From NCBI GenBank assembly GCA_037176845.1, contig JAYKXP010000030.1, positions 434,001 through 498,000 of the forward strand: a stretch of 64,000 bases of DNA, in the 5' to 3' direction. Below are positions 1 through 64,000 of this stretch, piece by piece (the first letter of the stretch is position 1; every line of letters begins with the position of its first letter). Origin of the DNA: Paramarasmius palmivorus (lineage: Eukaryota; Basidiomycota; Agaricomycetes; Agaricales; Marasmiaceae). The translations under genes were made by a program, and so were the position numbers. The notes beneath the pieces are model-generated. The model saw only the letters and a program-made list of their open reading frames with translations, was not told the DNA's origin and made no database searches.

Positions 1-1247
1 TCCTCGATATGTAGTTTTGAAAGGGTCGGTATATTTTGAAGAAGATGGATAATTTGGGTATCCGAAATGGGCACCCATTGCAATGACAAGGAAGTGAGTG
101 TACAAGCTGATCGTTCCAAGAAGTCGGTGACGCAGTTCCCCTCCCACCATTTCCAAGTGGTGCTGGGGGATTCGTCACACCCAGAGATGTGAAGGGAAGA
201 CAACCGCCTCGCTGTGATGTGATTCATTACATCCGTGACTTCTGAGCATTCGGAAGCCATTACAGTGAGCTGCTTGATATTGGATACTATGTGTTCCTCG
301 GAATGCTGTGCGCCGGGGTGGTGTACGCCGCCAACACAGTCGAGTTTTAATTGTTCGATGTTGTTAACAAGGGTCAAGAACAACAGGCCTGGTCGAGCAT
401 AGCTATCGAAAAGAGTGAGCGACCTGATCTGGCCCCAGGGCAGAGGACAGCCGACTGTCAAGGAACTGTTTGGTTTGAGCTCAAGGGAGGACAACGCAGG
501 GCAGTCACCAAACAGGTCGCAGTTGAACTCCATCGCAGCAGGAATATCGTGTGGTTCGCGGGATACTTTCAGAGATGAAAGAATCGGGAGACGTCCTTTA
601 ATGGGATGAAATACGGGGTGTTGGATGACTTCGTCCTTGACTCCCACAAACTCGACGGTACGCCAACGACCCGAGTGGTGAACGAGTGCATCCATAGCCG
701 GTATGAAGTCGCTGTGGAGATCGAAATCCCCGAAATCCAGAATCAGTTTTAGTGGAGATGTGTGTGACCGTTCTAAGAAAAGGTGCATGAGCCGTTCGAG
801 ACGATGGAATTTTCCTGTCCAATGGGATGGCTGGAAACATATTGATGCCCACAGAGACGCCATCCCTAGTGCAATGTCTCTCCAACGTCCACATATCTTT
901 GAAACAATGACCACCGGGTGACTGGATGATGTTTCTAGCCAATAGGTTCCTTCACAGACAAAGCCGAAAATAGTTCGTAGGATCTCCGGTGGCATGCGAT
1001 GAATTGGTGATAAAAGGGCGCGACATCTCGCGAATTTCTTCTTTAGACCACTGCGTTTATTCTCCAGCGCTACAATAGCTGCCCTGATCTTGTCCATCTC
1101 CTGTCGACGACCCTCCAACTCTTTTTCCAAGCTTGCCAAATCCTTCTCTATGTTGCTCAGGAGCTCCGTAACGATAGGTTGGTCTGAAGATGTGATAGTA
1201 CTCCGGAAGAGTCGTTGCATCGGGTTCGAGGCGGAGGTCGTGTCCAT
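1..1247 (-). CDS. F-box protein, coiled-coil type (C-terminus beyond left edge)
   Basis: One uninterrupted frame runs from the ATG at 1247 to the left edge (about 415 codons, no stop). Residues about 25-70 are a charged heptad-like helix (KDLASLEKELEGRRQEMDKI), followed by the F-box-like core SPIHRMPPEILRTIF and the second-helix part SKICGRWRDIALGMASLW. The rest is Leu-rich, with repeated L.SL.L spacing ending in ISDTQIIHLLQNIPTL. This organisation (coiled coil, F-box, degenerate LRR-like tail) is that of the large agaricomycete F-box family; such proteins are expected to act as substrate adaptors for SCF ubiquitin ligases. The broken gene at 8-9.5 kb is a paralogue sharing the same order and the DFL.RS.CT..SL motif. 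No introns are needed in the visible part. The substrate is unknown. Confidence 0.85.
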   Translation of the reverse strand, partial: MDTTSASNPMQRLFRSTITSSDQPIVTELLSNIEKDLASLEKELEGRRQEMDKIRAAIVALENKRSGLKKKFARCRALLSPIHRMPPEILRTIFGFVCEGTYWLETSSSHPVVIVSKICGRWRDIALGMASLWASICFQPSHWTGKFHRLERLMHLFLERSHTSPLKLILDFGDFDLHSDFIPAMDALVHHSGRWRTVEFVGVKDEVIQHPVFHPIKGRLPILSSLKVSREPHDIPAAMEFNCDLFGDCPALSSLELKPNSSLTVGCPLPWGQIRSLTLFDSYARPGLLFLTLVNNIEQLKLDCVGGVHHPGAQHSEEHIVSNIKQLTVMASECSEVTDVMNHITARRLSSLHISGCDESPSTTWKWWEGNCVTDFLERSACTLTSLSLQWVPISDTQIIHLLQNIPTLSKLHIE

Positions 1248-1572
1248 GGAGCTTGCGCGGGTTTCACTTCAATCTGGTGAAAACATCAGCTACGATAGCG
1301 TCCTGGGAGCTCAGGCAACACATACCGTAAATAAATCGTTCAATCACCCTGCCGAAAACAATGTCAGCTTTGGTAGAGACGAGATGATTTTGTCCCTACA
1401 GTGGTGGTCCAGAAACAAAGACGATAGCGCTTCAAGTTAGGCCTAGGCGCTATGAGCGTCTGAGCACTCGGGGCTTGTCGCTAGATTGTATTCACGGCAA
1501 CTTCTAAATACTCTATGGTGAAAAGTCTAAGGTGCAGGCCTAAGTAGGGAGCTGTGACTAAGGGTATCTGCT

Positions 1573-4369
<2,797 letters not shown>

Positions 4370-4409
4370 GATTGGGGTCTTGATGAATCAAGGGCCAGGA
4401 TATCGCGCT

Positions 4410-4419
4410 CCTTATATGT
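4410..4419 (-). promoter_or_regulatory. TATA-like box of GMC oxidoreductase copy 1
   Basis: CATATAAGG on the minus strand lies about 40-50 nt upstream of the ATG at 4369, a usual spacing for a fungal TATA element with a short 5' UTR. Confidence 0.45.
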
Positions 4420-5123
4420 CGCGTTCGCTTTTGGGCATCTGGAAACATGCGTGAAATTTGAAAGTAAGCCGGACTTGTAAGCTGTAGCATATGCATAAGG
4501 TAGGTTTGCAAAATGATGACGACGGAGGAGCGTATAAACCAATTTCGAGATATTGATAAGATAAATATCCCAGGTAAACACCGTCTATAAAAGGCTCATC
4601 TTGAGCTTGCGGCTGGGTTTTCGACAATGTCCACGGTAATGCCCAGCCTTGCACAAGTCCTTTTGCATTGGAACGTGGTCGACACCTCCGCTCTGCCATA
4701 GTTTCTTGAACGAATCTATCCTGTAGGGAAGTGGTGGCGTCATGGTGTATGCCATACGGAGGCCTCGTTTCTGATTATGATTTTCCGAGAGGCGACCCGG
4801 AACAACTCTGAGGCTCAAAGCTTGTTGTTCGAGTCTCTAGGAACAGCTACACCATCGCAACGGCTTGGTAATATGTGGCCGTAACTCCGACGGAAAGATT
4901 CGACCTTGAAAAGAAGGAACCGTGAACGTTAGGATTCAACGGTATTAGTCTTCCGTCGTCCATGTCCCACAGATTCTGAGACACTGGCGGTTGGTGGTTG
5001 GTTGCAAAATCTGACGTGGGAGTAGAGAGGAAGGTGTGAGAATTTCTCATGTGGCTTTTTCGGCATCTTATCTTATCGTACACGTCAAATCAGAATCTTA
5101 TCGCACACATGTCACTGGAGCCT
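4420..5123. other. Intergenic region upstream of GMC copy 1
   Basis: About 0.7 kb between the GMC start and the end of the peptidase gene. The open frames here are short, without recognisable domains or coherent splice sites. It presumably holds the GMC promoter; nothing else is identified. Confidence 0.5.
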
Positions 5124-5175
5124 GAGTACTAGTACTAGCAAAAAAATGACTAATCTTTTTGCTGCACTAGTACTC
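5124..5175. repeat. Interrupted hairpin overlapping the peptidase stop codon
   Basis: Two stem blocks pair: 5124-5133 with 5166-5175 (GAGTACTAGT/ACTAGTACTC, 10 bp) and 5137-5144 with 5156-5163 (AGCAAAAA/TTTTTGCT, 8 bp), with a small asymmetric bulge and an 11-nt loop. The TAG of the peptidase gene (5167-5169) lies in one arm. The outer arm is itself part of the palindrome GAGTACTAGTACTC. Confidence 0.7.
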
Positions 5176-7683
5176 CTGGAGCCTAGACCTGAACCACTCT
5201 GCAGTGCGCAGGAAAGTGATCCTTGTTGCCTCTACACCGTCGAGAGGATGTCCATCATCCTGGAACCACAACATCTCCACTCCATCATCCTCTCCACTTC
5301 TTGCGTGCTTGCCTCCTTGTTTCGCTCTGGCTGCCTTGAGCGCATGATAATAGTCAATCCCTTGCGTTGGGGCAACACGTCTATCCGAGCCTCCAATACA
5401 CAACAGCACCGCGGCTTTGACCTTCTCAACATGAGCGATGGGAGAAGCTTTGAATAGCGTCCCATATAAGTCCGGGGTCATGAGCCCGATAGAATCCACC
5501 TGAGGGATTGAACGTCCGTCAGATCCAACCTCGCTGGACAAAATCGGGTAGTCTCGTCCAAATTCTGCCCAGTACCAATCCCTAATATCAGACGTCGATA
5601 ACTCCCCACAAGACATGACTGGGTTACGAAGCGAGGCTGCAGTGAACGTATCAGGATATTGACCAATCACTGGAATGTACGGGACACCCATCAGTGAATG
5701 TGCAAGTTTATACTGTAATCACTCACGATGTCCAGAGAGGAAACCACCGTGACTCCCCCCAAAAACGAATAGCTTGGATGGGGCTTCTTCTGCAACACCG
5801 AGTTTAACCATATGTCTGGTGGACGCAATGCAATCGCCGACGTCTAAGGTACCGCAGTTCCCCAAGAGCGCGCGTACGTGGGTTTCACCGAAACCTAAAG
5901 AGCCAGTGTAGTTTGGAATAGACAAGTTATCTGTAATGCAAAGATAAAGCAGGCTGACGCTATAGCCAAAAGTACGACTTACACCCTTCGAGTGCTAGAG
6001 TAGCTATCGTGGTTTCAAACCGAGCAAAGCTGGTCGCGTGAGGACCTCCGTGGGGTATAACGATATGTGGAGGTATTTGTGTTTTGCCTTCCTTGGGATG
6101 CTGAACGAGAATGGATTCCGTTGGGTGACGATCGGGAATGGGGATGATGTCGACTTTAAGGGCGCGTAAACCCTCTTGAACTATGATAGAGTAAGTACGT
6201 GTATGAGCGAAATGCATGTCGTGAAAACCAACCTGAAGCAGGTAATAAGGACAAGGATTCTTGCAGCACCTTCCAAGAGACGTTTCCTTCTCCATCGAAT
6301 TCGCCCAGGACAATCTCGAATGGGACTGTATTCGAGCTTCGAGCGCAGACAACACGCTTGCTGTTGTCCGTGCAGAGAACGCTCCAGCTGTATGGCAACT
6401 CATCCTCGATTGGTGTCAAGTTCTTCACGGTACCATCGTCGAGAGAAATCAAAAGGATCGTACTGCGTGATCCCCAGACGGAATGTACTGCGAGGTGCTC
6501 TCCGCTGTCGAGCCTGATAATAGGTGAACTGGGAAAAGTAGGATCTGGATAGAATCCGGGAAATCCTCCAGGACTTGAAGGGGCGTCGACAATATCGACC
6601 ACCGACTTGATACTACTTTCAGAGAAACCGTCACCTATGGCTTCTGCCAAACCGACTGACTGTAGGCGGGTCGTCGCCCAGTGGGCTCCACCAGTCGGGC
6701 AAGCTAGCCAGAAAAGCCTAGGCGAGTCTCCAGCTTGAAACACACGAGGTGAACGACACGAAGACTTGGGAGGCGTAAGCTTGAAGACTTTGGTTTCCAC
6801 ATCGATGGCTTCCTTTTCTGCTTTCTCTACGGCATCCTTCAGCCCATTGACATCGAGGGTCAGCCTCCAAATGCCCGAAGGTCGATTGAAACAGCCCTTG
6901 ATACCGAGTAATCGTCCACCAAACGTGTGTTCGTATCCGGTCGCGAAAAGGACGCTTTCTTTGTCGGTGAAGATGGGTTGACCGAATAGAACATCTGGAG
7001 TGTTGGTTATGACATGAACGAGGCTAGTTTTATCATGCTCGACATCCCACTTGAACAAGAATATGGCGGGCCGTTTCTTATCGGGAAGACCTTCCCCAAA
7101 GGATTGTTTGTAGAGGTAATGGGCGGGTGTGTCTTTGGATTGTGTAAATTTCTCCTCAGCGACGTAAAGAATGGTATTCTCAGCAGGCGAAAAGGACAAG
7201 GACGACAGCTGATCTATTAGTATCCAACGCAAGTCTGAGCATAGTTCTGAATCACCAAATGAAATGAGACGCTCACCGTCGTTGTAAAAGCTTCCATGAA
7301 TATCCGTCACGTCTTTACAGACCACAACCCTCTCCTTGTCCCAAATCTCCACAAAACGCTTTTTCTTTTCTCCTGATCCAGTCTCCCGAAGAATGGCACG
7401 ATATTTCCGCGATTCGGACACGCTGGAGTGCACAATTTCGTTAATCTCTTGATTGGGCGAAGAGGTCGAAGAGTTGGGAGTAATGAAAATGGTTTTGGAC
7501 AGAGTTCGCTTCGCGTTTCTTGTATGATCTCGCGCCAAGGAGTTCAGCTGAATCACTGAAGATAGGATCTTGTGTTAGAATGAGATTCGTTGTAATTCCC
7601 ATCGGATACGTACCATCCTTGTCAACGAACGAAGCAGAGGTGGGAATAGGCAATTGAGCGAGAAGATCGTATGTTCTGGCCAT
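5167..7683 (-). CDS. Acylaminoacyl-peptidase (serine peptidase family S9)
   Basis: The N-terminal part (MARTYDLLAQLPIPTSASF, start at 7683) leads into a roughly 450-residue beta-propeller-like region in one long exon. The C-terminal alpha/beta-hydrolase domain follows. It has the oxyanion motif IPHGGPHAT, the nucleophile motif GGSHGGFLSGH, the acid residue in GGSDRRV and the catalytic His in DDGHPLDG, ending RSRLQEY. Order and size (about 730 aa after splicing) fit acylamino-acid-releasing enzyme, which removes N-acylated residues from short peptides in the cytosol. The frame stays open upstream to an ATG at 7785 (MVWQIVRPYYTR), so a longer N-terminus, possibly a mitochondrial presequence, cannot be excluded; 7683 is chosen because it matches the usual family start. 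A dipeptidyl-peptidase of the same clan is a less likely alternative. Confidence 0.85.
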
Positions 7684-7957
7684 ATAGGCTTTTGCAATTG
7701 AGGAGAACACGCGATGTTTATAAGGGAGGACCGTGGGGCTTTGAACGACTCGTGTGTAATACGGCCGTACGATTTGCCATACCATGTCAGTCGCTCCAGT
7801 CAAGACTGGTCAATGTTGGACGTAACCCGACGTAACACGAGCCAATTCACTTCGAGTCCGACAAAATTACTTACAATGACATGTCATTGGCGCTGTGATT
7901 TTGATGGTACTAAGTTGGCACTTCCATTTACACTCGCGTACATTAACAAGTATTGTA

Positions 7958-9547
7958 CTACACATTCATGGAACGAGGCGACACAGCCTGCTCAATCTCG
8001 ACGTCCATTCCTACGTCCTTGAACATGAATAGGTTCTGTGGCGAATCCACTGGGCGTAGTTGTCCTTCCAATGTGATCGACACAGACTGGATGCAGTCAA
8101 CTCCAATTTGGCGAGCATATCCAGGATCTGGAAGCCACCGGGAAAGGATGGCTTTCGCAAGTGCTTCTTGGTCCATATTTCTACTACAAACCTTCAATGA
8201 GAGGTGAGTAAGGCGGGGCAATAATTGGGATGGAGAAGGCTTGCTGTTATAGCTCAACGAAAGGGATTGGATGAACGACTTGGTCAGGATTTGTTTGTAC
8301 CAGTGCCAACCAGACCGTGTTGGGTACTCGCAGATTGACAACTTCTTGAGCGTTGGCAATGACTGCAGAAGCGATATTGTTTGTTGATCTATGATGGGGA
8401 TGTAGGCAAGGGTCAGGGAGGTTATTGTGCAACCTGAGCGAGCGAGAAAATCGTGCAGTGGCCTCTCATCCCACCCTGTCCAGGTTATGTCCTCGTTCGT
8501 GAAACACGCCGGTCCCGAAATTGCGACAGTATGTGTGTATGGAAGCATTAGATGGTCGAAGATAGTGGCGAATTCGTGCTGAAATTCAGCATACGCAGAT
8601 AGTGATGATAGCTTCGAAGATACGATGTTCCCATGATACGTTTCGCGTGAGACATGATAGTGATTGTCATCGTCCTTGAACTCAAGCCTCTCGATATTTG
8701 GAAACAAAGACAGGGCTGACAAACCAGGACCAGATCCCGTTCTGAAGAAGGATAGATCCTGGATTTGTGACCATGGAAAAAATCAGATTGCCATGGGGTG
8801 TAAGCCCTGGTTCAAGGACGAGAGAAGTGAGGGACGGACAGAACCCGAAGATGTCGATGACAGGGAACTGTCCAGTTGGGTCTTCGGGTTCGTCGAAACT
8901 GATGACCTCCAGATGTTCGAGGATGGGGAGGCATCCTCGTATGACCTGGAAGACAGGAAGGGTGAAGGTGAGTTCCTTCACTTCCAGGTACATGGTACGC
9001 CACCGCCTGCAATTATCAATAATAGCCCGCAATGCAGGTATCTCTTCCGTCAATATACCCGTGGGAGTAGTAGATGAAAATTGCAAACGCATATCCAAAG
9101 GAAATGCCTCGGAGCGGCATAAAAAGAGCTGCACCATCTGTAGTAGCTTGTCATGGTTCGGATGATGCATATTATCAAAGGCGATCTCCATAGACGACCA
9201 TAGGCTCGGTGTTGAGCACGCCACCGCCCTCCATCTGCTGCATACCATTGAGAGAACGAAGACACGAGGAGCGGATCGACAACCGTATGGTTGAACGATG
9301 TCGTGTCTACCACAAAGATGTTGGAGAGAATCTCGGACGGCAGCTTGTGCACAGGGGACAGGAGGGATCGATATGAAACAAGTGTCTTCTCCATGGCATG
9401 CTGCTTATTGTCGAGCCAAACGATGGCGGCGCGATGTTTGTTGATTTCGACATGGTTTTCCCTGATGTCTTTCTTTAAATCGTTAATTGCTTCAGCGACG
9501 CGTTGTCGTTCGGAAATCGGGAGTAAGTCACGGGAGAAGGTCTCCAT
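7958..9547 (-). pseudogene. F-box protein gene with two reading-frame breaks
   Basis: The start METFSRDLLPISERQRV (9547) is followed by a coiled coil (AINDLKKDIRENHVEINKHR) and the F-box core SPVHKLPSEILSNIF. Near 9247 the frame must change: the expected continuation VCSRWRAVACSTPSLWSSM lies in another frame, with no plausible intron. At 8777-8782 a run of six A (T on the coding strand) adds one base; removing it joins the frame carrying LTPHGNLI to that carrying PWSQIQDLSFF, matching PWGQIRSLTLF in the paralogue at 1-1247. The remainder (SALSLFPNIERLEF to SPRSMNV, stop at 7958) is intact and Leu-rich. Either this is a young pseudogene or both breaks are sequence errors; the homopolymer site favours an error at least there. 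Confidence 0.75.
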
Positions 9548-11458
9548 CGCGACGAAACTGACAGGTTCCGGTTGAAAACGCGGTCTCGATATGAAAAAAA
9601 TAACAGCGCACCTCTAACACACCCAGCACTAACAGTAATTCGGGTCCTACCCAACTCAACAAAACGCGACCTAAAATTCCTATGTGAGTTTCCTGATAGA
9701 AAAAAATTAGCACTACCAGGGTTCTACTTGCCTTTGAATGTGGCGGACGCCGGAAAGATTCCTGGCAATTGGGGTGCTTGAGGGTGGTTTTGCGTCAAGA
9801 TGTTTTTTGAGTCTCTTGTTGTAGATATTCCCGCGCTCTCAATCGGCTCCGGTCCGGGTCTGGACTCTGATTCATATCTATCTATCTATCTATCCTTGCC
9901 TTCCGTCGCATCTGTGTCCACTGTCCAGGGCATCCGGTCCTGACGCTTCCCTTTCCCTTCCCTCTCGCTCTGGCATGCGATATACCTGAACACAACCGTG
10001 ATTTTCATGCTCCGCAGCACTTTCTGGTGAGTTGAATAAAAAGATGATCAGTGATGTGATCTCATTCTGTTCCAATTTTTTTTTTACTTAGCGGCTAAAT
10101 GAGAAACCGCTATCCCGATCATCTTATGCACAGGAAATCGTCTGGAAGCTGAATATCACCGTTCCGGATAGGTGCTTGCACTATCGAGAAGCTCTTATCA
10201 AGTTCAACGGGATTGCCCGGTCCCTTTCGAAAAGCGTTATGCGATGCAGCGAAGAGGAAACTGACTGTCAAAGAGCAGGAGCAGGAAAAGAGGAAGACAG
10301 AGGGCTCATATGAGATCGGTTTCTTTGGGGAATAGTACTTTTTTTCATCCGTTTTCATTGTGGTAAGCTGAGGCAGTGTATCCACTGACAACACAACCGT
10401 GTACAACGAGCTGGTTTGTTCTTTGACCTACAAGTATTGCAATCTCTGCTCAACAAGACGGGAACCAATAACACAGTGTACTGTATGTGACAATGTAACC
10501 ATTCTCGTCTTCATCATTCACTGTTCACAACCAATTATACTCATCGATCTCAGCAGATAGGTATCTCATTCGGTGCTGAGCCCTTTAAACTTCACTGGTA
10601 CGACGGTCTGATCCACGATGGATACTGTCCCTCTTAGGGATAGCGCACGCATCGGTTCAAGGTAACATTTTGTTCTATACCTCCATGAAACCCGTAATAG
10701 CGCTTAGTTGGTGTTCACCGACCTCGTGTGATATGGCTCGCTTTCGAGCCTAATCCCTTTCACTTCAACTCAACTCGGCAAATGCAGTAGTAATTCAGTT
10801 CAAAATCGTGTGGAAACGAAACCTCTTGATACACGGGTGCTGTTGGCATGTCATTGGAGTGAGAGTAGCTAAGCAAGTCTTTTTCGGATCGTGACCATGT
10901 CAGTATCAATCACAATCTAGCAGTTTCTTGGGCTAATAAACAAAAATTGAAGATGCACGATACTTTCCGAGATGCCACTACTCGAAGTCGTATTCCGCTC
11001 ATGCTCAGACAGCTACTTCAGGATGTAGCTGCTGAAGAATGAGTGCTAAAGGACTGATGACTAGACTTGCGAGTCCGTGCCCTTGCTTGATTGAGACACA
11101 CGAATCTCGAATTTTAAGAGAGGGTGTGGAGCAGCCCAGTAAAGCGATACGCTCAAACGTGAGTAGTTCTTGGTTTCGATGGATCTAACGATGGTATTAA
11201 GCCATTTCCTTCTCGACGATCATCACCTTCATTTGTTTTCACATCTGGATCTCGAAACTATGTGATGGCAGCCTGGATACCGGTCCCCTATACTTCCTGG
11301 ATTGCCAGAGGTTGCCGCTCTGAATTTCAGAGCGGGAGTTCATCATGATCCACATTCATTAGCTGCGTGGGGTGGCGCCAGCTGGTCTACAAAAGACCGA
11401 CAGTCTTGTGAACTGTACATCATTCAACCCAACCTCGCGATCAGCCCTACCGTCTGGG
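9548..11458. other. 1.9-kb intergenic region
   Basis: I see no protein-coding gene, tRNA or transposon here. The open frames are short and lack family motifs. It contains a small TATC microsatellite (9874-9893) and presumably the divergent promoters of the F-box gene and the UbiA gene. Confidence 0.5.
9874..9893. repeat. (TATC)n microsatellite
   Basis: About five consecutive TATC tetranucleotides, read directly from the sequence. Confidence 0.9.
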
Positions 11459-12639
11459 ATGGTAGAGATGGCTAAGCTTCGTAGGCCTGCCAGTATACTC
11501 CTTGAAAGCCTATACACGCTATTTCTCTTCGTCAAGAACGACCAGTTTGCAGTCATTTTGCCATGTGTGAGTAACATTTCACGCTTGTGTAGTGAATTGT
11601 CGTTCATTGTTTACGGTAGGTCACCGTTGCAATTGCAGTGGCTGGCCCAACAGACATGGCCACGTTCCTTCAGGCTCTTTTGTGGATGGAAATCCACTTG
11701 CTAGCTTTCAATGTGCGTTAAAGCAGACCAGTGTCAAGCTTGGAAGGGACTGAAATCACTATCGATCCTAGATCCAGAATCAAGCAACAGGCATCGCTGA
11801 GGATAGGATTTGCAAGCCATGGAGACCGTTCGCCTCCAACCGCGTTTCCCTTGACAACGCCTTGACTATCTTCGCTGTCACTGTCGTTGTAATGCTAGGC
11901 TACAGTGTCTACCATGGCTTGCTATCATTAAGCCTCACATATCTGGTTGCGATAACAGTGTACAACTACGGGTTGTCGAAGAGCCCACTTCTGAAAAATC
12001 CACTGAGTGGTTTCGGCTATTTCTGTTCCACGTGGGGTTCAATGTACATTATAGGTATGTTCGTTGATACTACGTGTGTGTTTGCTTATCATATAACGCT
12101 CAACACAGGGCATAATCAACCTCTGAGTACTGTTTCGGCCCACAGTGCATTCGCGAGTTGGTTGACTTACGCTGTCACCGTGAGTTCGTCGGGTTCTTTC
12201 CTCGTGATACGATACTGGAACGCTTCATAAAGGGACATGCTCAAGACTTTCGAGATCGTTCCGGCGATGTGCTGATGGGGCGCAAGACCATCCCGCTGAT
12301 CTTCTCGCAGCGCGTGGCTCGTGGTTACCTGATATGTGCTCTGTTTGGGACTACTTGTGGTCTCATCAAGCTATGGTCACCCCCTCCATCTGTTATATAC
12401 GTTTTCACGTTCCTGTGTCTAGGAACTTCCATGAGATTTGCCATGCTACGCACAGAGGAGGAGGACGAAATCAATTATGTTTGCTACGCGGTGAGTTTCA
12501 GCCCGAGCTATGTGTGGCAGTGTCGTGCTGACTCCATGTCAACTTCAAGGTCTGGCTTATTCTGGCACATTTCCTACCCATTTTTGGACGAGTTGATGTT
12601 TGGAATACATATTTGACGGCTCATTTTCGTGGGGAGTAG
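11459..12639 (+). CDS. UbiA-superfamily integral membrane prenyltransferase or terpene-cyclase-like protein
   Basis: Spliced exons give a polytopic protein of about 290 aa starting MVEMAKLRRPASILLESLYT. It carries NQATGIAEDRICKPWRP, the first Asp/Glu-rich prenyl-diphosphate site, and GHAQDFRDRSGDVLMGRKTI, the second (DxxDxxGD). Several hydrophobic helices separate them, and it ends VWNTYLTAHFRGE before TAG. At least five short introns with clean GT-AG ends are visible, for example 12055-12110 and 12490-12549. UbiA enzymes bind prenyl diphosphates in the membrane and either transfer the prenyl group or, in some fungal members, cyclise it. The non-canonical NQ..ED form of motif 1 is common in basidiomycete members, so substrate and product remain open. 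It converges on GMC copy 2, with 51 bp between stop codons. An in-frame ATG at 11372 is an alternative start. Confidence 0.82.
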
Positions 12640-12690
12640 CAACGCAAGTAAATGACAGTCCAACACCGGTCTCATTTTGCACACACACTC

Positions 12691-15491
12691 TCAAGCTCCA
12701 GTCTTTATGATATCTGCAGCCTTTTCTGCAATGGCGTAGGCGATAGACTGCGACAATGACATGATCAGCAACGGTTTGGACTACGACATCAGCAAGCAAA
12801 CCTGAGTATGGATTCCTGGTATTAATGGCACGATAGAGCAGTCGACAACACGAACGTTGCTGAGAGTTGGGCATGTTCACTTGTCTGATGATTTTAGAAG
12901 AGTGCACGATTCATACCTTGTACCGTACTGGAAGCACAACAGTCAGTCGAACAGCTTTGTTAGGATAGGAAACAGCGACATACAACTATCAAAGTCTCAG
13001 GATCCACCACACCGCCAGCTTCTTTTGGCACTAGAAGGGATTTAGCACCACAAAACCGGTAATATATCGTCTGAACTCACATGCGCTTGCAGTCCCTACG
13101 AAGTGGGACATGGTCCTGAAGTTAGGAAGAAGCCACTCTTGAACTTTCTCTGTGGTGTCGTAGTCTGCACCAGGAAGCACTTCACCTACACCACCATGTC
13201 ACTTGACCAGAATACTAAAGATAGTAGAGAAACCCACTGTCAATGATACTTGCAAGAGGTTCGGCAGCAGTGATGTTGCGAGAGTACATAACAGCCTTGG
13301 CGAGGTACCACCAGTCGTGTTCAGCGGAGAAGCTAGGTCGATCTTTTGTCATTACTATGAAATATTCGAGGAAAATTTGAACGTACTATTGAGGATCAAC
13401 AATAACTTTATCTTCGGGATTCGAGGACCTTGCGTGCTACAATCAATGAATTAGTCCAGAGTCGCCGATGTTCCAGCCGTCTTACGGATGTTCCGCGGGA
13501 GAATGTGTGCAAGTCAGTGGTGTAGAACTGCAGCTCGACGCTGCCATTCTGACCTGCAACTAGAGACTTTGGGGGTGTTTAGAACAAGGCTGAGAAAGGC
13601 GATACGTAGCACCACTCACCCACATGATCTCAGTTTGAGCGACGCCATCGTCAATGAGCTTCTTGAGAGCATCAAATTGGGCTTGAGAAATATCATTGGT
13701 CTATCCAAGAACTGTTAGGCCACCTGCGGCAAAACATTATGAACTTGGCACACTCACGGGCTCCGCCAAAATGTCAGCTGATCTAGCCAAATCCTCAGAT
13801 GAAAGAACGATCTGAGCAGGGACCATGTTGATTAATGGCGTTTGGAATTCATCTCCAATCTCGACGCTGCCATCTTTCAGCTTGTACCGGACGTTGATGC
13901 CGTATTCTAGAGAAACGAATGTGTCAGTCAAGTAATATAAAGGAAGTCGGAGAGCGTCCTACGGTTCTGCAAGTTCTTGCCCACACCCGTATTGTTGACT
14001 TTAAGGTCGACGCCAATTCTAAGGAACTCCAATCATTACAGGATATCCCGTACGTGCCTAAACTCAACTCACCCGTTCAAGACAAGGGGATCGCCAATGC
14101 CACTAAGCTCAAGGACCTTGGGCGTGTTTAATGCACCCGAGCTTACGATAATGTTCTTGCCGCTCTATACGATGGTTTTAAGTTGCGAAGTTCATGAGTG
14201 AGGAGACGTGACATACAGCAGTGGTGGTTCCGTCCCCCGAGATATATTCTACTCCATTGGCTACCGCAACACCGTCTTGATCTTCGCCCCAGGTGATCTT
14301 CGATACTAGACTTTCCGTGAGAACCACCAGATTTTCGCGGTCACGGTTGGGTAGGTCTGCATGTACGATAGTTCGGCGGAGTCTGAGGGTTATCATGGAT
14401 TAGACTCACAGTAGGAATTTGCCGCATAAGATCGATTGAAGGACCCGTCGAACAGGGTCTTTCAACTATGGGTCATTATCGAGTACGTGAAGCTCTGGAC
14501 AGCTGCTCACCAACTGCATCGGGGCACCACCATTAGGAGTACCATCGCTGACGTCGGGATTGACTTCTTGTCCGAGGTTCTCAAAGGTAGGCATCGCATA
14601 CTCTCTGAAGAAGCTGCGAAGTGGAAAGGTAAACTTCAAATGAGTGCTTCGTGTGATTCGGCTAAGTCATACCTCGAAACACCATGCCCAAAGGAAACTT
14701 GAATAGGTCCCTCGCTTCCGTGTGAATCGGCATCAGGCTCAAGACCAAACATGTCACCGTTAGTTACTAGGGTTTCGCTTCTCTTGAAGTACTCCAAAAA
14801 CGAATCCCAAGACCTTTGTATGGGTGGTCAGTTGGTTCATCGAAACTAGAAGCCAAGCCACGCACCATCCTTTCGCACCAAGAGCTTCATAGGCTTCGAA
14901 CTCCCGGACGTCGGGCCGGAGGTAAACCGCACCGTTGATGGCGCTACTTCCGCCCAATGCCTTTCCTTGTCGATGTACGTATACACGATCTCCTGCGGAC
15001 GTTTGAGGGACAGTGGGAAGAGCCCTATAAGGAACAGCATTAACGTTCGTTCCCAAACGTTGATCAATATGCTCACCAGTCAATTTGTGTGTCATAGGGT
15101 AAGTATCGGTTTCGGATGTCAGTGATGTTGGGGCTGTAGGTTCATTGGAGTTAATTGAAGAATGATCGGAACCATATAGATGTTCGTTACTTCTCTAGGC
15201 CGCTATAAGGAAAGTATCGTCAGCACCTCAACTCTACATCAGTAATAGCAGCAAGGCTCGTACCTTTCTCCAGCTTCCAAGACTAAAACCTTGAGGTTTG
15301 AATCTTCACTAAGCCGAACCGCCAAAGAAAGTCCAGCGGTCCCTCCGCCAACTGTAGAAAGGCATCAATGTATACCCTTGATCAGTGACTACCAGATATC
15401 ACTGACCAATAATGTAGTCGTACACATCCGTCGACTGCGAATAGGCAGTTGCACCCAATGCCGCAGAAACCAGGGCCGATAAGAGACGCAT
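12691..15491 (-). CDS. Secreted GMC oxidoreductase, aryl-alcohol-oxidase-like (copy 2)
   Basis: The start at 15491 gives a signal peptide (MRLLSALVSAALGATAYSQ), then VYDYII and, after the first intron, GGGTAGLSLAVRL and VLEAGE (FAD fold). The GMC signature GKALGGSSAINGAVYLRP lies near 14950. Toward the end come NFRTMSHFVGTASA (active-site His), NVRVVDCSIVPLIPGIHTQ (second His) and SIAYAIAEKAADIIKTGA, with TGA at 12691-12693. Length, intron positions and motifs parallel copy 1, so the two arose by duplication and now sit about 8 kb apart in the same orientation. The expected role is extracellular FAD-dependent alcohol oxidation with H2O2 release. A TTAAAAG element about 40 nt upstream of the ATG may serve as a TATA box. 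Both active-site His residues are kept. Confidence 0.87.
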
Positions 15492-16791
15492 TGTGAGATA
15501 CTTTCGGTGTGATTGTAGAGAGGTCGAGCTTTTAAGCATCCTCTTGCCAAGACCTAGAATCATGCCGGGGTAAGGAACATGGTTATGACGATGTATGGTA
15601 TAAAGTGCGGAAGTACTTGAAAGATGCGAAGTATTCAGGGAACTCGATTCCCCAAGTCAATCAGACTCGACCTGGCCAAAGGACGTCGCCTGCTTAAGAC
15701 GTCTACTAAACGTTTACATACCGCCTACGCAAAATTTCGTTCAGCACTTCGTTCTACGCATACAACCAAGGAACTTACTCAGTAGTGGAGTGTGGTTCGT
15801 GCCAAGAGGGTAACCATACATCTGCATATGCCTCTTCAATTCGAAATTTCGAGTAGAATATCCGGAGGATTTTCCGGCGACTTATACCACCGTAACACGC
15901 TTATGATACTACTATTGTATAGTAGTACTTCCGAAAGCTAGTTGCGAGGGAAGAGGTCAGTAGATACGACACCTAAAGCTTCGCGTGTGTGATCCAAGAC
16001 CAGCAGCTGTTCTAAAATCGTCACATTATCCGGGAGAAACTCGCGCGGAGATTCATGTATACATGCATTGAGCCCAGTATCCCTGATATTCTGATAGCTC
16101 TGACCAATCATCCAAGGCGGCCATCAGAAATGTTTAGGAAAGTGTTAAGCTACCGAATGTTGAGCGCCATGGAGATTTGTTGAGACGCATGGGGTGCTAT
16201 TGCTTCCTCTGTGAAGTAAAAGATAAAGAATCAGTACGGTAAAATCACGCTCGAAGGGCAAGGACCAAGACGCACCTGAGACCAAAGGTTCGCTTGTGTC
16301 CTGACCTGGTCCTGACCCTCTTCGGTTCCCTTAGGCTCCTTCCATGTCCCAAAGGATACATTCAGCTATAATGATATCTCGAATGAGAATCGAAACCATT
16401 CCAATATTACAGAAAATGATGATTGGATTCAATGCTCTCGAGCCAGTCTAAGTGGCCTGGGTCGTGGTGGTGGTTGCAAGGCTGCGGAAAATTTGTGTGG
16501 GAACTAGCGGGCCGGGATCATGATGACTTCTCGGATTCTCGGACTCGAATCCAATCACAGTGACTAGACCCAACTCTTGTCCCTTTCCTCCATCATCATA
16601 CATTGTTCTCCCTCTTACAGCTCGAATTCAAGTTGTGCTTCAAGGGATTGTGATCATCAAGTAGGGATTTAAACCGAAGTGCATAACAACGCGTCCTTGG
16701 AACCATCACTGCGGGCCCCAGCAAGACTTTCATTGTTCTCCTGGATGGAAATAGTGCTTTGACACTTACTGCCACAATGACTCTTGTCTCC
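15492..16791. other. Intergenic region upstream of GMC copy 2
   Basis: 1.3 kb without a supportable gene. A small palindrome (TACTACTA/TAGTAGTA, 15907-15927, 5-nt loop) is present. The region presumably includes the GMC copy 2 promoter. Confidence 0.5.
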
Positions 16792-16801
16792 GCTATAAAA
16801 G
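16792..16801 (+). promoter_or_regulatory. TATA box (CTATAAAAGG)
   Basis: A textbook TATAAAA element lies about 60 nt upstream of the ATG at 16859, implying a plus-strand transcript starting near 16825. This is the best single argument for a gene at this place. Confidence 0.5.
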
Positions 16802-16858
16802 GAGCACAATGGATAGTTATCGTCCCCCTCCTTGTCTGCCCGATTCCGCAACTGCGCG

Positions 16859-17448
16859 ATGATCTACTGTCTCTTCCTTCGTTTTCCCCGTAGCAATAGC
16901 AACGGCCGCATTTCTTCTCCAAAGTTTCTCCAACGTGTACGTCTTCGAAGAGGCCCCCGGCGATTCCTGAGAACTCCTAGGTTTTTGAAATCCAAGGTGG
17001 CCTTGAAAAGGTCGTGGACGCGCCTTATAAGAACGTGGACCCGGCCATCTACGAATACTAGTCAGAGAGCAAGAGATACATCATCGACTTCGTCTTTTGA
17101 GCACATCTCTAGCTCCTCATTCGCCAGTCCCAGCGATCCCAAGACGACAGAAACCGTCACTGTTACAAACACGGTAGCCACAGCTGACGAGACCCGATCT
17201 GTGTTCAGTATGAAGGCGTTGACAAGGGTGCGTTTCTCACTGTTTTTGCTTGAATCCTAAAACTGATGCGTATTCAGAAATCCAACAGGATTCTTGACCC
17301 GCCCCCTTCATTAGATCCTGTGGACACGTTGGCCCTCGCTGATACTCATGACGTTCGTGGTAATCGTCGAAGTGGGACTCCTACACTCATTCCACTCTCC
17401 CCTCCACCATGGCATCTTGCGAGACGTACGTCTCGCAAGAACCAATAA
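16859..17448 (+). CDS. Possible small Ser/Thr-rich protein (model uncertain)
   Basis: From the ATG at 16859 a frame runs through an Arg-rich stretch and a Ser/Thr-rich stretch (TETVTVTNTVATADETRSV). A good intron (GTGCGT at 17231 to TTCAG at 17278) joins it to a Pro-rich exon ending SRKNQ before TAA. A further intron with donor GTACGT at about 16937 would shift the frame to VFEIQGGLEKVVDAPYKNVD, which also reads like protein but then stops, so the exon structure is not settled. No domain is recognised. It could be a real small gene, a non-coding transcript or chance frames. Confidence 0.3.
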
Positions 17449-17925
17449 GTTAGATCCCAAGTGCGTCTTTGCCTCTCAATTGCATCTAAACCTAGGTACA
17501 TTTGGCTGACATATATGTATACGTGTTCAATAGCTGTCCGCCGAAAAATGTATCCTCTTTCCCTATCTCTACGAAACCTCAACCGACAGGTCCAAGACTA
17601 TTTACATCAGTGGCCTCCGATGTGCCATGAAACATGAATTTACACCACTCAACAAATGTAGCTATTTTATTGCAGTGATTTTTATTACATACTCTATGCC
17701 ATATTAATCACGATGTCTTCCGCATTATTTATCCTATCACCGAATCCATTCAACAAGTAACGACATGAAAGAGCTGTGCGTATACTATTGTGCATGTTGG
17801 ATGCGGCGACAACGGAAAGCGATCCAAAAACGGAATGCAGAGGTCACGCTCTTCCTCACGCCCATCATCCAGCTGGCGACCAAAGTGGTGAGGACCCTGG
17901 TACTTCTTCTGTCTTCTATATTCAC
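17449..17925. other. Intergenic region upstream of the acid phosphatase
   Basis: About 480 bp, AT-rich around 17650-17760. No gene is recognised; presumably promoter and 5' leader. Confidence 0.45.
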
Positions 17926-20116
17926 ATGCTACTCAGAAATACCTTATTTCTTCATTGCCTTCGGCTTTTCATTCTTTTACAAACTTCTCTCACTCTCCAC
18001 CTCGCCACCGCCCAAGAACTTACCGATACCTCGTCTATGTCGACTAACGGCGAACCGCAGAAGTTTCAGTCTCCGTTGGATGTCGAGAAATACCCAGGGA
18101 CCCCAGAAGGACTGAATCTTGAGCAGGTTCACATTTATGTTCGGCATGGTTAGCACCCGGTTTCTTTTCCTTTGACTAGTCACCGACACGAAGACAGGCG
18201 AGCGTACACCTGTGGGTGTCAGAATGGCGGACCAGCCCGCAAATATACCGGAACAATGGATAATGTGCAAGACTGCTAGAAGAATGCAAGCTTCTGTTCA
18301 CGGGATGCCGGAGATTGGGGACCAATTTTTGGAATCGCGAAAGATCGTGGAGCGGAAGGACGGGACGAGTATGCCTGGGGAATGGTAAGCAAGATCATTG
18401 TTGGTCTCTTTTCTTCGATACATCTATTGAACAGAGAAACCTGCCCTCGTACTCCCTTGACCCTTGTGGTGGAATGCGTTTGGTCTTTGTTTTTTCCAGT
18501 CTGTTGGGCGAATTAACAGATCTTGGTAGAAAGGTGACTGTCGTATACTATGCGTCGGTCATCTTGGGTACTAAATTCTTCTTCATAGTCGACATATGAC
18601 TATGGTACATCGTTGCGAAAGCTGTACATTGACAAGTAAATCAGCCCTCCACCTCGCGATCCCACAGTCAGCTTACCATATTACTCAGGCTCGGGTTCCT
18701 TCCTGACACGCTCGAGAAGGCAGACCAAGTGTATTTCCGGTGCGTTATCTTGCTCAGACTCTGCTATGTACTAACCACGAACCTCTGCGATGCGCAGAAC
18801 TACGAATATGCCAAGAACAACAGAATCCCTTCAACACATTATACACGGTCTCTATCCGACGTCGAAATGTCACCCTAATGCTATTCCACCCATTCTTGTT
18901 AGGTCAGTTGACGTTGTGATCGCGTCTGCGAAATCGGTGCTCACCCTACGCTCACAGAAACGGAAGAGATGAGAATCTGATTGGGAACACGTCTAATTGC
19001 AAGCGGTTAGAAGTCTTACTGGTTGGGTTTGCTCAGGGTGCGCTATTTCTTCGCCTGTTTGAATCCTCGTATGCCCATGTCATTCCTCTAGCTGCCGCAT
19101 CGGCTTTCAATCCTACCTTGGAACCACTAGATAAGAAGTTGTCGAAATACATCGGAGGAAAACCTGTGCGAGTGGACGGAAAACCAAGAGCGTCGGGTAT
19201 CATGGACACTGTAAGATTTCTCGTATGCTCTTCTGCAGATGCTATCTTACGCCTACGTCACAGATTCGAGCTGCTGCTGCTCACAACATCAAAGTGCCTC
19301 CCGAATTTGAAGACAAGGGCGTTGTAGACACCATCGTACGTTACGGTACCAACACCATTCTAGTCGTGCTGACATATGAATATCTATAGGAACGCGCCGT
19401 GATCGCTGAATGGTTTTCGGGTCAGTACCCTGTCGTGTTACAGTGCTAGATATACAGTTTACTGATTTCTTAGTTGTACAGGCTGTAAGCTTCCTCTCTC
19501 ATCTGCCGACATAATTCTAACATGCGACATCAGACAAGACTGAAGAAGTCCGCCGCCTCGGTATGGGCCGTTTACTGGATGACTTGTCACGGAAGATACA
19601 ACATAAAGTTGAGTATGGAGAAAAGGATCCCCTAAAGGTTCTCGTGCATGCAACACATGATACCGGATTAGCTGCTCTCTGCAGTACGCTAGACGTATTC
19701 GACGAGAAGTACGTATTTTAGGGTTATGGTTTGTATGCCGCCCTGAACTCAGTACGCAATACAGGTGGCCAGCATTCACTGCGTCCATCACCTTTGAACT
19801 GTTCAAGAGGACTGCAGATCCACAAAGCTCGTCGATAATGCAGACTGTGATGTCTCCGTTTAGGACAATGACGAAGCCAGAGTACTGTGAGTAGATCCTC
19901 ATCCTACCGTACCAGTACTCAGGAACATTCCATCCAGTCGTAAGAATGCGATATCAGAACAAGAACATGGTCCTACCGATGTGTGCTGACGAGGGAAAGC
20001 ATCTCTCCGGGTCACCCGAATTCTGTACATTGACCGCCTTCCGCGAGAGGATCAAAGAGCTTACGCCCGTTGATTGGGATGCTGAATGTGCCCCAGGTGG
20101 GCGGGCTTCCCGTTAA
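17926..20116 (+). CDS. Histidine acid phosphatase (histidine phosphatase superfamily, branch 2)
   Basis: The start at 17926 gives a hydrophobic N-terminus (LRNTLFLHCLRLFILLQTS) resembling a signal peptide or anchor. QVHIYVRHG follows; after the first intron comes ERTPVGVR, so the catalytic RHGxRxP motif is split by an intron. Further exons read CLLGELTDLGRK, TYDYGTSLRKLYID, TTNMPRTTESLQHII and NGRDENLIGNTSNCKRLEVL. Near 19650 comes HATHDTGLAALCSTLD, the proton-donor HD motif, and the last exon ends CAPGGRASR before TAA at 20114-20116. About ten introns, all short. The family hydrolyses phosphomonoesters at acid pH through a phospho-His intermediate. Phytase or a 2-phosphoxylose-phosphatase-like role are alternatives within the branch. 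Both catalytic motifs are intact. It is tail-to-tail with the next gene. Confidence 0.85.
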
Positions 20117-20215
20117 ACTGTTAGTTCGCAATTGCATCTAAGTATACTTATTGACATAGACAGTACATAACCACACTGTAGTACAATATAAAGACGGTAG
20201 CGGATAATCAAGTGT

Positions 20216-22316
20216 TCATCTGATTGAACGCAGGACTTCGTCAACCTGTAAACTACTGTTCCCAGAAGAGCTCGAGCCGGTATCTACTCTTCCCAAGTCC
20301 TTGGAGCCTTGAAACTATGTGTTCGATGTGAGGGTTGATGAACAAGTTATAGAGGCAGCGGGACTATACCTTACTGCTTACAGACTCCAAGTCGCTACGG
20401 GTGATAGTTTCGGTGACTACAAGTACGTCGATCTGTGTTGGTGTCTGTGACTATGTGAGTATACCCGACAGGGTGTAAGGCAAATACGCAACCAACCTTC
20501 TCAAAATCCTTTGAGTGAGGACGACGTCGGAAGTTTGGAAGAACAGGTGTGTCCATCTCTTGACTCGTCTGTAGGATCTGTCGTGTGTTAAGACTGTCCA
20601 ATCAGGGTAAGCTAATGTGGCTATCTTCAAGTACCGAGGCAACGTACGCGCAAAGGAACGTATTTCCGTAAACTGGTGACATGGTGCGTGAGCCGTGATT
20701 ATCTTTATAAGCCGACCACTTACGACGACTAATCAAGAAACACAAAGCGAGATATACCCAAGTCTTGGGAACGACGAGGTACTGGAATGATGGACATTCA
20801 AAACATAATCCGAGTCTCTGTGAGAGAGTGCAACGCACGGTAACTAGACACCCAATTGACGCGAGGCTACGTTCGATAAGCAGCTTGCAATATATTATTT
20901 CACGCATAACATACCTCGTAAGAAGCCCTGAATTTATGGAAAAGATCATTAGATGATCAATGATCTCGTCGGTCCTGATACCTTTGAGTACGTCTTGTCG
21001 CCGATCTGGGAACGTAGCGGCTTACTTCTTGTATCCTGTCCTCTTCTGCTGCAAGAAATAACACAACGAGATGGCTATTCCCGTGTCGCATATGGCGGCG
21101 CTGCTTAGCCGCAAGATACTCGGGATCTATTTGCTGTTTGTGAGGACAGGACTCCTGGGCTCGGGGCACGAACCTTTGCGCTATCAAACAATGCGAAGTC
21201 CTTGAGAGCGAGGAATTGTGCAGCGGATACTGGATGTGAGCGATTAATCGAAGTAAGCCTTCTGACGGGTAAGGAAATACCTAGTCCAGTTACTAACACC
21301 ATGTTATACCGGTCAGCATGAATTGGATGTCAAAGAAGTGAGTGTAGTCCTACCAAAATGAATGATAGCAAAGAAGTACTATAGTCGGACTATTAACAGA
21401 AGTGTTTCTATCGGAGATAGGGTAACTGACCAATGTATAGGTTAAAAGAATGCGGCGTTCGCTCACTGACGAAATGGAATATACTTGAGTTATGTTTGGT
21501 AAGGGCTAGTGACAGGACGTACACATCCACACTCGGTATGCCAAAAAACTTGAATCGAGTCAGCAACCCAAATCATTAGAAAAGGAAGAGAAATCGCTCA
21601 CGTTTCAGCTATACCAGAGATGAACATCTTACTACACTTGAGCATGGAATTTTGGACGATTTCAGGGGATTGAGATGCCATACCGAAAGTGCGAGCTCAA
21701 CCTAAGCTTAGTATTCAGAAATGGTCAGCCTTTGTATGGACACGTATCGACGTACGTTGAGACTCCTCATAGTGGGCCAGTACGTTCTTGAGCACCTGCA
21801 CCTTGACTAGATCTGCACAACAGCGACCTACCAAACAGAGACCTTCATTGACCCCGTTGTCACGAAGTAGTACCTGCACCGATAAATTCAAAGCCGTTCC
21901 ACGAGCAGGAGAATTACAACGATGACCCACCAGCATGCATGAGAAACCAACACGACAGAAGCCGTATCAATCAGGCTGACAGTAATTCGGGTTCAGGCCT
22001 AGGCACTCGGCAACGAGAGGACACTTTACTAACGCAATTGCGACAACCTAAAAGTCGCGTTAGACAGTTGTATCCAGACCAGCGGAATAGAATTTGACTG
22101 ACAAGGATCTTGATAGAGCGGGAGTCTCGGGGAAACCGCTTGAAGTACGTGTAAATCTGCGATAGTGTGATTCCGAACAGGCTATAGTTACTGTATTAAG
22201 GACTAAACGCGAAACAAGCCGAGGTCAAGCAAGACTTACATTGAGGAAAACAACAGCCCTAGCAGTGTCATCCCCAACGCAATCTCCTCAGCTCTGGTTC
22301 TGCTAACTCGTGCCAT
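20216..22316 (-). CDS. DUF6534 multi-pass membrane protein
   Basis: Assembled from many small exons. The start MARVSRTRAEEIALGMTLLG (22316) leads to LFGITLSQIYTYFKRFPRDS, then ADLVKVQVLKNVLAHYEESQ. The diagnostic C-terminal block reads TDEIIDHLMIFSINSGLLTR, YLVVPKTWVYLALCFLISR, LYGNTFLCA and SLNTRQ, and a soluble tail ends SLQVDEVLRSIR before TGA at 20216-20218. This is the agaricomycete DUF6534 pattern (seven-helix-like, function unknown, often expanded). Individual introns in the middle (21300-22250) are the least certain part of the model. Membrane location is inferred from the hydrophobic segments; no enzymatic motif is visible. Confidence 0.7.
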
Positions 22317-23426
22317 GCCGAACTAGATGATCATGGATTAGAGGGGGGAAAGCAAAAGTAGCACGCCTACCACTATGGTCCCACTTTATAACGATGTGGT
22401 GGTATTCTGCCCGTGAGACGCTAGTGACATAAAGGGTAGGCCACGAGGAAAACGTGGAGAGAGGACCCGGTGGATCTTGATTTTGAGATATAAAGTGATC
22501 AGTCTACCAGCGTCCAATGCGCAAAGGTGCTAAAAAGCGACGGAGAGAGTGGATCTACTCGTCCTTTGGCAAGAAAAACGAGATTCCATTTTGTTAAGAG
22601 CGAAGGGACTGGGACATCGGATCCCATTGACTGCGAGTAGTGACCGGTACACCGTGGTTCAGTGAACAGAGGATACGGGCTCGGAGTCGTGAGCGTGTGA
22701 AAGTGAAAACGTCTATTTTCTCTGGCGTATGAGAACCATACAGCAGTCACCAATCGCTGTGAATCTTTCTTGCTGGCGATTGTTGAATCAAAGGAATCAG
22801 CTCCCACACCCACTCCGGATGAGAGTTATCGTCCACTTACAACCACAACAGCCATATTATAGATCGCAGTCGATGATTTGATGCAATTTCGAGTATGGAT
22901 TTGACCAATCCTATTAACAGCTGTTCTTGACTTGCATATGACTTGTTCGGAAGATCCTAATTTGAATGTGGTTCGGCAAGGGAGTGAATTTTAAGAATAT
23001 GCATCTTCTTCCGAGAGCGATGCACCTCATGATTCATCTAGGAATCTATTAGGGATCTTGACGAGACGAGACGAGAAGAACGGAACGCACCACCGAAGGG
23101 TTCTGTTGAATGCCTGTTCTTTCCCCGTTGCGGACATTCCAGCTGCCAATGGGTAGCATCACCTGTCACGAATGCGCATCAGACAGCTCTTCTTCACCCA
23201 ACGACCATCTTCTCTAATATTTCCATGTTCCCATCTTCCTCCGTCGAAGCATGCGTCCAGGAGTGGGTGTTCGGGTGAGATTCGAGAATCACATGCAAGC
23301 GTTTACAGGCTCTACGGTAATGGCACCGGGAATGGAAACGCGCAGATGATCAACCGGTCAACCGACACAATATATATCGTCCAGCACGCGGGTGCAATAA
23401 CGCAGTCTTGGTGCACGACCAACACG
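22317..23426. other. Intergenic region between DUF6534 gene and aldehyde dehydrogenase
   Basis: 1.1 kb that presumably holds two divergent promoters. The longest frame (minus strand, about 104 codons near 22500-22810) has no motif or splice support. No gene called. Confidence 0.5.
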
Positions 23427-25634
23427 ATGTCTCAGCTTCAGTACACCCCAGTTGACGAAATTGAAAAGGTGCGTTAAAAATTTTCGGATTGAAAGTATAG
23501 AATTTTTACAGAGGTGTTTTAGATACATGCCGAATTGAAGGCGGGTTTTGCCTCAGGCAAAACCAAGTCTATTGCCTACAGAAAATACCTGCTTCTCCAG
23601 CTCATGTATATGATGAAGGACAATAGCCAGCGCTTTGAAGAAGCATTGAAGGAAGATTTGGGACGGCCGAACCTCGAGTCACAGTTGTGCGTGTTCTAAG
23701 TCTGTCTCCAATGGCCAAAGCTAACCATTTCTTGAATCATGGGTACTCTAGTTTCGAAATCACGTCTTCTATTGTCGAGATAAAACACACATATTCCCAT
23801 ATTGATCAATGGGTCAAGCCAGAAAAACCACCTTTCTCACTCAACTGGGCACCAATGCGTCCGGTCATTCTCAAAGAGCCAAAAGGCGTTGTCCTGATTA
23901 TTGCACCTTTCAACTACCCTGTCTTCTTGACCATTCCTCTTCTGGTGAATCAGAAATTAGCTGTATCTGAGGAAGAACTCATATTGTATCCAGGCTTCTG
24001 CCATTGCAGCTGGGAACGCAGCAGTAATCAAGCCATCCGAATCAACACCAGCAACAAGCGCTTTACTGGAAGAGCTCATTCCCAAGTATCTCGACGCATC
24101 TCTAGTTCGTGTGGTCAACGGTGCTATCCCTGAAACGACCAAGGTTCGTTCACCTTGCTCCTATGCATGCCTGGTCGCTGACACTCGAGTTCCAGCTTCT
24201 CGAGCTACCCTGGGGACACATTCTTTACACAGGCGGTGGACGCGTGGCCAAAGTTGTCTCTGCGGCAGCCGCCAAGACGTTGACACCAGTCTCCTTGGAG
24301 GTAAGCGTCAACTCTATTCGGTAGCACTAGGACAGGCTTTGACTCACTCGTCACACAGCTCGGCGGCAAGTCCCCTGTATTCATTGATCCTGCCTGCGAC
24401 CTCAAAACAGCTGCTCGCCGTATACTATGGGGCAAAGTAGCCAATGCCGGTCAAACTTGCGTCGCTCCCGACTATATTCTCGTAACGGAAGACTTCCAAG
24501 AGAAAGTCGTCGCAGCACTAAAAGAAGCATACGACGAGTTCTACCCTGAGGGTCCCAAGAAGGAAGGAGCTTACTCGAGGTTATGCACACCGCAAGCATT
24601 CTCCAGGATCAATGGGCTACTGCAAAACACTAAGGGAACAGTGGCCTTCGGCGGGGAAGTCGATGAACAAACCAAGTTCATTGCGCCTACCGTGGTGAAA
24701 GACGTCAAGCCCGATGATTCGTTGATGAGCGAGTCAGTGTTGCTCATTTGTAAATCGACTTTTGTTAACATGCACCTGTCTTTTAGGGAGATCTTTGGTC
24801 CTGTCCTCCCGATTGTGCCAGTGAAAAACTTGGATGAGGCAATTGCTTTCGTGAACTCTCAGTTAGTCACTCTAGTCCATCCTTCGGTGAATCATGCACT
24901 GAGCCCGGCTTTCCAGTGATCATCCTTTGTCATTGTACGTCTTTTCGCAAGACAGCAAGTTTAAAGAGAAAGGTAGGTTCCCTGCAGGCTATTTTTCTGT
25001 GCTTATTCTTTGCAGTGTTTCGGAATACACAAAGCGGCTCGGCCATTGCTAACGAGACTATCATACATCCCGGAGGTTAGTCACTCTCTAATTCGGTCGT
25101 TGATGTTGTTCAAATTGTCTCGCACAGCGGAAGGACTTCCGTTCGGTGGCATAGGGCCCAGCGGGTGTACGTGTTTCTCATTTTATTTCTCAAAGCACGT
25201 TCTCAAAGCTAAGCAGCTGGATATCATACTGGCAAGTTTGGATTTGACATGTTTACTCACCTTCGTTCGTCGCTGGATACACCAAATTGGTACGTCTTCG
25301 GCTCGACTGACAATGCCGAGATCTCACTGAAGCGCCATCCTTCAGGGTTGATATGCTCATGAGCTTCCGGTACCCTCCATATACTGTAGGCCCTGTATTC
25401 TGCTTCAAGCCTTCACAAGTTGACGTCGTATTACAGGCAAAGAAGTTCACGACAATGAGCAAAATGCTCATGCCCAAGCTCCCTGCACGCCCGAGGGGAC
25501 CTCCTTCCATCAACGCAGATGAAGAGTCTAGAAAATCAGGTTCATGGGTCAAATGGTTCACTTTCCTTCTGGCTCTTGCGTTGGCTGGTGGAGTACTGAA
25601 GCGCGAGAAAATTCTACAGAAGATTGGGTATTAA
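23427..25634 (+). CDS. Fatty aldehyde dehydrogenase, ALDH3 family, tail-anchored
   Basis: The start MSQLQYTPVDEIEK (23427), then ELKAGFASGKTKSIAYRKY. Next come GVVLIIAPFNYPVFLTIPLL, ASAIAAGNAAVIKPSE and VVNGAIPETT, then the NAD-site loop LYTGGGRVAKVV. The catalytic Glu is in SLELGGKSP and the catalytic Cys in GKVANAGQTCVAPDYI. Later parts are EIFGPVLPIVPVKNLDEAIA and EGLPFGGIGPSG. The C-terminus has a hydrophobic segment, WFTFLLALALAGGVL, followed by basic residues: the tail anchor of ALDH3A2/Hfd1-type enzymes, which oxidise long-chain aldehydes to acids on ER, lipid-droplet or mitochondrial membranes. About nine introns; TAA ends at 25634. All catalytic residues are present. The glycine loop departs slightly from the usual TGS/TGG form but keeps its spacing. 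Confidence 0.9.
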
Positions 25635-26033
25635 ACGCGAACATGTTCTCGATCTCCGAATCAATACTCGTAACTCGTTGGACTAGTCTTGTATACCTGT
25701 GTGTGGTATTAGGGAGGAAGGGTTGGATTCTCATCTGTTATATGTACTACGAGCATGTTTTTTTGTACGGTAATACGTCCAAGGACTTTAATTGTTTACA
25801 GCAGAAGCTGTGAGTTGTGCGTGAGTTTCCAGCACGCGTACATAACTGTACTTGTAACCGGCTTAGGTTGGTCAAAACCATGGCCGTCTGTACCTCTTTT
25901 CCTCGCATTCAATCTCCTATTGTATTTCGACAACCCTCAAGCCACGAGTGATCATGGGCGTTGGTGGGCGCGGAATGGCAAGGTGACTTTCCTATCATCT
26001 CATCACTCGGCGACTTGCGTGCGTTTCTTGTTC
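25635..26033. other. Upstream region of the NACHT first exon
   Basis: About 400 bp with no gene; presumably the aldehyde dehydrogenase 3' UTR and the promoter of the NACHT gene that begins at 26034. Confidence 0.4.
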
Positions 26034-26142
26034 ATGGCCTTCAACGGCCCAAACAGTGTGGACGTTCATGGAGGTGCCCACAACGTTGTGCATGGCAACC
26101 AAATCAATACGACAAATCAATTTGGGAGTTTTGCAGCTGCCG
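26034..26142 (+). CDS. Displaced first exon of NACHT gene 1
   Basis: ATG at 26034 opens MAFNGPNSVDVHGGAHNVVH, then GNQINTTNQFGSFAAA, ending at a GGTGAG donor (26143) in phase 1. The motif V.VHGG..NVV.GNQ.N.TN is the short N-terminal exon seen before the NACHT domain in many agaricomycete proteins. The intact paralogue here (60278-60446) has the equivalent (NVHSSHNLTVYG, HQVGGNQYNETN), also phase 1. The next exon of this gene, the one lacking a start codon, is at 44030 and also needs a phase-1 partner: joined, both genes read through the same Asp-Asp. No closer second exon or alternative first exon was found. Confidence 0.75.
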
Positions 26143-26369
26143 GTGAGTAGCAGAGTCCCTGTTGCCGGATACCCGTCGAGATCAAAGGCTTAAATTACCC
26201 ACGCGCCGAACCGTAGTAATGACGCTCGCATGTACATAGTAAACCCACGCGCCCGTACACTTTCCTAATTAAGTACATCCAACACAAGTCTCACCCGCCC
26301 AACGCTAACAATCAAACGGTACATTGTTACCATGACACACAGTCCGGGAATATCGCCACACTCAAAAAC

Positions 26370-27810
26370 AACCACTGAATACAGGTACGAGCGTTTCACT
26401 CCAAGTGGATAATACAGGAAAGACAGACTTTCTGAAGCCGAAATTTTAGACGATGTGAGAGGGGAAGAATGGTACTGGCTAGTCGACACTGTGCGGATTA
26501 AAGTACGAGGAACCCATATACGAGTCGTGCTATGGTAGAAGCTGAATCCTCGGAGTGTTTCGGAAAGGGAATGAAGATACGGGCTGGCGAAGGAATTGTC
26601 GGAGACGGTACAATGGTACCACCTCAAAGATGCGTTGTCGACGAAGTGCGATTATAATGCCTTGTGAAGAATTAAACAACAATACTGGGTAGATGAGGAT
26701 TGGGAGATGGTGCTGGTTGTTCCAGATGAGAGGGTATGATGGTTTCATCTCCGAGAAAAATTTGCTCAACCAGAACCTGTAGACCGTTTCAACAAGGAGG
26801 TGATTAAACCAAAATTTTGAGAGCCCATTGGAGACGGTACGACGGTACATTCTAAGAGTGTGTTAGCAGAGAGCTGTCTAGTGGTTCGGTAGCAGAAGGT
26901 ACGACCATCCTATCCCCCATGTTGACCCGCTGACGCAACATTACTCAGACCGTATCGTAGGCGGTACGGCGATACATGCTAGCTTGGCACGTACAGGACA
27001 CGGTGTCATGATTCCACCATCGAGACACCTTCATTTGCGTCGAATAATCGGCCCACGTCAACGCATCGACAATCACGGGTGGTTCTGGCTAAGAAGGTAT
27101 GCCAATTCTACCCACCGGAGTGATTCTGCTGAAGCATTTCCACCGCCCAGACGATTTCACGGGTTCCAATAATTCTGCAGGAGATGGTATGATCATTCTG
27201 TACCCCAATGTGACTTGGTTGAAGGGAAATACTTTCTTTGTAGCAGGTACTGCAATCGGTTTACCACGTGCACGATACGGTACCAAATTTTCACAATTAA
27301 GATACCGATTCTAGGGGGGAACCTACAGGTTCCATTGGACCGGGTACGAAGGTACAGTCTGGGGGAATGTAGACGGAGATTCCGCAGGAAAAGGTATAAT
27401 CGTTCTTCACGCCAAAATGCATCTGTCTAAATGAAAATGTCAGACCCGTTCAAGGAGGTACAATGGTACTTGCCAACACAGCACATGTAGGAGAAGGTAC
27501 CAGGTTCCTAGGACCGAGATGTCGTCTCTGGCGTTATATCGGACAGGGTATGATATACCCTCAGAAAGCTTGCAGGAGGAGGCTGTCTGATGGCTCTACA
27601 GGAGAAGGTATGCTGATTCTTCTTCCTATGGTGACTTTACTGAAGCGGAATCCTCAGACTGTTTCGGAGGGAAATGGCAGCGCTGGAAAGCTCAGCACGT
27701 GCAAGATAGCGCGAGGTTACCAGCTGGTACGGAATATGCAGACCATGTCAGAGGGCATTAGGACGCTAGGCATGTGCAGAAGTTTGTCCAAAGTTCGCAA
27801 CCTGTAAGTA
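26370..27810. repeat. Degenerate GGTAC-rich tandem repeat array (left)
   Basis: The core GGAGA(A/C)GGTA(C/T)(A/G)A(T/C)GGT recurs every 50-110 bp; visible starts include about 26608, 26834, 26896, 27094, 27182, 27392, 27455, 27495 and 27604. A longer shared piece, GAATCCTC.GA.TGTTTCGGA, occurs near 26548 and 27648. Units differ considerably, so this is an old or fast-drifting array. Short frames inside repeat phrases such as GEGMLILLP and GDGMIILYP but are broken by stops. It lies just downstream of the displaced NACHT exon and resembles the array at 42.1-43.6 kb. Confidence 0.65.
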
Positions 27811-27884
27811 CAACTGAAATTTGGTATTGAAGGCGTAATCTCAAAAGCAAAATACAGATATACGACATGTACCAACCTCGAAGT

Positions 27885-29511
27885 TCAATCATCATTATCA
27901 TCTTCCACGTCGTCCTCTACATTGTCCTCATGGTCAGCCCCATCCTCAGCGTCGTCGTCGTCGGCGTTGTCCTCGTGATTAGCGCCATCCTGAGTATCGG
28001 CCTCAGCATCGTCCCCCGCGTTATCTTCCACATCTTCATTTTCATCTTCATTGTCGCCCTTCTTCACCTTGGCTACTCGAACATCTATCAACTTTCGGGA
28101 CCAACAGTGTGGCAGACTGAGTGGCAGCTCCTTTGTGCTTTCCTCGACCTCGTTTTCGTTGAAAACTAAGCAATGCACCTTCAACAACTTCGGCATCTTC
28201 CCCAATACCTGATCGATATCTCTCAGGTTGCTTGAGCGGTGGAGATGTGACACGCTCAGGTACACCAGCGTATTCACCGGAAGATTGTACACTAGGAAGT
28301 CGCCGGCGTCCACGTTCGGCGGGAAGATCACCGAAAGCTTGGCGAGTTTGTCACAAGCTTTGTCCAGGAACACCAAGTCCCACGTTCCTAGCTTAGCATC
28401 AGTCGACTGTACGGACGGTTGATTGATAGTAAAAGCTCACCCGTTGATCCCTCGAGCATTTCCAAGTGTGCTAATTCAAGTCCTTCCCACAATGAAAACA
28501 AACGTGTCCATGCACCCGGATGCATCCACTCGTTCTCTGGGGTCCTCCGATCCAGTTCCTCGAAAAATGTTTGACCGAAACGCCAGAACAAGTTGCGAAG
28601 AGACTTGAAAGGGGAACCTGCTTCGAGAAGCGCAAGCATACCGTACGGAGATTCCACATCCCATGTCCAGGCCTCTTTGAGATTTCTAAGACGCGGCTTG
28701 GTCTTAGACTCTAGTCGCTTCCATGCCTCCTCCTCGTTGTCCTCGATCACGTAAAGCTGTCCCAAGTCCACCTTCTCCAATGCTTTGAAAGTTCGGAGAA
28801 AGTTCACCGCATCACTGTATTGCTTCACCGACCAATCCGTCAGCTTCAAGTATGTGATATTCTTGAAAGCTGCTGTCAAGGTGATGAGCTCACGGGGTCG
28901 CAGGAATGCTGGATATCTCACTGGAATCAGTGAGACGTGCCGGGTTCTTTCATGAATGACCTGTCCTATGGATTTTCCCGAGCCCAATATCCAGCTGAGA
29001 ACCCGGATATAGGGATGTGAATGTCTTCGTTCATAGTCCTCGAAGACGGGAGTCTTGCCACTCCGCCAGAATATGAGCGGTTCGTCCTGAGGAACATCCA
29101 CACCGCCTGCGATGTCGAGGTGAAAGCAGTCGACCACACCAGCGAATGACGAGGTAACCGGCCCATCCAACATCTCCCGAAGACCATTCCACATCCTCTG
29201 GTCACTCTCCGTCCCCAGCAAACAGCGGGCTTGAATATACCTCGGCCTCTCAACCCAATCCTTCCCGAGTAGTACCAATGAATTCAGGTCCCGCATCGTC
29301 TCAGGTGGCAGGTCGATTATACCTGTGTCGACATCGTGCGACACCGTTCCAACAACCTCCTCCACGATTCTGCCGATTATATCTGGGATCAACCTTGTTT
29401 GGTGTACGGGCGAGCTTCAAGTTCTTTAGTCAGCGAACGAGGGAGGCAGCACAAAGGCAAGATCGGTATATCATACCGTTCACCAGGTGGAATCACAGTG
29501 CTCTGTTCCAT
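27885..29511 (-). CDS. F-box-like protein with long acidic C-terminus
   Basis: The main exon (to about 28440) reads IPDIIGRIVEEVVG, an F-box-like helix, then DLNSLVLLGKDWVERPRYIQ and a Leu-rich body with LITLTAAFKNITYLKLTDWS. An intron (donor GTGAGC at about 28440, acceptor GCTAG) leads to GTWDLVFLDKACDKLAKLSV. The end is a roughly 60-residue Asp/Glu/Asn-rich tail finishing VEDDVEDDNDD at 27885. The start is uncertain: there is no in-frame ATG before IPDIIG. The ATG at 29511 (MEQSTVIPPGER, donor GTATGA) is the best upstream exon, but joining it to the body needs a frame change I could not explain, so the 5' end may be broken. First of the genes between the split halves of NACHT gene 1. Confidence 0.6.
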
Positions 29512-29682
29512 TATGACGGCTTCAATGAGGAGCAAGGGTAGTTTGCAGCGTACGCGCAGTGCTACAAAGACGCAGGGAATATGCTGACTCAGGTGTCACA
29601 CATAGCCAGATTGTCACACCCATGTCGCCCAAGGAATCACCTCTTCGTTTGCCAATCCACTATCTCAGAAATAATATTCTAT

Positions 29683-30806
29683 TTACATGTAAACAAACAA
29701 CTCCGAGCTTGCCAGCACCTCAGCCTTCTCGTCATCATCGTAACGCTCTTCAAAGTCCCTCCACCTGGACGCAACCTTCTCCTTGAGTGGCTCCCACACG
29801 CAGGTGCATTGATCCGTCGACAACCCAAGTATCATGTCGTTCAACCTCTCCATTAGCAGGGGTTGTTGCGGAAAACCTTGGGAAGAGACTAGCCGATCAA
29901 TTTCATCCTCAACGCATCTGTCATGCATGACCAGAACTACGCAGGGATGTGCCACGTAATCCAGCATTGTAGGCCTTTCTAGCGCTGTTGAATCGCCTTC
30001 ATCGCATTCTACTGCTACCACTTGCACTGCCCCTCCCACGCGAATATCGAACAGGTGAACTTGGATCGAGTTTTCATGTCCGAGCACATTGCCATAGGCG
30101 ATGTAGAGGTGCTCCAACTGTTGAAATCCCCGGAAATCCTGATACTCCAGAAATGGTTCGCCGAAACGAGGATCGTCCATGTCAACCGACACCCGCAGGT
30201 GAGTCATACTCGGAACCTGCCCTGGTGTCAGCTTAACAAAGAGCCAGGCAGGTACCTCTAGAGACGTGACTCGTTGGAGACTCAGTCTACCGAATTGTTC
30301 TCCCAATGCCGGATATTGTCGTTGCGTCACAATAGCAAGATTCCGTAGGAAACTCGAACACGCTTGGATGACGTGTGCAAGCCCTTCCACTTCTTTGGCT
30401 GTGATGGGGTCGTCGCAATCCAAGACCGGGTTGTAACCCTCGGGATAAATCGATGTGGGGAATGCTGGAAACAAGGGGCGCGTCGGTCCAAGTACAGCAC
30501 ACATCGTATGGATGTACCGCAAACGGTCTGGGTTGAAGAGAATCGTTTGGCACAGCGACAACAGGGATTTAGCTTTTGTGAGCTGGACAATCCCATAGAA
30601 TGTACGCAAGATTCTGAGAAAGGCAGCTTTGAGGCGACTATGTCTAGCGTAAAAGACGTCAAGACACACCTTTCAGAAATTTTCCTATTGAAGACCATAA
30701 AATCCCTCCGACCTTGTGGGCCCCAGCGTTGTAGACAGTCCTTGAAGATGTCAATCAATATGTCATCCACGAGCACTTGTTCGTTCGTGACCGGAGCAAG
30801 TGACAT
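29683..30806 (-). CDS. Hypothetical F-box/LRR-like protein
   Basis: A long exon from about 30669 to the stop at 29683 reads HSRLKAAFLRILRTFYGIVQ, RVTSLEVPAWLFVKLTPGQV, FRGFQQLEHLYIAYGNVLG, ending ASSELFVYM. The preceding frame (ATG at 30806) reads MSLAPVTNEQVLVDDILIDI, a possible F-box helix. The two frames meet around 30665 at GTGTGT with a two-base discrepancy and no good intron, so either a small exon is missed or there is a frameshift. Leu-rich patches resemble F-box proteins of this genome, but no domain is certain. Its neighbour at 27.9-29.5 kb has similar size and orientation. Confidence 0.5.
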
Positions 30807-31024
30807 TATACTTGGAGATATTGTGTGTGGAGGCTTTGCGGTGAGAGACGAAGATGATGTGGAAAAGCAAGAAGGCAAGGAAGCTTCATGAAATATGCTT
30901 TTATACGATTCTCACAGTATATTTGTTCCAGGACAGTCTATTCGTTCCACCAGTATCTACGGACGTGTACAAGTATACGAGCAGGCAGCCGGAACAAGAG
31001 AACTACGCAAAACTACAAAGTGAT

Positions 31025-33822
31025 CTATTCGTTATCAGAAAGGACAGTGACTTCGACATCAGCTTCGTCATCAAGAGCCTCCATAGCAACCTGCAAACGA
31101 TTAATTCTAGCCTGGTAAATCTCAGCCAACTTCATCTTCACATAGTACTGACGACCGTGTTCCTTCACCAGCTTGTATTCGAAGACATCATTGACTTCCA
31201 TCACCCCGTACTTCTTCACCGCGGCAAGAAGAAAAGCTCGATCACGAGGGACTTGGCGTTTTCCAGGACCCCAGCCTTCAAAGAGACCTGTCGACACGGA
31301 TGTGATCAGCAAGGTCTTCCACAGACTAAAGGACATGATAGCATCGTCAATCAAACAGCCACAATGACAGTAACCAGGAAGAGGTGTCTTTGTCTTTGGC
31401 TGCGGTATTCCGGTGACGACGTGCTTGGCCAAGGTCCTAACCTCTGGAGCGACAGAGGTGTTCTTTTCCTTCGCCTCGACCAACTTTACCCTTGCCTTTT
31501 CCGCCACAATGTCGTTCTTGGAGATCCCTTGATTTTTGTTGGCGTAGTCGTGATAAATGCAGTGGGTTTCCCCACTGCCATTGCTCGTCGTCAAGATCCA
31601 CAAGATAACGTGTCGGTTTATCAGTCCTGAAAGAGGAACACGTGCTGCATGCCCACGAATGTAAGCACAATCAGCCGTGTTCAACTTAGCAAGCATCTCG
31701 TCGGTGGGGTTTGCTGCATAGCGACGGAGCTTCGTGTTGCATCTCGCTATGGTATGTTTAGTCAAATTAACAGAACCGAAGCGTGGATTTACTTACACTC
31801 TCGGTCGTCAGAAATTGCTCCTGTCAACTGGAGGGAAGGTGCATCCGGAGGCCTAGTATGCATTACAACCTTCTTATCCACGGCCAAGTCTACAAAATGT
31901 CACGCAATCAATAACTATCTCGCATTTGAAAGAATATACTCACTAAACTCTGGCTCAATCATGGTGACTTCACCATCGTCCCCGGCTGCGGTCCCAGTAG
32001 AAGCACCCGAAGCACTTGAAGCACCCGAAGTACCTGGCGCGTTATTACCAACACCTGGTACAGCAGCAGGCACGACCAAAGCCATCACAGCTGCAGCTCT
32101 CGGGTCATCTGGTTGAATACCAAGAATGGCGAGTAGTGCCTTGGACCTATCGTCTAGCAATGCAGGAGATGATGCAGTAGAAGCGGAAGCAGCAGAGGAT
32201 CTAGCGCTATCGGTGGTGCAGGTGCTATTGGAGGACGTGACCTCACCCATGTCCACATCATTAACTTGAGCAGAAGAGGCGGCAACGATGTTGGTGGAAC
32301 CACTGGAAGTCTTTCCCTTCCCTTTCCCTTTCCCTTTCCCCTTCCCCTTCCCCTTCCCCTTTACCTTGCTATCATCAGGCAAGCTCGACACTTTGGTCAT
32401 CGTATCGCCGGTGAGAGCGGCATCATCCCCGCCAGGGTGCAATGGGTCTGGACCATCCACCGACTTAATCGAGTCGGACTTGTCCGGGATCACGTCACCA
32501 GCGCCAACTTTCTGCTTGGCGCTAGCAGTCTCAGTAGCGGAAGCGTCGACGTGCTTAACAACGCTAGAGTGGTGATTGTTGTCGGGAGATCCAACGGGAG
32601 GAGGAGCCGGAGCAGATTCAGCAGCAGTAGCTGAGGGCATGATGACTTCACCGGTAACAGTCACGGGAGGAATATTGGAAGTGTCATGAGCAGAGGAAGT
32701 GCTGTCGATAGGAGGTGTAACCTTGGCAGAGGTGGTCGTAGCGGGAGGAGCATTGTCAGGTGTAGTGATAGAAGTTCCAGAGACAGCAGAGGCGTTGTCT
32801 TTGGCACTCGACACGTCACCCGAGACGGCTGCAGCTGTGTTCCTCACTGAAGCTTTGGAAGCATTAGTGGTAGGACCTTTGCCGGCCTTTGCTCTCCCTT
32901 TGGCTGACACCTTCTCGCTTCTTTCAAGACCAGTATCAGCACTAGTCGACCCCGGCTGCCCCACGTTCAGCTTGACACGCTTGGCCGGTTGTTTCTCGCC
33001 GGGTGGCAGAGGCCAGTGGCGCTTCTTCTTGGGCTCTCCCAGTACTATGGAAGTGTATTAGCTGTCATGCATCTATCGAATTAAAGGATAACGCACTCTC
33101 CAAGTCGTCGTCGTCGTCACTGAGATCCGAATCCCCGAAGGCTACACAATAGTCAGTCTGGATATAAGAAAAAAAAATGTAGGACACATTACCTTCTTGC
33201 TCCATGAGGAACTGGAGTGTTTTTTCCAAGATACCTTCAAGGCGCGCCTGCTGCTTCCCCATATTGGCCCGCTCCGCGGGATCCTGGGTCCGCAACATCA
33301 GCGCATGTTGCTCAAGAAACTCTGCCGTGTATATGAGTCGTCAGAATGGCCGTGAAGGTAAGTAATGTCAATGCTCACCTTGCTTGAACCCAAGATATTG
33401 CACTGCCTTCTGGTAGACGGTAAGCTTGGTTGTTGCCTGGGCTAGGGCGACTTCCTTCCGGGATATAGCCTCCTTCAGAGCATTGGCCAACTTGCTCGAG
33501 ACGCCATTGGAACGTGTGCGTCTCCCGTTAGGCTTTGACAAGCCTGCCAGCGAGTCTTGGTCGCAGCGAATGGCATCACGGAGGTCGTCCTTGTCGCGTG
33601 CGATGAGTGTTTGATTTTCGACGAGCTGTTGCTTGACTGTGGAGGGGTAATATTTTTTTTTTCAGTTTTTTTTTGTCGGTGAGGACGATGGAAAGACTTA
33701 CGCTTCAACATCGCAGGGATATCCTTGCTACACTCGGTTGGGCAAGCTATAGGGAGGTGAGCAAGTTACATCAAGAAGAGGTGGGTAGACGGCTCACCTA
33801 GAATACGTTTCAGGACACCCAT
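31025..33822 (-). CDS. Unrecognised protein with Lys-Gly repeat and Cys-containing C-terminal region
   Basis: ATG at 33822 (MGVLKRIL, intron, ACPTECSKDIPAMLK) begins a multi-exon gene. Residues from about 25 form a helical region (KLANALKEAISRKEVALAQA). Next is an acidic segment (DSDLSDDDDDLE), then a long Ala/Ser/Thr-rich disordered part holding about ten Lys-Gly dipeptides (32311-32363). The C-terminal exon is structured: NTKLRRYAANPTDEMLAKLN, CAYIRGHAARVPLSG, GETHCIYHDYANKNQG, GYCHCGCLIDDAIMSF, VKKYGVMEVNDVFEYKLV, ending VTVLSDNE. I recognise no known domain. The layout suggests a nuclear or RNA/DNA-binding protein, which is inference only. The clean frame and splice sites argue that it is a functional gene. 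Confidence 0.65.
32311..32363. repeat. Hexanucleotide repeat coding for (Lys-Gly)n
   Basis: CCTTTCC/CCTTCC-type hexamers (minus strand GGGAAA/GGGAAG) repeat about nine times in frame within the gene above and encode alternating Lys and Gly. Likely unstable in length. Confidence 0.85.
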
Positions 33823-34136
33823 GGTGGTGGTCAAGAAGGAACAAAGATTTTGGGGTGACGCGGAATAATATGCTTTTAAGACTCCGCCTTCCTCAGAGCC
33901 CGATTTGGCTCAGTTTAGCCAAGGTAAGAGGTTGCACATGATACACGCAAATAATATCCCTGAGATCTGAGCGGATATCGCTTACAGGCACAGATATTTT
34001 GAACACCAACACTGCAGAATAGCACTCAGTGGTCGTCATTAGTAGACCTTTTGTGTTTGATAAACTAATGTTTTCAATTATTAGCTTGATATCCTGGCCT
34101 GCAAAGAGTGAGTAGGTTGGTCGAACTTTTAGTAGG

Positions 34137-34385
34137 GCCGACTAACCTTGCACTTCGGGGCCGACGAACCTTCCCCTTTGTGGCCGACGAACTTTGCAGC
34201 CGACGAACCCCGGTACTGACAAGTGCGGAATAGTATTCTTTTTTTCCGCCATCCACTCATTTCCTACCAACATTCTACGTTTACTCACCTAAGCTTTGAG
34301 CTTTAGATGCTATAGAGTGCCACAATTTACCCCCAAAACCCTGCCATTTTATTGTCTTTAGAGTGTTGGCTGAGGCCGACGAACC
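34137..34385. repeat. Short interspersed motif GGCCGACGAACC, five copies
   Basis: GGCCGAC(G/T)AAC(C) occurs at 34137, 34159, 34182, 34199 (without the first G) and 34374, all on the plus strand and spaced 17-23 bp in the first group. No further copies were noticed elsewhere in the window. Clustered short motifs like this are typical of subterminal repeats of DNA transposons, here at the upstream edge of the gene group that includes the KDZ-type gene. Confidence 0.6.
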
Positions 34386-34541
34386 CCCGGTAAATCAAAA
34401 TATTCGTCAGCCCAAGCGTTTTGTTTATCTGTTATCAGAAAGCATGGCAACAGGGATGCAAAGGGACATCGTGTTAACAACAATTTTGCACCCCACAATC
34501 ATCCTTTGCGCTTCACAACGCCCTTGCCCCGAAATTCGAAT

Positions 34542-34947
34542 ATGTCCGACTCTCCAGAATCACCACTGCCGCAAACAGAAGAGGAGTCCGTGCTCCGCTA
34601 TACACCAGATCCTCCTCCTGCTATTCGAGACGCTGCTGAAAATATTGCATACAGTAAGCTTCAAGCCAGATAACTTTGGCCGTACCTGACAGAGAACTTT
34701 ACAGATATCGGCATTGAAGCTCTTCGAGGAGAGCTATATCCCTTAACAATGCAGCAAAAACGTTCCATTGCGTCCGCAATTCAACAATTGTTTGTAGAAT
34801 TCGGTGGGTTTTCATTGGTACCCAGCCTTCAGCTTCGTCATTAACAACCAATTAGAAGGATCTCAAGACGTGGCTCACTATCTTATCCACCTCATTTTTG
34901 ACCCCGATGTCGACCTTCATTTCATAACAGTTCTAGATGATCTGTAG
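34542..34947 (+). CDS. Small acidic hypothetical protein (about 100 aa)
   Basis: Three exons with good junctions. Exon 1 is MSDSPESPLPQTEEESVLRY to AENIAY; a 51-nt intron (GTAAGC...TTTACAG) leads to NIGIEALRGELYPLTMQQKR; a second intron (GTGGGT...AATTAG) leads to EGSQDVAHYLIHLIFDPDVD, ending HFITVLDDL before TAG (34945-34947). Acidic, with a helical centre and no domain recognised. It starts about 150 bp after the GGCCGACGAACC motif cluster, so it may be a cargo gene of a mobile element. Confidence 0.55.
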
Positions 34948-35581
34948 TAGCTTTATTCGTCTACCTGTACTTTACCTATAGCTGGATTTACGAGTGTTTT
35001 TGGTGTCAAACGTATGGCGGTGCGACGCCAGTTTTAACATGGGTCTAAACGTTGAGCAAGGAACTGTATTGCGAGTTTTATTTCTGCGAAATCTTCAGGG
35101 TTATCAAAGAGTCCTTAACAAGATGCCATTGAATAAATCACGAATGAAGACACTGTCTATCTAACAGACGGTGTTCCTACAAGTTTCCCATATGTTCACA
35201 ACAAAGAAATTGGTGTCCCGCTTCAACCACTGTGAAACTCAATGAAATACTCTAGATATTGCCTGTCTGTATGTATGGCTACGCTATATTCAACAACTGG
35301 GCCAATCGAAAAGGTGATAACATGCTCTCAGTGCAGCAACGCTTTACTTGCGGGGTAAATGTATTCGAAGTAAGTGACTATGAAATTTACACTTTCCTCA
35401 CCGATAACTCTGAGAATGCACTTTACTATCTGATACTAGGATTTAAGAAGCATGTCATTCATACTGTTTATATAGCTCTACATATTTCTCCAGTGCTTGC
35501 CCGCAGCCCGACATTGACTTGGATTCATCACGGTGGTCACCGGCGCTTGTTGGTACTCTCTTCCCGCGACCACCACAGTCA
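34948..35581. other. Intergenic region in the nested island
   Basis: About 630 bp with no supportable gene. A 155-codon frame overlapping 35259-35726 has no motif and overlaps the well-supported next gene. Confidence 0.4.
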
Positions 35582-36432
35582 ATGCCACGAAACAAAAAAT
35601 ACACTACGAAGGCAGCTCGGCTTCAGGCTCAACGAGAAAAAGCACACCGGTATTATCAGAGGTATGAAACCAATGTTTTATAGTCATGCGTGTAGTCAAC
35701 TATATTGCACAGGCACCGTGAACTGATTCTTGAACGGAAAAAGCAGCTTGACAGAGAAAATGCTCGGGCCAGGTGTCGGGAAACAGCAGAGACAGAGTAA
35801 GTCTGCTGACCTTCATTTTATTCTAGCACCCACAGAATGATTTATCACCAGGTTTCGAGAACGGAGGCAACTCGCTGCTGAACGTACTGCAAATGTACTC
35901 AAGAAACGACAGAGAGAGTTACGACTGGCTGAAAGGATTCCGGCACCAAGGTGCACCATCGTTACTATTACATGGAACTATTGGCTAACAACTCATTAGG
36001 TCAGCGCTATGGGAAATGCGTAACCTCGAAAATGCTTTCAACCGTGAAACGACCAACTGTCCCTCCACTCTATTAGACCAGATATGTGCCGAAATTCTTT
36101 GCTGGTATTCAACATCTCCTCGCCCGCAAATGTCACCTTTTACGCACCATTACAAAGTCTTCGAGGGCATTCGAAATTCGATATATGAGGTAGCCGACCT
36201 ACTTCTGAAGGAATCAGGAGGCACGGAGGTGACAGAAGAGTGGAGGCATGCAGACAACCTACGCAAGAGGGTGTGTCGTGTTTGCCTGTGCCTTGATAGT
36301 CTCCACAGCGCTGTTGTCGAAGATAATCTTGTTGAGCAATACTCGAATGGATCGTTGTTGCATCAAGACACGGTTTGTCGGGCATGGTTGGACAGCAAGA
36401 GGGAGGGTACCTATTTGGAACAGGACTTGTAA
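35582..36432 (+). CDS. Basic coiled-coil protein, transposon-associated type
   Basis: Exon 1 MPRNKKYTTKAARLQAQREK and exon 2 RHRELILERKKQLDRENARA form a strongly basic, helical N-terminus. Exon 3 continues FRERRQLAAERTANVLKKRQ. The last exon is more globular (ALWEMRNLENAFNRETTNCP, LCWYSTSPRPQMSPFTHHYK, CRVCLCLDSLHSAVVEDNLV), ending EGTYLEQDL before TAA at 36430-36432. Introns are short with GT-AG ends. The basic-helix start resembles bZIP-like DNA-binding regions; I do not recognise the globular part. It sits head-to-tail with a second gene having a similar basic N-terminus. Confidence 0.6.
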
Positions 36433-36586
36433 AAAGACGTTCTGAGTAGTTTTACGTAGAATGTAGACCCAGCATCTGTGCTGTATATAGTAAGCGCCAG
36501 ATAGTCGAATAAACGCCCAATGTGACATGCGATGTGTGACTCGCAAGTCACTTATTTTGGAAACTGGAACTTATCAAACTATAACT

Positions 36587-37260
36587 ATGGGTCGTTGCGT
36601 TGAGAAAAGGAGGGCTTCTAACAGGGTAGCTGCTGCAAGACATCGTGCTAAGTGAGTAAATGTCATCTGCCTAGCAATTGACGCTGACTGCCAGGTTAGG
36701 AATCTAGAAGAAACTCGGCGGCAGGCTCGTGAGCGAATGAGAAGAAGACGGTCGTCGCAGAAGGACCAGAAGACAAGGGAGCAAGGAGAAACACTAGTTA
36801 GAGAGGCCTGTGTACACCACAGGAATCACGAGGACTCAGAGCAGGCACAATGCCCTCATGGATGCTATCCTCCAAGACACAGAGATCGAACTGAGAGGTG
36901 CGTTGGCAGTGGCCTGTGATTCAACACTGTGCTGAACCCAATGATAGCACCGTTGAAGCTGAGGAGCTGCCCAGCCAGGCTTCTATACCATTCCTTATGC
37001 CAAATCTCAATCCGCACCACTATAGCAGTCTTCCCAATCTGACCAAGCCCAGTCCGCTCCGCTGTAGCAGTCCGTCGAGTCCAACAGAGTCCAGATCTCA
37101 GCTATCTCCCTCTCAGGATTCCAGTGTATTGCTTCGATTAGACACTCAGAAACAGCTCGCAGACCTGGCCACGTCAATGAAGATTGTTATGGCTTGGATT
37201 AATCGCCATGCCACCATTTGCGAAGCACACATGTATTCTCACACATCAGGACCTCAATAA
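36587..37260 (+). CDS. Basic leucine-zipper-like hypothetical protein
   Basis: ATG at 36587 gives MGRCVEKRRASNRVAAARHR, which matches the basic region of bZIP proteins (N..AA..R). After an intron it continues KNLEETRRQARERMRRRRSS, then a short Cys/His-rich patch (CVHHRNHEDSEQAQCPHGCY). A second intron leads to a Ser/Pro-rich region (SSPSSPTESRSQLSPSQDSS) and LATSMKIVMAWINRHATICE, ending at TAA 37258-37260. A DNA-binding role is inferred only from the basic region; no zipper heptads are clear. It converges on the next gene with under 50 bp between stops. Confidence 0.55.
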
Positions 37261-37306
37261 CAGAGATGAACTTATTTATGTATTACTCATAGCAACTACA
37301 AATTCA

Positions 37307-38708
37307 CTACAAGTGAGATACGTCCACACCAGCCTCCGGCAACAGATCCAAAATCCTGGCCATCTTGCGTTCCTGCTCTTCGAGCTTTTTCTGCAAGTCA
37401 TTCAGGCTCTCACGAGCGGCAGCTTCCGACTTCTTGGCTTCGGTGAGCTCAGCCCGGACTTGAACGTTCTCCATCTCAACCTGAGCAACATCGCGAACAG
37501 TGGCTCTCGACAAAGCAGTGTGCATGTTAGAATGAAAAGCATGCAGATCATTCATGCGCTGATCAGCATCTCGTATCAACGCATCCGAAGCGAAATGCAC
37601 GAAGCCGTGGTTGGAGGTAGCCAGTTGACTGGAGATATACAGCCAGCATCCTGTAACATTCGCAACCTCCTCACACTGGTTGATGCAAACTAAGCAAGAA
37701 TACGAAGGTCAATGAACGGAAAGACTCACGCGTTGTAAGATCCGGCTCATTCGTCGTTGAAATTGTGTAGTTCGAGATTCACGTGAAGCATTGTAGGGTT
37801 CAACTGAGCGACGCCGAGGAATGTCTACATATAAGGTTCGGATCAGAGTATTCAAGGGACAGAGTGAGAAATACTTACTCCATTCAAGGTTGCCGCGCAT
37901 AGCGCCTTTGACCCGGCCATATGGTTGATTCTTCTGACTGACCCGAACACGAGAGGACCCAGATCGTGAAACAGAAGGTGTAGATGAACTGAAACGTGCA
38001 GAATTCGAATTCAAATTCACAAAGGTTAGGTTTCCGTTGGAGACTGGGGAAGACGCCTCGGGGCCTGGGCTTGGAGACGAAAGTCTGTCATTGTCATACT
38101 CGGAGCCAATGTCTTCGAAGGGATCTGTATCGACTCTTCTCTGGGTGTATGGTGGTAGATCAGGACGCAGCTATATCTTTCATGAGTGATAGTTCAATAA
38201 AAGCACGAAAGGATGACGGACAGGAGACGACTGTTCAACACGTGTTCCTTGCAGAGCAGTTACTTGATGCAGCGCGGGATCAACTGGAATGTTTGTGGAT
38301 GAATGGTGAGTGGGTGTAGTTGGTGAGGCAGCTTGCAAATTCTGGCCGAGGAGAAGATATGCCTGAAAGGTGTAAACATAAGCAAGTGTTGATTAGAAAA
38401 TTAGTTAAAGTAACCTGGGGGTGGGGTGGTCGCAGCGAAACAGTTGGGTCCGACACAGGTAGTTGCACAGGGCTATGTTGTGACGCAAGTGGTGTCTTAT
38501 CAATTGACGACTGAAAATGGATTTGAACAATGCGCATTGACGTAGAAAAAGGAATTCATACCACGGTAGTTTTACGAGCTTTTGCGCTATGGGCACACTC
38601 TCGCAGAAGAGGTCGGTTGGGACAACGTTTGCAATGTCTCTCTTTTGGCGCACCAGGTGTTGGGTGACCTGCTTTACGAGGTGTCCGTCGAGGGGATGCC
38701 AGAGTCAT
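37307..38708 (-). CDS. CxxC-start, coiled-coil protein divergent from the KDZ-type gene
   Basis: The start at 38708 reads MTLASPRRTPRKAGHPTPGA, then ERHCKRCPNRPLLRECAHSA, a small Cys-rich patch that may bind zinc. The middle exons are Pro/Ser/Thr-rich (HPQAYLLLGQNLQAASPTTP, DIGSEYDNDRLSSPSPGPEA, SSSTPSVSRSGSSRVRVSQK). After exons encoding RRRSVEPYNASRESRTTQFQ, the C-terminus is a coiled coil (NVQVRAELTEAKKSEAAARE, LNDLQKKLEEQERKMARILD), ending EAGVDVSHL. Only 149 bp separate its start from that of the divergently transcribed KDZ-type gene, suggesting a shared promoter and joint mobility. Function unknown. Confidence 0.6.
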
Positions 38709-38857
38709 TTGACCAGGCCGGGAGTTGCAGTGAAAGCCGTTATGTGTAAACAGTGGCCGATGTCTCTTTTGTAGAGGCTGGGGTCAGAGAAAGCAGAGAG
38801 ATATTAAGGGTTTTATAGGACGCGCTGGTTCCCCAAACAGTCCAAAAGTGTAACATC

Positions 38858-41800
38858 ATGTCACGCTGGTCACATGCAGTCACAGTATCACCCTCGATGT
38901 ATCCATACAGGCGGGAGGCTACACCGCCGGCACCATACCAGTATCCTCTACGAGCGAAGTCTTCAACAACAGACCGGAGTCAATATCCAGGGGGACTCCA
39001 GCCTATCAACAGTGATTGGCTGAAGACCCCAAGTCCCCAGAAACCTCCGCAGCGACGAAAACGGCGTCGCATTGGGACGTCACAAGGTACATCCTTGACG
39101 GGTTCGAAAAAGGCCCAACACAAGGAGGCGGAGGGCGATAACTTGCAGCAGGAGTGGTTGGGATCCAGCAGTTTGGAAGCTTCGGATCAAGTACATGATA
39201 ACTCAGTGTACGAATCTTTAATCGACACAGGTTTCGACAACGCTCCAATCCTCAACAGTACTCTGGAAGAGGAAGAAGACGGCTACCTTCACAGTGCCGA
39301 ACTAGATGAGCATGTCGCGCAGCAAGCCGATGGCGAGAAGAGTTTCGAAGCATATGTTGAAATGGTTACTTCAGGTTGTGCGAAGTTCATCCAAATTACG
39401 AAAATCGTCTATGCGGTACAAGGTTGGAATAGACGGGAGCAGGAGTTATCGGTATGTTGAATTCGCTCATGGTAGTTTCCAGAAGCTGAACCATGGATTC
39501 AGGACGACTTTTATCACCTTGAAGCAAGGAATGTTGGCAACCGACTGCGTTTGGTGTGCTTGTGCCCTGATGCAAAGAAGGAATGTTTGTGTGTGCACCA
39601 GCTTTTTTATCTTGAGTTCAGAGAGGATATGTTCGAGGAGAAGGAAAAACTATGGTCTTCCGGTAAGCACATAATATGATTGCAAGATGGGCCGACTGAC
39701 TCACTCGTTGCACCAAATAGAGAAGAAAGTCATAATGTTCTGGCGGCAACGAACAGGATTCGAGAATTTAGTTTGGCTGACAAGGTTTTCGGTTGCAAAC
39801 CATATGGGTGGCTTGAATGGAAGAGCTATCGTATCGTATGAAGGTCCAGATGCTGGTGGAGGAACTTGGAGGTGTTCCAAGGACAAGGGAAGGTGTGAAC
39901 ATATTGATGCAGCCCGGCGCGTACTGCGGGAGACGTTGAACATAGCTGATGATGATGAAGTGGACGAAGGCATAGAATCCCAGGACACTGGATCGTACAG
40001 AGTTGGTGAGCGTAAACGATGCACATAATTCATTGTACTGATATTTTGATTAGTCGAGGACTTAAGTGGTGGGCGCGATCGTGAAACGGCAATATCCTTC
40101 CTGCCCATAATGCCCCCAAAATGGGCATTCCTAGCAACAGATCCCGTCTTGTATACCAGAGCCAATCCTACTGCCTATATCCCACAAATAATCACCATGC
40201 AGGTCGGGAAAGCTCGAGCATGTTGCGCGAATCGTCCTGAAATGGATCCACTGCGTCCGAAGATTGTGCGCCCATGCAAAGTTTACACCTATACGACATG
40301 CCTGGAACGATCCATTGAGGTGCAGCAGTGTCCAGAATGCCCTCCCCGGCGCCACTGCTTTATCGGACCTGACCCACGACACCTCGGCCTCTTCAACTAT
40401 AACAACTCTGTGCTTTTCTCGCATGAGTTATTGGATGAATACACGAATCGCTCAGGAACAAGTGAGACGCCATTCGCAGCGTTTACACAATGTTCAGCTA
40501 GGGTCTTCAATGGCCGGGGCTCGAAATTCATAGGGGAGGATCTCTTCCGAGAAGCGTGGTTTGCCTATGCAGCACTTATGCTGTTAACAGACGACATGAT
40601 GTGTCCGAAATGCGGGAGAGAACCAGAGAATGTCATCTTCGATGGCGTGACCTTGTCATTCCACAAGAAACATGTAACAGGCACACTACATCCCCCTACA
40701 TATATCGAGGACGACGCTCCAATTCGTCATCGCAACTACCCACGGAAGCCACAATGGCTCCCCGCCATGCGAAACGAAACGCCTGCACGAGAGCGCCTGC
40801 GAGAGTTCCTGAAGGCGCAACGCTCCGCAAAGCCATGCGAAAACCAGAAGGAAGGGACAGGGACACTGGGGCAGGATCAAGTCGGAACACGGAATTATGT
40901 TGCAGAAATAGTTGCCGAAGTGGGAAAGGTATCTCCGGAGGTAGCACGACTCACGGAGAGAATCTTTGGTCATGGGGATTCCGAATGGCGGGCCGTTTTG
41001 GGAGGACTGCGTAGAAAATATATGAAATTGTTGGAACAGGTATGCGACTCAGAGGTTGCACGGCATTGTGATTGACATGTTGTAGCTGGCTGCAGAGGAG
41101 TCGGCTATGCAAATGGTCAATGAGTCAGCTCTTGAAAAACTGAGAGATTTTATAGCCTCACCAACAGAGGAGAATGGATCTACACTGGTCGACGTGCCTG
41201 CCTTACTTGCCATATTGGAAGGGGAGATGAGGTTGGTGGGTTCCTATACACCAGAGCTTCTGCAAGTGTGCCAATGGATGGTACGGCGCGCTACCGAAGT
41301 ATTGACCGAGTTAAAGGCAGGTAATCTGCCGCCGCTACCAGCATTGCAGCAGCCAAAAGAGCAAGGTAAAGACTGGAAACAGGTTTGTCGAAGAGTGTGA
41401 TCATTGCTTTCCAAGCTGATAATCTGACATAGACTGGGACCTGCTACGGCCTTCCAAAAATCCGAAATAGACCTCGCTATACAGGTCTTGCTGGAGAGGG
41501 CCAACCAGATACCGAGACCGGTTCGCGAGGAAAATGTGCGAAGTATTATTCAACCTACAGCGAGAAACGCCTCACTGGAGGGCTCATGTGCGCGTGGTGT
41601 ACCCATAGCATTTGCTATGGGTTTCATTGTATTCCTAAGGGGGAAGGCCGTAACGATGTGTTCGCCGCACTGATAACACATTGGCCGAAGGCCCCGAAGC
41701 GAGTGATATATGATTTTGCGTGTGCCCTAGGTCCATATTGCATGACGAGGGAGCCAGAATTCTTCGCTAGAACACAATTTCTGGTGGACGGGTTTCATGC

Positions 41801-42023
41801 TAAAGGCCATACGAAGTGCTCGTCTGCATCATTGTTGTCGACGTACACGGAGACTGATGCCAAGCTTTCGAAACTGAACTCCAGCGCTGCGGAGTGTGGA
41901 AATGGTGGTATGGGGAGGATAAGGAAGTCGCTCAGCTATATGCGGCAAAACAGAGCAATCCTATTTGCAAAGGTGTTTCTGTCCATATGGAATCGCCTAC
42001 GTATCTTGGCTATGTCAACATGA
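38858..42023 (+). CDS. KDZ/HMGXB3-type transposase-like protein with cysteine clusters (CxC5-like)
   Basis: Exon 1 (MSRWSHAVTVSPSMYPYRRE) is disordered with the basic patch PPQRRKRRRIGTS. After an intron (39450-39501) comes LVCLCPDAKKECLCVHQLFY. Then follow RFSVANHMGGLNGRAIVSYE and a SWIM-like zinc motif, TWRCSKDKGRCEHIDAARRV. Next come the cysteine cluster CPECPPRRHCFIGPDPRHLG, LFNYNNSVLFSHELLDEYTN and MCPKCGREPENVIFDGVTLS. The last large exon holds TGGLMCAWCTHSICYGFHCI, EGRNDVFAALITHWP, RVIYDFACALGPYCMTREPE, FLVDGFHAKGHTKCSS, NSSAAECGNGGMGRIRKSLS and FLSIWNRLRI. This matches the RNase-H-like region shared by KDZ-associated fungal proteins and animal HMGXB3. About 960 aa after five clean introns and no internal stop, so apparently intact. 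Likely a DNA-transposon protein; host use is possible. Confidence 0.8.
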
Positions 42024-42103
42024 TCTTAATATATGTAATGAATTCCACTTACTTTTTAGTATAGAAACCAGACAAAATCAGAGGGATTGGATTGGCAACG
42101 AGA

Positions 42104-43560
42104 AAGAGACGGTACCAAGAAACCATGTGAGAATGAGAAGGTACGGCTGCCCGAATAATCGAGTGAAAGAATGTGCACACCGCCGCATGCAGTACACCGG
42201 TACCGTAGTAGCAGACAGAATGGCCTGCAGGTACCAGAATTCGGCGACACGAGGGACGAAGATTCAGCGTGTCTCGGGAAGGAATTGACAGAGCTCCTCA
42301 TGGAGTATAAATATTCGGTGTGCAGCAGGTGACTGCTGACACGGTACCAAGATTCGGTGTGGCCATTGTGATCGTGGGGGTGTTTGTACACACCATATGA
42401 CGCAGTACGCCGGTTCGGTGATAGCGAGCAGGGGTACGCTGCGGGTGCCAACATTCCTCGAGAGAACGTATGAAAGCTATGTCGACAAGGGTATACCACC
42501 ACACAAGGTACTGCAATTCTGCGTCAACAGTTCGAGTCTGACGGTCAAGGACGGCAAGGGGTGTACCTTGGAAGAAGGTATAGGTCGTCGATATGTAGGA
42601 GAAGGTAACAGCAAGTGCACCGGACATGGTATTGGGATTCCGTGTGGCCCTTATGAATAAAGAGATGGTGCCGAGATACCCTGTGAGAAGGTACCATTGT
42701 CTGAGGGGTTGAGTGAAGGAATGTGTACACCGCCTCGCACAGTACACCGGTACCGTAGTAGCAGACAGATTGGCCTGCAGGTACCAGAATTCTGCGACAC
42801 GAGGGACGGAGATTCGGCGTGTCTTGGGAAGGAATTGACAGAGCTCCCCACGGAGTATAAGTATTCGGTGTGCAGCAGGTGACTGCTGACACGGTACCAA
42901 GATTCGGTGTGGCTATTGTGATCGTGGGGGGCGATTTTGCACACCATATGACGCAGTACGCCGGTTCGGTGATAGCGAGCAGGGGTACGCTGCGGGTGCC
43001 AACATTCCTCGAGAGAACGTATGAAAGCTATGTCGACAAGGGTATACCACCACACAAGGTACTGCAATTCTGCGTCAACAGTTCGAGTCTGACGGTCAAG
43101 GACGGCAAGGGGTGTACCTTGGAAGAAGGTATAGGTCGTCGATATGTAGGAGAAGGTAACAGCAAGTGCACCGGACATGGTATTGGGATTCCGTGTGGCC
43201 CTTATGAATAAAGAGATGGTGCCGAGATACCCTGTGAGAAGGTACCATTGTCTGAGGGGTTGAGTGAAGGAATGTGTACACCGCCTCGCACAGTACACCG
43301 GTACCGTAGTAGCAGACAGATTGGCCTGCAGGTACCAGAATTCCGCGACACAAGGGACGAAGATTCGGCGTGTCTCGGGAAGGAATTGACAGAGCTCCAT
43401 ATCGCCAGCAACTTTGCTTCAGAGAAGGTGTAGATGTTCGGCATGCAGTGGGAACTGACATTGAGATCTTCTGACGCAGTACCAAGATTCAGTGTGCTGC
43501 AGGAGGTGATATGGAGAGGTGCGGAAATACCCGGTGATATGGTATCCAAGCACTACCTCC
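42104..43560. repeat. GGTACC-rich tandem array with a roughly 551-bp unit (right)
   Basis: Copy A 42104-42660, copy B 42661-43211, and copy C from 43212, recognisable to about 43400 and fading to about 43560. B to C spacing is 551 bp, A to B 557 bp. Long stretches such as those around GCAGCAGGTGACTGCTGACA (42323 and 42873) are nearly identical, so the duplication is recent. Each unit contains several GGTACC or GGTAC(A/G) sites and AGAAGGTA cores like those at 26.4-27.8 kb. Because the unit is mostly stop-free on the minus strand, frames of 200-250 codons appear; they read the repeat and I do not treat them as genes. Confidence 0.75.
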
Positions 43561-44029
43561 CGAACCATGGCAGAAGGAAAGAAAAATGGGATGAAGGGGG
43601 ACTCGGATACTGCGCGACGAAGAGGACAGCTAGTGACAGTATGAAAATAGCACTAATTCAGGATGTGTGGACCGTGCGAGGTGAGTATCAACGTACCTTG
43701 CCAGCTGAATAACCACCCCTTTCCATCCCTACGATACTACGTGTTCATCCTTTCTACCCAAAGGGAGAGGGTATGGAGATCCTGTCTCCGTAGGCTTAAG
43801 GATGTGGAGGAATCTGAGTTGACATGGTATCAACATTCGCGCGTGACATTTCTTTGCTCATCATTGAACTCCGGTTCGGACATCTATATTTAGTAATGCG
43901 TCCCGCGCAAGGTTTTACTATGTACATGTGAGCGGCTTTTCCACGGCTCCTCGCGTGGGTTTTCTAAGTCTTCGTTCTCGACGGCTGCCCCCCTGTTGCT
44001 TGTTATGTATGCTGACTGATCACTCATAG
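43561..44029. other. 3' end of the displaced NACHT intron
   Basis: No first-exon-like sequence is present. It ends with a branch-point-like GCTGACTGA (about 44011) and the acceptor CACTCATAG (44021-44029), so the NACHT body looks correctly delimited by a splice acceptor and not by a start codon. Confidence 0.6.
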
Positions 44030-46479
44030 ATGATATCCTTCGAACACTGGCAGCCCGTGCGGTCGTGAATGCGACATACGACTCAGAAGAACGTTTTCCT
44101 CCACCAAATTGTCATCCGAACACACGGGTGAATACCCTTAGCACACTAGGCCTTTGGGTCGATGACCCCAAATCCACTATCAGAGTCTTCTGGCTACACG
44201 GCTCTGCCGGCGTAGGCAAGTCAGCCATCGCCCAGAAACTGGCGGAGGATCATCCTAGTCGACTAGTCGCGGCATTTTTCTTCTCTCGGAACGACACCAC
44301 CCGCGATAAGCTCGACCAATTCGTTGCGACGATAGCCTACCAGTGCTGTACATCAGATCGCCTCAAAGATGTCGTCGGCCCTCTTATCATTGATGCCATT
44401 CGCTCAAACCCCAACATCTTCCGTACCTCTTCCGAGAACCAGTTTCGCAAGCTGTTGCTTGTTCCATTCTCGAAGTTAAACACAGATTCTCCCCTCACCC
44501 TGCCGGACCTTATCGTGGTCGACGGCCTGGATGAATGTGTTGACCCTTCATCCCAAGCGAGGCTGTTGAACTTCGTTGATGATGCAGTCACTTTCCCTAC
44601 TCCATTTCCTTTCAAATTTCTCCTTTGCAGTCGCCCCGAGCCACAACTTCGGAATGCCTTCATTAACGCTCGTTTCGCTCCGTGCCTTGAATGCATCACG
44701 ATTTCCGACACAACCATCCGTTTCTTGGGCTATTTGTCTGAGTCCGACATCGACATCCAAAGATATCTGTCGGAGAAATTTACCTCTCTTAGAGAGAAGT
44801 ATCGGGCTGTACTACGGGATGACAAGGAGTCGTGGCCAGGCGAAGATACGATCAATGAACTCGTCTGGCGAGCTAGTGGGCAGTTTATCTTTGCCGTCAC
44901 CGTTATCAAGTATGTTGACACCATGGATGATCTACCTCAGGATCGCCTGCAAACGATCCTGAGCACGCAGACGGGGGAGATTACAAACACACCATATCCC
45001 GCTTTAGATCTCCTGTATCGACAAATTCTGTCCGCGTGCCGTCGCTGGGATAGAGTATCTCTAATTCTCCGACTCTTGATCACCCCTCACCCAAATGTCA
45101 CCTGTGTCGATTCGACGGGTATCCGTTGGAATTCTCCCTCGGTCATCTCACAACTCTTCGAGTGGAAAGCGGGCGAGGTTGAGGCCTCACTTTCCAGGCT
45201 GCACGCGGTGTTGCATATACCCGAGGACGGTGTTTCCGAGATTCGTATTCTTCATGCTTCCTTCACAGAGTTTCTCCTGGACAAAGTGCGTTCCGGAGAG
45301 TACCGTGTCTCAAAATTTCCTGAAGAAGAGTACTGTAGCCTGGTTACTGTGCTCCTCCTTCGTATGATGTCCTCGTTCACATCCTCTTACCCATTGTATC
45401 GCCCACCCAACTTGTCCCCAGCCGTTGCATTCACCATTTGGAAGGATGTGACATCATCCATGGACACCCTGACATTGTTTGCGATTAACAATTGGGCATA
45501 TTACTGTGTTCAAGCTGGTTCGCCTAACACGCGATTACTAGCTGAACTAGGCAAATTTGATCCATACTGCGTGGTAGCTATGCTACTGTCAAAGTTTGGC
45601 GAGGGTTGGTTTTTGTCTCATCTACCAGAATGGAAAGCTTGCTTAAGCTGGGCCCAGGTTCGTTGTTGTTCGTCATAGGATTTCCATAGCTGAAACGATG
45701 ACCTACAGTCATTTGAGAAATCAGAAACTCGGATATTCATTGAACGTTTAAAATCTTTTTCTTCTGGTCTTTATCTCGGCTTTTCAAGAGAAACCATGCG
45801 ATACGATGCAACCTGGATAACCTTCAAGATGGAATGTTCTCTCAGAGCGGAATACAACGTCAATAGACTCACAGATCTCGTTACCAAATACTACCGGAAA
45901 TGGTGGAGCGAGTCGTCGGGATCGCTATGGACGCCCGGAATGTTTCCATTGGTGCTCCCCACCACAATCAACCCGGTGGACGTTGTCCCTGAAGATTGGG
46001 TTGTGGTACGCCTCGTGAACGGGAACGACGAGAAGCTACAAAGGGTACATGATGTGTACAGATCTCTTGGATCGGGTGGTCGACGGTTGTTCAATGATGA
46101 TGTTCTATATGGCACATCTGGGAGTGTTAGTAGGAATCTAGTCAAGGTGTGTCTATCCTTAATGGAATAGCATGACGAATACTGAGGACAATGCATTTAG
46201 GAGAAGGATCTGGTGGCTTTCAAAACACTGCTCTATCATCGCCGAGATATCTTCTCTGTGCTGGGCAGCCATGTCATCTCCAAAGGTAGTGGCCCTGAAC
46301 ATTTTTTGCGTATTTTGCGGACTGATACAGACGAAACAGAACTTCAAGAACTCCCGACAAAGGATGACTCCGATGACGAAGGCAAAGGCAACCTTTCCGA
46401 ACCAGAAGTGGATTACCAAGCATCCGAGGAAGAGAAAAATCACTCCCATGGTGAGAACAGAACAGTGAGGAGGATATAA
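44030..46479 (+). CDS. NACHT-type NTPase gene 1, main body
   Basis: Exon 2 starts after CTCATAG with DDILRTLAARAVVNATYDSE and has no ATG in the right place; its first exon is at 26034-26142. Walker A is HGSAGVGKSAIAQKL, followed by AAFFFSRNDTTRDKLDQFVA; Walker B is LIVVDGLDEC; sensor-like FLLCSRPEPQLR and ASGQFIFAVTVIKYVDTMDD follow. After an intron (about 45660-45710) come ETRIFIERLKSFSSGLYLGF and WWSESSGSLWTPGMFPLVLP. After another (to 46200), EKDLVAFKTLLYHRRDIFSV and an acidic tail. No ankyrin or WD repeats. The paralogue at 60.3 kb is collinear throughout. A further intron (GTGAGAAC at about 46454 to GTTAG) would give an alternative end at 46537. Such proteins are NLR-like signal ATPases thought to act in non-self recognition or cell death; ligand unknown. 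Confidence 0.8.
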
Positions 46480-47077
46480 CGAGTCGTCATCACCGTTAGA
46501 TGACTCATTGCCTACAAGTGAGCTGGAGGACGTCTGATGGAACAACTGGCTGACTCGGACCCCTCAGGTTCACGGAATCTTCAAGTCTCTCAGCCTTCAA
46601 TGGTCCCTGTGGAGAGGATACATAGCCAGGTCAGGTTTTTTGGCGATCGAGAAGGTGAAGAAGGTGAAAGAGATGATGACATCAGCGATTGGTACAATGG
46701 TAAGCCTCCAGGGTTTTCTGTTCACGGTAAACTCTGATGCTGAGCCCTTGGAAGTTGAACCTGCTGCTTTGGAAGAAGTGCTATTATTTGTTAATACCGA
46801 ACCCCCTTCAACGATACGGCCGCAAGATGGATATACCACTGCGATTTTCCGACCAATACGGAATTTATTCGCTTGAATGTAGTCTGAAAGCGCTGTTCGT
46901 TCCGAAAAACATTGCCGGGCAGTTCGGACATGGACAACCGTGTTCGGAGCCTCGGATGCGTTTTTTAGTCAGCATATTGCTCCTTCGTGGTCAGCTACGC
47001 CTCCTCGATGCGTACAGTATTATTAAGCAATCGCACAGGCTCCGAACACCGTTTTTGGTTGATGTTTTTGGCCGGGC
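46480..47077. other. Intergenic region upstream of GST 1
   Basis: No gene supported; frames of 60-80 codons at 46537-46876 lack motifs. It contains the inverted repeat listed next and the GST 1 promoter. Confidence 0.45.
46936..47053. promoter_or_regulatory. Inverted repeat in GST 1 promoter
   Basis: Arms 46936-46952 (AACCGTGTTCGGAGCCT) and 47037-47053 are reverse complements at 16 of 17 positions, 84 bp apart. The inner arm ends about 25 bp before the TATA box at 47078. It could be a paired regulator-binding site or a chance or foldback element. Confidence 0.4.
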
Positions 47078-47085
47078 TATAAAGG
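47078..47085 (+). promoter_or_regulatory. TATA box of GST 1
   Basis: TATAAAGG, 54 bp upstream of the ATG at 47132. The second GST has the same TATAAAGGAC at 48218, 56 bp before its ATG, showing that promoter and gene were duplicated together. Confidence 0.6.
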
Positions 47086-47131
47086 ACAGCAATGATTCTG
47101 TCCTCGTATCCAGCAACTACCACACTTATCC

Positions 47132-47916
47132 ATGTCGAACGTCATCGAATTCTACGACATTCCCGGAAAAGACGGGGTCATTTGGAGCCCAAACACCTGG
47201 AAAATGTATGTTCTCTCAATCCTGTTGAGGACGATTTATTCACCTATGCACTCAGACGCTACGCCTTGGCATACAAGGGACTTAAATTCCATACCATCTG
47301 GATCGAGTTTCCCGATATCGAATCCACTTGCAAGAAGTTGGGCGTACCCCCTACGGCTACTCGCCGCGACGGCTCGCCTTGGTACACGCTTCCAGCGATC
47401 TACGACCCTTCGACCGGTGTCGCGTTGTCGGAGTCAGTCCGCATTGCTGAATACCTCGACAAACAATACCCAGACACCCCCAAGGTGATTCCCAGTGGAA
47501 CGAGTGCACTCCTTGCTGCCTTCAACGAGGCTTTCATGGCAAAGCTCGGCTCTGCGTTCCAATTCTTGCTACCAAAACTGCCTGGTATCCTGAACGCGGA
47601 TAGTGCCGCATTCGTCACGCGTACGCGCACTGCCGAAATTGGAATGCCTTTCGCCGAATTTTATCCCAAGCCTGAGGCAAAGGAAGGGGAGTGGAAGAAG
47701 GTCTTGAAGGACCTCAGTGCCGTTGCCGCGTGGCCCGCAGAAGGAGACAAATGGTTTATGGGAGATAACATTTCCTATGCGGACCTCATTGTTGCAGGTT
47801 GGGTGAAGTTTATTCAGGTCGAATTTGGAGAGAATAGCGACGAGTGGAAGAGCATCGCGAGTTTGGGCGCGGGTCGATTCAGACGCATGCTCAAAGACCT
47901 AGATAGTCAGGACTAA
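47132..47916 (+). CDS. Glutathione S-transferase, etherase-related (GTE-like), copy 1
   Basis: Exon 1 MSNVIEFYDIPGKDGVIWSP, then NTWKI; a 50-nt intron (GTATGT...ACTCAG) leads to RYALAYKGLKFHTIWIEFPD. The thioredoxin-like N-terminal half contains GSPWYTLPAIYDPSTGVALS and SVRIAEYLDKQYPD (glutathione-binding Ser region). The helical C-terminal half has GDKWFMGDNISYADLIVAGW, ending LKDLDSQD. About 245 aa. The WSPNTWK..Y.L.YKGL start and LP.IYDPSTG are features of the basidiomycete etherase-related GST class, linked to glutathione-dependent cleavage or conjugation of aromatic ethers; the actual substrate is not known. The full reading frame is intact, unlike copy 2. Confidence 0.85.
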
Positions 47917-48273
47917 TCAATAGCTCATGCGCTTGGGTTGAGAATGAACATGTACCCCAGTATTCACGCCCAACTCCATTCCTGTTTTGGCTTGGTTTTG
48001 AGTCCTGATTCGTTCAGGGTTGTCGGTTGATCAACTTGATGGACTCACTCACTCCCGGCACTGACATGGACACCCATAAGGAGCAACAGGTGCGCTTTCT
48101 GCCGGCGGCCTACCTCAGCGCATTTGTGTCGTTAACTGAAAAGGCCTCATTCAGCCGCATGTCCACGCAATTGCACAGGCGCTCAATACTATGATAACAA
48201 TCTTCATGATGACTCCTTATAAAGGACCAAAACGAACTCTTTGCTCAACATTCAGTACCCTCGACGCTTGTCC
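47917..48273. other. Spacer and promoter between the GST copies
   Basis: About 360 bp. It contains TATAAAGG at 48218-48225 and a short stretch matching the GST 1 upstream region (GCACAGGC near 48173 versus 47033). No gene. Confidence 0.5.
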
Positions 48274-49062
48274 ATGTCAGCCATCATTGAATTTTCGGGA
48301 AAGATGGAAGCATTTGGAGCCCAAACACTTGGAAAATGTACGTCTCCTCACTGACTTCACTGACTCCGAGCACTCAACACAGCAATTTTCAGACGCTACG
48401 CCTTGGCATACAAGGGACTCAAATTCCGTACCATCTGGGTTGAGTTTCCTGATATTGAATCTATGTGCAGAAAACTAGGCGTGCTCCCCACAGCTACACG
48501 CCGAGACGGTTCGCCCTGGTACACGCTCCCGGCAATCTACGATCCCTCGACTGGCGTCGCCTTGTCAGAGTCTTTTCTCATCGCTGAATATCTCGACAAG
48601 CAATACCCGGATTCTCCCAGACTCATGCCTGACGGAACTATAGCACTCCATACCGCGTTCAACGAGGCATTCAAAGCGAAACTAGGGGCTGTAGTGCGGT
48701 TTGTACTGCCCAAGCTTCCAGGTATATTGAACCCCGTTAGTGCCGAGTTTATTGAGCGTACACGCGCGGCGGAAATCGGAATGCCTTTGGAAGAGTTTTA
48801 TCCAAGGCCGGAGGCGCGAGAAGGCATATGGAGGAAGGTCGAAGAGGATTACAGCGCTGTTGCAGGGTGGCCTGATGAACAAGATAAATGGTTCATGGCG
48901 GACAACGTTTCTTTTGCCGACCTGATGGTTGCAGGGCGGCTCAAGTTTTTCAAGGTCATATTTGGAGAGGATAGCGATGAGTGGAAAAGCATCGCGTCAT
49001 TAGGCCGAGGACGATTTGGGCGCATGCTTGAAGACCTGGAGAAGTATGAGTGTCGAGACTGA
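48274..49062 (+). pseudogene. Glutathione S-transferase copy 2 with frameshifted first exon
   Basis: The second exon is fully open and close to copy 1 (YKGLKFRTIWVEFPDIESMC, GSPWYTLPAIYDPSTGVALS, KWFMADNVSFADLMVAGRLK, ending LEKYECRD). The first exon keeps ATG (48274) and IIEF but lacks 10 nt relative to copy 1 after GAATT, so WSPNTWK is out of frame; the ATG frame joins the next exon wrongly and stops. The first in-frame ATG in exon 2 is well inside the domain. Hence the product would lack the first beta strand and its glutathione contacts, unless a different start or splice site is used. Promoter and intron (GTACGT...TTTTCAG) are otherwise preserved. Confidence 0.75.
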
Positions 49063-49211
49063 TATATAGTCCTGTGTCCCCAAGCATGTGTAAGAGAGAA
49101 TAAATTCACCAGCTCAACAAATTGTCAAGGACATACAACGCACTGGCGCTTATTTAGGCGCCAAGTGCGAACCAAATTTGTGCTGCAAAACATGGATTAT
49201 CTTCGTCGTGA

Positions 49212-50977
49212 CTATTGACATTCCCAGCTATCAGGGTTACTGCCATCCCCGCTGCCATCGTACGTATTCTTTAACGGATACCGACAGTGCCTCCGAGTGA
49301 AAGCCACACCCAATGCTGGCGTGTCGTTCACGTACTTGTATCCCATAATCGTTTCAGGTGCAATTCCTTCCTCGACCCATCTCACCACCGCCGTCAACAC
49401 ATTACTCCCGGGATCCAAATCCGCCATCGTAGGGCTGGTACCTTGACCGATATCCCAGGCCCCGACACCGCCGCGACAGTGGCCCATGCCACTGATCATA
49501 AAGAGACGGTAGAAGTCATCTAGAGATGATGACGGTAAGCCCATGCTCTTTGAAACACGTTCATAATACGATTCAGTAATCTTCGGAGAAATGAGCCCGT
49601 CGCTCTGACCGTGATATGAGAGGAGTTTGCCGTTCCGCCGTTGAAAGGCTGAGATATCGCCCTTCCAAGTAGCAATATTGAACGGGTCTAAAGCAAGTGC
49701 ATGCTCATAATCTGCGAGGGTGAGAGTGGTTGGATCAAACGAAGCGTTGTAGACGACGTAGCGGAACCAATCCTATGTCATTTTGTGAGCATCCAGCGAC
49801 GAGAGAAGACAGTGTGACTTACAGAAGCATATGCAAATGGCGTGCCCGAGTATAACCTAAGCCCCTCACTTTCACTGCCTAGCTGAGCGCTTGGATATAT
49901 TACATTTCCTTCAGAGCCAAGGAATGGGCTATAGACGGCCCTCACGGTTTCCACTTGTTCCTCTGTCAAACAGTCTGAAGTTTGACCCTCTGAGCAAAGC
50001 AGCTGAGACGGATCATACTCGCAGAGGTTAGGATCTTCGATGATGCCATCTAATACACCGTCGACACCATCGCATTGAGAGATAACATTCTCATGGATGA
50101 GGCTTTGCCACAAATCACTCGAAATGAATGACGGCGAGGAAGAGGAACCCGTTATCCCAAAGAAGTGTCCGCTCCAAGACAGGAGAGCGTTGAAGTTCGC
50201 CGCAGGCGCTCCTGCAACAACACCATCGAAGTCTTCCGGAAAGTCTTGTACGGATTTCAGGCCCTGGCGTCCTCCAGTAGAACATCCGAAATAATAGGAC
50301 TTCTGGTGAGGGAACCCGTAGAACAACTGTGTGATTTCTTTACCGACAACAACATTGGTGTGGATTCTGGATGTAATATAAGTACCGCGGGAATTGAAAG
50401 TATTCGACAGTACGCACGAGCGATAAGCAAAATCTGCTAACACTTCGGGTTTGTCTTCAAACGGTTCTCCAGTGTTTCCATCATGTCCATTGTTCGCTCC
50501 AACTGCTGCAAAGCCCAAGTATGAGGTATAAGCCAGGTCGTTGTATTTGATGCCTTGCAATGTCGTCAGAATACTGTCGCCTCGAAAGCAACAGAAAAAT
50601 CGGTACTTACATCCGCCCAAACCGCCATTCCCAGTACTTAGAAACCTCCCCGTCCAGTTCCTGGGCAGCCAGCTCTCCATATATATTTGAGAGGTTGCCG
50701 AAGTGGTGACGTTCAAGCCTACTCGACAGATATCCGCTGACACCACCTGGTAATTGGACCCGCAAGATGAATGCAGGTTCGGAAAACTGAGATTTGTTCC
50801 TGCGGGTACAGCTTCTGTAACGACCAGACTGGCATTCTGAATCATCGCGACCCGTGAGCCTATGGTTGAACAGGCTGCATTGAAATCGAATGCAGGTGAG
50901 ATTAGACTAGATAGCCCGAGGACAGGGAGCAACATAGGAAAGTCGAGGTGAAATCCGCTGAAAATTTGAGGAGACAT
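49212..50977 (-). CDS. Tannase/feruloyl esterase family protein
   Basis: From the ATG at 50977, or that at 50935 which begins right at the signal-peptide-like MLLPVLGLSSLISPAFDF. N-terminal FNAACSTIGSRVAMIQNASL; then WLPRNWTGRFLSTGNGGLGG. The catalytic Ser is in YYFGCSTGGRQGLKSVQDFP, the Asp in LSYHGQSDGLISP and the His in GMGHCRGGVGAWD. The CS-D-HC arrangement, with a disulfide joining the Cys residues next to Ser and His, defines the family. Introns at about 50555-50611 and 50350-50403 keep the frame open if retained. Secreted members release ferulic acid from plant cell walls or hydrolyse tannins; which applies here is unknown. Ends NPDSWECQ. The several N-x-S/T sites fit secretion. Confidence 0.87.
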
Positions 50978-51728
50978 GTCGGTATTTATACTTGTGAAGT
51001 TTGCGGGGTGTCCCCGTCAATATCGAACTGGGCAAACAGCATAATGTGGGGGAAACAGGGCAGCTGATGGAGGCAAGAAAACGCGTCAATTAGGTCGCGT
51101 GACTCTTCCTCATTATCCAAGATCCCAATTTCAACCATCCTGCCATGGCCACCGCTTGAGAAGGAAAGAACAATTATTTGTTATCTTCTAAGACTATGGT
51201 TTTACTCACCTCTATCACTAAGTGACTACTCTCTTACTGGTGGGCTTTCAAGTTTCCCCATTCCACAAGCTTGAGGCCGTAAGGTTTGGACAGGTTTGGA
51301 CTCGCTCTTCGACTACTCGGGTTTCGTTTGTCCGATGGCGTCGCAATCTAGAGATGCAAGAGATTGGGCAGCAGCGACATGTTGTACATAGGTCATGGGA
51401 CGATAACTTTCCTGCAGCTTTACGACGCGATGTACCAACAACGGCGTCTTATAAGCCCGGTATACAAACCTTTCATCAGAACTTCAAGAAGGAAGGCTGC
51501 AACGGCCCGCAGGACGTCAGGTTCTTGAACCTCGAGCCCAACCCCTCATATCTGCTTTACATACCGTTTGCAATGGAAAGGTCACTACCGTGCAACGTTT
51601 TGATACGTCTACTGTCCTATCGTACACTGGGGACTAAGTACGGCCACGATGGGGCCTAGCTCTGTATATAATATATGATACACAAGAACATATCTCTGAG
51701 AAGCTCATACACAAAACACTAGCATCAC
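50978..51728. other. Intergenic region between esterase and F-box gene
   Basis: About 750 bp. A 145-codon frame on the plus strand (51222-51659) has no domain or splice support and lies between the esterase start and the F-box 3' end; not called. Confidence 0.45.
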
Positions 51729-53588
51729 TCAAAACACAATCCCAAACCGTTCCTTCTTAACATCCCTCCATTTGAGGTGCCGGAACTCGAGTATACCCTT
51801 TGCTTTGCAGCGAGGGAAGAACTTGTCCATCTTTTGAACAACCTCAAGTTCAGAAAGCTCAGGTTCGTCTCCCGACCAACTCCTATCATAGTTTCTATCT
51901 TTCACAACAGTCACAGTTACGACGACCGCCTCTAGCACTGGGAACATCTCGGCGTTGGCCAGAAGAGTATCGGCAGCATACCAAGAGGCTTTCCCCACTC
52001 TGGCATCACCGGGTTCCGAGCGCCAGAGGAGTTCCAAGTCTGTCCAAATTGCAATGTTGAGATGCTTCAGACGCGTTCCCGGCAAGGTCGAGAAGAGTTT
52101 GTTAGGAGGGACGATGAATGTAGGGCATTTGCGCGCAATATCGTAGAAGAACATGCATTCAAAAGTCGCCTCCTCAATTCCAGTGGCCTTTGTCAAGATC
52201 TTTTGTTCAGTAAGAGTTCCTATACATGGATGTGAGAACCGCTTTTGTTAGTAGGCAGAAAAAAGGCAACTTACGAAGAAGCTTCCGACAATCACACCTT
52301 CCCTCCGTCAAATCATCAGGAGCTGGGTTCGATACAAAGCTGCGTCCCGCGAAGCCCGTGTAGCACTTCAACTCCTTCAACCCACTGCCAAGCATCCCGA
52401 GATACCGTTCGAATGCAGGAAGATCATGCGTCTCCATGAATTCAAGACGAATGTCAAGAATGCGAACGGAATCGACCTTTTGCAAGTACATCCACTCCCA
52501 CAGAATGCGCAATGGGAAGGAGATGTACAACCATTTGCCTGAAACGATGAGCTCGCGTAGATTTCGCGGAGCAGGTCCAAGATTCTCTGCTATGTGACGG
52601 ACTTGAGTGTCGTCAGGACCAGGCGGCAGACCACGCTCGCAGTTGCACTCGGACTCCTTTTTCTTGTTAGGCGGTTCCAAGTCGTCTTCTTCAGCCGATG
52701 CGGATGTCTCCTCTTCCGTCCCATCGCCCTCGTCCTCGCTATCAACTATGATCAAGTCTTCATCGCTGCTCACTATCTCTTGCTCATTGGCCACCGTCGC
52801 ATTCGCTGTCTGGCGAGACTGGAACTTTGCTTTGAGCGTAGCTAGGAACTCGGAAAGCATCGACTGATGTTCGAAGTCCGAGCCACCAGTTCCAGGAATC
52901 AGGAATTGGATAGGCGGTCCCGTAGTAGTCCTTGTGCAAGAATATACGTGTTCTGAAGCGTCTGTAAAGGGATCGAAGACCAGCCTCTGGGTAGATGGAA
53001 ACGCTGGAATGATACTGAGAAACTCGGTGCTATGTTCAACGGAGTTGGTGATGCCAAAGTGGGAAAGAGTGAGGTTTGTAATCTGTGCATTGAATCCGAA
53101 TGCAGTGGGCTGTTGGATAAACACCTTCCACGCATTGGATCCCCGTGTATACCTGTCAACTCTCTCCAAAGTGAGAGTAGATACTGAGGTCCATTTGTCC
53201 AAGTGACGAAAGACCGGTTCGAGCCACTCAATAGTGGCCGGCTTAGGGTCACGAACCTTCTTCACCCATTTCAGGGCTGAAATTCCGTGAAGAGTCAAGT
53301 TTTGAATGGAGCTGTGGATTGTGCATTCCGGGGAATCGAGGATCGAGATGACGGTATCGTATTCGACGGCAGATTTAGATGATGGCGCATCGATGCAAAG
53401 GTTTTGAAACAGATAATGACGGCTGCGAGGCACCCATTTGGACGCCACCAAACTACAGTTTTTCAACGAGACTCGGTCATCATGGAGGTGGTCAACGACA
53501 TGTTCAATCAGCTCTTGTGACCAATCCTAGTGGTAACACTTCAGAAAGGCCGATGGAGCAAAAGAAAGTAGCATACCTGGACGCTCAT
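51729..53588 (-). CDS. F-box protein with acidic insertion
   Basis: A tiny first exon MSVQ (ATG at 53588, donor GTATGC) joins DWSQELIEHVVDHLHDDRVS and LKNCSLVASKWVPRSRHYLF, a clear F-box. The main exon continues with LHGISALKWVKKV and ITNLTLSHFGITNSVEHSTE. A Glu/Asp-rich insertion follows (DEDLIIVDSEDEGDGTEEET), then NLRELIVSGKWLYISFPLRI and LKELKCYTGFAGRSF. The last exon (after an intron near 52220-52275) reads TKATGIEEATFECMFFYDIA and ends KKERFGIVF. Expected to be an SCF adaptor with LRR-like repeats. Unlike the genes at 0-10 kb it has no N-terminal coiled coil, so it belongs to the other agaricomycete F-box subtype. Confidence 0.8.
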
Positions 53589-54030
53589 GGCTTTATGCTG
53601 GTATCAAGCGAGGCAATGTTGAGGGACGACCTGAGCCACATGTCAGTTAGCTCAGGTTGGGTACGGGGACAAACTATCCTTACCGGGACAAAGGGTGTGA
53701 CAGCCGTATAGTCGTGCGGAGCAGGAGTAACGCCAGCAAGGTATGTACAGTAGTCAGTGGTAGAGAAGCGAGAGGAAATGAACTCGCAACATTTTATAAA
53801 CCACATATTAGATCTTGATCCTTCTCCAGCGTCTATAGCCTGACTCGAACACCGTTCGGCTCCCGAGTTTAAAAGCTTAATTGAATCTTTGCACGGGCAA
53901 GTACTAGTACACATGAGAAACACATCACCATCATTCAAACTGCCTTCAGTACTCCCTGAGTCGCCTCCATGCACACCAAACACTTTCTGTATCGCGCTAC
54001 ACCCTTCAGTACTCTGCAAACATTGTAAGT
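53589..54030. other. Intergenic region
   Basis: About 440 bp between two minus-strand genes. The 144-codon minus-strand frame across it has no motif. The phrase CTTCAGTACTC occurs twice (about 53942 and 54004). Confidence 0.4.
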
Positions 54031-56173
54031 TTAAGTGTTCATTAGCTTGAAATGGCAGTCACCATAGCAATGATCGAGCTTCTGCCTTTTCTCCAAGTGT
54101 CCATCATCGTCCAGATCTCCTTGTTGGCGCTTGTTACCCGGTGGCGAGAAAGTGAGATAACAGCCATTAGCAGTATCGATTTGACGATCCAATACGCGGA
54201 GAAGTTCTTGAAGTCGGTCTCTGAGCGGCGCAACGATGGTGATATAATCAGGCTCAAGCTCTGGGCTAGTATCGGTCAGGACGTCTTGTAACCTCGTAAG
54301 TCTAGGTATCGAAACCTCGACTTCGTGTAGGAGACGAGAACGGTGCTGTTGTTCTATGGTTCCCTGTCCCGCAGTGTCCAGTTCGGGTTGAAGATACGTG
54401 CCCATCTGTTCCACTAGCTCCATCAAAATGGTTTGAGGGTCCATATTTACAGCATCTTGTATACTTCCTACAGAGGTAGACTTTGAATCGTTGACCTCCG
54501 GTAAAAGGGGGTCACGGAGATCAGCTTTAACTTCGAGTTTAATAGGAGGGGTTGCTGATGCATTATTGAGAAGATCGCAACCCCCTCTTCAGGGCTGGAG
54601 CCAACGTATCGTCATCTTGAGCCTGTTCATGCGACAGTGCATGGGGCATTTTTGCAGGATCACCATGCTCTGCAAAATAAAGATCGTTAGATCTGGAGTG
54701 GCGGTACATTGAATTGACATACGTGGGTTGAAAAAGTCGGCTTCGGGTAAGGACAATGGCAACAAAGGAAGAGATTCTTCGAGGAATTGCTGCAAGGCAT
54801 GGACGGTTGTGGTCTTCCCTCGTGCCATCGCAAATAGCTGGCGCCAGAGCATAACCTCGACTCGGCGCAAGATTGGCGGCCGAATGGTTCCGAAGTGGAA
54901 CCATGCCTTCAAGAACGAAGGTGAGCCGAGGGAAATTACACGAAAACTAAATACGCACCCTGAGCATTTGTGGTCTCGCTATATTGTTTGACATTGGAGC
55001 GATGTCACAGAGTAAAATCAGCGGAGACACTGCCAACGCAAGATAGAGAGGCTGCCGAAGTCTTGTAATCTGGGGTAGGATTGGAGTAATTTCGCATGGA
55101 ACCCCTTCTTTCTCAGCAGCACTGACGGAAGACAATTAGCGAATTCACAAAGAATCATGGAAGGTTACCTTTGTAGTTCAGCAACGAGGTCTTTCGATAA
55201 GGCGGGAAGATCATAATGTCCCTGAAATAAGGCAGAGTTAGTATAGATGCTAGTTGAAAGACTAGGATAACACTAACTCGCATCATGTAGTTAATGCAGA
55301 AAGCTGCCATGTCCATATTGAAACAACACTTTGCAGTGAGCGCGTGCTGTTTGTGCTTAGCAGCAATCGTCTCTAGTTGACGAAGAGCAGTCACGAGCAA
55401 CTGCCGAGACGAGGTACTTGCTTCGTTGGTGGCTTCCGATGACGAATCCCAAGTCAGACTCGCAGATTGCTGGGTCACGTTCGCGTGCACGTCGGTCAAC
55501 ACTTGTGGCCATCCTCCTTTGGCACAAAGTGATGGAATACCCTTCTGAGATAACACATGAATCACTGATCTGGGCGACGAAGAGGGGGAAGTCACGCACC
55601 AGTGTGTTCCCTTTGGGAAAGGCAGACCTCGGGATCTCACTAGGCAATCGTATACTACCCAAAACACACATTTCCTGAGTAGAAGTATCCAAACTATACA
55701 CCATTGAAGCCACATCCAGTAAACGCAATCCAAATAATGTCGGTATGACTGGTCCAGCCGACTTATGGTTTCGGAGCAGAACTCCTCGGTTTTCCATGAT
55801 ACGCTGGTATGTAGGATTCGTGTAATAAGCCTTTTGGAACTCCCGAAGTAGCGAGGAAGCCATTGCCTAAGAGAAAATTAAGATCAAGGTAACCAACGAG
55901 TCGATCCTGACTTACGTGCAAATCATTAGGAATCATCGAAAAACGATCCCTCGCCTGTGTCGCAATCCTGGTATACCAAGGCATTTCGGTAAACAGAGCC
56001 AATTGTGAAGGGTCAACATTGGGCATCAAGGGAGTCTCTACAGACTCAGCGCGAGTAGGAACGGGAGCTTGAAAAAACGAGTCGTCATCGGCGCTCATCA
56101 AGGCCTTCACGACCGCATCCGAAAAATGTGCAGACGACTTTATTGGAGACAGACTGTCTGCAGGAGTCGGCAT
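54031..56173 (-). CDS. Unrecognised multi-exon protein with helical, basic C-terminus
   Basis: ATG at 56173 gives MPTPADSLSPIKSSAHFSDA, then VKALMSADDDSFFQAPVPTR and QLALFTEMPWYTRIATQARD. Exon 2 begins MASSLLREFQKAYYTNPTYQ. Later exons include LTWDSSSEATNEASTSSRQL, LVTALRQLETIAAKHKQHAL, CCFNMDMAAFCINYMM, QPLYLALAVSPLILLC, AWFHFGTIRPPILRRVEVML and LEESLPLLPLSLPEADFFNP. The last exon is helical (LLHEVEVSIPRLTRLQDVLT, LRDRLQELLRVLDRQIDTAN) with a possible nuclear signal (KRQQ..LEKRQKLD), ending FKLMNT. No domain recognised; the many helices may mediate assembly. Exon borders in 54500-55400 are approximate. Confidence 0.6.
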
Positions 56174-57059
56174 AATGGATGTGAGGGAAGGAACGAGAAA
56201 AATAAAGTGGACTGGCGCTGGCTTTTGAACCGGCGTTAAAGTATTTGCATACGAATGCAGATCACCTTGATTCTAAAGGGCCAACAACGCCACCACAAGC
56301 CTAACAGGCTCCACAAGTCTACGATGACGGAAAAGTGATTCTCGGCATTCTCCCTAAAGAATCGAGCCATAGTTCGACGAGTACCACCCGATTTTGGTAG
56401 TGAATAACCTGGTACGGTCCAATGAAACCCATTGCATAGTGGACAGGGCGGCATACTCCATAGGAGGCAAGGTAGGTGCCTCCAAGAAAATCGGTAAAAC
56501 TCCGACCTCTTCGCCACTACAGAAATCCCCACCAAAACGGTCGCGCCACTTAGATGTCTGCGAAATCGCGTTCAACGTGCTGAATGAAATGGCAGGACGG
56601 CCTGCAAGGAAAGATCGAAATTGCCCAGAGAAAATGGAAGTGGCTGGTTTTTCCTACGTTGAACTAGCTTTGCAGAATCTCTTCGGCTCTAAAGTAAAAA
56701 TTGAACAGTCGTCAGATTTATGGGGTGCACAATACATACCTTATATATTTGCAATTTTCCAACGTATGCATCTCTTGCCTCGATCGCTATAGCGGAACGC
56801 CGAAGATGCATCCCAAGCACCAGAACCCGATCCTTAGGGATGGAAATCTTGCAGTAGCGGCGACCACAGCGTCCAGTTTATATTTATAGAGTGGCGCCGT
56901 GTCTCAGATCTCAGAGTTTACTTGATAACATTGATAACATTGATAACATTGATAAACCTGCTGTGGACCGACCTCGATCAGTGCAGGGTTCCGTCAACGG
57001 CCTCAATAAGGGAGAAGGGTTTGGTGCGCATGTGCGGGTAGGCCACGACCGAACAGGCA
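56174..57059. other. Poorly resolved interval with possible exons on the minus strand
   Basis: Short minus-strand pieces look protein-like: LGMHLRRSAIAIEARDAYVG (about 56760-56820), and KWRDRFGGDFCSGEEVGVLP with LPPMEYAALSTMQWVSLDRT (56354-56560), joined by weak introns. I cannot build a continuous frame and recognise no domain. They may be 3' exons of the gene starting at 57434 or a decayed gene. Confidence 0.3.
56921..56955. repeat. GATAACATT nonamer tandem repeat
   Basis: Nearly four copies of GATAACATT in a row, read directly. Confidence 0.85.
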
Positions 57060-57434
57060 TTAGGCTCGCCCATTCCTCTGTAGTTCCCGAGTTTCACCAT
57101 TTCGACACGAGTTCAAGGTAACTCGTGCTCCTGCTACTCTCTCCCATGCGACTCCGTGGATGGCGCCAAGATGGAAAAAAGGCCTCAACGCTAACGGCTT
57201 GACTGAATTGGCGTCCAAAAAAAACGATCGAAAAACTAACGGCATTTTTTGCTGTTGAGGCGATATGCTGAACTTCAATAGGCAACCGGACTCACCGAGG
57301 AATGGAAGCTCTGTAGCAAAAATAGGGTGTCCTTCTGCATCCGCGTTCCTCGCTGCATCGTTGACAGTCAAAAGAGTTGAAATATCGAGATCCTGGCGAA
57401 GATTTGAGCCGCGTTTCCGATTTCGGTTGGCCAT
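57060..57434 (-). CDS. Hypothetical protein, possibly only the first exon
   Basis: ATG at 57434 reads MANRNRKRGSNLRQDLDIST, LLTVNDAARNADAEGHPIFA, TELPFLG, then reaches a GTGAGT donor at about 57297. Unspliced, the frame continues to a stop at 57060. The donor is strong, so a spliced gene running on toward 56.3 kb is more likely than the unspliced reading, but no clear second exon was found. Function unknown. Confidence 0.35.
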   Translation of the reverse strand: MANRNRKRGSNLRQDLDISTLLTVNDAARNADAEGHPIFATELPFLGESGCLLKFSISPQQQKMPLVFRSFFLDANSVKPLALRPFFHLGAIHGVAWERVAGARVTLNSCRNGETRELQRNGRA

Positions 57435-57798
57435 GCCTGATGACCTCACTCTGCGCTCTGAGAGTTTAGCCCTTGTTCCATCCTAGACGAAAAAAGACGC
57501 GTGAATCGTGTGTGGAATGGTGTTTGGGGGCATTGAGTGGGATGTGCAGAGCGAGTGCAGAGTCAAGTTCGGAAAGGAAATTTTCCTGAGCGCCTGAGAA
57601 ACCCTAACCCCAAAGAACTGGTCTAGACTCTGGGCCCTCAAGGCCTCAACTAATACTATAGAGTGATTTTTACTGAGAAACGTCCTTGAGTAGCGTACCA
57701 TTATCTACATGCGATAGATATAAACGAGCGGCCAGGTGTTTAAAGAATGTACTCGATTAGTATAGTCCTTCATAGATCTCTCCCCCAAAAATAGTCAA
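57435..57798. other. Intergenic region
   Basis: About 360 bp between the hypothetical gene and the peroxidase 3' end; nothing recognised. Confidence 0.4.
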
Positions 57799-59603
57799 CT
57801 ACGTGCTCAAGTCCTGAGCATCAATAAACGTCTGCTTCCATGTCTTTCCGCACCTCTCTCCCATGATATCAATATGTGTCAAACTAGCATTCCCGTATTC
57901 CACGACACCGCTGTAAAACCTATACCCTGCCTTTGGTGGGTACGTGCTATCATCTGGTTGTAACGTCGTGGTCTTGATTTTTGGTAAATGCGTTTCAGGA
58001 CCATTGCCATTCCCTGGCTCGTACGTTACCGCGGTGATATTTGATGTCATATTTGAGCCACGGGCCTGGAAAATACATTGAGCCTTCGAAGAGTAAAAGT
58101 GAAGAAAAAAACACTTGCAGCAACGACAACATGATACGTCAAAGTAGGCGCTGGGCCTCCAACACCGCCTCCTCTCCTGTTCAGAGGGATCTCTCTTCTC
58201 CTACTACTTCCACCGAACGACAGTGAACTCCTTGATGGATCAAACAAAACCACATCCTGGTCAACTTCATATCCATCGCCACCTTTTCCACTAACACCAT
58301 CGTCACCACCATTCGCAACCCTCGTAACGTTCTTCCCATCTCCATTCTCATCAACCTCAAACCAAAATTTTGATATCGACGCTCTCGGGTCAAGCATCAC
58401 CGAAAACGTGTATATCACCATATTGCCCTTTCCAAGTTTACTTGCGAGCGCAGTAGACGTCGTCGGGCGTGCACGCGTGAAAGTCTTTTTGCACGGTGAG
58501 TTCTGGGAACATGGTACAACGGATTCGGCTGTCCGTGAGTTTCTGCGGTCGGTCCAGAAGAGGGTAACGTTTCGGGTGTTACTCTGCGTGAGCATTCGGA
58601 GTCCTACAGAGAAGGTTAAGGTGCTGTCGTTGTCTTTGGAAGGATATACACGAGGGTTGAGGATCTTGTATTCGATGGGTGTTATGGGGTCGGAAAGGGT
58701 GACGGTGGAAGGAACGCTGTTGAGCATTTTTTCGTATAGGGTAACGCAGGTTGAGGCGAAAGTGTCGACCGAGGAAAGGGCTTGCATGGTAACATTGCCA
58801 TCAGCGCTGAAGATGCGCAAATCAGAATTGGTTGTGCTGTTGGGGCCGACGACGAGAGGGTTCTCTGTGTTGCCCGCTAGGTAATCCGTTATGCTATAGT
58901 TCGTATTAGCCATTGTGCAAGAGAATAAAGACCACAGAGGAACGTACACCCTGTTGTCAAAGTTTGTCTTGGTTTCGCTGAAATCTTGGAACTCCACACT
59001 CTGATCCTGTACAATATCCGGGAAATCCGCTCTCGTTACGCCTCCCAACGAATGCCCGCATGCAACTAAACCAATCATCTCTTCCCTACTGAAACCTTGT
59101 CTCTTGAAATTGGCTTCGTGCGCCTCCAGACTTTCCTGCGGCTCAGGCACGGTCTCTGGTCCGCCTTGAGTCGCATCTATTCTTCCAGCACGGAAAGGTA
59201 TGACCGGTCCTCCACACGATGCTACTGCAAGAACCGTACCCATCGCAATCGTATCTGCTAACGACGTAGCGGGCGAAGTGAAGAACACTAGATCCGTTAC
59301 AGAGTGCGACATCGCTACACCCTTATTCTGTTCTCTGTCCAACTCGTAGACGATACTAGCATCGAGACCGCCTTCTTTCTTGTCAGCATCGTACGTCGCC
59401 ATATCATGGTAAGCCAGACGAATCCATTGGGCTGAAACCGTTGTGTGGTCTCGTTGAGCGCAGGATTTCACGATGTCAGGTAGGAAAGAGTCGTGGTAAA
59501 GGACTTTGTCGGAGAATTCGTATGTTGGATTTGGATAGGTGTACACTGCAGAGGTGTAGGTGGGTATTAGGGTGAGGAGGAGAGTAGGGTATAATAGTAT
59601 CAT
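57799..59603 (-). CDS. Secreted heme peroxidase of the plant/fungal/bacterial superfamily, with long C-terminal extension
   Basis: The start at 59603 gives a signal peptide (LLYPTLLLTLIPTYTSAVYT). The distal heme site is QWIRLAYHDMATYDADKKEG (Arg and His); GGPVIPFRAGRIDATQGGPE follows; the proximal site is EEMIGLVACGHSLGGVTRAD. NFDNRVITDYLAGNTENPLV spans an intron (about 58897-58950). The last 300 residues (LFWTDRRNSRTAES, KFWFEVDENGDGKN) are outside the peroxidase core. The final intron (about 58076-58124) uses a GC donor, GCAAGT, joining HVVVA to ARGSNMTSNITAVT. About 565 aa, near twice a cytochrome-c peroxidase. Typical ligninolytic class II Mn or Trp sites are not evident, so a hybrid or class-I-like secreted peroxidase is preferred. 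Substrate unknown. Confidence 0.82.
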
Positions 59604-60277
59604 GGGTGTAGGAAAGTAAAAAAATGTGCGGACACGAAGGCCCGTGCTTGTTACTAAAAATGTCGTTCTCGGACGCCGACAGCCAAGATCGAGGCTATTC
59701 TGGGCAATCTCTTGAACTCTCTTTTCATGCTTGTCTCTATCATGCCGAAGGTCAAGGGGAATAGAAGGAAAAGTTGATGCTTGCTGTTTCCTGGTATGTT
59801 CCTGTTGTACTAGTCGTGGTAAGAAAGAGAATTGCGTTTATTCTGGGATTTCAGGCCAACGAAAGCTGGAACGTTAACCAGTATCTCATCACACTACAAT
59901 TTTCATTTCCCGTTACTGTATAGGTGGGAAGAATCGCCTTGGCTACCTTGATGATGAGGGAACTGCTAGGGATCATGAGTCAGAGAAGAGGACAGTGGTA
60001 ACAGTCTCTCCGGAAGAATCTCTCGATACTGGATAGTATCGAGAAGGAAATATGGATGCAAGAGTCTACTTCTCAGTACCATTCTGTTCAGGCCAAAGTA
60101 TGTCCTATAACGCTGGTTATCTGTTACTCACATGCCTAGAAGACAGTCAACTCTCGTTCTCGCATCTCTGTTGACTCATGTCGAACAGGATACAACATAT
60201 CTCTTCCTCATTCGGACTGGATACATGTGTCACACTGCAGATCCTAACTCACCAACAGAAGTCGAATATAAAACGAC
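59604..60277. other. Divergent promoter region, peroxidase and NACHT gene 2
   Basis: About 670 bp. No gene, repeat or transposon recognised. Confidence 0.45.
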
Positions 60278-62657
60278 ATGACCTCAGCGGTCGCCACCGC
60301 AACTTTATCCCCCACCACCACCTTCGACATCTGCGGGCTCATGAACGTCCACAGTTCACACAACTTGACGGTGTACGGAAAGGATTTTCATCAAGTCGGT
60401 GGAAACCAGTACAACGAAACAAATTATATCAGTGCTCCTCGTATCGGTAAGTTATCATGATTTTGACGCATTACTTTACTTGGTTACTCATCGCTATCTG
60501 CAGACGACCGGTCTCAGATTCTTCGCAAACTTGCGGACCATGCTGCTATCAACGCAAGCCATGATTCAGAGCCCAGTGGTTCTCTCAATTGCCATCCCAA
60601 TACGCGGGTTCGGGCTCTTCAGACGTTGCATAAATGGATCATAAAACGTATGGCGACGACAAGAGTTCAATGGGTTTATGGGTCTGCTGGAGTAGGAAAG
60701 TCCGCGATTGCTCAGAAGGTAGCGGATAGCCATAGGAGTCGCTTAGTCGGAGCTTTCTTTTTCTCAAGGAACGACACCACCCGTGATACGCTTGATCCTT
60801 TTGTCGCGACAATAGCCTATCAATGCTGTACATCCAGTCGCCTCGGAAAGGTTGTTGGTCACCTTATCATCGACGCCATCCGCTCAGATCCCAACATCTT
60901 CAATGCCCCTATCAAAGTTCAGTTTCGCAAACTGATCCTGGAGCCGTTCTCGAAAGTGAAATGGTTCCAGCGCTGGACACTCCCAAACCTTCTAGTTATT
61001 GATGGATTGGATGAATGCATCGATCATTCGTCCCAGCAGAGGCTCCTGGAGCTTTTCGACTTCATATTCAACTTCTCGACACCTGTATCCTTCAAAATCC
61101 TCCTCTGTAGCCGTCCTGAACCGCAGATATGCCATGGTATCGAAAGGGCATATTTTTCAACTCATCTCGGGCGGATTGAGATTTCAGGCTCAACAGTTCG
61201 GTTCACGGGATATTTAACGGAATCCGACCTTGACATTCAGCGATATCTCCAAGAGAAGTTCACTGAACTTCGAAAGAAGTATCGCGGTGCTCTACAGGAT
61301 GAGGGGGAGGTCTGGCCAAACAAAGATGCTCTTGATAATCTCGTATCCAGAGCGAGCGGGCAGTTCATCTTCGCAGTCACTATCATCAAGTATATTGACA
61401 CTATTGATGAATTACCGCAGGATCGGTTGAAAACGGTTCTGAATGCACCGCTAGACCCCATCCCGGACTCTCCATACCCTGCTCTGGATCTACTATATCA
61501 ACAGATTTTATCGACCTGTCGTCATTGGGACCGGGTCTACCCAATACTACGCATACTTGTCACACCTGACCCGCTCGACAAACCTACTCACTCAGCAATC
61601 GTCATTGCAAGTGTCTGTAAACTCAAAAAGGGCGAAGTTCAGGTGTACTTGTCCCGGCTACACTCCGTGATACATGTACCGGACGACCCGCACTCTGAAA
61701 TACGCATTCTACATGCCTCCTTTACGGAGTTCCTTTTGGACCTTTGTCGCTCAGGAGATCATCACGTACCGCAGTATACAACTGCAGAGTACTGTGATCA
61801 CATAGCTGTGCATCTCCTCCGCATACTTTCCTCTTACCATGGGTGGTATCCTCCGTATCGCTCATCAGACTCATTTGGCGCCGCATTTTATAGGTGGAAG
61901 GGTGCAGTTGACTGTATCAACATTCACACTCGGACATACTTTTCTTTGCGATACTGGCCAGACTACGTTCGTGGAGTTGAATCACCCAGTGGTAGCCTAC
62001 TGGCTGAATTGCTCAAATTCGACCCTTACGTTGTCGGTGCCTTGAACCTCTCTACCAACTTGATCTTCCACGATTGGAACCGCTGTCTCACGTCGACAAG
62101 GGTTTGGGCACCTCAGACATTCGTTTCCAGGATGGAATCGTTCCTTCAGGGGTGTCATGTCGGTTATTCCACGGAGACTTTCCTGCACGATGCCATTCAA
62201 ACGACGTTCATGCTAGAACATGGTATCAGCGGCTCACTTGAGTGGCAAGACGCAGACCAGGTATTTGCCATCGTCTCTGAGTATTATGAGCGATGGTGGC
62301 CTGGGAAGTCTAGGAAGCAGGGGTACTGCTATCCTATGCTACTTCCTCTTAACTCTTACCCTCACGAGCTCCCGGACAATTGGGCAGTGCTTTACATCAC
62401 AAAGACTAACGCACATATGTTGGAGAGGGTGAAGAGTATGTACAGGTCCCTCGGTTGGCAGTACGAAGAAATACTTAAGAAGGATATCTTATTCGACACC
62501 TCCGAGAGTGTTAAACAAAACTTTGTAGAAGTACGTGATACAGCGAGTTACCAATTCCTCGACGTGGCTAAACATCTTCTAGGAGAAAGACCTTGCTGAA
62601 CTGAAGGCATTCTTGTACGAACGTCGAGATCTACTTGCATATAAGTTGGAAGTGTGA
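60278..62657 (+). CDS. NACHT-type NTPase gene 2 (intact)
   Basis: Exon 1 (60278-60446) MTSAVATATLSPTTTFDICG, NVHSSHNLTVYG and HQVGGNQYNETNYISAPRI ends in phase 1. A 57-nt intron (GTAAGT...CTGCAG) leads to DDRSQILRKLADHAAINASH, then NCHPNTRVRALQTLHKWIIK. Walker A is YGSAGVGKSAIAQKV; next VGAFFFSRNDTTRDTLDPFV; Walker B LLVIDGLDEC; FKILLCSRPEPQI; ASGQFIFAVTIIKYIDTIDE; HASFTEFLLDLCRSG. The last exon (after 62530-62581) reads EKDLAELKAFLYERRDLLAY KLEV, TGA at 62655-62657. About 755 aa. No C-terminal WD, ankyrin or TPR repeats; instead a region shared only with gene 1 (WW.G.SR......P..LP). NLR-like signalling is the family expectation; effector and ligand are unknown. Confidence 0.87.
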
Positions 62658-62897
62658 CATTTCAGGTGGGTCTCCTTTCCCCCTTAGTCGAATGACCTTC
62701 AAGTCTTATGTGTGGCATAGAAACGGGATATCCTGATCGAGATTTCGCTCGATCAATACGTTTCAGTGGCGAAGTTATTCATCGTTACCCAACTTGATAT
62801 TTGCTCACAAGGCAGACGTTTCGCGACTACGTGCTACTATCATGCGTACATACATCGGTCCAAAAAGTATGTATCTGTGCGCGTAACATATGGTTAA

Positions 62898-63964
62898 TCA
62901 ATCAGCACCCCATTCTCGTCGGAGCTTCCCTTTCCAATCTTCAGGCCTCATAAACTCTTTGACCCTCTCCCGCTCGCTCTCGTGATCCGAAACAGGCACA
63001 TTCTAGTAAAGGTTTTCAATTAGAACGCACTCGTCGTAAAATGGCACGTTATTTACTAGCGTTGTCAGGTCCGCATACTTGGGAAGGCGTAGGTGATAGT
63101 TCAAATATCTTCAGGGATTCTTAGTACCGGTGTAGCGTAAATTTGGCTGGAAAAAACTTACTCCACATACTTCTGAGCGGCGTTGGCGATTGGCGGCAAA
63201 GGCGGAACTGGGATCCCAGGCTTGAGAGACTTGAACGCTTCCAGCTTTTCGGGAGTAATGACCCGATGATGGAAGTAAACGTTGGGAAGGGGGAAAGGGT
63301 GCCACATATAGACAACCCAAATATACTTCTCGACTGGATGGCCACACCTCCTCATCGCCTCGCGCTCACCATCGATGTTTGAGAGGGTGTTCTTCTCGGC
63401 ACTACTAATAGGGTCGTTCTGGGTGCATATGACTTTGATCGTCATCTTTTGCTTTCCTTTGACGGGTGTGCTGCCAGATACTGGAGTGGTCATACACACA
63501 ATACTGACGTTCTCCTTCAGCGCGTTCTCGGGGTTGTTGACAAGATCGAGAGCAGCTATGAGCACGTAATCCACCCAGACGAGTAAATCTTCGCACTGCT
63601 GGCTGATTCGACGTGCGATAGCGATGACGGGATTGCTTTTCTCAGGTGCCTCCCCGTTCGGCTTCCGCATGAGTTTGCAGATGTCCTTGTGCTTTGGCCT
63701 AGGTGGATAGCCATGTTGAGCCAGTAGAGGGGATATTGGATATTACAGCTCACCAGTCAATCTTCTGGCACTCTTTACTACAGTATGTCCTTTGGTTGCA
63801 CTAAAGCACCATCAGAATACAAAAACAGATCATGCAGCAAGCCCACGTACACCAGAACACCTCATGAGACCCTCTTTAGCGGTATCGCAGCCACCGCAAA
63901 TCGCAAACTTTGGACGTGCGACCCCGGAGGCGGTGGTCACTGCGCGCGAATTGGAGGTAGACAT
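62898..63964 (-). CDS. MYND-type zinc-finger protein
   Basis: ATG at 63964: MSTSNSRAVTTASGVARPKF, then FAICGGCDTAKEGLMRCSG; an intron (GTACGT...CTTTAG) leads to CNQRTYCSKECQKIDW, and another to PKHKDICKLMRKPNG. The Cys/His spacing (CxxC..CxxC....CxxxC...HxxxC) is that of a MYND finger at residues 20-62. The long exon continues DLLVWVDYVLIAALDLVNNP, WVVYMWHPFPLPNVYFHHRV, NAAQKYVE. Two more exons give YLNYHLRLPKYADLTTLVNN and NVPVSDHESERERVKEFMRP, ending LRREWGAD before TGA at 62898-62900. About 290 aa. MYND fingers bind Pro-rich peptides; basidiomycetes have many such proteins of unknown role. Retaining the intron after KYVE would stop the protein early, so 63158 is an alternative end. Confidence 0.75.
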
Positions 63965-64000
63965 GTAACTTGTAAGTGACAGAGGTGCCAACAGGGCCTG

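Follow-up and report, generated by a model that had tools for sequence, protein, structure and literature searches.

In the 64,000-nt stretch of Paramarasmius palmivorus DNA analysed here (the window), an NLR gene is split by a gap of 17,887 nt (26143-44029), which, judging from its sequence, is very probably a single complete DNA transposon belonging to the Kyakuja-Dileera-Zisupton (KDZ) group, bounded by terminal inverted repeats (TIRs) and an exact 8-bp duplication inside what would otherwise be a 53-nt intron. What had looked like a puzzling 'giant fungal intron' thus resolves cleanly into a natural insertion whose footprint is known, in line with one of the two options of the original prediction, an insertion into the gene. 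The gene and the element are laid out as follows:

26034..26142, + strand: NLR exon 1, encoding MAFNGPNSVDVHGGAHNVVHGNQINTTNQFGSFAAA plus the first base of an Asp codon
26143..26157, + strand: what remains of intron 1 on the left, including its donor GTGAGT (from sequence)
26158..26165, no strand: left copy of the target-site duplication, CCTGTTGC (end/duplicate scan)
26166..43991, + strand: predicted KDZ DNA transposon, 17,826 bp, termini CGGATACCC...GGCTGCCCC (TIRs, duplication, other copies)
26166..26252, + strand: left TIR (repeat comparison)
43905..43991, - strand: right TIR (repeat comparison)
43992..43999, no strand: right copy of the duplication, CCTGTTGC (end/duplicate scan)
44000..44029, + strand: what remains of intron 1 on the right, including a branch-like CTGAC (44012-44016) and the TAG acceptor (from sequence)
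44030..45657, + strand: NLR exon 2, stop-free, NPHP3_N/NACHT domain with P-loop GSAGVGKS
45709-46146 and 46201-46452, + strand: NLR exons 3 and 4, per the GenBank model

Exon 1 and the NACHT body from 44030 onwards are parts of one NLR gene, VNI00_008778 in GenBank. As had been predicted, the 3' edge of exon 1 (...GCTGCCG) is followed by a proper donor, the body begins directly after a TAG acceptor rather than at a start codon, and both sides are in phase 1, their predicted join reading ...FGSFAAA-DD-ILRTLAARA; the paralogue at 60.3 kb does have the identical junction across a 57-nt intron, and GenBank (VNI00_008785) annotates it so. The N-terminal motif pattern of this NLR family matches only at 26070 and 60398 in the six frames of the whole window, so the claim that 26034-26142 is the only matching first exon stands as far as homology goes, but an unrelated in-phase candidate lies within the element (see below). 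A like exon is found directly upstream of the body in all 33 paralogues examined, and among the 34 genes of this genome whose 5' ends were read it is displaced in VNI00_008778 only. The body matches PF24883 with 78.1 bits (cut-off 24.8) and PF05729 with 27.9 bits (cut-off 26.7), and carries at residue 57 of exon 2 the intact P-loop of a fungal NACHT-type NLR; the next match to it in the assembly is 59% identical.

Once the element and one duplicate are taken out, a 53-nt intron is left, in which the donor, the branch site CTGAC and the acceptor are all present. A scan for paired ends flanked by a duplicate returned 26158/43999 as the sole pair in the window; 40 block-shuffled controls, scanned with an equally loose tolerance, gave 0.1 pairs per 30 kb. 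In the interval from 25.9 to 44.1 kb, the longest inverted pair is that of the TIR arms 26173-26252 and 43905-43984 (80 nt, 79% alike); measured from the outermost base, the TIRs are 76% alike over 87 positions, with six of the outermost ten bases alike. Very probably, then, the first intron of this NLR gene was once of ordinary size, 53 nt, and received a complete KDZ cut-and-paste transposon, whose insertion duplicated 8 bp (CCTGTTGC) and stretched the intron into the present 17.9-kb gap. Searches of the assembly with the 5' flank and exon 1, which match only themselves plus a 76-nt piece at 78%, and with the NLR body, whose next match is the one at 59%, saw no allele lacking the insertion.

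Assignment to the KDZ class is supported by the CxC4 cluster (PF18717) of KDZ transposases, which scores 138.3 bits (cut-off 26.9; 1.7e-40). The KDZ core domain PF18758 reaches 23.4 bits in the last exon (5.5e-5) and 20.5 bits over a 617-aa stretch of three exons, below the Pfam cut-off of 26.6; this, the TIR arms being 76-79% alike and the weak termini of one other copy (C214) were counted against the identity. The 8-bp duplication, the CGGATA..TGCCCC ends and the presence of TIRs do not fit the Kyakuja branch, and a Starship element was considered and rejected on the KDZ-type transposase, the TIRs and the 8-bp duplication. The original prediction had placed at least eight other genes in the gap; the gap is real, and the count comes to seven conserved gene units, all within one transposon (listed here together with two features of its right end):

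27885..29511, - strand: F1 (GenBank VNI00_008772, 503 aa), tentatively F-box/LRR-like by a weak fold match, no meaningful Pfam match
29683..30672, - strand: F2, conserved part, no Pfam match
31025..33857, - strand: G3, several exons; the scanned piece has no Pfam match
34540..36429, + strand: unnamed element gene, extent by eye; about 35997-36409 is conserved in three other copies
36587..37250, + strand: short exons conserved among copies, possibly basic-leucine-zipper-like by eye
37353..38700, - strand: unnamed element gene, block conserved among copies
38858..42023, + strand: KDZ transposase gene, CxC4 far above and KDZ core below the cut-off
42281..43420, no strand: subterminal region on the right, containing a roughly 550-nt repeat recognised by eye (its period exceeds the tandem-repeat finder's 500)
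43434..43680, + strand: candidate alternative first exon, 82 codons with ATG, donor GTGAGT, phase 1

The predicted structure of F1 has a mean pLDDT of 51.9, and among 610 PDB matches in a fold search a single one had an E-value below 0.001 (FBXL2, 2e-4, TM-score 0.23). The modelled fold thus hints at an F-box/LRR-like protein, and equally tentatively the transposon's own set may hold two LRR/F-box-like genes. A search for F1 relatives beyond this species gave four proteins, all of P. palmivorus, three of which were also given by an alignment search; these protein searches were not exhaustive, as they missed the relatives on C187 and C214.

Do these genes belong to the element or to the host? 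The transposase has 60 match rows in the genome, its closest relative being 73% identical in protein, and the window element was compared with the five nearest of the other matches (C74, C80, C2, C187 and C214). All five are collinear with it, and F1, F2 and G3 are matched in every one of them in unchanged order. The six copies, 16.9-20.2 kb long, bear exact 8-bp duplications of six different 8-mers; TIRs and duplication are clear in the window copy, C74, C80, C2 and C187, whereas the termini of C214 are weak (6 and 4 mismatches of 15, a quality that chance yields about once per ten 30-kb stretches). Element ends shifted by one base (CCGGATAC..GGGCAGCC) fit the window and C80 but not C74, and were dropped. 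C46 holds one more left end, which is cut off by the contig edge and is accompanied by no other match to the element. Outside the elements, the C74 flanks joined across the empty site contain no frame longer than 78 aa, and the C80 flanks extend as far as the 5' end of a frame of 507 aa; from two sites nothing can be claimed about insertion into genes as a habit. When pieces of the transposase, F1, F2 and G3 were set against two copies, dN was 0.04-0.44, and dS was 1.8-2.9 in seven of 12 comparisons and undefined in the other five (NG86). The insertion is not datable, because dS between copies is saturated, the TIR arms were perhaps unlike before insertion, and no close relative of the NLR was found.

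Genome-wide, 38 of the 39 rows matching G3 have a KDZ-transposase match no more than 20 kb away, surroundings that make up at most 3.5% of the genome, and G3 may be named a candidate second component of KDZ transposition. The recurrence of the gap's genes in other copies and the tie of G3 to KDZ transposases argue that they are not captured host cargo, and the suggested linking of an NLR to mobile cargo falls away, the NLR lying outside the element ends. That the gap holds an island of host genes, or cargo captured independently of any transposon, is thus very improbable, even though several of the genes have no Pfam match, F2 (18 of 38 rows) and F1 (seven of 12) are not KDZ-exclusive in their surroundings within 20 kb, and a G3 match is present for 37 of the 60 transposase rows. 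Least probable of all is an assembly artefact in which a repeat wrongly joined two NLR fragments: nothing was found in its favour beyond KDZ elements being repeated, the element is complete, has its own termini and is flanked by an exact duplication, and with the closest transposase only 73% identical mis-joining via the repeat is unlikely.

What, then, has become of the NLR? Loss or strong reduction of its expression is the likeliest outcome and a probable one, since 17.9 kb now separate the promoter and exon 1 from the body, a transcript left unspliced would stop two codons into the intron, and there is no in-frame ATG before the P-loop. Against silence we counted that the NLR exons are open and every splice signal is present. 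It is unlikely that the transposon's right end now supplies a promoter and first exon that feed the NLR acceptor and give the receptor a new N-terminus. The 82-codon ATG exon at 43434-43680 has a donor GTGAGT in the correct phase, and the GenBank model of VNI00_008778 opens inside the element with an exon at 43494-43680, but that model is a predicted 'hypothetical protein', the region from 42.02 kb to the right TIR showed no similarity to the five other copies, and exons of this kind (ATG start, phase 1, such a donor, a minimum of 20 codons) number about 0.19 per kb of strand in the window (24 over both strands of the 64 kb, a count that includes any real exons and whose minimum is exceeded by the 82 codons).

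Somewhat less likely again is a functional giant intron, whereby the pre-mRNA would cross the transposon and exon 1 would be spliced to 44030 over nested element genes. Donor GTGAGT, branch-like CTGAC, TAG acceptor and phase are all kept at intron 1, which makes splicing over 17.9 kb possible on sequence grounds, and exons 2-4 are open with the P-loop intact. Such a transcript would, however, encounter strong donors (GTRAGT) at nine places and AATAAA signals at five on its sense strand, and run antisense to F1, F2 and G3. Mean intron lengths of fungi are reported to fall short of the vertebrate value of more than 1 kb, the long means quoted being 469 and 426 bp (PMC8476143), and in Cryptococcus a trap selecting FRR1 mutants is reported to have recovered KDZ2 and KDZ3 insertions in FRR1 introns as well as exons (PMC12810828). 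Least likely among these outcomes, and doubtful, is that the NLR is still expressed through removal of a 17.9-kb intron housing a possibly mobile seven-gene KDZ transposon, the receptor switching state when the element leaves or is silenced; if true, this fungal intron would be hundreds of times the usual length.

Can a fungal spliceosome pair splice sites lying 17.9 kb apart? The case poses this question, and it points to one way in which fungal NLR repertoires may vary, a tiny intron either carrying a large transposon or lacking it. As a giant intron the case is ordinary; as a multi-gene KDZ lineage it is modestly new, since it defines a large group of KDZ elements in Agaricomycetes whose gene set is conserved. 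Judging by titles and the beginnings of abstracts, none of the papers listed in the literature searches describes the present case.

Among known systems, the closest likeness is with KDZ1, KDZ2 and KDZ3 of Cryptococcus neoformans, which share a CxC-cluster KDZ transposase, TIRs, 8-bp (4-8-bp) duplications and, for KDZ2 and KDZ3, insertion into introns, but which are about 9-11 kb long with TIRs of 139-241 bp and CxC1, whereas the present copies measure 17-20 kb, have CxC4 and carry six conserved gene units besides the transposase (PMC12810828 for Cryptococcus); a KDZ element some 11 kb long that has TIRs and makes duplications is also described (PMC12510652). Zisupton, Dileera and Kyakuja, described together with TET/JBP genes, resemble the present element as KDZ transposons that occur in Agaricomycetes and others and have extra genes inside; Zisupton and Dileera also share its 8-bp duplications, whereas Kyakuja has 7-bp duplications and CA..TG ends without TIRs (Kojima 2025, PMC12730594). 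A TET/JBP domain was not found in the element pieces scanned here, which cover part of the exons. An association of F-box with KDZ-type transposons has already been described for fish Zisupton, where the F-box domain is part of one transposase isoform or accompanies CxC7 in fish genes, unlike the separate LRR/F-box-like genes suggested here by a weak fold match (PMC12062965). The interrupted gene itself resembles the Marasmiaceae NACHT NLRs ('nwd2', Moniliophthora roreri), which have the same type of short N-terminal exon (in P0002) and an NPHP3_N/NACHT body, and differs from them in the displacement of that exon.

The two halves of the NACHT receptor-like gene VNI00_008778 (the NLR) lie where the original prediction placed them:

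26034-26142, NLR exon 1, with a phase-1 end and a GTGAGT donor
from 44030, NLR body, beginning in phase 1 directly after a TAG acceptor

Joined in silico they read FGSFAAA-DD-ILRTLAARA, and the claim that the 60.3-kb paralogue (VNI00_008785) has the same junction across a 57-nt intron holds as well, with the GenBank annotation in agreement. In all six frames of the whole window, the N-terminal motif pattern of the NLR family matches at 26070 and 60398 only. VNI00_008778 of Paramarasmius palmivorus, a fungus that one account lists among the causes of cacao thread blight and reports on oil and coconut palm (PMC8581569), is identical to the NLR body.

What, then, occupies the gap? Of the inverted repeats detected from 25.9 to 44.1 kb, the longest pairs 26173-26252 with 43905-43984 (80 nt, 79%), and immediately outside its extended arms CCTGTTGC stands at 26158-26165 and again at 43992-43999; the arms and their flanking duplicate therefore define an element of 17,826 bp at 26166-43991. 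This was the sole pair of ends plus duplicate that a loose scan returned in the window, against 0.1 pairs each in 40 block-shuffled 30-kb control sequences. Removal of the element, with one CCTGTTGC kept, leaves a 53-nt intron in which donor, acceptor and a CTGAC branch site are all present. In 33 of 33 NLR paralogues whose 5' ends were read (32 of the at least 88 matches in the genome, plus the 60.3-kb paralogue), the body is immediately preceded by a short first exon. For the 60.3-kb paralogue and the first 12 of the others, the intron measures 50-61 nt, given the acceptor that yields the usual join (e.g. D-D...ILR), chosen among listed candidates and, for paralogues L053 and L055, not the one that the script ranked first. 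In the other 20, where only introns of about 40-110 nt were allowed, the first exon was recognized by the motif pattern in 9 and by eye in 11 (MAF, MSF, MAY or MVY starts); the script's acceptor was wrong in some of these. The gap is explained by a transposon in an intron, an ordinary event, the transposon itself being unusually large and gene-rich.

The transposase region scores 138 bits against the CxC4 model of Pfam, which describes the cysteine cluster of KDZ (Kyakuja-Dileera-Zisupton) transposases. Scores against the KDZ core model stay under its cut-off of 26.6, at 23.4 bits for the last exon and 20.5 bits for a 617-aa stretch of three exons. The CxC4-bearing exon has 60 matches in the genome. 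Surroundings were examined for the five best of the other transposase matches and for one isolated terminal inverted repeat (TIR) match, and exact 8-bp duplications flank all five copies:

C74, 16,990 bp, duplication AACGTTTT
C80 (G000:C80:123401-141223), 17,823 bp, complete, duplication GTCAAATC
C2, 16,908 bp, duplication GAGATAAG
C187, 20,176 bp, duplication AGACCGCT
C214, 17,767 bp, duplication CCGAAGTG, termini weak

The C80 copy has two neighbours: a 507-aa frame, F-box-like by eye, whose 5' end it adjoins, and, at a distance of about 7 kb, a further NLR match (C80:148660-150156). The isolated TIR match, within G000:C46:1-4893, runs into the end of its contig; it is a left end identical to that of the C80 element across the 100 nt compared, and the flanking DNA differs. 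In the 4.9 kb available before the contig ends, no further part of the window's element matched, so this may be a derivative whose contents differ. In the window's element, more than two units of a roughly 550-nt repeat are visible by eye at 42281-43420, together with abundant GGTACC-like motifs; comparison of this region with the other copies detected no similarity.

Four of the genes carried by the element have matches in every one of the five other copies, with gene order preserved:

27885-29511, - strand, F1
29683-30672, - strand, F2
31025-33857, - strand, G3
38858-42023, + strand, transposase

The nested genes of the original prediction belong to the element, and the predicted count of at least eight gives way to seven units defined by conservation; F1 has GenBank locus tag 008772 and the NLR 008778, a span that leaves six genes from F1 up to the NLR if the tags are numbered in order. 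Against C74 and C80, these four frames show dN of 0.04-0.44 and dS of 1.8-2.9 where defined (undefined in 5 of 12 comparisons), values consistent with purifying selection on these frames. Genome-wide, matches no more than 20 kb from a KDZ-transposase match, zones covering at most 3.5% of the genome, number 38 of 39 for G3, 18 of 38 for F2 and 7 of 12 for F1; of the 60 transposase matches, 37 have G3, 19 F2 and 7 F1 within that distance. G3 thus often accompanies KDZ elements in this genome and is found almost exclusively with them. The piece of it scanned had no Pfam match, and G3 is a candidate for a second protein involved in KDZ transposition or in its regulation. F1 and F2 have weaker relatives also outside KDZ surroundings; F1 has no meaningful Pfam match, and its low-confidence structure model most resembles FBXL2 and SKP2.

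What does the insertion leave of the NLR? An unspliced exon 1 transcript meets a stop after two more codons. Exon 2 offers no in-frame ATG before residue 298, and the P-loop lies upstream of that, at residue 57; the NLR therefore depends on a first exon joined by splicing. There are three candidate outcomes. Exon 1 may be spliced to the body across 17.9 kb, although mean intron lengths in fungi lie well below 1 kb in one source (PMC8476143) and nine strong donors plus five AATAAA signals lie in between. The element may itself supply the first exon: the GenBank model VNI00_008778 uses 43494-43680, and an 82-codon exon with a good donor ends at 43680, but such exons of at least 20 codons have a density of about 0.19 per kb of strand in this window, and the region of the 43680 exon yielded no similarity to other element copies. 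In the public model the first exon falls within the transposon, and the homologous exon 26034-26142 is absent; the model's start is possibly a mis-annotation. Or there may be no useful product, as suggested by the KDZ2 and KDZ3 insertions in FRR1 introns and exons described among Cryptococcus FRR1 mutants (PMC12810828), a screen that detects losses only and so shows that such insertions are able to disable a gene, rather than that they invariably do. The NLR exons are free of decay, which suits a recent insertion and a working gene alike.

In Marasmius oreades, KDZ and Plavaka are described as accounting for about half of the DNA elements (PMC8290104), which makes a KDZ insertion in a relative no surprise. 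The element agrees in its TIRs and 8-bp duplications with the KDZ elements of Cryptococcus and, in one account, with Zisupton and Dileera, unlike Kyakuja sensu Kojima, which that account gives 7-bp duplications and no TIRs (PMC12730594). A length of 17-20 kb and a conserved gene set distinguish this lineage from the KDZ elements used for size comparison (9-11 kb).
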